Origin: Candidatus Levyibacteriota bacterium
GTDB lineage: Bacteria; Patescibacteriota; Microgenomatia; Levybacterales; UBA12049
Length of the DNA stretch: 33,384 nucleotides
Reading direction: 5' to 3'
NCBI GenBank assembly: GCA_027459745.1
Contig: DAIDHL010000001.1
Location: forward strand, 232,290-265,673
Shown: positions 1 to 33,384 of the stretch, one piece after another
How positions within the stretch are numbered: the stretch's first letter is position 1
Layout of the letters: every line of letters starts with the position of its first letter
Notes under the pieces: model-generated
Seen by the model: the letters and a program-made list of their open reading frames with translations, nothing else
The model's database searches: none
Told to the model about the DNA's origin: nothing
Translations under genes and position numbers: made by a program

Positions 1-1341
1 GAGAGGAGCTGGCAACTCTTTTGAATAGAGCTTTACAATATTTTCTGTTTGGGTGACTGAGGAGAAGGGAAAGTGGTAGAGATCTGCTACTTCTGAGACA
101 GAGAGAATTGATGTGCTTTTGTTGCTTACTAGTGATAGGAGTCGTTTTCGAAATACAAAATCACGAATTTGTTGCATCACAATTGGTGGAAAATTCATTT
201 TTGGCTGGAGTGATTGATATTGTGGAACCGCAAACGGTTCAAATGCTGCTCTCAGACCATCTAATCTGACTTGCAACTCTTCTTTCGAAGCAACTGATAC
301 CAATACTCTGATTGTTGCTTCAAAAAGTGGTTGGTCAACTTTTGCCTGTACTGACTTGATGAGTTCTTCTTCAAATGAAGATAATTGTCGAACTGGTTTT
401 ATTCGACTCATTTTTAATTGCTGTTGGTATTGTTGTTGCATCGCAAAATTGTTGTTGTACATCGCCGTACTGGTACTGCCATGAAAGAGTTCTGAGATTG
501 CCCATTGTAACTCCTGTCCAACCTTATTTAAAACGAACCCCAATGTCCTCAAAGAGAACAGCAATACTTTCATGCCACCTGACGGCTGATAGGTATCCAA
601 ATAGGCGAGGACATCTTCGTTGCGAAGAATCATATTTGCAATTTTTCGTGCTTCAGCTATTTTTGTTGGTGAAAGTACTATCTGCATTGAGACAAGCTCA
701 TTCGGTCGCAATTGCGTCATCATGCCGGTAATATATGCCACAGGATCATGTTGGGAAAGCATATTCTGTTTCTCAAGGGGATATGCAAACCGACTACTCA
801 ACGTAAACTCGATTACTTTTGAAAATATATTTTCCCCTTGATTCTTTTGTAGTAAATATTCAGCAGCTTCTACTACTTTGGTATTAGGGAGATAGGACAT
901 GATCTTTCTTTTCATGTTTTCCTTTTGCTCTGGGTTCGTATGAATGAAGTACTTAATACCACTGCCGCGAGTTGAAGCAATTTCAAATGAGAATACAGGC
1001 TTTTTCCCAAATAGCCAGTTCCTCAATCTATTGCCTGATCGTGAATTGTGAATAACAGAAAACAATTGCTCAGTGGTATATGCAGATTTTTGGGTAATTG
1101 CTGGTGGGGTTATTTCCAACAATATGGCGTTTTGTTTGAAATTATTACGGAAAATAAAAACTTTATGGATAATGTATGCGAGAATAGAGACAAACACTAA
1201 GAATTCTATTGTCGGCGCAAGCAAATGTGTATGTTGTTGCCGAGAGCTTAGCGACTGAAACTCATGCTGCACATACAGAAGGGGCGTGTGTATTATATGA
1301 TCGAAACGTAAATTATTGATGACTTCCTGCGTTTGTGTCAT
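1..1341 (-). CDS. Conjugation-type TraG/VirD4-like protein, N-terminal part (partial at left edge)
   Basis: This frame is open for 447 codons from an ATG at 1341 to the window edge and is missing from the ORF track because it has no stop here. Residues about 45-62 form one membrane segment (LVFVSILAYIIHKVFIF), followed by 'ILLEITPPAITQKSAYTTEQ' and 'FSFEIASTRGSGIKYFI'. That arrangement resembles the N-terminal region of TraG/VirD4- or HerA-type ATPases on conjugative elements, where it precedes the P-loop ATPase domain. The ATPase motifs would lie beyond the left edge and cannot be seen, so the family is inferred. Such proteins pump DNA or couple substrates to a type IV secretion channel at the inner membrane. 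An upstream stop in frame and a promoter support the start. It sits beside a repressor and recombinase, consistent with an integrative conjugative or mobilisable element. Confidence 0.6.
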   Translation of the reverse strand, partial: MTQTQEVINNLRFDHIIHTPLLYVQHEFQSLSSRQQHTHLLAPTIEFLVFVSILAYIIHKVFIFRNNFKQNAILLEITPPAITQKSAYTTEQLFSVIHNSRSGNRLRNWLFGKKPVFSFEIASTRGSGIKYFIHTNPEQKENMKRKIMSYLPNTKVVEAAEYLLQKNQGENIFSKVIEFTLSSRFAYPLEKQNMLSQHDPVAYITGMMTQLRPNELVSMQIVLSPTKIAEARKIANMILRNEDVLAYLDTYQPSGGMKVLLFSLRTLGFVLNKVGQELQWAISELFHGSTSTAMYNNNFAMQQQYQQQLKMSRIKPVRQLSSFEEELIKSVQAKVDQPLFEATIRVLVSVASKEELQVRLDGLRAAFEPFAVPQYQSLQPKMNFPPIVMQQIRDFVFRKRLLSLVSNKSTSILSVSEVADLYHFPFSSVTQTENIVKLYSKELPAPL

Positions 1342-1371
1342 AAAGCTCAGGCAGGAAAATTATTGTTGGTT

Positions 1372-1401
1372 AGTATAGCATACCTGGATAAAGCACAGCA
1401 A
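1372..1401 (-). promoter_or_regulatory. Sigma-70-type promoter for the TraG-like gene
   Basis: On the minus strand TTGCTG (1401-1396), an 18-base spacer and TATACT (1377-1372) lie about 31 bases upstream of the ATG at 1341. A nearby GACATC/GATGTC inverted repeat (1413-1438) may be an operator. Confidence 0.5.
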
Positions 1402-1451
1402 TTTGAGCTATTGACATCTTGTTTTCAATAGTGATGTCGAAAAGTAGAAAA

Positions 1452-1676
1452 TTAGAAAGGAACTATCTGTGATCCTTTTATATTTAACGTCTTCGCAAGA
1501 CTCTTTAAGGTTGCAAGAGAAGGTTGTTCTTCTCCTCGCTCAATACGGGCATAATAGCTCGTTGTGATTCCACTTTTCGTAGCTACTTCTTCTTGCGTAA
1601 GTTTTTTTTGTTCTCGAGCTTCACGGAGTCGTTTGCCAAGTTCTATTTTACTTTTTGTATCAAGATTTAAATTCAT
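1452..1676 (-). CDS. XRE/Cro-family HTH regulator
   Basis: A protein of about 74 residues made up almost entirely of one Cro/CI-type helix-turn-helix: 'LGKRLREAREQKKLTQEEVA' then 'SGITTSYYARIERGEEQPS' and 'LAKTLNIKGSQIVPF'. Family members bind short operators as dimers and usually repress the divergent recombinase operon of a mobile element. I place the start at the ATG at 1676 rather than the track's GTG at 1691, because the GTG-proximal codons form the gene's own -10 box (TATACT). The gene is divergent from the recombinase operon, and an inverted repeat overlaps the facing promoter, so autoregulation plus repression of the recombinase is the likely circuit. The target is inferred. Confidence 0.85.
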   Translation of the reverse strand: MNLNLDTKSKIELGKRLREAREQKKLTQEEVATKSGITTSYYARIERGEEQPSLATLKSLAKTLNIKGSQIVPF

Positions 1677-1682
1677 ATCTAG

Positions 1683-1712
1683 AGTATACACGATTTACCT
1701 ATCTAATGGCAA
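1683..1712 (-). promoter_or_regulatory. Promoter of the XRE regulator, near-leaderless
   Basis: On the minus strand TTGCCA (1712-1707), 18 bases, TATACT (1688-1683), only 6 bases before the ATG at 1676, so the transcript should start at or within a few bases of the start codon. Confidence 0.55.
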
Positions 1713-1741
1713 AAATGTGCTCAAAATAGCCTTTCTACCAC

Positions 1742-1789
1742 TTGACAACTGTACCTGTAGCGACATATACTATACCCACAGGTTACAGG
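1742..1789 (+). promoter_or_regulatory. Promoter and probable operator of the recombinase operon
   Basis: TTGACA (1742-1747), 18 bases, TATACT (1766-1771). CCTGTA (1754-1759) and TACAGG (1784-1789) form an inverted repeat that brackets the -10 box, a natural site for the divergent XRE repressor. The TTG used as a start in the ORF track is the -35 box itself. Confidence 0.65.
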
Positions 1790-1795
1790 AAATAT

Positions 1796-1972
1796 ATGGT
1801 AAGTCAGCAAGATCTTATTAAGTTCAAACAGCTTTACTATTTAAAATACCACATTCACCTTACAGATCAAGAGGCAATGAAACAAGCGACAGCGTTCCTC
1901 AACCTTATGCAAGTCATCCTAAGCCCAACAAAGAAAAAACAACAACCTCAATATGAAAACACGAACGCTTGA
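1796..1972 (+). CDS. Small helical protein upstream of recombinase 1
   Basis: A 58-residue protein starting MVSQQDLIKF; the track's TTG start at 1742 is rejected because it is the -35 hexamer. It contains 'HLTDQEAMKQATAFLNLMQV', a helix-cap plus amphipathic helix pattern found in small ORFs next to serine recombinases and integrases of mobile elements. The function of such proteins is not established; an accessory role for the recombinase is inference from position alone. Its last 20 bases overlap the recombinase start, so the two are probably translationally coupled and made from the same repressed promoter. Confidence 0.65.
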   Translation: MVSQQDLIKFKQLYYLKYHIHLTDQEAMKQATAFLNLMQVILSPTKKKQQPQYENTNA

Positions 1973-3605
1973 AGATTTATCATTACAACCAGTGCCCGTT
2001 TTTCACCGCTATGTTATTTATTGTCGGAAAAGTAGTGAATCAGATGAACGACAGGTACAATCTCTGGGTGACCAAACTAGTACCCTCCTACCATTTATTG
2101 AACAAAAGGGTCTAACAGTTGTTGGTGAACCATTACAAGAATCAAAATCAGCAAAGTCGCCTGGTCGACCAATGTTTAATCAGATGGTTGATACTATTGA
2201 AGAGGGGAGAGCCAATGGTATTATTCTCCTTAATCCCTCACGACTTTCTCGAAATACTGTTGATACAGGCAGAATTATTTTCTTAATGGATCAAGGAAAA
2301 CTCGAAGAAGTTGTAACACCTTACCAGACATTTAAAAATAACCCTTATGATAAATTCATGCTTAACTTACTTTGTACACAAGCGAAGTTGGAAAACGATA
2401 ATAAAAGCGTTAATGTAACTGATTCTATGCGAATGAAAGCAGAACGGGGGGATTATCCTGGCAAAGCGCGACCTGGGTTTATCAATAATCATTCGAAGAA
2501 TCAAGGTCAACGAGATATATCAGCACACCCTGTCTATTTCTCTCTAATGCGCCAATTAATTGATTATGCCCTAACTGGCAATTATAGTGTCGAAGCGTTA
2601 GTAAAAAAAGCAGGAGAGTTAGGTATACGAACCTATACAGGCAAAATCATTGGGAAAAGCTCACTGCACCGCTACTTACGTGATCCTTTTTATATTGGTA
2701 AATTTATCTATAAGGGTAAACTTTACAACGGCAATCATCCTCCACTAATGACTGAAGAAGAGTTTTTCTTATTGCAAGATATTCTTGATGGGAAAGGTCG
2801 AGGGAAAATACAGAAACACAGCTTTCCTTTTAATGAGTTGATCAAGTGCGGAGAATGTTCATATTGTATAACAGGAGAAACGCACACAAAGCAGTACAAA
2901 AATGGTACCTCGCAAGCATTTACCTATTATCGTTGCACAAAGAAAAGTAAGACACTCAAATGCTCTCAGCCATACGTTGCAGCAAAAAAACTGGAGAAAC
3001 AAATTATTGAAGAATTAGCTTGTTTAGAGCTAGATAAAGAATTTGCAGCATGGGCATTCGAAGCCTTAGAAGATGTCATTGGACAAGAACAACATGTGAA
3101 CGTAGATAAACAATCAGCTTTACAAACGGCACTTGATGGGGTAAATAAGCGAATGAACAATTTAGTTGAATTAAAAATATCACCGAATAACTCCGATGGC
3201 AGCTTACTTTCTGAGGAGGAATTCTCCGAGCGAAAAAGAACACTAATGAGAGAAAAAGAGAAACTTACAGAACAGCTTAAAAATATGAGCACCGAAAATA
3301 CAGACTGGGGGAGTATCGCGAGAGATAGTTTTGACTTTGGTTTGACAGCCTGCAAAAAGTTTGTTGAAGGCTATGATAATGATAGAAAAATGATCGTAAA
3401 GACCATCGGCTCGAAACTGATCTTACTGTATCAAAAATTAGACATCCAGCCTCAATTTCTCTTTCTCAAGTACAAAGAAGGTATAAAACGAACAAAAAAA
3501 GAAATTGCTCGGGTCGTACCTACGAATAGCCTGTCAGATCAATCTAATCTGCAATCTTCTGTAAAAAGTTTCATATGGTACCGCGTACGGGAGTCGAACC
3601 CGTGA
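1953..3605 (+). CDS. Large serine recombinase 1 (site-specific integrase)
   Basis: 550 residues with the layout of large serine integrases. The N-terminal resolvase domain has the nucleophile motif YCRKS (Ser27) and 'NGIILLNPSRLSRN'. A recombinase domain follows ('GNYSVEALVKKAGELGIRTY', 'GKSSLHRYLRDPFYIGKF'), then a zinc ribbon ('IKCGECSYCI' to 'YYRCTKKSK...C'), then a charged coiled-coil region around residues 370-450. These enzymes integrate or excise an element by cutting att sites with a 2-base stagger. The last codons (WYRVRESNP) are the complement of the T-arm and 3' end of tRNA-Glu, so the gene's own 3' end is the attachment site. It is probably the integrase of the element to the left. 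The native tail in the excised circle probably differs. Confidence 0.92.
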   Translation: MKTRTLEDLSLQPVPVFHRYVIYCRKSSESDERQVQSLGDQTSTLLPFIEQKGLTVVGEPLQESKSAKSPGRPMFNQMVDTIEEGRANGIILLNPSRLSRNTVDTGRIIFLMDQGKLEEVVTPYQTFKNNPYDKFMLNLLCTQAKLENDNKSVNVTDSMRMKAERGDYPGKARPGFINNHSKNQGQRDISAHPVYFSLMRQLIDYALTGNYSVEALVKKAGELGIRTYTGKIIGKSSLHRYLRDPFYIGKFIYKGKLYNGNHPPLMTEEEFFLLQDILDGKGRGKIQKHSFPFNELIKCGECSYCITGETHTKQYKNGTSQAFTYYRCTKKSKTLKCSQPYVAAKKLEKQIIEELACLELDKEFAAWAFEALEDVIGQEQHVNVDKQSALQTALDGVNKRMNNLVELKISPNNSDGSLLSEEEFSERKRTLMREKEKLTEQLKNMSTENTDWGSIARDSFDFGLTACKKFVEGYDNDRKMIVKTIGSKLILLYQKLDIQPQFLFLKYKEGIKRTKKEIARVVPTNSLSDQSNLQSSVKSFIWYRVRESNP

Positions 3606-3652
3606 TTTCCGGGATGAAAGCCCAGCGTCCTAGGCCACTAGACGAACGCGGC
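3576..3652 (-). tRNA. tRNA-Glu(UUC), CCA encoded
   Basis: A full cloverleaf on the minus strand: acceptor GCCGCGT/ACGCGGT (with a G-T first pair), D-arm, anticodon stem CTGGG/CCCGG with loop CTTTCAT (anticodon TTC, Glu), T-arm ACGGG..CCCGT with loop TTCGACT, discriminator A and encoded CCA at 3578-3576. The last 30 bases overlap the recombinase 1 ORF. The other three tRNAs in the window lack CCA, so this 3' end may have been supplied by the integrated element. Confidence 0.95.
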
Positions 3653-3747
3653 TGGTACTTGAAAGTCACAACTAACTTCCATATTATAGCAAAAAAACCC
3701 TGATTATTCTTGATATAATACCAAAAGAGGAAAACAGAGAGAATAAA

Positions 3748-4428
3748 CTATTTAAATTTCTTATAAAGACTCTCTAGTATATCAGCGGCCACTTCTTTAC
3801 CACCAAGACCAAAAGCAATGCCTCCAGCCAAGGCTACCATAGCAACAAAACCTGTAAAAAGTATTCTAATTAAATCTTGAGCTACACCGAGTTGATTGAG
3901 TACTGCTAATAATACAAATACTGTAATTGCCCATTTAGCAGATGTAGCTATACCTCGTGAGATGCCCGTTGATAACTGTCGAGTAGATGCCAAAATAATA
4001 TCATAGGCTAGACGTGCGAAAATGAGGCCAACTATTCCGATTATTGCAGCAACAAAGACATTTGGTAAGTAAAAAAGAAATTGATTCAGAACAGTTACGA
4101 TCTGTGGCATTTGCCATACTTCAGCTGTGGGTATTAAGAACAGAATAATTACAAACCAGCGAATGATTTCGGCAATTATATTGCTCCAACTAAATTCTTT
4201 TTTAGCCTCAGGAATGCCATATTTTTGTAAATATGCCTCTATTTTAAGAGACATCAAAATTTCATAACAAATTCTTCGTAAAACAGACCCCAAAAGAACA
4301 CCTATTAGCAAGAGAATTAATCCTGCGATGAAGTTAGGTATAAAGGCAATTGTAGCCATGAGACCCTTATTTAAGGAAAGTAAGACTGTATTACCGATAT
4401 TATTTGAGGTTGGGTTCAAGGGAGACAT
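3748..4428 (-). CDS. Conserved-TM-helix membrane protein, mechanosensitive-channel related
   Basis: 226 residues with several hydrophobic segments: 'FIAGLILLLIGVLLGSVL', 'WFVIILFLIPTAEVW', 'FVAAIIGIVGLIFARLAYDI', 'WAITVFVLLAVLNQLGV' and 'LFTGFVAMVALAGGIAFGLG'. Repeats of this kind occur in the conserved TM helix family that accompanies MscS-type channels, and the glycine/alanine-rich last helix ending in FGLGGKEVAADILE resembles the MscS pore helix. No MscS beta domain follows. An osmotic or ion-channel role at the cytoplasmic membrane is therefore plausible but unproven. The start is the ATG at 4428; the track start at 4473 is the TTG of its promoter. It is a host gene sandwiched between two tRNA-targeting elements. 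Confidence 0.75.
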   Translation of the reverse strand: MSPLNPTSNNIGNTVLLSLNKGLMATIAFIPNFIAGLILLLIGVLLGSVLRRICYEILMSLKIEAYLQKYGIPEAKKEFSWSNIIAEIIRWFVIILFLIPTAEVWQMPQIVTVLNQFLFYLPNVFVAAIIGIVGLIFARLAYDIILASTRQLSTGISRGIATSAKWAITVFVLLAVLNQLGVAQDLIRILFTGFVAMVALAGGIAFGLGGKEVAADILESLYKKFK

Positions 4429-4450
4429 ATTTAAATATACCTTTAGTTTA

Positions 4451-4473
4451 AGCAGAAGACCTTTGCTTGTCAA
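4451..4473 (-). promoter_or_regulatory. Promoter of the TM-helix protein gene
   Basis: On the minus strand TTGACA (4473-4468), 17 bases, TAAACT just downstream, giving a leader of about 10-15 bases before the ATG at 4428. The -35 box is shared with the opposite-facing tRNA-Lys promoter. Confidence 0.5.
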
Positions 4474-4495
4474 TATACAGCCTTGTTGGTATAAT
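4467..4495 (+). promoter_or_regulatory. Promoter of tRNA-Lys
   Basis: TTGTCA (4467-4472), 17 bases, TATAAT (4490-4495), about 40 bases before the tRNA. The near-palindrome TTGTCAA gives both this promoter and the divergent one a -35 box. Confidence 0.7.
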
Positions 4496-6122
4496 TATTT
4501 GTGCTCGTCTCAAAGTTGGCTAACTTTTTGATCGTGCGGCCCGATAGCTCAGCGGTAGAGCAGGAGCCTTTTAAGCTCTTGGTCCTCGGTTCGAATCCGA
4601 GTCGGGTCACTAAATTGAAATTTGGGTTCTCCATTGCTTGGATTAGCTCGAAACTGCGAGCCATTCCTACGGTTCGAATTTTATGATTCTTTACAAGTAA
4701 GCCTTCTGGAAATATCTCCTTTTGAAGTGCTTGTTGCTGGGTTAATTCCATATTTAGCCATAATTTATCTACGTTTAAGAGAAAGTTTGAAGTAAAGTTC
4801 TTAATTGATTCAGTATTGTACTGCTCAATTCGTATATCAGAGCGCTCTATTCTAAGGATAGCTATATCTTTTCTAGCTTCTTCTGCTCGTGTTTTAGCCT
4901 CATCATCAGTAAGGATACCTTTAGCGTTACCTTCGGAAATAGAAGTTATTTTATTTTCAAGACTTTGGATTTGAACGTCCAATATTTCTGCTTCCTTTCT
5001 TCTATGTTCAATACTTTCATTCCATTCATCAAAAACTAATTGGTTAAATAATTTTAGTACGCGTTCTGTGGGTCTAATTGATGACAGCAAGCTTAAAAAT
5101 TCATTATGCGCTTCTTCAACGTCAATTCTTTCATTTACTTTACAAGTTTTCTCATGACATTCGTAATAATAGTAATGTTTGTTTCTTCCTTTGGGATTGC
5201 TCGAAGTCATTACCTTCAAACAACTTGAACACCTTAAAGTTTCTTTTAGTGGATAAAGTTTGCTGTCTTGAGTTTTATATTTTCTTTTTGATTGGAAAAC
5301 GTTCATATAAGCTCGTTCCCATGTGTTCTTATCAATAAGGGCTGTATGTAATCCCTCCGCGTACTCTTTCCACTTGGGAGCATACATATACCCATAATAA
5401 AAGGTATCACTTATTATGTGTGTAATCAACTTGCCTGTAGCAGGCCTACCATAAACTTGTTCAAATCCCAAACTATTAAGATATTTTGCTAAATTTTTCT
5501 TACTTGTTGGTAACTTAGAGGCTTCTATAAACATTGTTCTAAGCATCTTGCTCAGTTTTTTGTCTAATATTGGCGGTTTTCCTTTATTTTGTTCTCTTGT
5601 AGTAAATGGGCGTTTATATCCAATATGTGGTTTCCAAGGCCAAAGTCCATTTCTAAACATTGTTTGCATATTATCTTTAACACGTTCTCCTTTAAGATTG
5701 TTGTCAAGCTCTCCTAATGCCATTAGGATTGTTCGCATTGCTTTACCCATTGGATTTTGTTCTGTAATTTCTGTAGCTGGTAGTACAGATATCCCATACT
5801 TTGCTAGAAGTGAAATTGCTACTAGTCCTTCCTCAACATTTCTTGTCCACCTATCCATTTTATAAACAATTACCGATGAAATTTTATTTTTTTTGATAGT
5901 ACAGTATTCAAGCAGTCGCCTCATCTCCGGGCGAGTATTCACATGTTTGGCAGAAATACCTTTGTCACGGAAAATTTCCACAATATCGTATCCGTTGTTT
6001 TCCGCAAATGCTTGACAAGTTTTAGCCTGAGTTTCTAGGCTATTATTATCAATTTGGCTAGGGTCAGAAACACGGATATAAATTACTGCTTTACGTCTTA
6101 GCGTTGTTTGTGTTGCTTCCAT
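4470..6122 (-). CDS. Large serine recombinase 2 (site-specific integrase), 3' end antisense to tRNA-Lys
   Basis: 550 residues. The N-terminal catalytic domain has YIRVS (Ser19) and 'VIVYKMDRWTRNVEEGLVAI'; then comes a recombinase domain ('KNLAKYLNSLGFEQVYGRPA', 'ISDTFYYGYMYAPKW'), a zinc ribbon ('LRCSSCLKVM' to 'YYYYECHEKTCK') and a coiled coil near residues 370-440. The catalytic domain is only distantly like recombinase 1. Residues from about 505 on ('RLGFEPRTKSLKGS...') are the complement of tRNA-Lys and of host sequence beyond it; the stop codon falls in the host -35 box. The functional protein therefore probably ends near residue 500, and the tail is an accident of integration. It lies with a small ORF in one operon and is probably the integrase of the element to its right. 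Confidence 0.92.
   Translation of the reverse strand: MEATQTTLRRKAVIYIRVSDPSQIDNNSLETQAKTCQAFAENNGYDIVEIFRDKGISAKHVNTRPEMRRLLEYCTIKKNKISSVIVYKMDRWTRNVEEGLVAISLLAKYGISVLPATEITEQNPMGKAMRTILMALGELDNNLKGERVKDNMQTMFRNGLWPWKPHIGYKRPFTTREQNKGKPPILDKKLSKMLRTMFIEASKLPTSKKNLAKYLNSLGFEQVYGRPATGKLITHIISDTFYYGYMYAPKWKEYAEGLHTALIDKNTWERAYMNVFQSKRKYKTQDSKLYPLKETLRCSSCLKVMTSSNPKGRNKHYYYYECHEKTCKVNERIDVEEAHNEFLSLLSSIRPTERVLKLFNQLVFDEWNESIEHRRKEAEILDVQIQSLENKITSISEGNAKGILTDDEAKTRAEEARKDIAILRIERSDIRIEQYNTESIKNFTSNFLLNVDKLWLNMELTQQQALQKEIFPEGLLVKNHKIRTVGMARSFELIQAMENPNFNLVTRLGFEPRTKSLKGSCSTAELSGRTIKKLANFETSTNNYTNKAVY
4538..4609 (+). tRNA. tRNA-Lys(UUU)
   Basis: 72 bases with acceptor GGCCCGA/TCGGGTC, D-stem GCTC/GAGC, anticodon stem GGAGC/GCTCT with loop CTTTTAA (anticodon TTT, Lys), T-stem CTCGG/CCGAG with loop TTCGAAT and discriminator A. 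No CCA is encoded. It lies entirely antisense within the 3' end of the recombinase 2 ORF and is the likely integration target of that enzyme. Confidence 0.96.
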
Positions 6123-6288
6123 GGTTACCTTGAGTATAGTTTCTTGTAGTGTTTCTTAGTAGACTTGAGAAAAAAATTGACTTTAACAGTTCGGCTGCTC
6201 TAATTTCCACTTTAAGTTCTTCATCAGAAACATTGTCTGCTGATTTCCCAAGTATTTTCCTAGCACGTTTTAAGGTTAAGTTTTGCAT
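6091..6288 (-). CDS. Small helical protein upstream of recombinase 2
   Basis: 65 residues beginning 'MQNLTLKRARKILGKSADNV' with 'SDEELKVEIRAAELLKSIFF', a helix-cap and amphipathic helix arrangement like that of the small ORF in front of recombinase 1. It overlaps the recombinase start by 32 bases, suggesting coupling. The first 45 residues look well formed, whereas the last 20, in the overlap, are low complexity. No function can be assigned; an accessory role in recombination or its control is inferred from its repeated position. Confidence 0.6.
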   Translation of the reverse strand: MQNLTLKRARKILGKSADNVSDEELKVEIRAAELLKSIFFSSLLRNTTRNYTQGNHGSNTNNAKT

Positions 6289-6290
6289 AA

Positions 6291-6333
6291 TTTCTCAACA
6301 AAAAAACAGCCTCTTCGGCTGCTCGTTGAGAAA
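6291..6333 (-). terminator. Terminator-like nested hairpin in the recombinase 2 leader
   Basis: Reading the minus strand, CAGCC-GAAGA-GGCTG (6321-6307) is followed at once by seven T. Around it, TTTCTCAAC and GTTGAGAAA (6291-6299 and 6325-6333) form a perfect 9-base outer inverted repeat whose proximal arm ends 3 bases before the ATG of the small ORF. It may terminate resolvase transcription or act as an attenuator. Confidence 0.6.
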
Positions 6334-6343
6334 CTAAAAAAGA

Positions 6344-6436
6344 CTCAAACAATCGAACAACCAAATAAGCATATATTTATATTAATGTTTATATAAATTT
6401 ATATATTTATGCTTATGATTGTCCCATTTATTTGAG
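6344..6436. repeat. 93-base interrupted palindrome
   Basis: CTCAAA (6344-6349) pairs with TTTGAG (6431-6436), and ATAAGCATA (6365-6373) pairs with TATGCTTAT (6408-6416), both centred near 6390, around a purely A/T core. A recombination site for the neighbouring resolvase or a replication/partition-type site are both possible; neither is shown. Confidence 0.6.
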
Positions 6437-6444
6437 CCTTCGCT

Positions 6445-6458
6445 CTCCTAATTAGGAG
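6445..6458. repeat. 14-base perfect palindrome after the resolvase stop
   Basis: CTCCTAATTAGGAG, next to a GAGC/GCTC short hairpin (6434-6445). It could be a protein-binding site or part of a termination structure. Confidence 0.45.
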
Positions 6459-6487
6459 TCATCTATAAATTACCACAATGAAGTAAT

Positions 6488-7147
6488 TCACGCAACAGGA
6501 AGATTATTTATAGGTTTAACATCATGAGTTTGTAGCCAATGATGAAGATTTGCGGGCGTTGTATTATAACGTTTTGCGACAAACTCTTTGGTTGAGCCAT
6601 TTTTAAGGAGTGCAAAAATCTCTATAGAATATGGGTCTAGTTTTGACTTACCAATTTTTCCAGCTGGGCGCCCAAGTTTTACACCTTGGAGCTTCCGCGC
6701 GTACAAAGCCTCGCGGGTTCTTGAAGCGATAAGGTCTCTCTCAACCTCTGAAGCAAGACTAAAACAAAAGGCAATCATTTTAGATTGCAGTGAATTATCT
6801 AAAACCCAGTTGCCTTTAACTGAATATACGCATATTCCTTTTTGTGTCGCAATTGAAAGCAACTCCATGACCTCTAGCATGTTGCGAGCCAATCGTGAAA
6901 GCTCTGAAACAATGAGAGCATCTCCTTTTTGCATAATATCAATTATTTCTCCGATTTTACGTTTTCTCCACTGAACTGTGCCTGACATTTGTTCAGAAAT
7001 AAATTGGACATGTCCTAAATGTTTTGTGTTTGCTAGTTCTAAAATTGCTGCTTTATTTTTTTCTAAATCTTGTAATGCAGTTGAAACCCGTAGATAAGCG
7101 TATGTTTGATGTATATGATTAGATTGCTGATTTAATGAAAACGTCAT
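6488..7147 (-). CDS. Small serine recombinase (resolvase/invertase type)
   Basis: 219 residues. 'YAYLRVSTALQDLEKNKAAI' holds the catalytic Ser22, and 'DALIVSELSRLARNMLEVME' and 'SEVERDLIASRTREAL' are conserved resolvase/invertase segments, followed by 'GVKLGRPAGK' and a short C-terminal HTH ('TKEFVAKRYNTTPANLHHWL'). Members resolve cointegrates or invert DNA at paired sites. The start is the ATG at 7147: the 52 extra residues in the track are not resolvase-like, and a promoter lies in that stretch. It is divergent from the NTPase gene. The nearby palindrome could be its site. No transposase is present, so it is not a complete Tn3-type unit. Confidence 0.88.
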   Translation of the reverse strand: MTFSLNQQSNHIHQTYAYLRVSTALQDLEKNKAAILELANTKHLGHVQFISEQMSGTVQWRKRKIGEIIDIMQKGDALIVSELSRLARNMLEVMELLSIATQKGICVYSVKGNWVLDNSLQSKMIAFCFSLASEVERDLIASRTREALYARKLQGVKLGRPAGKIGKSKLDPYSIEIFALLKNGSTKEFVAKRYNTTPANLHHWLQTHDVKPINNLPVA

Positions 7148-7159
7148 GTTAATAATTTT

Positions 7160-7187
7160 ATTATATGAAATCCTATAATAAATGCAA
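7160..7187 (-). promoter_or_regulatory. Promoter of the resolvase, near-leaderless
   Basis: On the minus strand TTGCAT (7187-7182), 16 bases, TATAAT (7165-7160), with the ATG 12 bases beyond the -10 box. Confidence 0.55.
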
Positions 7188-7254
7188 GCCTTTTCTTTAT
7201 ATGAAAGTGAATAATTAAAAGGAACGTTTATACTTAATAAGGTATAGTTTAAGA

Positions 7255-7283
7255 TTAACAATATTTTTAGATAGGAGTATAAT
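7255..7283 (+). promoter_or_regulatory. Promoter of the NTPase, predicted leaderless
   Basis: TTAACA (7255-7260), 17 bases, TATAAT (7278-7283); the ATG at 7291 is 8 bases past the -10 box, where transcription would begin. No ribosome binding site is present. Confidence 0.65.
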
Positions 7284-7290
7284 GCTGTGA

Positions 7291-10200
7291 ATGAAGCAAG
7301 CAAACAGGAAAAGCAAGATTAAAAACCTCTTTTTAAGCTCTGCGAAAAGATATAAGAAATTCTGGATAAAATCTAAGAGTAAAGTCTACAAGATTGTAAT
7401 TGACCGCAAATTAAAACTTATTAAGGCTTCACGGAAGTCCAAAAGCGTTATAAATAATTTTATTAACCATCTCAAAGGAGTCTGGCTATGGCTATCAATT
7501 CTTATTGGAGGATTTTTTTATTTGGCAATTGAAAGCGAATTATCAACTCTTTACACAACTAATTTGCAAAGCATGAGAATTATAACACTTGGATTAATTG
7601 TTATATTTCTCTTATTAGTAAATTTTGTTCTTAAACCTATAGAAAACCTAAGAAAGGAAAAACTATGGATTCAACACTCATGGGTATTTTATTCATACTT
7701 TACAGTTCTAGCCTCTCCACTAGTAGCTTTTTTTCTAAAATACATATTTTTTGACGAGTTATGTTCAAAATTAAATATCCAATGCTATTCATTGCTTACA
7801 GGGAGTCATTTTTTTGTATGGGATTTAATAATTAGACTTCTAATAGTCATTATTGGAATTGTTCTTTTTGTTTCCATTAAAGGTGAATTACCTGATATTG
7901 CCTTACGATTTGCTGCCGGTTCCGTAGGTTTACGTGATGACTTGCTTGGATATGCTGTTTCTGCTAAAAACTGGGCATTAGGTTTAGCTAAACTTAATGA
8001 TTATGTTAATGTTGTCTATTTATATGGAGATATGGGATATGGGAAGTCTTCACTTGCCAGAATGATTGTAGAGAGTTTTGATAGAAGAAAAATACTATAT
8101 ACATATATATCCCTGACCGAAACAAATCAAGCAAAAGATTTTTCCTTACTTTTTTCTGAAAGATGGCTAGAATCACTAAAAGAACGGTATCCTAAAATTA
8201 GTGTATTAGACGACTCGCTTTTTTTAAGCTCTATTTTACGTGAAAGCGGAAATGGTTTTTTATCTGAGTTATTATCTTTTATTTCAAAATTTGATAAAGG
8301 ATTAAAGCCAACAAAGGCAAAAATTTATGACCAGTACATTGATAAGAAAAGAGAGCATACTACAGACTATATTGCTCAGCTATTTGGTAATATTCCTGAA
8401 TTCCATGAAACATTGTGGATTGTAATGATTGATGAGGTAGAAAGGGCAAAACTAGAAGAAATTTACAGAGTTATAGAAGTTCTTGAACGATTTAAGGCAG
8501 AAGGTAGGCCTGGATTACCTCTAAAATTAGTATTTATCCTATGTATTTCTCCACATGATTTAGATGAACTCCTTAACAATGCTAATGATGAAAATAGCGA
8601 AATTAAACACCAAATAAGAAAATTTATGACAAATGATTCAAAAAGCGCACTTTCAAGAATATTTTTGCCTCCTCTCTCATACGCAACAAGAAAAGGCTAC
8701 TTAAATAAAATCTTAGGAAATTTTATTTCCACATACAAAATAAAAATACCCGAAAGTCTTGAAAAATATAATCCTGATACATTTTATAACTCCCGTGACA
8801 AATCTAATATTCCCTATAATGAAGCATTGCAGTTCGGGCTAGGCTTGCTTATATATGAAGCTCCAAGAACGATACAAAGAAATATACAAGAGCTTGAGCT
8901 TATATATTCATCTTTCAGAAATATTGAAGGGAAAACTATATTAGGTTACATACGTTTCCCCGATATTTTAATTGTAACCTATGCAAGCATTAGATTCCCA
9001 TTCTTAATAGTTTTTTTTCAGAAGACAATAAATATGTTTCTGTTAGACCAGAATGATTCTTTCTCAATTTCAAGGTACTTAGATAGAGATAAGTACAAGA
9101 AAGGTGAGAAAAACATATTTACTTGGATAGCAGATGAGACAGGATATGAAATTCCTGATAAAGAAAAGGAAACTATTTCAAGAATTATAGGCATGATTGC
9201 ACATTTTTACTTGAATTATGTAGGAGATAAAGAAGTGAGCCAGAATAACATTTGGCGTGAAACTTCCCTATCAAAACCTGAAAACTTACGAGATTATCTA
9301 GCTATTATAGCGAGTGAACCAACTGATGCCTCAAGAAAAGCATTTCAAACTTACCTCTTTCACCAAAATAACTTAAATAAAAATTATCTTAAAAATTTAT
9401 CGCCACTGGATTTAATTGAATATTCAAGGTTTCTGTGGCCAACTGAGGATGCAAATATTTTGTGTAAGCTTGAATTAGCAAACGAATTCTGTAAAAGGTT
9501 TGCAAGTAGAAAAATACCTAAAGTAAAATATGGTATTCATGATACAATTTATGAGGAAGCAATTTATCAATTCCTATTTAATTTATTAGCTATTCATGAA
9601 GCAGCCGATGCCTACCAACCAACTCAGGATGCTCTAACTGCCTATTATCGAGTAATTCAACTTCTAAAGGACTTTTTATTATCTCCTAATGTAATTACTG
9701 GTGGAAAGTATCTAATGCTTAACTCTTTGTTAAATACAGAAAAACCAGGAGGCGGAGATGTATCATTCAGATTATCGAAAATGTATGGCAAAATGAAAAA
9801 AGAAGGCAATGGACTTTATGATGAAGTAAAATTTGTTGTAAATGAAGCATATAAAAAGTATTTTGATGGCAAACTAGATATTTATGATAATGAAGAAAAT
9901 TTTTTCTATGTGTTGTATCAGAGTTGGACAGGTAAGAAAGACGATGTGGAAGTAATAGCCAAAATTCAACAGGCTGCAATGCGAAATTTGTCTAAACATG
10001 TACCAGCAATAAAATTATTTTGGCAATTACTATACCCGTATAAAGGTGGTCTGCCAACAGATATTGATGAATTGACAAAGTCATTTATTATCAATACAAG
10101 TGAAAATGCTGAGTTTTTTTTGACACTCGAGCAATTAGTAAGAGCTACCCATAACGCAAATTTGAGCAATCTCGAGCCTGAGTTAAAAGAGAGAATTGAT

Positions 10201-10344
10201 TGGTGGGACCAAATAGCAAATAACCCTGAAGAGCTAGCAAAATATAAATCTTGGCGGAAAATTATAGACAAAAACGATACTTTAGTAGGATTTCTTTTAA
10301 GAAATGGTTTTTTTACAAAGTTGAGTGAATTAGAAGGAAATTAA
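7291..10344 (+). CDS. Membrane-anchored KAP-like P-loop NTPase
   Basis: 1017 residues. A lysine-rich N-terminus (1-62) precedes four predicted membrane helices (about 64-81, 96-114, 132-152 and 174-196). The P-loop domain follows: 'LLGYAVSAKNWALGLAKLND', Walker A GDMGYGKSS (246-254), and Walker B 'WIVMIDEVERAKLEEIYRVI' (about 376-395), then 'LPLKLVFILCISPHDLDELL'. This order resembles KAP-family STAND-type NTPases, which are often membrane-linked and include the phage-exclusion protein PifA. The 580 C-terminal residues are mostly helical and I recognise no domain in them. The gene is in the middle of the second element as cargo, with an XRE gene overlapping its 3' end tail to tail. A defence or membrane-sensing role is inferred from family and position only. 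Confidence 0.75.
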   Translation: MKQANRKSKIKNLFLSSAKRYKKFWIKSKSKVYKIVIDRKLKLIKASRKSKSVINNFINHLKGVWLWLSILIGGFFYLAIESELSTLYTTNLQSMRIITLGLIVIFLLLVNFVLKPIENLRKEKLWIQHSWVFYSYFTVLASPLVAFFLKYIFFDELCSKLNIQCYSLLTGSHFFVWDLIIRLLIVIIGIVLFVSIKGELPDIALRFAAGSVGLRDDLLGYAVSAKNWALGLAKLNDYVNVVYLYGDMGYGKSSLARMIVESFDRRKILYTYISLTETNQAKDFSLLFSERWLESLKERYPKISVLDDSLFLSSILRESGNGFLSELLSFISKFDKGLKPTKAKIYDQYIDKKREHTTDYIAQLFGNIPEFHETLWIVMIDEVERAKLEEIYRVIEVLERFKAEGRPGLPLKLVFILCISPHDLDELLNNANDENSEIKHQIRKFMTNDSKSALSRIFLPPLSYATRKGYLNKILGNFISTYKIKIPESLEKYNPDTFYNSRDKSNIPYNEALQFGLGLLIYEAPRTIQRNIQELELIYSSFRNIEGKTILGYIRFPDILIVTYASIRFPFLIVFFQKTINMFLLDQNDSFSISRYLDRDKYKKGEKNIFTWIADETGYEIPDKEKETISRIIGMIAHFYLNYVGDKEVSQNNIWRETSLSKPENLRDYLAIIASEPTDASRKAFQTYLFHQNNLNKNYLKNLSPLDLIEYSRFLWPTEDANILCKLELANEFCKRFASRKIPKVKYGIHDTIYEEAIYQFLFNLLAIHEAADAYQPTQDALTAYYRVIQLLKDFLLSPNVITGGKYLMLNSLLNTEKPGGGDVSFRLSKMYGKMKKEGNGLYDEVKFVVNEAYKKYFDGKLDIYDNEENFFYVLYQSWTGKKDDVEVIAKIQQAAMRNLSKHVPAIKLFWQLLYPYKGGLPTDIDELTKSFIINTSENAEFFLTLEQLVRATHNANLSNLEPELKERIDWWDQIANNPEELAKYKSWRKIIDKNDTLVGFLLRNGFFTKLSELEGN

Positions 10345-10557
10345 ATCTCTGGTTTTAACTCCGAGTGTATCGGCAATTTTCATAAGTACTTTCATGGAAG
10401 GCATTTTGTGACCAATTTCAATAATTGCTAGGTAGTTATGGGTTATTCCAACCTTTTCGGAGAGTTGTTCTTGTGTTAATCCTTTACGTTGCCTTACGGT
10501 TTGAATTGTTCTTCCCAGAACATAGTTTTTATTTCTTAGCGGATTGGGCTTGCTCAT
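10330..10557 (-). CDS. XRE/Cro-family HTH regulator 2
   Basis: 75 residues, nearly all one Cro/CI HTH: 'LGRTIQTVRQRKGLTQEQLS', 'VGITHNYLAIIEIGHKMPS', 'LMKIADTLGVKTRDLISF'. Its last 15 bases overlap the end of the NTPase gene in the opposite direction, so antisense transcription could also couple the two. It diverges from the PH-domain gene across a 128-base region that holds repeated GTCAATA/TGACAGT motifs on a strong promoter, the obvious operator. It therefore probably represses the PH-domain operon and itself. Whether it also controls the NTPase, whose promoter is 3 kb away, is unknown. Confidence 0.85.
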   Translation of the reverse strand: MSKPNPLRNKNYVLGRTIQTVRQRKGLTQEQLSEKVGITHNYLAIIEIGHKMPSMKVLMKIADTLGVKTRDLISF

Positions 10558-10597
10558 GGTTTAAGGGTAACAAGCAGTAATCTGAATTGGTATTTTC

Positions 10598-10674
10598 TGA
10601 CAGTCAATAATAATGAGTCTAGTATCTTGATTTTGTTTTACTGACAGTTATATAATATTGACTGTAGGTCAATA
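10598..10674. promoter_or_regulatory. Divergent operator/promoter region with repeated GTCAATA boxes
   Basis: A perfect inverted repeat TATTGAC-TGTAG-GTCAATA (10656-10674) overlaps the end of the plus-strand promoter TTGATT (10627-10632), 18 bases, TATAAT (10651-10656). Two direct copies of TGACAGT occur at 10598 and 10642, the first running into GTCAATAA. This looks like several sites for the flanking XRE regulator. Confidence 0.7.
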
Positions 10675-10685
10675 AAGATTAAGAT

Positions 10686-11174
10686 ATGGAAGTAATTTAT
10701 AGACGAAGTCCATTTTCGGTTTTTGGAACAAATCCGCTTAGAATACTTATGCCTCAAGGCTGGTTAGATGCCCTAGGGTATACTAGAAACTACATAGTTT
10801 TGACAGATGATGCAGTTGTTCTCAAACGTGGAATAATCAATAAAAGGAACACATCTATAAATTACGACAAGATAAATTCTATTAAAATTGAGCAAGGTTT
10901 TCTTGGTGGTTTATTTAATTTTGGAGATGTTTTTATCATTAGTGGCAATGATGTTCTTGGGGAAGTAGTCAGAGGGATTATTAACCCTGAAAAGTTAAAA
11001 GCCGATGTTCAGGAGCGAATAAATATGTCTGGAAAGCATAAAACGCACAATTCTGCTGTTGAAATAAAGGATGATAACTTGGATAAGTTAGAAAAACTGG
11101 CACAATTAAAGAAGAAAGGCATAATCACTGAAAAAGAATTCGCAGCAAAGAAGAAACAACTCCTAAGTGTATGA
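10686..11174 (+). CDS. PH-domain protein with C-terminal SHOCT motif
   Basis: 162 residues. Residues about 28-110 match the bacterial PH fold of YdbS/YdbT-type proteins: 'YTRNYIVLTDDAVVLKRGII', 'TSINYDKINSIKIEQGFLGG', 'FGDVFIISGNDV'. The last 30 residues, 'LEKLAQLKKKGIITEKEFAA' and 'KKKQLLSV', are a SHOCT motif, which often follows such domains and is thought to mediate oligomerisation. No membrane segment is present, so it is probably cytoplasmic or peripheral. It is transcribed from a promoter covered by probable repressor boxes and ends in an ATGA overlap with the next small ORF. The ligand is unknown. Confidence 0.82.
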   Translation: MEVIYRRSPFSVFGTNPLRILMPQGWLDALGYTRNYIVLTDDAVVLKRGIINKRNTSINYDKINSIKIEQGFLGGLFNFGDVFIISGNDVLGEVVRGIINPEKLKADVQERINMSGKHKTHNSAVEIKDDNLDKLEKLAQLKKKGIITEKEFAAKKKQLLSV

Positions 11175-11311
11175 AAAGTAAAAAAGCAGCGGAAATTGAT
11201 TTATTTACAGAACAATTAGCAAGGCTCTTTATCGAACAGGCAAAGTGGAAAAGAAGCAAAATTTCTCATCTTGGTATAGGAAAAATTAAAAAAGGAGAAT
11301 TAAATAAATAA
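11171..11311 (+). CDS. 46-residue small protein coupled to the PH-domain gene
   Basis: Not in the ORF track. It starts at an ATG overlapping the PH-gene stop (ATGA) and encodes 'MKSKKAAEIDLFTEQLARLF', continuing 'IEQAKWKRSKISHLGIG' to a TAA at 11309-11311. Small proteins with an 'LARxxIxQ' helix are a recurring kind of hypothetical in Patescibacteria mobile regions, as far as I recall. The start-stop overlap is the main support for expression. No function can be assigned. The 3' end overlaps the convergent 61-residue ORF by 46 bases. Confidence 0.6.
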   Translation: MKSKKAAEIDLFTEQLARLFIEQAKWKRSKISHLGIGKIKKGELNK

Positions 11312-11451
11312 AGGACATAATCTACTAAGCAAATTACAACTAAAACTAATAAAATTTTAAGAAAGATTGCTACAAGTTTTGTTTTGGGGCTAAGTGGAAC
11401 ATTAGAGGCTTCGTAAACTGGTGAACCGTCAGGGAGTTGTATATTCTCCAT
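11266..11451 (-). CDS. Small single-pass membrane protein
   Basis: 61 residues: a polar start 'MENIQLPDGSPVYEASNVPL' followed by one long hydrophobic segment 'LVAIFLKILLVLVVICLVDY' and a short tail. This is a plausible real small membrane protein: the ORF is coherent and fits the gap between plus-strand genes. It is convergent with, and overlaps, the 46-residue ORF, so one of the two may be spurious. No family is recognised. Confidence 0.5.
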   Translation of the reverse strand: MENIQLPDGSPVYEASNVPLSPKTKLVAIFLKILLVLVVICLVDYVLYLFNSPFLIFPIPR

Positions 11452-11514
11452 ATTTTGATACTATCTCAACCATTAAGTTAACGCAATACTGTCCCTTGCT
11501 TGTTTAGGCTCATT

Positions 11515-11545
11515 TTGGCAATTGTTTTAACAAAACAGGTATAAT
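11515..11545 (+). promoter_or_regulatory. Possible promoter upstream of the four-helix membrane protein
   Basis: TTGGCA (11515-11520) and TATAAT (11540-11545) with a long 19-base spacer that contains the inverted repeat GTTTT-AAC-AAAAC. A leader of about 160 bases without a recognised ORF follows. Confidence 0.4.
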
Positions 11546-11711
11546 GTGTTGCTTCAACTAGCATAAACATGCCTAAGCTATTTTGCTAAGTTATAACATT
11601 CTTACGTTTGGGTTTCTAAGGTAAATAAGAGGAAGATGTTCAGGATGGTAATTAAGTACAAAGGTAAGTATTCCTAGGGAATAAGGTATATCTCTTGCAG
11701 TAGCTTCATAC

Positions 11712-12221
11712 ATGTTAGATAATCAGTTTATGCTCAGGTGGTTTGCAAACAAATATACTGAAGAAGAAACTCAAAGATGGATATTATTACGTTCTATTGA
11801 ATGGCCTTCTTACCCAAACTTTCTCGCACCCTTATGGGGCATTTTTATTGTTTATTATTTCGGTTGGTTAGTTTATATTGTAACTTTGATTGTGATTACT
11901 TTTATTTGGAAATTCTACATTATGAATAATTATGTCAGTATTAGATTGATGGAGGTAATGGGCTTATGGGTTAATTTGCTAAAGTGGCCATTAGCAGTTA
12001 TTTTTGCAATTGTAAGTTTCGAATCACACCGCAACATTATATTTACGCTTTTTCTTTTGATTTTCCCATTTATAACTTATATGTGTTCGTATTTAGAATT
12101 TCCATATAAAAGAGGAGGAATTGATAAGAATCTTGCAAGGATGCTTAAAATGCAGAATATGATTAGGAGCAAGCTTGGAATTGAAAAACTTACCAAACTC
12201 GAAGAAATACTAAATAAATAA
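11712..12221 (+). CDS. Uncharacterised membrane protein, about four helices
   Basis: 169 residues. An N-terminal amphipathic part ('LRWFANKYTEEETQRWILLR') leads into hydrophobic segments at about 36-49, 50-70 ('FGWLVYIVTLIVITFIW'), 91-103 and 108-125 ('IIFTLFLLIFPFITYMCSYL'). The C-terminus is a charged cytoplasmic helix ('LARMLKMQNMIRSKLGIEKL'). I do not recognise the family. It is followed 8 bases later by the zinc-ribbon gene in the same direction, so the two are probably one transcript. Confidence 0.65.
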   Translation: MLDNQFMLRWFANKYTEEETQRWILLRSIEWPSYPNFLAPLWGIFIVYYFGWLVYIVTLIVITFIWKFYIMNNYVSIRLMEVMGLWVNLLKWPLAVIFAIVSFESHRNIIFTLFLLIFPFITYMCSYLEFPYKRGGIDKNLARMLKMQNMIRSKLGIEKLTKLEEILNK

Positions 12222-12229
12222 AAATTCCT

Positions 12230-12619
12230 ATGGCAATCCAGTTTTCAATAATTGATGAAATAAAGAAGGTTGCAGAAATTGCCCAACAGGCGAAGAATAT
12301 TCCTCTGTATCAGAAAATCCTTGATGTTCAAGCAAACTTACTAAAAATGCAGGAGCATATTCTCAAACTGGAAACTGAGAATAAAGAATTGAAAGATAAG
12401 TTGAAAGTGAGTAAAAATGTAGTTTATGAAAGCAATGCTTATTGGACAACAGAGAATGACAAAAAAGATGGTCCTTACTGCTCACACTGCTATGATAAGG
12501 AAAAGTTACTTATAAGAATGCCAGACAATCTTAACCACGCATACGCTACCTGTTCTGAATGTAAAAATACATATCAAATACGTCCTGATAGAAACCAAAC
12601 TCCTCCTGATTGGTATTAA
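12230..12619 (+). CDS. Coiled-coil zinc-ribbon protein
   Basis: 129 residues. Residues 1-60 form a heptad-rich helix ('LDVQANLLKMQEHILKLETE'), followed by 'YWTTENDKKDGPYCSHCYDK' and 'YATCSECKNTYQI', giving two CxxC pairs that would bind one zinc. Proteins of this two-part form, with the 'AYW ... GPYCxxC' pattern, are widespread as hypotheticals on mobile elements and phages. The zinc ribbon could bind nucleic acid or protein. It lies 8 bases after a membrane protein gene, with which it is probably co-transcribed. Confidence 0.75.
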   Translation: MAIQFSIIDEIKKVAEIAQQAKNIPLYQKILDVQANLLKMQEHILKLETENKELKDKLKVSKNVVYESNAYWTTENDKKDGPYCSHCYDKEKLLIRMPDNLNHAYATCSECKNTYQIRPDRNQTPPDWY

Positions 12620-12630
12620 GAATAATACTT

Positions 12631-12663
12631 ACATCAACTGTAATGATGTGAAGCTTATTTTGA
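12631..12663 (+). terminator. Weak hairpin between convergent genes
   Basis: ACATCA-ACTGTAA-TGATGT (12631-12649) followed by GAAGCTTATTTT. The stem is short and the T-run is imperfect, so termination after the zinc-ribbon gene is only possible. Confidence 0.3.
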
Positions 12664-12722
12664 CGTGTCCTTAAGAAAAAGATGATGCTTTATATAGAAG
12701 TAAGACCTTGCTGTGTCCTAAG

Positions 12723-13310
12723 CTATCCTGCGAAGTTTCCGCTAGTTTGAGTTTGTTGTGCCTGTTTTTTCCTTTCTTGCTCTGCTAGCCATGCGGCTTC
12801 TTCCTCTGGAGTTTCAATTAGTTTGTCTGGGTATGGTGGTAACTCTAATCCATTTGCCCACGTCATATAGACTGGTGGGCGTACACTGTTCTGAATATGT
12901 ATAGATGTGTTTTGAGTTTGTTGGTGAGGGTCAAAGCCAAGCCCTAATCCTTCAAGCTTCAAGCCTTCAACGAGGTATGAAAGCACATCTTTGGCAGTTT
13001 GGGGTTCAAGGTCATCTTCCATAAGCCTTTTTATAGCTTTACTACTTGCTAGTCTTCCAAGTTGGACTATTTTCTTTTTGTACTGCACTACTTCGTTTTC
13101 TGCCTGTTTTTGGATACGTTCCGTTGCCTGAAGGATAAGCTTTGCCCTTTTTGCAGGCCATTGTTCTTTTAAGCCTCTAAATTCAATAGTGCGTAAAGGC
13201 ACGCTATATTTATCAGCAAGCTTTTGGTATGACATTTGAGGGTCAACCAAGTAATCGTGAAGCATTTGAAGCCATACATTGGCTTGGATTTCATTTATGA
13301 AATTATCCAT
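12723..13310 (-). CDS. Phage terminase small-subunit-like HTH protein
   Basis: 195 residues. The N-terminal 45 residues contain an HTH ('YLVDPQMSYQKLADKYSVPL' then 'RTIEFRGLKEQWPAKRAK') of the kind that begins terminase small subunits, which recognise pac or cos sites. It is followed by a helical oligomerisation-like part ('AENEVVQYKKKIVQLGRLAS', 'LEPQTAKDVLSYLVEGLKLE') and a proline- and glutamine-rich tail. No large subunit, portal or capsid gene is present. It may be a phage remnant, part of a satellite that packages itself in a helper phage, or another HTH DNA-binding protein. The similarity is to a general pattern, so the call is tentative. Confidence 0.5.
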   Translation of the reverse strand: MDNFINEIQANVWLQMLHDYLVDPQMSYQKLADKYSVPLRTIEFRGLKEQWPAKRAKLILQATERIQKQAENEVVQYKKKIVQLGRLASSKAIKRLMEDDLEPQTAKDVLSYLVEGLKLEGLGLGFDPHQQTQNTSIHIQNSVRPPVYMTWANGLELPPYPDKLIETPEEEAAWLAEQERKKQAQQTQTSGNFAG

Positions 13311-13768
13311 ACGATTTTGAAGGCTAGGATTACCATAACTGCACCATAGCCTTACGCAATTATTTTACAAGAAATTTGTCAAATAATTTAGCTATTGGAC
13401 TGATATAGTTTGATATGTCTAAGAGCTTAGACCTTTGCGCGCGCGACCTTAGAAATAAAATATGTTTTCGCTTAAATCAATTCCTATCTATGATTCTAAT
13501 ACTTAAACGGAGTAATAGGAAGGCTGTGCGATGAGCCTATTTGTTTCCTGTCCAAACAGTTGAAAGTACTTAATGAGGTCAGGTATAATATGATTCCGAA
13601 CTTTAACCCTTTGGGTCACCGAAAAGAAAGTAAATATCTGAACACTACTATTATTCCCTTTTAGCTTCATACTGAATAAAATATCTGATTATAAAGTATA
13701 TGTTAGTATTGAGATACCATTTCTATAGATTGTATTTAGTAAAACTTATGTGATTATAATAAAAGTAT
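13311..13768. other. 458-base intergenic region, probable right edge of element 2
   Basis: No coding sequence is seen. It holds an inverted repeat TCTAAG-AG-CTTAGA (13418-13431), a GCGCGCGCG run at about 13438, TATAAT-like sequences, and GGGTCAC at 13613-13619, which matches the last bases of tRNA-Lys (4604-4610) with partial similarity continuing beyond. That makes it a candidate for the far attachment site. Confidence 0.4.
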
Positions 13769-15676
13769 ATGGCTGAAGGTGGAATAGCAGGAGAGACTGG
13801 AATAATGCTCACAAGAACTGAAACGTCCAGAAGTCTCAAAGAAGCAGAAAAATATAAGGCACTTGAAGTATTAACTAAACTGGGTTTGCTTATGCCTGTA
13901 AGTCAAATGGAGGTATATCATGGGCGTGTGGGGAAAAAAGGTGAGCAATGGAAAGTAGATCCAATGTTCACCAAAAATGGTAATCCTGCCAATAACAGAA
14001 ATGTATATGTAAGGCCTGCTCTATATGCTTCAGATAGAGAAACTGCCAAAGCTTTTGCGCTATCACGAGCTTCTGAAAAAATTCCTCCCTCATATAAAGC
14101 TATTGCACTTGAGACTATACAAAATTATACCCCCGCAGAACGTCAATCATGGTTGGATAGAGTGAATCATGAAGCAGCAGAAAGAGTAAGAGATATTGGT
14201 GGTAAGCCAGCTGTTTATACACCGTCTGATCTTAACAAACCGGGTTTTATACATAATGAAATTCGTTATTTAGCTCACCGTGCCTTTAGAGATAGCATGA
14301 ATTCTATCTCGCAAATCGGAACAGACCTTCGTATGGAATTACATGAAATTGCTGCTATAGATACTGAAGCAAGAGTGATAGATTTACGCTTTGATATCAA
14401 TAAACTTACCCCTGAAGATAAATTAAAGTACAAACATGCTTTAGAAGCACTCGCTATAGCAGTGACAGTAGGTTCTCCTCTAAATTTTGAGGTACGAGAA
14501 GATTTACCTAAGTTTACTAATGCCGTAAATGAATTACAATTAATCGCACAAAAAAAATTTATTTTATCACGTGAGATTGCTCAAATTGCCAGTCATGCAG
14601 GAATAAGTGAACAGACAGCCTTACAGATATCCAGTGCGTTTAATTCTCGCCAAATGGCTTTAAGTAAACCACAATATCTCGCAAATCGGCTTTTGTATAA
14701 TTCATCTAACATATTTAATGAAACAGGGGTCATTATAAATGGTAGTAGAGAAGACTTACCCATAAATTTGGAATATGCAGAAAGATACATGCGTGAGGCA
14801 CATATAGTTGCTGCACAACAACCCGTAGATTCTGTTACTCTTGATCGAACAATCCAGGCTGTATCTTTCTTTGATCTTGATAAAATCGGTACCCGAGAGC
14901 AAATTGATATACAAAGACATGATATGCTACAAAAAATGAGAGGACTTATTGATGTATTTCCACAGTTACCTAATTTAGAAGATGCAGGTGCAGCAAGTCC
15001 ACTTATTGTAGCGTTACAAGATGCTCACGTAAAACCTCACCAACTATTAGATACAGCAAAACAGATAGGAGAATTTAAAAAAATTTATGAGAGTGATGCA
15101 GGAAACTGGGAAAGGTTTACACTAGAAGAACATACTGAAACAGTACTCAGGAATTTTGATGAGAATTTCGCTGATATAATTCCTGTTGAATATTTAGTTC
15201 CACTACGCTTAGCAATTCTCGTACATGACTTAGGAAAACCTTTGGCAGTAAGTCGTGGAGAAAAGCAAAATCAGAAATCATATAACGCATTTTATGCTAA
15301 AGATTTCCTTAGATCCATAGGTATTGACTCTCGCATGCAGGAATTGATTAGCGCAATTATTACAGATGGTGCTGACCTCGCATTTAAATTACAAACACAA
15401 CCGCAAAATGAAAATACACGATTGGCCATGGAAATTTACGCAGAAGATGTATTGAAAAGATATCTTGGCACCAATATGATTAGCAGTTCACAAGTACAAG
15501 CATTTTCACAAATGTGTAAAATTTTGCAGCTTTGTGATGGTGGTGCATATACAGACATGGCTATTACAAGACGTCCCACAAAAGGAAGTTTTAGAAATGC
15601 ACCATCTTTTAATAAAAGCTTTGCTCCTCCAATTGGTTTAGGCAGAAGAGATATTAAATATCCTGAAGCTCAATAA
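13769..15676 (+). CDS. HD-domain protein with a possible ADP-ribosyltransferase-like N-terminus
   Basis: 635 residues, no signal peptide. Near residues 48-100, 'MEVYHGRVGKKGEQWKVDP' and 'NVYVRPALYASDRETAKAFA' recall ART-fold proteins, in which a YHG strand is followed by a 'lY.s...A..fA' segment; this is only a pattern resemblance. Near residues 450-510, 'FTLEEHTETVLRNFDENFAD' and 'LRLAILVHDLGKPLAVSRGE' form an HD-type metal phosphohydrolase core (HTE, VHDLGK), followed by helices. The region between (100-440) is helical and unrecognised. An HD enzyme with an N-terminal effector is a possible reading. It is the first gene outside the likely element and stands alone. Confidence 0.6.
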   Translation: MAEGGIAGETGIMLTRTETSRSLKEAEKYKALEVLTKLGLLMPVSQMEVYHGRVGKKGEQWKVDPMFTKNGNPANNRNVYVRPALYASDRETAKAFALSRASEKIPPSYKAIALETIQNYTPAERQSWLDRVNHEAAERVRDIGGKPAVYTPSDLNKPGFIHNEIRYLAHRAFRDSMNSISQIGTDLRMELHEIAAIDTEARVIDLRFDINKLTPEDKLKYKHALEALAIAVTVGSPLNFEVREDLPKFTNAVNELQLIAQKKFILSREIAQIASHAGISEQTALQISSAFNSRQMALSKPQYLANRLLYNSSNIFNETGVIINGSREDLPINLEYAERYMREAHIVAAQQPVDSVTLDRTIQAVSFFDLDKIGTREQIDIQRHDMLQKMRGLIDVFPQLPNLEDAGAASPLIVALQDAHVKPHQLLDTAKQIGEFKKIYESDAGNWERFTLEEHTETVLRNFDENFADIIPVEYLVPLRLAILVHDLGKPLAVSRGEKQNQKSYNAFYAKDFLRSIGIDSRMQELISAIITDGADLAFKLQTQPQNENTRLAMEIYAEDVLKRYLGTNMISSSQVQAFSQMCKILQLCDGGAYTDMAITRRPTKGSFRNAPSFNKSFAPPIGLGRRDIKYPEAQ

Positions 15677-15780
15677 AATTTGAAAATTTAATTATACTAG
15701 ATTAGTTTTTATGTTTTAACTATACTTTATTTAATATTTAATCTAAAAGTTCGCTTTGGTATATTAAAAAATATTTGTTT

Positions 15781-16827
15781 TTAGCCTAGAAGCTTTGCTG
15801 CGTGAGGAATTTTTCTTATAAGAAATGCAATTATAAATGAAATTGATATAACGATCAAAAAATATAAAATATCAAACCATAACTGCTGAAGCGAATTCTG
15901 AGTTTTACTCAAAATATTTAGAGCCAAATAATTCCAGGTATATTCAATTACCAGCACATGAACAAAAAATACCAAAAAAGAATGTCTTGAGAGTTCTTTG
16001 GCGAATGGGTTAATTTTTTTTGGTTTAGTAAAAAAATAGTATAATAACGAAGCAATTATAATTGTATAAATCATTACACTTGGTCTCCATTGGGAATAAA
16101 ACATTCTATAGTCTTGGGTATTCAAATAAAATATTCTACCTTCAAAATAAAGCAAAACTGTGGATAAAACAGCAAGTACAATTAGAATTTTCTTGTATTT
16201 TTGTATTAAGGTTAATATCCTATCTTTATGATGAGAAGAATAAATTCCTAAAAAGAAAACAAAAAAGTTCAAAAACACGATGTTTAAAGGATTAAAAAGA
16301 GGAAAGGCATGTAAATAATAGTCAATAATTAAAAATATTAATTCCAGAGTGCCCATCACGATGATTGAGGAAGTTCTGGATAAAAATTTAAATTTGTAGT
16401 GTAAATAAGGAAACAACAGATAAAATATAAAAAGAGAGGGAATAAAATATAACTGATAAGATGAACCACCCGTTGGGAGTGCATTAATAAAAAATGAGAA
16501 AACAGAATTTTTATGGAAAATTAAAAAAAAGTATATAGCACTCCATACTATATATGGAATTAGTATCTTGCTTAGACGCTTTTTTAAAAAGCCCAAATAA
16601 CTTGTATGAAATGGATAATTCATTTCTAAAACAAAACCGGAAATCATGAAAAAAAGAGGTACTGCAAAACGTGATGCCTGGTTTAGAAATAAAGTTACTG
16701 GCACTGAATCTAAGTTATTATTAGCTAATTGAATTGTTTTGGTTGTGGTATGAATCATTACTACAGCTAAAATAGAGATCATTCGTAAGTAATCTATAGC
16801 AGTATCATAAGGTTTGTTTTTTTGCAT
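15781..16827 (-). CDS. Acyltransferase 3 family membrane protein
   Basis: 348 residues with about ten hydrophobic helices. It begins 'YDTAIDYLRMISILAVVMIH', carrying the family's early arginine and histidine, then 'SRFAVPLFFMISGFVLEMNY' and 'KKRLSKILIPYIVWSAIYFF', all typical of acyltransferase 3 (OafA/YrhL/NolL-like) proteins. These transfer acetyl or other acyl groups onto sugars of surface polymers or lipids at the membrane. It lies in the same direction as, and 68 bases after, the polyprenyl synthetase gene, so the two may share a transcript and both act in envelope biosynthesis. The acceptor cannot be predicted. Confidence 0.88.
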   Translation of the reverse strand: MQKNKPYDTAIDYLRMISILAVVMIHTTTKTIQLANNNLDSVPVTLFLNQASRFAVPLFFMISGFVLEMNYPFHTSYLGFLKKRLSKILIPYIVWSAIYFFLIFHKNSVFSFFINALPTGGSSYQLYFIPSLFIFYLLFPYLHYKFKFLSRTSSIIVMGTLELIFLIIDYYLHAFPLFNPLNIVFLNFFVFFLGIYSSHHKDRILTLIQKYKKILIVLAVLSTVLLYFEGRIFYLNTQDYRMFYSQWRPSVMIYTIIIASLLYYFFTKPKKINPFAKELSRHSFLVFFVHVLVIEYTWNYLALNILSKTQNSLQQLWFDILYFLIVISISFIIAFLIRKIPHAAKLLG

Positions 16828-16895
16828 ATATAGAATATTTAATGCTATTTAAGATATTAAATCTTTAAAAAATAAAATAATTTATGACATTTGTA

Positions 16896-17789
16896 CTAAA
16901 TAGCAGAACAAAAAACGGCTAAATTTTTGAAAGAAGTTTTTTGTATATCACTTAGCTCAAGTTTATCAATACTTTTTAATCCTTTTTCAAAATACTCATT
17001 CAAACGGTAAGTTATCTCTGTTTTCGTTTTACTAATATTGCCCTTGTTTTTATTCAATAAATGTTGAACAATGTTTGGCACACTATTCTTTTTATCATTA
17101 CTGCTTTTTTCACTCGTACCCATTTCATCTAACCAGTCGTCTTTCATTTGAAATGCCAAACCCACATTATGGGCGTAATTATTTAACTGATGAACATCTT
17201 TTTGACATAACTTTAAGCCAAATGATAAAGGATATTTAAAAGTATAATTGACTGACTTTTCTACTGCAATGCTCTCACTGATTGAACTGTTAATATTTTT
17301 ACCCCAATTTGCCATTTCAAAAAATTGTCCAAGGTATAGTTGCTTTTGCATTTTAATAAAATCGATAACTAACTGCGGACAGGTTGTAAATATAAGTTGA
17401 TTAGCATATGTAATAAGATAATCTCCCAATAAAATGGCTGTGTCTTCTGGATATCCCATTTTTGTATAGGCTTTATGCGCAGAATCTACACTTCTTCTTA
17501 AATCAGAATTATCTATGATATCATCATGTACCAAAGCGGCTGTATGTAATAATTCAAGTGCTACGCCGCTTGAGAGTGCTTGTCTATCCATGCTTCCTTT
17601 TGCTAAGACTATCAGAAACGGTCTTAGTCTTTTGCCTGATTTAACCAAGTCTAAGAAAGGCAAGAAAAAGTCATGATAATGAGCGCCGATTGTTGAATTT
17701 TCAAATTCATTTATAAGGTTGTTTATAATTTGCTCAAACTCTTTTTCAAACTCAGGTAGGAATGATTGATATAATTTATCGTTTTTCAC
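16896..17789 (-). CDS. Polyprenyl diphosphate synthase (trans-isoprenyl synthetase)
   Basis: 297 residues of the polyprenyl synthetase fold. The first aspartate-rich motif is DDIID in 'ALVHDDIIDNSDLRRSVDSA', and the second is DDWLD in 'GLAFQMKDDWLDEMG'; 'SGKRLRPFLIVLAKG' supplies the substrate-binding arginine. These enzymes add isopentenyl diphosphate units to an allylic diphosphate, supplying quinone or lipid-carrier chains; chain length cannot be judged here. The start is a GTG 7 bases past a TATACT -10 box, so the transcript is almost leaderless. Promoters for this gene and for the divergent gene at 17868 overlap. Confidence 0.9.
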   Translation of the reverse strand: MKNDKLYQSFLPEFEKEFEQIINNLINEFENSTIGAHYHDFFLPFLDLVKSGKRLRPFLIVLAKGSMDRQALSSGVALELLHTAALVHDDIIDNSDLRRSVDSAHKAYTKMGYPEDTAILLGDYLITYANQLIFTTCPQLVIDFIKMQKQLYLGQFFEMANWGKNINSSISESIAVEKSVNYTFKYPLSFGLKLCQKDVHQLNNYAHNVGLAFQMKDDWLDEMGTSEKSSNDKKNSVPNIVQHLLNKNKGNISKTKTEITYRLNEYFEKGLKSIDKLELSDIQKTSFKNLAVFCSAI

Positions 17790-17796
17790 TGCAGTG

Positions 17797-17845
17797 AGTA
17801 TACATGATTCATTACATTTGCATCAAATTGAAAAGCTACTATAAT
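17797..17845. promoter_or_regulatory. Overlapping divergent promoters
   Basis: Plus strand: TTGCAT (17818-17823), 16 bases, TATAAT (17840-17845). Minus strand: TTGATG (17826-17821), 18 bases, TATACT (17802-17797). The two -35 boxes overlap, so the polyprenyl synthetase and the DUF1861-like gene may compete for polymerase. Confidence 0.6.
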
Positions 17846-17867
17846 ACATGCAGACAACTTTATAACT

Positions 17868-19034
17868 ATGGTTGAATCTATTGGGGCCAGACGCCTGGCG
17901 GATTTACCACTAGGCAAAACATCACCATTTTTAGCAAATTTGGTTGATCGATATGAAGGACTGAAAGCCCTGGGTAATGGCTGGGTACAAGAAAAATCAG
18001 CGCAAATTATAAATATTGAACCACTTAATCCCCAACAACCTCTGGATATCTATAATGGTTTATTTATCTATTTAGCTCATTTAAACAAGCTGGTCTTAAT
18101 AGCCAGAGGCGATAAGCCTGGCACTCAACATGGACAAGTAATATCAGCTGACGCAAGGTTTGAAAAAAATGATGTTAAATGGGTTCAGGATGGATTAAAA
18201 ATTCCAGGCGAAGATCCAACTCCAGCTCCTTCATTATTAGGTGAAGATATGTACCTCTCAAGAACAGATACAACAAATTTGAAGGATGGCTCAGGATTGG
18301 TTGCCAGCTGGCGTCCAGCGATCAATATTGTTAACTATCGTGATAGGCAGTGGTACACAAAACCTGTTGCTAAGGGAGAAGAAGGTCAAAAAGATCTTTT
18401 ACTCGGGTTTCACAAAGGTAATACTCACATCGTATCCAGATATAGAACGGGTAGTATAGAAGACGGAATAACCTCAGGTTTTAGAATGGGAAAATATTTA
18501 GATCAAGATCCCTTGCATTTACAAAACTATCTAAAACAGACAAGTACAGATCGTAGTTATGACATAGATGACGGCAGGCCTGCAGGTGAAAAGTTGTCAT
18601 GGCCCGGGGGTAATCAAATTGTTTTTCTGCAGAATGGCAATATTGGTCTGCTTGGACATGATGGAATGTATACATCCGATTTGCAAAGGCCTTATATTAC
18701 TACTGTACGTGAATATAATAAAAATCATCAGCTAGTTGTGCCTCCGTTTGCTATCGCCACAACAGATGATATGCCTCCATTATCACAAACAGGAACCCAT
18801 GAAAATGATTTAATTCATACTGTATTTTTTAAACAGGTCATTGCAGGGGTCGATTCAAAAGGCAGAGAAGTCAGTTGGACATTAGTCGGAGGACTAAGGG
18901 ATAAAAGGCTTATTGCAGTTGCATTAAGCCGCTCTCCATTTTCCAGTCCGTTTGATAAACAAAGTAACTCTTTATTTGTAGTGCCCTTAGGTGTATTAAA
19001 GGCGTATGGTTTACCAACTACGAAAGCGGCCTAA
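17868..19034 (+). CDS. Possible DUF1861-type beta-propeller protein
   Basis: 388 residues, mostly short beta strands with no membrane segment or signal peptide. Motifs such as 'GEDMYLSRTDTTNLKDGSG', 'SWRPAINIVNYRDRQWYTKP', 'WPGGNQIVFLQNGNIGLLGH' and 'VSWTLVGGLRDKRLIAVAL' suggest a bladed propeller like the DUF1861 family or five-bladed glycosidases. I do not recognise the family securely. If it is related to those glycosidases, it would act on or bind sugars, but no catalytic pair is evident. It is transcribed alone, between the prenyl synthetase and UvrA, each with its own promoter. Confidence 0.5.
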   Translation: MVESIGARRLADLPLGKTSPFLANLVDRYEGLKALGNGWVQEKSAQIINIEPLNPQQPLDIYNGLFIYLAHLNKLVLIARGDKPGTQHGQVISADARFEKNDVKWVQDGLKIPGEDPTPAPSLLGEDMYLSRTDTTNLKDGSGLVASWRPAINIVNYRDRQWYTKPVAKGEEGQKDLLLGFHKGNTHIVSRYRTGSIEDGITSGFRMGKYLDQDPLHLQNYLKQTSTDRSYDIDDGRPAGEKLSWPGGNQIVFLQNGNIGLLGHDGMYTSDLQRPYITTVREYNKNHQLVVPPFAIATTDDMPPLSQTGTHENDLIHTVFFKQVIAGVDSKGREVSWTLVGGLRDKRLIAVALSRSPFSSPFDKQSNSLFVVPLGVLKAYGLPTTKAA

Positions 19035-19054
19035 ATGGCACTCAGTTTGATATA

Positions 19055-19083
19055 TTGCCAGTCCTCAAAAATTACTTTATAAT
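19055..19083 (+). promoter_or_regulatory. Promoter of uvrA
   Basis: TTGCCA (19055-19060), 17 bases, TATAAT (19078-19083), about 27 bases before the ATG. No LexA-like box was seen nearby. Confidence 0.7.
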
Positions 19084-19110
19084 GTTTGATCAACTAAACA
19101 AACGTTTATC

Positions 19111-22020
19111 ATGGATAAGATTATCATCAAAGGCGCTAGAGAACATAATTTAAAGAATATAGATTTGGAAATCCCCAAAAACAAACTTGTTGTTTTGACT
19201 GGGCTGTCTGGAAGTGGAAAATCCTCCCTGGCATTTGATACGGTCTATGCAGAAGGGCAAAGACGTTATGTAGAAAGTTTGTCTTCTTATGCTCGTCAAT
19301 TTTTGGGAACAATGAAAAAACCCGATGTAGATTTGATAGAAGGGTTATCTCCCGCTATTTCTATTGATCAAAAATCAGCCAGTCATAATCCTCGTTCAAC
19401 TGTAGGAACAGTTACAGAGATATACGATTATATGCGTTTACTTTTTGCCCGGGTAGGACATCCTCATTGTCCAAATTGTGGACGTGAAATAGCCCAACAA
19501 TCTAAAGAACAAATTACTATTAATATATTAAAAATGCACGAAAATCAAATTTATGGCAATAAGCCAGTTAGAGTATTAATTTTAGCACCTGTTGTAAAAG
19601 ATAGACGAGGTGAATATTCAGATTTGTTTACTAATCTTAAAAAGAGAGGCTATAGAAAAGTTCGAATAGATAATAAAGTTTATTCACTAGACGATAGTAT
19701 TGTATTGATCAAAACAAACAAACATACGATTGAACTAGTCATAGATGCCTTAATTATTGCCAAAGAAACCGACCGTACCAGATTAGCTACGGATGTAGAA
19801 CAAGCACTCCAATATGGCAATGGTGAAATGAAAGTATCAGTCATTAACGATAAAACTTTTGATCTACCAGAGTACCCTAAAGATATGGAAGACCATTTAT
19901 ATTCAGAAAAATTTTCTTGTCCAGTCTGTAATATTTCTTTACCTGAGATTGAACCACGAATTTTTTCTTTTAATACACCTCATGGTGCTTGTCCTAACTG
20001 TTCAGGACTGGGGAGAGTGTTAATTGTCGATAAAGACTTGGTTTTTAATAATAATCTTACCATCAGTGAAGGTGGAATTACTCCATTTTTTAATCTCGGG
20101 ACTAGTGATACCTGGTTTTCCAGAACATTTAAAACATTTTGTCAGGAGAATGACATTCCCATGAATAAAATAATAAAAGATTTAGATTCTGAAAAAAGAG
20201 ATTTGCTACTAAATGGCACGGGAGACAGAGAATATTTAGTTGAGGGAGAAAATAGATTAGGGCATGAGACAGTAATCTCAGAACCTTTTCGTGGAGTCGA
20301 TTATGAATTAAAACGTCGATTCAATGAGTCTGATTCACAGTTTATAAAAGGGCAAATTGAAAAATTCATGAGATATGATACCTGCCCTGTTTGTCATGGC
20401 GGCAGATTGAAAAAAGAAGCATTATCGGTCACTATTGAAGGAAAATCTATTGTAGATATTTCAAACATGGATATTGAATCAGCCAGAGGGTTTATAAATG
20501 AACTACCTAATTTTCTCTCTAAAAGAGAAGAAGAAATTGCCAAGTTAATTTTAAGAGAAATTCGAGAAAGATTAAATTTTCTATTTGATGTGGGATTGGA
20601 TTATTTAACACTTTCACGCACAGCCTCCACTTTGGCTGGAGGAGAAGCCCAGCGAATTCGTTTAGCTTCACAAATCGGCAGTGGATTAACTGGCGTATTA
20701 TATGTACTTGACGAACCATCTATTGGATTGCACCAGAGAGATAATACAAAATTAATCGAGACTCTTAAAAGACTAAAAAACTTAGGTAATACTGTATTAG
20801 TTGTAGAGCATGATGAAGACACTATGCTTGCTTCCGATTACATTTATGATTTCGGTCCAGGTGCGGGTCAACAAGGCGGCAATATCATCGCTCAAGGTAC
20901 TCCTGAACAAATTATAGCTGATAAAAACTCAATTACCGGACAATATTTATCAGGTAAAAAAAAGATTAAAATACTTCCTCCAGAAAAGAAAGAAAGTTTA
21001 TTAACTAAAGAACAACATTATTTAACTATCAGCGGAGCACGTGAACATAATTTAAAAAATGTAACAGCTAAGATTCCACTGAATAAACTGGTGGTAGTTA
21101 CAGGTGTGTCTGGTAGTGGAAAATCAACTTTAATTAATGACATTCTTTATCATGGATTAATGCAGAAAGAAAATCCTTATCACCGCCAAAAACCTGGTGA
21201 GTTTGATAGATTAAGCGGCAATGAGTATATTAAAAATGTTTTTTCTATTGATCAGTCTCCCATCGGTAGAACTCCTCGCAGCAACCCTGTCACCTATACA
21301 GGCGCTTTTACTTATATCCGTGAGTTATTTGCGTCCACAAAAGAAGCTAAAGTCAGAGGCTACGGTCCTGGAAGATTCTCATTTAACGTTAAAGGTGGTC
21401 GGTGTGAGGCTTGTGAAGGAGAAGGACAAATTAAAATTGAAATGCAATTTTTGCCCGATGTATACGTAACATGCGATGTTTGCCAGGGTAAGCAATATAA
21501 TAATGAGGCTCTGGAAATTTTGTTTAATGGCAAAAATATTGCCGATGTTTTGGACATGAGTGTGGCAGAAGCTTTAAAGTTTTTTAATTTTGTGCCTACC
21601 TTAGCTCACAAACTACAAACCTTAAATGATGTAGGGTTGTCATATATTGGACTTGGCCAACCAGCAACTACGTTATCAGGAGGAGAAGCACAAAGAGTGA
21701 AACTAGCTGCGGAATTATCTAAACGTGGCAGAGATGCCTTATATCTACTGGATGAACCAACAACGGGTCTACATTTCGCTGATTTAGAAAAGCTGCTATT
21801 TATTTTGCGTAAATTAACCGACCAAGGCAACTCAATTATAGTAATTGAGCATAATTTGGACGTAATCAAGAATGCCGACTATATCATAGATCTTGGTCCT
21901 GAAGGGGGAGAAAAAGGAGGATATATTATTGCTCAGGGAACTCCGGAAGAAATAGCCAATAATTCTCAGTCCGAAACAGGAAAATTTTTACAGAAAGTAC
22001 TTAACAAAAAAAGTACCTAA
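19111..22020 (+). CDS. uvrA: UvrA, excinuclease ABC subunit A
   Basis: 969 residues, slightly longer than the usual 940. It has two ABC ATPase modules: first Walker A 'LSGSGKSSLAFDT' and signature 'TLAGGEAQRIRLASQIGSGL', second Walker A 'GVSGSGKSTLIND' and signature 'TLSGGEAQRVKLAAELSKRG'. Zinc modules are visible as 'CPNCGREI' with 'CPVCNISL', 'CPNCSGLG', and 'CEACEGEGQIKIEM' with 'CDVC'. UvrA dimers scan DNA for bulky lesions and load UvrB. UvrC is encoded two genes downstream; UvrB is not in the window. The gene is followed by a weak AAGATT/AATCTT hairpin and has its own promoter. Confidence 0.97.
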   Translation: MDKIIIKGAREHNLKNIDLEIPKNKLVVLTGLSGSGKSSLAFDTVYAEGQRRYVESLSSYARQFLGTMKKPDVDLIEGLSPAISIDQKSASHNPRSTVGTVTEIYDYMRLLFARVGHPHCPNCGREIAQQSKEQITINILKMHENQIYGNKPVRVLILAPVVKDRRGEYSDLFTNLKKRGYRKVRIDNKVYSLDDSIVLIKTNKHTIELVIDALIIAKETDRTRLATDVEQALQYGNGEMKVSVINDKTFDLPEYPKDMEDHLYSEKFSCPVCNISLPEIEPRIFSFNTPHGACPNCSGLGRVLIVDKDLVFNNNLTISEGGITPFFNLGTSDTWFSRTFKTFCQENDIPMNKIIKDLDSEKRDLLLNGTGDREYLVEGENRLGHETVISEPFRGVDYELKRRFNESDSQFIKGQIEKFMRYDTCPVCHGGRLKKEALSVTIEGKSIVDISNMDIESARGFINELPNFLSKREEEIAKLILREIRERLNFLFDVGLDYLTLSRTASTLAGGEAQRIRLASQIGSGLTGVLYVLDEPSIGLHQRDNTKLIETLKRLKNLGNTVLVVEHDEDTMLASDYIYDFGPGAGQQGGNIIAQGTPEQIIADKNSITGQYLSGKKKIKILPPEKKESLLTKEQHYLTISGAREHNLKNVTAKIPLNKLVVVTGVSGSGKSTLINDILYHGLMQKENPYHRQKPGEFDRLSGNEYIKNVFSIDQSPIGRTPRSNPVTYTGAFTYIRELFASTKEAKVRGYGPGRFSFNVKGGRCEACEGEGQIKIEMQFLPDVYVTCDVCQGKQYNNEALEILFNGKNIADVLDMSVAEALKFFNFVPTLAHKLQTLNDVGLSYIGLGQPATTLSGGEAQRVKLAAELSKRGRDALYLLDEPTTGLHFADLEKLLFILRKLTDQGNSIIVIEHNLDVIKNADYIIDLGPEGGEKGGYIIAQGTPEEIANNSQSETGKFLQKVLNKKST

Positions 22021-22153
22021 AGATTGTAGAAATAGATTAGTTTTTTTAATCTTGAGTACATAATCCTTATTTTAATTGCGTTCAAACATTGCCAGTTACT
22101 AACCATAATTTTGGTTCATAATTAATCAAGATTCCGGCGATAAAGTAATCATC

Positions 22154-22182
22154 TTGTCTTCCTTCTCAAGGTCATCTAGAAT
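22154..22182 (+). promoter_or_regulatory. Promoter of the transglutaminase-like gene
   Basis: TTGTCT (22154-22159), 17 bases, TAGAAT (22177-22182), 12 bases before the ATG, so a leader of only about 5 bases is expected. Confidence 0.55.
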
Positions 22183-22193
22183 GAATTAGCTGC

Positions 22194-24020
22194 ATGAGGA
22201 AAATTAAAATCTGGTTTTCAATAATTATTGGAGTATTCCTTTATTTGTCTATTGGATTATTAAGCCCAGCTTTTGCTGACTCCAATTTTATTACTGGTTA
22301 TAATATTGTTTATACCGCTCAAAACAACGGAATAACACACGTTGATATCACAGGTACGTTAACTAATAAGATCACACAGAAATATGCTACTTCAATGTCA
22401 ATGAAGTTTGACTTTGCTCAGATGAATAATATTCTAGCTTCTGACAAACTGGGCAAAATTAAGTACTCTACTAAAGTCATAGACTCAGAGACGACAGTTA
22501 TTATGCCATTCAATTATAGAATTGCAGGAGCGGGCAAACAAATGACCTTTAGACTTTCCTTTGATACTCCTAATATTTTACAAAAAGAAGGAAATATCTG
22601 GGAGATGAATATTCCAGCTATGGATGGTCAACAAAATTTTTCCGATCTAACTATTAAAATAAATGTACCTGTAACATTTGGCTTGCCAAGTATCGTAAAA
22701 CCCTTTATTACAAATAATGCATTGATTTTTACTAAAAGTGATCTCAAAAGCTCTGGTATTTCAATTTCATTTGGGACCCAGCAAACCTATGTCTATAAGT
22801 TAACTTATCACCTTAAAAATACAAACGTTTTTCCTATCAAAACAGAAATTGCTCTTCCTCCTACTACTAATTACCAAACTGTTGTATTAAAAAGTCTGAG
22901 TCCTGTCCCTCAAAATGTATCTTTAGATACTGACGGTAATTGGATTGCGCAATATTATTTACTTCCATCTCAGCATGTTAATGTTCTGGCTCAGGGTAAT
23001 ATACTTGTCTCAAATAAACCGAACCCAGAAATTTTAACATCTGCAGAACGGAGTCAGGATTTAGAAGCACAACCCTATTGGGAAGCCAATAATTCACAAC
23101 TCTTACAAAAAGCTAATGAATTAAAAACACCTGAAGCGATATATAATTTCGTCGTTGGGTATTTGCATTATGATTTTAAGCGAATTAATAATAATGAGCC
23201 ACGTTTAGGAGCAGCAAGTGTCTATAATAACCCACGGTCAGCTGTATGTTTGGAATTCACAGATTTGTTTATTGCGATGGCTAGAGCTGCCAACATACCC
23301 GCAAGAGAAGTTGACGGTTATGCTTATACTCAAAACACAAAAGATAGACCTCTATCATACGTAAAAGATATTTTACATGCGTGGCCGGAGTATTATGATG
23401 ATCAAAAACATACTTGGATCATGGTAGATCCAACCTGGGGTAACACCACTCACGGCATTGACTATTTTCATCAGCTTGATTTTGACCATGTAGCCTTTGT
23501 GGTAAAAGGAGCCGACAGCACATACCCCTTACCTGCAGGTACTTATAAAACACAATCTGATCAGAATACTAAAGATATTTCAGTATCTTTTTCTCCTCCT
23601 GTTCAACTACCTTTAGAACAATTTTCATTTTCTCCAGTGACGAGTACTACATACTTTGCCGGACTTCCTATGCAAGGACAAATCCAAGTTACAAATAGTG
23701 GTCAAATAATGACATCTGAACATAAAGTTATTATTACATCCTTAATTCTGTCGCCAGGTTCACAAGAATTAGATCTTAAACCAATTCCTCCTTATGGAAC
23801 AATCCAAGATAACTTTAACTTCAATGGTGTACCATTTTTGACAAATCGTACCTATCCTTTTACAATACAGCTAACTGGTCGCACAATTACTGGTTATATC
23901 GTAACTGCACCTTTTGTTCTCACTAAAGAATTAATAATAGGAGGATTTTTCTTTGTATTACTCACCATCGTCATATTTATCATTACCAGAGAAGCCCGGC
24001 GTCTACCTATATCTAGATGA
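22194..24020 (+). CDS. Secreted membrane-anchored transglutaminase-like protein
   Basis: 608 residues. An N-terminal signal peptide ('WFSIIIGVFLYLSIGLLSPA', cut near AFA-DS) is followed by a beta-rich region. The transglutaminase core has Cys in 'AVCLEFTDLFIAMARAANIP', His in 'KDILHAWPEYYDD' and Asp in 'WIMVDPTWGN', so the full Cys-His-Asp triad is present. A C-terminal helix 'IIGGFFFVLLTIVIFIITRE' anchors it. Bacterial proteins of this type are often peptidases or cross-linking enzymes of the cell surface. Its 3' end overlaps uvrC by 68 bases in another frame and contains the uvrC ribosome binding site, so the two share a transcript. Confidence 0.88.
   Translation: MRKIKIWFSIIIGVFLYLSIGLLSPAFADSNFITGYNIVYTAQNNGITHVDITGTLTNKITQKYATSMSMKFDFAQMNNILASDKLGKIKYSTKVIDSETTVIMPFNYRIAGAGKQMTFRLSFDTPNILQKEGNIWEMNIPAMDGQQNFSDLTIKINVPVTFGLPSIVKPFITNNALIFTKSDLKSSGISISFGTQQTYVYKLTYHLKNTNVFPIKTEIALPPTTNYQTVVLKSLSPVPQNVSLDTDGNWIAQYYLLPSQHVNVLAQGNILVSNKPNPEILTSAERSQDLEAQPYWEANNSQLLQKANELKTPEAIYNFVVGYLHYDFKRINNNEPRLGAASVYNNPRSAVCLEFTDLFIAMARAANIPAREVDGYAYTQNTKDRPLSYVKDILHAWPEYYDDQKHTWIMVDPTWGNTTHGIDYFHQLDFDHVAFVVKGADSTYPLPAGTYKTQSDQNTKDISVSFSPPVQLPLEQFSFSPVTSTTYFAGLPMQGQIQVTNSGQIMTSEHKVIITSLILSPGSQELDLKPIPPYGTIQDNFNFNGVPFLTNRTYPFTIQLTGRTITGYIVTAPFVLTKELIIGGFFFVLLTIVIFIITREARRLPISR
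23939..23955 (+). promoter_or_regulatory. Shine-Dalgarno and TTG start of uvrC
   Basis: A perfect AGGAGG (23939-23944) lies 8 bases before TTG (23953). It is buried in the transglutaminase-like gene and fixes the uvrC start. It contrasts with the near-leaderless first genes of other transcripts here. Confidence 0.75.
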
Positions 24021-25302
24021 AGAAGATAGAATTATCTATGTTGGTAAAGCGAAAAACCTCAAATCACGTGTTTCTTCCTATTTTACCAGTCCTAATACTC
24101 TAGGTGAAAAAACCAAAATTTTAGTTTCACAAATAACAAAAATTAAAATTATTGAGGTGGAATCAGAACTAGAATCTTTACTTCTCGAAGCACATTATAT
24201 TAAAAAGTTTGAACCTCGATATAACGTCAAGATGACTGACGGAAAAATGTATCCTTTAATTAGGATTACTATAAAAAATGACTACCCGGCTATCTTGTTT
24301 GCAAGAAGACCAGATGATAAAAACTCAATCTATTTTGGCCCCTATCCCAGCTCCTCGGCAGTTAAGTTAGTCTTAAAAACCATAAGACGAATTTTCCCTT
24401 TTGTATCGGTAGAAAATCATTCCAAAAGAGTTTGTTTATATCATCATTTAGGACTTTGTCCATGTCCTCCTGCCTTTGATACACCTGAATTAAAAAAAGA
24501 ATATCGCAAAACACTAAGAAGAATTATAAAACTACTGGAAGGTGAGTCTAAAAGAGTACAAAAAGAACTAGAAAAAGAAAGAGATGAGGCAAGTAAAAAA
24601 GAAGATTTTGAAACAGCCAATACTTTGCAGAAAAAAATTCAAGCTCTCAATTACATTGCTCAGCCCGTACATACACCCTTTGAATACGAACTTAATCCAA
24701 ATCTAAGAACAGATTTACGCGCTAAAGAGCTTAATGATTTACAAAAAATTCTTAACCATAACGGTTATAATATTCAAAATCAAATTAATAAAATAGAATG
24801 TTATGACATCTCACATATTCAAGGAACTAATACAACTGCTTCATTGGTGGTGTTTATAAAAGGGGAAAAAGTTTCTTCGCTTTACAGACGTTTTAAGATT
24901 AGACTTGAAAAAACACCTGATGATTTTGCTTCGATGAGGGAAGTATTGAACCGCAGATTAAAACATTTAGAATGGGAGTACCCTGACTTAATTATTGTTG
25001 ATGGAGGGAAGGGGCAAGTGTCTGCTGCCTTAGACGTTTTTAAAGAAAAAAACATACATATTCCTCTAATTGGTTTAGCTAAAAGAATTGAGACAATTGT
25101 TATTCCCTTAGAACATCCATCAGTAAACAATTCTGCTAATAATACCTATAAATTGGAACCTAAAGATAGATTTAGAGAAATAGTAATTCCTCATTCAGTA
25201 GGGGCATTACAACTATTACAAAGAATTAGAGATGAAGCCCACCGTTTCGCGATTACTTACCATCGAAAATTAAGATCAGAAAGTGTAATACATAGTAAAT
25301 AG
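23953..25302 (+). CDS. uvrC: UvrC, excinuclease ABC subunit C, lacking the HhH region
   Basis: 449 residues against the usual 600 or so. The GIY-YIG nuclease domain ('GVYLYLDEEDRIIYVGKAKN', residues 15-95) makes the 3' cut. The UVR motif ('EDFETANTLQKKIQALN') binds UvrB. The RNase H-like domain ('CYDISHIQGTNTTASLVVFI', 'DLIIVDGGKGQVSAALDVF', 'RIRDEAHRFAITYHRKLR') makes the 5' cut. The protein stops just after this domain, so the C-terminal helix-hairpin-helix pair is absent; the downstream sequence leaves no room for it. The start is a TTG behind AGGAGG. It overlaps the upstream transglutaminase gene. Confidence 0.95.
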   Translation: MYYSPSSYLSLPEKPGVYLYLDEEDRIIYVGKAKNLKSRVSSYFTSPNTLGEKTKILVSQITKIKIIEVESELESLLLEAHYIKKFEPRYNVKMTDGKMYPLIRITIKNDYPAILFARRPDDKNSIYFGPYPSSSAVKLVLKTIRRIFPFVSVENHSKRVCLYHHLGLCPCPPAFDTPELKKEYRKTLRRIIKLLEGESKRVQKELEKERDEASKKEDFETANTLQKKIQALNYIAQPVHTPFEYELNPNLRTDLRAKELNDLQKILNHNGYNIQNQINKIECYDISHIQGTNTTASLVVFIKGEKVSSLYRRFKIRLEKTPDDFASMREVLNRRLKHLEWEYPDLIIVDGGKGQVSAALDVFKEKNIHIPLIGLAKRIETIVIPLEHPSVNNSANNTYKLEPKDRFREIVIPHSVGALQLLQRIRDEAHRFAITYHRKLRSESVIHSK

Positions 25303-25341
25303 TTAGTCGCATATATTATAAGGTCAGTTGCTTAGAAATAT

Positions 25342-26694
25342 TTATTTTCTGGTTACTGTATATGAATAGGGGAAATAGAGAAAAGTAGCTGGTTCGCGGT
25401 CAATAAGATATTTTTGGAAATTATCGTAAATCGTTTGACGTTTGCTTTGGTCTATAGTTTGCCTTCCATCTTCCAAGTATTTGTCAATCCGTTTATCAAT
25501 CAACAGGGTAATGTTATTTGGTTCTTTTTCGTGCCACAATGTATATTGATCAGGGTCCTTAGGTAAAGAAATGTCACCTAAATAAATTTGGAAATTACTA
25601 GGGATTGAATCAACCTGTTCGATTTTTGTCTTTATTCCCAACTTCGCAAAATCCGACGCTACTTGTTGTGCTGTAGAGTAGTATTGGCTTAATGTTTTTA
25701 TGTCCAAAGCAGAAATTTTTTGTCCACTTGCTTCAATTAAAAGCTTCGCATGTGTTAAATCCTGAGTTTTGGGAATTAAAGTTGTGTTGTAATACCAAAC
25801 TCCAGGTGGGTAGGGGAAATAAGCTCTTTTGCCTTGAGCGAAGTTATCCCTGATGGCGTAGCCTAAGGCATCTCTAAATTGATTGTCTGATAGAACACTA
25901 TCTTGAGTATTATAAAAAAGGGTCACAAGTTTATAATACTCGGTATTTTTAGTAACGGTATCATTAGGGAAATTGTTAAAGTTATATTGTTCGTACTGAC
26001 TATCAGGAAGCATCGTCATTTTGTTTATTTCTCCCAACATAAAGGCAGTTTTTAGAACATTGTTATTTGAGTAAAAAATGTACTTTTCTGTATCAAATCT
26101 GTCGTTATTATTAACTAAAGTTATTGTTTGCAAAAAACTACCGTTTAATTCCACATTGGCAATTTTATATCTACCTGTTCCAATATATGAATTTCTAAAA
26201 ATCGGACGTGAGACAGTGACTAAAAAAGGCGAATAAACTTCTTTTAAGTGAAATACAATGGTTTCACTGTTTGGGCGGGAAACTGATACTCCTGAGAAAT
26301 TATAGTTAACATCGGATGATTTCAAATAATGTCCATCAGAAAAAAATCTATTAGAGTCAAGTGTAAAGGTATATGTATGTCCTTTATCAGAAATAACCCA
26401 CGATTTCGCCAAATCAGGTTTTACTTCACCTTTGTTATCAACCATAGTTAATCCATCAGCAATCTTGGTAATAATAAATGAAGGCAGACTATCCGTAGTA
26501 TAAAATCCTGCAATGCCAATCGTTATATTTTTTTGTGTGGGAATCAAACGAATTAAAATACTTGATGTATAAAATAGGATAAAAAAGATTATAAGTCCTG
26601 CAATAAAAGAAAAAACAATTACTTTACCCCACTTCTTTAGATAAGCCCTGATAAGCCAAAATAATAGTCTACGTTTAAAGATAATCATAGGCAC
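25342..26694 (-). CDS. Peptide/nickel-type ABC transporter substrate-binding protein, membrane-anchored
   Basis: 450 residues. An N-terminal membrane helix ('VIVFSFIAGLIIFFILFYTS') replaces a cleavable signal, followed by the SBP_bac_5 (DppA/OppA) fold: 'ITIGIAGFYTTDSLPSFIIT', 'VKPDLAKSWVISDKGHTYTF', 'FSDGHYLKSSDVNYNFSG' and 'NQFRDALGYAIRDNFAQGKR'. It is shorter than the typical 500-600 residues. These proteins capture peptides outside the cell. No permease or ATPase gene is adjacent, so the transporter would be elsewhere or absent. The start may be the GTG at 26694 or the ATG 6 bases later. It lies 9 bases after secG in the same direction. Confidence 0.85.
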   Translation of the reverse strand: MPMIIFKRRLLFWLIRAYLKKWGKVIVFSFIAGLIIFFILFYTSSILIRLIPTQKNITIGIAGFYTTDSLPSFIITKIADGLTMVDNKGEVKPDLAKSWVISDKGHTYTFTLDSNRFFSDGHYLKSSDVNYNFSGVSVSRPNSETIVFHLKEVYSPFLVTVSRPIFRNSYIGTGRYKIANVELNGSFLQTITLVNNNDRFDTEKYIFYSNNNVLKTAFMLGEINKMTMLPDSQYEQYNFNNFPNDTVTKNTEYYKLVTLFYNTQDSVLSDNQFRDALGYAIRDNFAQGKRAYFPYPPGVWYYNTTLIPKTQDLTHAKLLIEASGQKISALDIKTLSQYYSTAQQVASDFAKLGIKTKIEQVDSIPSNFQIYLGDISLPKDPDQYTLWHEKEPNNITLLIDKRIDKYLEDGRQTIDQSKRQTIYDNFQKYLIDREPATFLYFPYSYTVTRK

Positions 26695-26703
26695 ACTTAA
26701 AAT

Positions 26704-26913
26704 TTATTGCCTGAGGAGAATTATTGAAATTATAGCTAAAGCTGTAGCAAATACTACTGTGCCGGCCACCAATGCCTTTTCCATACGTTGACGGCTACGA
26801 AAAACCTCTCCTCCACCACCAAAAGCAGTACCGATTCCAGAACCCTGGGCCTGAAGTAGAATGGAAACAATTAACAAAATGGCAACGATAATTTGTATAA
26901 TTTGTAAAATCAT
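26704..26913 (-). CDS. secG: SecG, preprotein translocase subunit
   Basis: 69 residues with two membrane helices ('ILQIIQIIVAILLIVSILLQ' and 'ALVAGTVVFATALAIISIIL') and, between them, the conserved glycine-rich loop 'QAQGSGIGTAFGGGGEVFRS', a SecG hallmark. SecG assists SecYE in protein export across the cytoplasmic membrane. It sits between yvcK and the substrate-binding protein gene, all on the minus strand and tightly spaced, suggesting one operon. Confidence 0.95.
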   Translation of the reverse strand: MILQIIQIIVAILLIVSILLQAQGSGIGTAFGGGGEVFRSRQRMEKALVAGTVVFATALAIISIILLRQ

Positions 26914-26931
26914 AAATTTATCTATTAGTTA

Positions 26932-27879
26932 TTATATATTTTCCGCAATCAGCTTTGCAAGCTTATGCTTGTCGTGATAAATAGGAAAGCTCATATCTAC
27001 TACATCACCAGTGATGAAGTCTACACCATCCCTAGAACAGTTTTCGAATTTGACAAATGTGTAATGTAGATTGTGAGGAATTTCATATGAGTAGTTATTA
27101 TTACAAACAACTTTTGTGAAAGGAAAATTTCCTAAATGTTTCTCAATAGCCTGAATAAAGTTTTCGAGTTTATAGCCTTTGGTTTCAAAAGGCTTATTAG
27201 CTATATTTATTACAAATATTTTTTGTGCTTTAGATTTTATTAATGCGTCTTTAATTTGTGGAACTATTAAAACTGGTAAAACGGCAGTATATAAATCCCC
27301 AGGTCCAGCAATGATTACATCCGCTTCCAAAATAGATTGTATTACTTGAGGGTTAACTTTTGGATTATCGGGTTTGATTTTGACTTCACTTAGAACTCGT
27401 TGCCCTTTGTATTCTCCTAAATCAATTGTTTCTTCGCCTTCAATGGTTTGCCCTTCGACAGTAATTGCAACCAAATCAACGATATCATCAGTTGCAGGGT
27501 AAACATTTCCTTTTATAGAGAAGATTTGTTTTAAGTAATTAATCCCCTCATCAAAATTTCCTGTTATTTGGTTGGTAGCCGCCAACATGATATTACCAAC
27601 TTTATGCCCCGGCAAAACCTCATCTTTTCCATATCTATCTCCCGGCATTCGATAAGTCAACAGTTCAGATAGTTTTTCGTTATCCGCCAAAGCTGCCAGA
27701 CAGGAAATAATGTCACCAGGCGGATGCATTTTATATAATCTTCGCAATCTGCCAGCTGAGCCACCATTATCGGCAACAGAAATAATAGCTGTAATATTGT
27801 CACTAAATTCTTTAATACCTTTGATTAAATTGGAAGTCCCTATTCCTCCTCCAATACAAACAATTTTTTTATTTTTCAT
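26932..27879 (-). CDS. yvcK: YvcK/CofD-like protein (gluconeogenesis factor family)
   Basis: 315 residues. 'IVCIGGGIGTSNLIKGIKEF', 'ISVADNGGSAGRLRRLYKMH', 'PPGDIISCLAALADNEKLSE' and 'GHKVGNIMLAATNQITGNFD' are the conserved blocks of the YvcK family, related to the CofD transferase fold. Family members bind UDP-sugars and are needed for growth and cell wall control on gluconeogenic carbon sources in other bacteria; whether this holds in a reduced-genome organism is unknown. It starts 4 bases after the holin-like gene stop and is probably in the same operon with secG. Confidence 0.92.
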   Translation of the reverse strand: MKNKKIVCIGGGIGTSNLIKGIKEFSDNITAIISVADNGGSAGRLRRLYKMHPPGDIISCLAALADNEKLSELLTYRMPGDRYGKDEVLPGHKVGNIMLAATNQITGNFDEGINYLKQIFSIKGNVYPATDDIVDLVAITVEGQTIEGEETIDLGEYKGQRVLSEVKIKPDNPKVNPQVIQSILEADVIIAGPGDLYTAVLPVLIVPQIKDALIKSKAQKIFVINIANKPFETKGYKLENFIQAIEKHLGNFPFTKVVCNNNYSYEIPHNLHYTFVKFENCSRDGVDFITGDVVDMSFPIYHDKHKLAKLIAENI

Positions 27880-27883
27880 ATAA

Positions 27884-28285
27884 TTATTTTACCATCCACC
27901 TAAATATGTCAGAAAACACAGCCATTGATAAGCCGATCACTACATAAGCTTCAAAAATTCCTAAATTTATGCTAGGAATAGAAAAGCCAACAAAAGACAA
28001 GCCCTTAAAGGTGAATCCGCTGACTATAACATTTGGCACGAAAACTGTCAATAAATATAGGATAATTACATTAGTAAAAAAGGAGAACAAACCTAAGGTT
28101 ATAATATTTATAGGGAAGCTTATAATATTCAGGATAGGTTTAACAATAAGATATAGAAGGGTTAGAACAAATCCAGCAAAGACGATTAAAGGAAAACCTC
28201 CCTCTATTTTTAGTCCAGAGAACGCTTGCGGCAAGAGGAATAAAGTTAAAGAATAAATAACCGTATTTCTCAGTAAATATCTCAT
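27884..28285 (-). CDS. Phage-holin-4-like (YvlD-type) membrane protein
   Basis: 133 residues with four hydrophobic segments and the motif 'LTLLYLIVKPILNIISFPIN', followed by 'IITLGLFSFFTNVIILYLLT', which marks the YvlD/phage_holin_4_2 family. Despite the name, these are ordinary bacterial membrane proteins and do not indicate a prophage here. It ends 4 bases before yvcK and is probably co-transcribed. The function in any organism is not well established. Confidence 0.85.
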   Translation of the reverse strand: MRYLLRNTVIYSLTLFLLPQAFSGLKIEGGFPLIVFAGFVLTLLYLIVKPILNIISFPINIITLGLFSFFTNVIILYLLTVFVPNVIVSGFTFKGLSFVGFSIPSINLGIFEAYVVIGLSMAVFSDIFRWMVK

Positions 28286-28398
28286 GCTTGGTTAAAATTA
28301 TACTTTGTTTAGAAATCAAGCGCAAATAAATTCATCTGTATTTGAAACTAATACTGTACAATTAAATGTATTGCTGTTAGAATAAATTTAGCAATATT

Positions 28399-29898
28399 AT
28401 GCAGGCAAAAAATGTTTTGCAAATATTTAAAGAAGTTAAGAAAAACTCTAAACCTTTAACATCTTTATCTCCCTCAAAAACTCTAATAAAAAAATCCGCT
28501 CGTCCCAATAGTATAAGTGTGACTGATGTTTTTTTTGGTGATTCTGGTAAGGGATCAGTAATTGCCAAGCTTAATTCAATTCTACTTGAAAGATCTAAAA
28601 ACAAAAAAGGTGTTTTATATTCCCTCAGATTTAATGGTGGAGCGAATGCCGGTCATGAAACCATGTTTAATGGCAGAAAAATTGTCACACATCAGTTACC
28701 AGTTGCTCTGATTGAACCAGCTGCTGTTGGTGTGATAACCAGAGGTGTGCTGCTTCATCCCGAAGATTTACTCGTGGAGCTAACTATTTTAAAAAATACC
28801 TTAGGAGGCAAATTACCAGGGAAATTAATAATTGACGAACGCACAATATTGGGTCTAGATACCCATCGAGCATTTGAATTTGCCTTAAACCAACAAACTA
28901 CCGGAGGAAGAGGTTCTACAGGCAGAGGAATAGCTCCAGGTTATGCCAGTCTTTATTTACGCATACCTGTTACTGTAAAAGATTTACTAGACAAAAACTG
29001 GAAATCTATTTTTAGTCAACATTATAAGCTTTATGAAAAGATGATCTTAGGACTATTAGATGAAATGACATTGGGAGATGTAGAAGTCGCTATTATGCAG
29101 GAAACGGGATTAGTAAAAAGAAAAGTAGGCAATGAACAGCTTTTTCTAGATAGACTAGCAGAAACAAGAAGCTTTATACAAAGATATACAACCGATTCAA
29201 TGTATGAATTATTAAAAGATATCTGGCATAACCAATTAACCGTACCCGTTACAATTGAAGGAGCACAAGCTGCAGGTATAGACCCATATCATGGAGTTTT
29301 CCCTGATGTTACAGCAAGCAGACCATTAACCAGAGCTATCAGAGATGCGACATATAATATTATTAGTTTAGAAGATATTGCTCTAACCAGCGCTGCAATG
29401 AAAACCACATATTTTTCTAGTGTAGGCAAACGAGTGCTACCTCAAGATAAAATGGGAGAAAGTATGACTTGGATTCAGACAGATTTTGACGAGAGAGGAA
29501 GGTCAACCGGTAGACTACGTGACATTTATCCTATTTCCATTCCCTTGGCTAATTATTTTAAACAGGCAGATGGATATGAATATTTAATGGCTACTCATCT
29601 GGATGCTGCCAAGAAAGATAAAAAAATCGCTGTTGTTACTCATTATGTAGATAAAAAAACTGGTAAAGAAACAGAATTTCAACCATATCAAGATTTTGTT
29701 GATAAACTTGAGCCTAAAATAGTGTATTTTAAGGGATGGGATGGTGAAGCTATTAAGAAAGCAAAAAGTGTGAAAGATTTGCCTTTGGAAGCTCAAAAAT
29801 TTCTCTTATTCCTTTCCAAAACAATAGGGCCTATTGCTATGGGCACCACAGGTCCAGATATTGAGGAATATATATCTTTCCACACGATGCTTAAGTAA
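28399..29898 (+). CDS. Divergent adenylosuccinate synthetase-like protein
   Basis: 499 residues against about 430 for PurA. The P-loop-like motif is GDSGKGS (47-53) instead of GDEGKGK; the catalytic Asp and the His of 'NGGANAGHE' remain. 'GRGSTGRGIAPGYASLYL' and 'VTIEGAQAAGIDPYHGVFPD' match the conserved IMP- and product-site segments. PurA joins aspartate to IMP using GTP. The extra length is a 40-residue N-terminal leader plus insertions. The phage enzyme PurZ instead alters the catalytic Asp, which is kept here, so this is not an obvious PurZ. Whether it makes adenylosuccinate or uses a different base or amine is unknown. Confidence 0.8.
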   Translation: MQAKNVLQIFKEVKKNSKPLTSLSPSKTLIKKSARPNSISVTDVFFGDSGKGSVIAKLNSILLERSKNKKGVLYSLRFNGGANAGHETMFNGRKIVTHQLPVALIEPAAVGVITRGVLLHPEDLLVELTILKNTLGGKLPGKLIIDERTILGLDTHRAFEFALNQQTTGGRGSTGRGIAPGYASLYLRIPVTVKDLLDKNWKSIFSQHYKLYEKMILGLLDEMTLGDVEVAIMQETGLVKRKVGNEQLFLDRLAETRSFIQRYTTDSMYELLKDIWHNQLTVPVTIEGAQAAGIDPYHGVFPDVTASRPLTRAIRDATYNIISLEDIALTSAAMKTTYFSSVGKRVLPQDKMGESMTWIQTDFDERGRSTGRLRDIYPISIPLANYFKQADGYEYLMATHLDAAKKDKKIAVVTHYVDKKTGKETEFQPYQDFVDKLEPKIVYFKGWDGEAIKKAKSVKDLPLEAQKFLLFLSKTIGPIAMGTTGPDIEEYISFHTMLK

Positions 29899-29916
29899 GT
29901 AAAATTTCTTTCTTTC

Positions 29917-29945
29917 TTGAAAAAACATAAGTAAAGAAGTATAGT
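29917..29945 (+). promoter_or_regulatory. Promoter of the DUF2130 gene
   Basis: TTGAAA (29917-29922), 17 bases, TATAGT (29940-29945), about 13 bases before the ATG. Confidence 0.6.
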
Positions 29946-29957
29946 GTTACAATCTTT

Positions 29958-31088
29958 ATGACGACTATTGTTTGTCCTACATGTAAAACAACTATTGATA
30001 TCTCAGAAGCACTCGAGCACGCTTATGAATCTGAATTCGCCGAAAAAAATAAACTACAATTAGAGGAGGCTACACGCTTTGCCGAAGAGAAAGCATTTAA
30101 AAAAGCTTCTGAAGAGGCAGAGTTAAGGATTAAAGACAAGGAAAACGAAGCTAAGGAAGCACGTGAACAAGCACGCAAACAGCAACAAGAGATACTGGAC
30201 TTAATGAAAAAAATGCGAGAACTTAAAGAAAAAGACGAAGTTAGGGCCCTAGAAACTGAAAAAAAGTTAAATGAAGAACGCGAAAAGATCAAGACAGAAG
30301 CTCAGAAGCAAGCAGAAGCAGCCTTGCACACCCAGATATTGGAAAAAGACAAACAACTAGCTGACATTACAAAAGAATTAGATGATGCCAAAAGAAAAGC
30401 TCAACAGGGATCTCAACAAGCACAAGGAGAAGTGTTTGAGTTGGAATTTGAACAATTACTTAAACAACAATATCCGCATGACAAAATTATGCCCGTTGGT
30501 AAAGGTATTAAAGGTGGAGATATTGTACAGGAAGTTTGGGACAGTAATGGAAATTATGCCGGAAAAATTATCTGGGAGTTGAAAAATACCAAAACATGGA
30601 GCGAGCCATGGATTGATAAACTAAAAGGAGACAAACGAGCGATTAATGCTGATGAGGCTGTAATCATTTCAGAAATTTTACCAACTCATATTAAAAATGC
30701 TGGTTTTCATAATGGAGTGTGGGTAACACAAAGAAATTTCGTTTTGCCTTTGACTGACTCTTTAAGAGTCAAACTTATTCAACTCATAATTATCAAAAAC
30801 TCACTAAAAGGAAAGGATTTAAAAATGGAAGCTTTGTATGGTTATCTTACTGGCACAGAATTTAAAAATCGTATCGAAGCAATTGTTGAGTCGTTCTCCA
30901 GTATGCAGCAGGAAATTGAGAAAGAGAAAAGATATTTTGCCAATAAATGGGCTCGCGATGAAAAAAATATCCGTCAGGTAATAGATGGTACATATGGCAT
31001 GCACGGAGATTTAAAAGGAATTTTAGCAGCTGCTATTCCTCAAATTCAGGGGTTAGAGTTATTAGAAGATGGAGGAAAATCCAATTAA
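29958..31088 (+). CDS. DUF2130 protein, coiled coil with nuclease-like domain
   Basis: 376 residues. An N-terminal 'CPTC' begins a possible half zinc-binding motif, followed by a long charged coiled coil (about 30-150: 'EEKAFKKASEEAELRIKDKE'). Then comes the DUF2130 domain, where 'GIKGGDIVQEVWDSNGNYAG' and 'KIIWELKNTKTWSEPWIDKL' give a D...ExK arrangement like restriction-type (PD-(D/E)XK) nucleases. The C-terminus is a helical region. The nuclease reading is inference from the motif. The gene is transcribed alone from its own promoter between the PurA-like gene and rnhB. Confidence 0.85.
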   Translation: MTTIVCPTCKTTIDISEALEHAYESEFAEKNKLQLEEATRFAEEKAFKKASEEAELRIKDKENEAKEAREQARKQQQEILDLMKKMRELKEKDEVRALETEKKLNEEREKIKTEAQKQAEAALHTQILEKDKQLADITKELDDAKRKAQQGSQQAQGEVFELEFEQLLKQQYPHDKIMPVGKGIKGGDIVQEVWDSNGNYAGKIIWELKNTKTWSEPWIDKLKGDKRAINADEAVIISEILPTHIKNAGFHNGVWVTQRNFVLPLTDSLRVKLIQLIIIKNSLKGKDLKMEALYGYLTGTEFKNRIEAIVESFSSMQQEIEKEKRYFANKWARDEKNIRQVIDGTYGMHGDLKGILAAAIPQIQGLELLEDGGKSN

Positions 31089-31150
31089 ATTATTTTTGTA
31101 ATTTAGCTTAGTGTATTTGATTATCAAGCTAAATATCACCCTATTAAACT

Positions 31151-31771
31151 ATGAGATCTACCCCAACTTTTCAATATGAACAAAAATTTTGGAAAAATGG
31201 CCTTGTTTATATAGCAGGCGCAGATGAGGTTGGTAAAGGAGCATTCGCCGGACCAGTTGTAGCAGCCTGTGTGATTTTACCTGCTGATAAAAGTTTTTTG
31301 TCACTTGAAAAAATAAATGATTCAAAGCTACTTTCTGCCAAACAGAGGGAAGAACTTGATTTGGTTATAAAGGCAAATGCCGTTTGTTACAATATTGCTA
31401 CTATAGAAATTGATGTTATAAATGAAAAAGGTATTGGAATTGCTACAGATATGGCATTATATGAGGCTGTAATGGGTCTACCAGCTTTAGCTCAACATAT
31501 TTTAGTTGATGCATTTTATATCAAAAATATTCCCCAAATATTGCAAACACCAATTATTAAAGGTGATCAAAAAAGCTATTCTATTGCTGCTGCTTCTATA
31601 ATTGCTAAAGTTTATAGGGATAAATTAATGACAGAACTAGACAAAGAATATGGTAAATATCAGTTCGGAAAACATAAAGGATATGGGACACTCACACATC
31701 GTAAATTAATTAAACAATTTGGCCTTAGTCCAATACACAGAACTTCTTTTAATCTGCAAAAATTCCTCTAA
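31151..31771 (+). CDS. rnhB: RNase HII
   Basis: 206 residues, normal length. 'GADEVGKGAFAGPVVAACVI' holds the DE of the active site (with GK in place of the more common GR), 'ILVDAFYIKNIPQIL' a third Asp, and 'KGDQKSYSIAAASIIAKVYR' and 'HKGYGTLTHRKLIKQFG' the conserved C-terminal segments. It removes RNA from RNA-DNA hybrids, including single ribonucleotides in DNA. It follows the DUF2130 gene by 60 bases. Confidence 0.95.
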   Translation: MRSTPTFQYEQKFWKNGLVYIAGADEVGKGAFAGPVVAACVILPADKSFLSLEKINDSKLLSAKQREELDLVIKANAVCYNIATIEIDVINEKGIGIATDMALYEAVMGLPALAQHILVDAFYIKNIPQILQTPIIKGDQKSYSIAAASIIAKVYRDKLMTELDKEYGKYQFGKHKGYGTLTHRKLIKQFGLSPIHRTSFNLQKFL

Positions 31772-31797
31772 ATAAACAACATTGTTAGGTTTTTGTT

Positions 31798-31825
31798 AGA
31801 TAATTTAAACTATCTGTAATTTTTA
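31798..31825 (+). terminator. Weak terminator after rnhB
   Basis: AGATA (31798-31802) and TATCT (31811-31815) form a short A/T stem, followed by GTAATTTTTAT. Confidence 0.35.
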
Positions 31826-31848
31826 TGTCAAGTCCACTACCTGACTTA

Positions 31849-31865
31849 GAGGCTATTATAGCCTC
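31849..31865 (+). promoter_or_regulatory. Perfect triloop hairpin upstream of a small ORF
   Basis: GAGGCTA-TTA-TAGCCTC, a 7-base perfect stem just before AAGGA and the ATG at 31881. There is no T-run after it, so it is more likely a leader RNA structure or protein-binding site than a terminator. Confidence 0.45.
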
Positions 31866-31880
31866 ATAAGGAAAACTATT

Positions 31881-32162
31881 ATGATTATTAATAACATTAC
31901 ATTATTTCCCGTCTTTAGACTTGGGTCTTCACATAAGCCAATTTTTATTAATAAAGCTTGTTATGATAACAAGCTTAAACTTTCTATCAATGAAATCAGA
32001 AAGGATTTACAAGAGCATAATCTTATATCCAATTTAATGCAAAATTATACTGTAAAAACTGATTTGTCCCAGAAATTAATGGATTCAAATAAACAAATTA
32101 ATTCTTTTGCCTATACAATATTACAAACTAAAGTTAGGAAATTAGCTCACATACAGTTATAA
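31881..32162 (+). CDS. Uncharacterised 93-residue protein upstream of greA
   Basis: The ORF begins with an ATG preceded by AAGGA about 12 bases upstream and ends one base before the ATG of the GreA-type gene, so the two are probably coupled. The sequence 'FINKACYDNKLKLSINEIRK' and 'LSQKLMDSNKQINSFAYTIL' is helical and polar with no membrane segment or recognised motif. The spacing to the next gene and the ribosome binding site support expression. No function can be given. Confidence 0.6.
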   Translation: MIINNITLFPVFRLGSSHKPIFINKACYDNKLKLSINEIRKDLQEHNLISNLMQNYTVKTDLSQKLMDSNKQINSFAYTILQTKVRKLAHIQL

Positions 32163-32163
32163 T

Positions 32164-32622
32164 ATGCTGATGAAAAGAGTTACTTTTACCAAACAAGGGT
32201 TTGCTGATCTTCTTCAAGAGAAAAATAAGCTTAATATAATTAGAGTAGCTACTATTAAAGATTTGCAAAAAGCCAGAGAAATGGGAGATTTGAGTGAAAA
32301 CGGTTTTTACAAAGCTACTAAGTCCCGCCTAGGACAAATTGATCATCGTTTGTTTGAGATAGATTTGCTTATTAAGCGTGCAGAGATTGTTGAAACAACC
32401 AGTGCTGATGAAATATCTGTGGGAAACTCTGTTGAATTGAAACTTAACGATCAAATAATTAAATATTCTATTGTAGGAGATATTGAAGCAAATATTGCAG
32501 AAAATAAAATATCTTCCCGTTCTCCTCTGGGTGCTGTTTTGATGGGTAAAAAAGCAGGCGATATAGTAGAAGTAAAACTACCTCACCATACAGCTTCTTA
32601 CAAGATTCTGGCTGTAAAATAA
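32164..32622 (+). CDS. greA: GreA/GreB-type transcript cleavage factor
   Basis: 152 residues. The N-terminal coiled coil has 'LQKAREMGDLSENGFYKATK', with the catalytic Asp and Glu of the DLSEN tip present (the usual AEY is GFY). The C-terminal domain contains 'ISVGNSVELKLNDQIIKYSI' and 'SPLGAVLMGKKAGDIVEVKL', the FKBP-like part that docks on RNA polymerase. The factor makes backtracked polymerase cleave its RNA and restart. The start may be the ATG at 32164 or the ATG at 32170. Confidence 0.93.
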   Translation: MLMKRVTFTKQGFADLLQEKNKLNIIRVATIKDLQKAREMGDLSENGFYKATKSRLGQIDHRLFEIDLLIKRAEIVETTSADEISVGNSVELKLNDQIIKYSIVGDIEANIAENKISSRSPLGAVLMGKKAGDIVEVKLPHHTASYKILAVK

Positions 32623-32629
32623 ACACAGG

Positions 32630-32658
32630 TTGCCTGCAAGGAGTTTATAGGCTAAAAT
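32630..32658 (+). promoter_or_regulatory. Promoter of the tRNA-Arg/tRNA-Lys pair
   Basis: TTGCCT (32630-32635), 17 bases, TAAAAT (32653-32658), about 27 bases before tRNA-Arg. Confidence 0.6.
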
Positions 32659-32685
32659 AGAATCTGGTTAGCCAGAGACTGACCT

Positions 32686-32759
32686 GCGCCTGTAGCTCAG
32701 CGGATTAGAGCATCTCGCTTCGGACGAGAGGGTCGGGGGTTCAAGTCCCTCCAGGCGTA
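32686..32759 (+). tRNA. tRNA-Arg(UCG)
   Basis: 74 bases: acceptor GCGCCTG/CAGGCGT, D-arm, anticodon stem TCTCG/CGAGA with loop CTTCGGA (anticodon TCG, Arg), T-arm with TTCAAGT and discriminator A. No CCA is encoded. Confidence 0.95.
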
Positions 32760-32764
32760 CATCT

Positions 32765-32836
32765 GGGTCCGTAGCTCAACGGTAGAGCAGTGCCCTCTTA
32801 AGGCATTGGTTGTGGGTTCAAATCCCTCCGGGCTCA
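32765..32836 (+). tRNA. tRNA-Lys(CUU)
   Basis: 72 bases, 5 bases after tRNA-Arg: acceptor GGGTCCG/CGGGCTC, D-stem GCTC/GAGC, anticodon stem GTGCC/GGCAT with loop CTCTTAA (anticodon CTT, Lys), T-arm GTGGG/CCCTC with one T-T mismatch. No CCA is encoded. Probably co-transcribed with tRNA-Arg. Confidence 0.92.
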
Positions 32837-32994
32837 CATATTTTATAAAAAATATCTAATAGTTTTCTTCTGTTTATTTTTTTACTTCTTTACATAGTAA
32901 TTTACTTCATTGACGAGGTTAAGAAAAGTTGATTAACTAGAATAAGCACCCTTAGTAAGTGAGGGAGATTTGTGTGTAGAGAATTAACTTAAAA

Positions 32995-33384
32995 ATGAGA
33001 AGAATAAAGTTCTTAATACTGGGACTTGTAGTTATGAGCACTGCCTTTGCCAGTGTAGTCTTTGGCCCCCTTAAACCACAAAGCTTTATCCAGGACAATA
33101 GTAAACAAGATGTGCTGGGAACTTCTACTTCATCTACTAATCTATTAGATAATCTCTTTCAGGTTAATATCCCGGCTGAATTTACTGATATTGTTACTTT
33201 TAAAAAAAATATACTGGCTCAGGGTGATCTGACTGTTGAGGGTGCCACTAATATTCAAGGTAATATTAATGCTACTGGTCATAATCTGGATCTGGGAAGT
33301 GGTAAGGTCCTCGCCTCCAATTTAGTCTATGGTCTAAGTGGGGGGACTGGGATAACAATAGGGAGTGGTCAAACCCCTACTATC
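32995..33384 (+). CDS. Secreted surface protein, N-terminal part (partial at right edge)
   Basis: 130 codons are open to the window edge; it is absent from the ORF track for lack of a stop. A signal peptide ('FLILGLVVMSTAFASVVFG') is followed by a serine/threonine-rich linker ('VLGTSTSSTNLLDNLFQVNI') and then repetitive beta-rich sequence ('GDLTVEGATNIQGNINATGH', 'GLSGGTGITIGSGQTPTI') like tail-fibre or adhesin stalks. It is probably a surface or pilus-like fibre exposed outside the cell. The family cannot be settled from this fragment. Confidence 0.7.
   Translation, partial: MRRIKFLILGLVVMSTAFASVVFGPLKPQSFIQDNSKQDVLGTSTSSTNLLDNLFQVNIPAEFTDIVTFKKNILAQGDLTVEGATNIQGNINATGHNLDLGSGKVLASNLVYGLSGGTGITIGSGQTPTI

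Follow-up and report, generated by a model that had tools for sequence, protein, structure and literature searches.

The window, by which we mean the whole 33,384-nucleotide stretch of Candidatus Levyibacteriota DNA analysed here, carries a gene for a large membrane-anchored NTPase that is interchangeable accessory cargo of an integrative element at tRNA-Lys and most likely (probability roughly 0.55) encodes a PifA/Tmn-type effector directed against phages or mobile elements. It is a probable new anti-phage gene because the slot it occupies holds known anti-phage systems in sister elements, and this positional evidence, a swap of slot contents, is the strongest support for a role in defence. 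Judged from its position and its kinship, the protein is probably a divergent KAP-like, membrane-anchored defence protein of the abortive type. The features of the element and the other integrase/tRNA pairs are collected in Table 1.

Table 1. Features of the tRNA-Lys element and of the other serine recombinase/tRNA pairs (window positions unless a locus is named; identities are to the G001 element)
Feature	Position	Strand	Remarks
Large serine recombinase (integrase)	4470..6122	-	ORF runs into tRNA-Lys
tRNA-Lys(ttt)	4538..4610	+	integration landmark
Mpi/invertase-type small serine recombinase (resolvase)	6488..7147	-	backbone, left of slot; start taken as ATG at 7147; 75% identical
Variable cargo slot	7240..10345	.	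right border is the XRE gene
Promoter-like TTAACA-N17-TATAAT	7255..7283	+	11/12 consensus positions; consensus match only
KAP-like membrane-anchored NTPase	7291..10344	+	1017 aa; 4 TM; Walker A aa 246-254; Walker B aa 376-385
XRE/HTH_3 regulator	10330..10557	-	backbone, right of slot; convergent with NTPase gene; 60% identical
bPH_2 + SHOCT protein	10686..11174	+	backbone; 82% identical
HTH/terminase-small-like DNA-binding protein	12723..13310	-	backbone; in all three sister elements; 46% identical
Serine recombinase / tRNA-Glu	1953-3605 / 3576-3652		
Serine recombinase / tRNA-His	L071:10160-11911 / 10168-10243		
Serine recombinase / tRNA-Gln	L073:1164-2861 / 1122-1193		

On both flanks of the tRNA-Lys element the window is syntenic with a genome of the same genus (G001:C4), whose element at the same tRNA gene has homologues of the resolvase, XRE, PH/SHOCT and DNA-binding protein genes (identities in Table 1). 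DNA conservation between the two elements ends at position 7239, 52 bases before the start of the NTPase gene, and the contents of the slot are different: the window has the NTPase gene alone, whereas G001 has type III Mod (E = 1e-159) and Res (2e-94) genes, the PADLOC candidate system PDC-S18 (4e-99) and two unknown ORFs. A third element, at tRNA-His in the source genome (G000:C19), contains resolvase, type III restriction-modification (R-M), XRE and DNA-binding protein genes in the same order; its type III genes lie between the resolvase and XRE genes, and its Res protein is 93% identical to that of G001. Known defence genes occupy the equivalent slot in both of these elements, and a CBASS-type cyclase (E = 4e-102) with a 2TM/SLATT effector is found on the other side of the tRNA-His resolvase (L071:12435-13899). 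The first-pass annotation placed the gene among recombinases near an XRE gene, as cargo of a mobile element; its location is as described, the cargo role is borne out by the variable contents of a slot within a serine-recombinase element that is integrated at a tRNA gene, and the defence context supplied by type III R-M, PDC-S18 and CBASS in the sister elements is stronger than the first pass could see. The idea that the XRE protein regulates the NTPase gene is unsupported: XRE is an element backbone gene and is convergent with the NTPase gene.

Beside the type III R-M genes of both sister elements are genes for two further protein types, one of 405/428 aa (76% identical) and one of 247 aa (85% identical) (L047:14308-16278 and L072:582-2621), and these may be accessory parts of the type III system. 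tRNA-Lys and the right flank share no direct repeat of at least 12 nt that could represent att sites, and the right end of the element can therefore only be placed between 13435 and 15823. Near this uncertain end, window positions 13769-15676 encode a 635-aa protein with a weak match to Cas3-HD-like phosphohydrolases (E = 9e-4) at residues 452-490.

The NTPase reading frame is real and intact, with no internal stops, and the main elements of its anatomy stand as they were first noted. Hydropathy analysis places four membrane helices (residues 63-81, 97-115, 136-154 and 178-196) ahead of the P-loop, with the same four in its homologue (below) and no hydrophobic peak between Walker A and Walker B in either protein. 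Walker A (GDMGYGKSS) is intact and Walker B reads WIVMIDEVER; the core of the latter is IDEVER in the NTPase and IDEIER in the homologue, so that relative to a DD-x-DR motif the acidic and basic positions are kept and a D has become an E. Residues 1-62 include twenty-one K/R and a single D/E, and by the positive-inside rule this basic N-terminus predicts a cytoplasmic location for it and for the NTPase domain; both termini of the protein are predicted to be cytoplasmic. Two cysteines in the loop between helices 3 and 4 (C158 and C165) are kept in both proteins. A ribosome-site-like AGGAG is present 13 nt upstream of the ATG, and since the promoter-like element ends 8 nt ahead of that codon the transcript may be leaderless.

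The only homologue found is a full-length protein, 33% identical, encoded on an 8.2 kb contig of a WWE3 bacterium (PCSU01000022.1). The protein was searched for in 100 relatives and 380 genomes of the phylum, and the profile of the pair in 374 genomes of the class and a second, overlapping draw of 380 phylum genomes centred on that of the homologue; the NTPase was absent from all other class genomes searched and was present in one other genome only in the phylum draws, and by this measure it is very rare. Fifteen weaker phylum matches (E = 6e-4 to 0.01) were set aside, those examined being DnaA P-loops or an unrelated aminopeptidase-like protein, and searches of IMG/VR, phage and plasmid sequences with either protein or with sub-alignments found none. 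Identity between the two proteins is 65% in both catalytic blocks (Walker A and Walker B) versus 25-38% elsewhere, with the membrane region, lid and C-terminal half at 25-29%. The contig of the homologue starts with a fragment of a serine recombinase gene whose product is 42% identical to the window integrase, so the homologue too adjoins a recombinase gene rather than lying in a fixed chromosomal locus away from mobile or defence genes. Directly after the homologue is a gene for an Ltp-family surface lipoprotein (PF07553, E = 6e-25; L018:6162-6845); the Ltp family includes superinfection-exclusion proteins. With one homologue, guilt by association here means three elements of one genus and one distant contig.

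The NTPase passes no family cut-off in Pfam, NCBIfam or PHROG. Its Pfam matches are weak and generic (AAA/ATPase_2, best E = 1.7e-4, below the cut-off), and ATPase_2 (PF01637), considered as the source family, has no members among 40 relatives. The KAP model PF07693 does not match the NTPase and matches the homologue at E = 0.048, short of the curated threshold; the PADLOC defence models give nothing convincing (only Aga1, E = 0.016), and the PADLOC PifA model (PDLC02361) does not match the NTPase and matches the homologue at E = 1.2e-4 over 53 residues only, not over the full model, compared with 2.9e-290 for F-plasmid PifA itself. By BLAST the homologue finds the source genome's own PifA-like KAP protein (2.7e-5 over 210 aa). 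Because the family models gave nothing above threshold, the alignment of the NTPase with its sole homologue was compared by hhalign with a profile of five PF07693 proteins from relatives, which gave a probability of 96 and a score of 82 over 385 columns that run from a D-x-L-x-Y motif upstream of Walker A, through Walker A and Walker B, to a PR..R region; the DnaA control scored 46 over 70 columns, at the P-loop only. Against single KAP or PifA proteins, four of six comparisons gave scores of 45-54 (F-plasmid PifA and KAP proteins from three relatives), and the other two gave 40-41 (QatA and KAP_G005). The non-KAP controls (ClpX, Lon, FtsH, MalT, RtcR, DnaA and a STAND protein) ranged over 23-42 and aligned in the P-loop region only, so that QatA and KAP_G005 do not exceed the highest of them. 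Once the Walker A region was taken out, the score against the KAP profile fell to 33, compared with 14-21 in eight shuffles, a suggestive result of modest strength. KAP proteins typically have membrane segments inside the NTPase domain and a Walker B of DD-x-DR type. We read the core as a real but distant relative of the PifA side of the KAP family; the KAP connection drawn at first thus stands as kinship over 385 columns and falls as strict membership, since the helices lie ahead of the domain, Walker B is IDEVER and the Pfam score is below threshold.

It could be argued instead that the core is a generic AAA+ domain of TRIP13 type that was later anchored in the membrane, its KAP likeness being convergence on shared ASCE motifs. 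Among PDB sequences the core profile matches TRIP13 best (E = 2e-4, P-loop region), the best Pfam matches are the generic ones given above, and Walker B is IDE-x-ER, not DD-x-DR; the alignment to KAP, however, starts at the motif ahead of Walker A and continues into the helical region behind the core, unlike those to DnaA, ClpX, Lon, FtsH, RtcR and MalT, although QatA, the exception among KAP proteins, scores like these controls. We consider an AAA+ origin rather unlikely, and it concerns ancestry and would be compatible with a function in defence.

Two other alternatives concern function. The NTPase might serve its own element in exclusion or maintenance, blocking the entry or establishment of competing mobile elements or stabilising its carrier rather than acting against lytic phages; its carriage on an integrative element would fit, as would the Ltp-family gene after the WWE3 homologue, but the NTPase is outside the conserved backbone, and sister elements that lack it have classical defence genes in the slot, so that this role appears rather improbable. 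It might also be accessory cargo with no part in defence, for example an ATPase that serves an episymbiont in membrane signalling or as a surface scaffold. KAP-type NTPases do include members with roles outside defence. In addition, the range of PifA is so narrow that the authors of the BASEL collection suggested that its main role may be a different one (PMC8594841). Against such a role are the rarity of the NTPase, found in only one other of the phylum genomes searched and in no other of the class, and the fact that its slot-mates are defence genes, and we regard it as unlikely.

The C-terminal half had been said to belong to no recognised family, and this stands except that residues 421-672 align weakly with the part of KAP proteins that follows Walker B; from about residue 690 to 1017 nothing matched, and a PDB sequence search of the C-terminal half gave no match, to a housekeeping family or otherwise. 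AlphaFold2 models reached pLDDT values of 38.6 with the full pair alignment and 33.6 with the core alone; neither is usable, and the low confidence is due to an alignment of only two sequences. The C-terminal half is long and diverges fast, and the low-confidence models predict it to be helical. In the mechanism that we propose for a PifA/Tmn-type effector, the C-terminal half would sense either a product of the phage or damage caused by infection. Binding of nucleotide would then make the NTPase cores assemble or change conformation, and these would act on the four-helix membrane bundle so that the membrane is permeabilised or depolarised and the infected cell is halted ahead of phage release, an abortive outcome. 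The sequence lets anchor, engine and C-terminal half be told apart, and each could be tested separately. More tentatively than the effector role itself, we suggest that the protein could represent a new single-gene defence system, a KAP-like NTPase with a four-helix N-terminal anchor outside the domain, that has been spread between distant Patescibacteria by tRNA-targeting serine-recombinase elements.

We note that four large serine recombinase genes in this one small genome each run convergently into a tRNA gene at its 3' end, and the tRNA gene is different in each case (Table 1). The C-termini of the four recombinases include RVRESNP, TRLGFEPRTKSL and GGQRESNPQPLD. The 3' ends of tRNA genes are usually targets of tyrosine integrases, so these four look like a lineage of tRNA-targeting serine integrases. 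Besides the three elements compared above, two large-serine-recombinase loci have KAP proteins. One, in the source genome (G000:C21), encodes a second, Pfam-grade PifA-like KAP NTPase (L073:3189-5333; PADLOC PifA E = 1e-82) that adjoins the tRNA-Gln integrase; the other, in a relative (G016:C14, L074:4462-11345 and 13888-17988), has a complete qatABCD operon beside a large serine recombinase gene, with a 1366-aa STAND-like NTPase nearby.

CRISPR-Cas is reportedly missing from most CPR genomes, which depend on nonspecific defences, R-M among them (PMC12455944), and a slot that holds a restriction system in one species and a membrane NTPase in its sister offers a concrete route to other CPR defences. 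The NTPase also widens a kind of membrane NTPase, that of PifA and Tmn, about whose mechanism little has so far been established. PifA and RexAB are believed to recognise phage proteins (those of T7 in the case of PifA) and to kill by membrane depolarisation (PMC8594841), and Tmn is a KAP NTPase with two transmembrane domains that blocks T2, P1, phiVi and phiX by means not yet known (PMC11846954). The abortive-infection protein PifA of the F plasmid shares with the NTPase a KAP-type core, collinear motifs, carriage on a mobile element and a long region after the core, but it is 741 aa long and aligns over its full length with PF07693 proteins, whereas the NTPase has its four helices ahead of the P-loop, a different Walker B and an unrelated C-terminal half, and direct similarity between the two is confined to the region up to Walker A. 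Tmn is likewise a large single-gene membrane KAP-like NTPase, set apart by its description as having two transmembrane domains instead of four N-terminal helices. QatA is linked to the NTPase by the qatABCD locus next to a large serine recombinase gene, but it works in a four-gene operon and its score (40) is at the level of non-KAP controls, while the NTPase is a stand-alone membrane protein. With the KAP family as a whole (PF07693) it shares collinear D-x-L-x-Y, Walker A, Walker B and post-core PR..R motifs and differs in its sub-threshold Pfam score and in the placement of its membrane segments; what is new in a protein probably related to PifA and Tmn is that these helices stand in front of the core and are not inserted into it.
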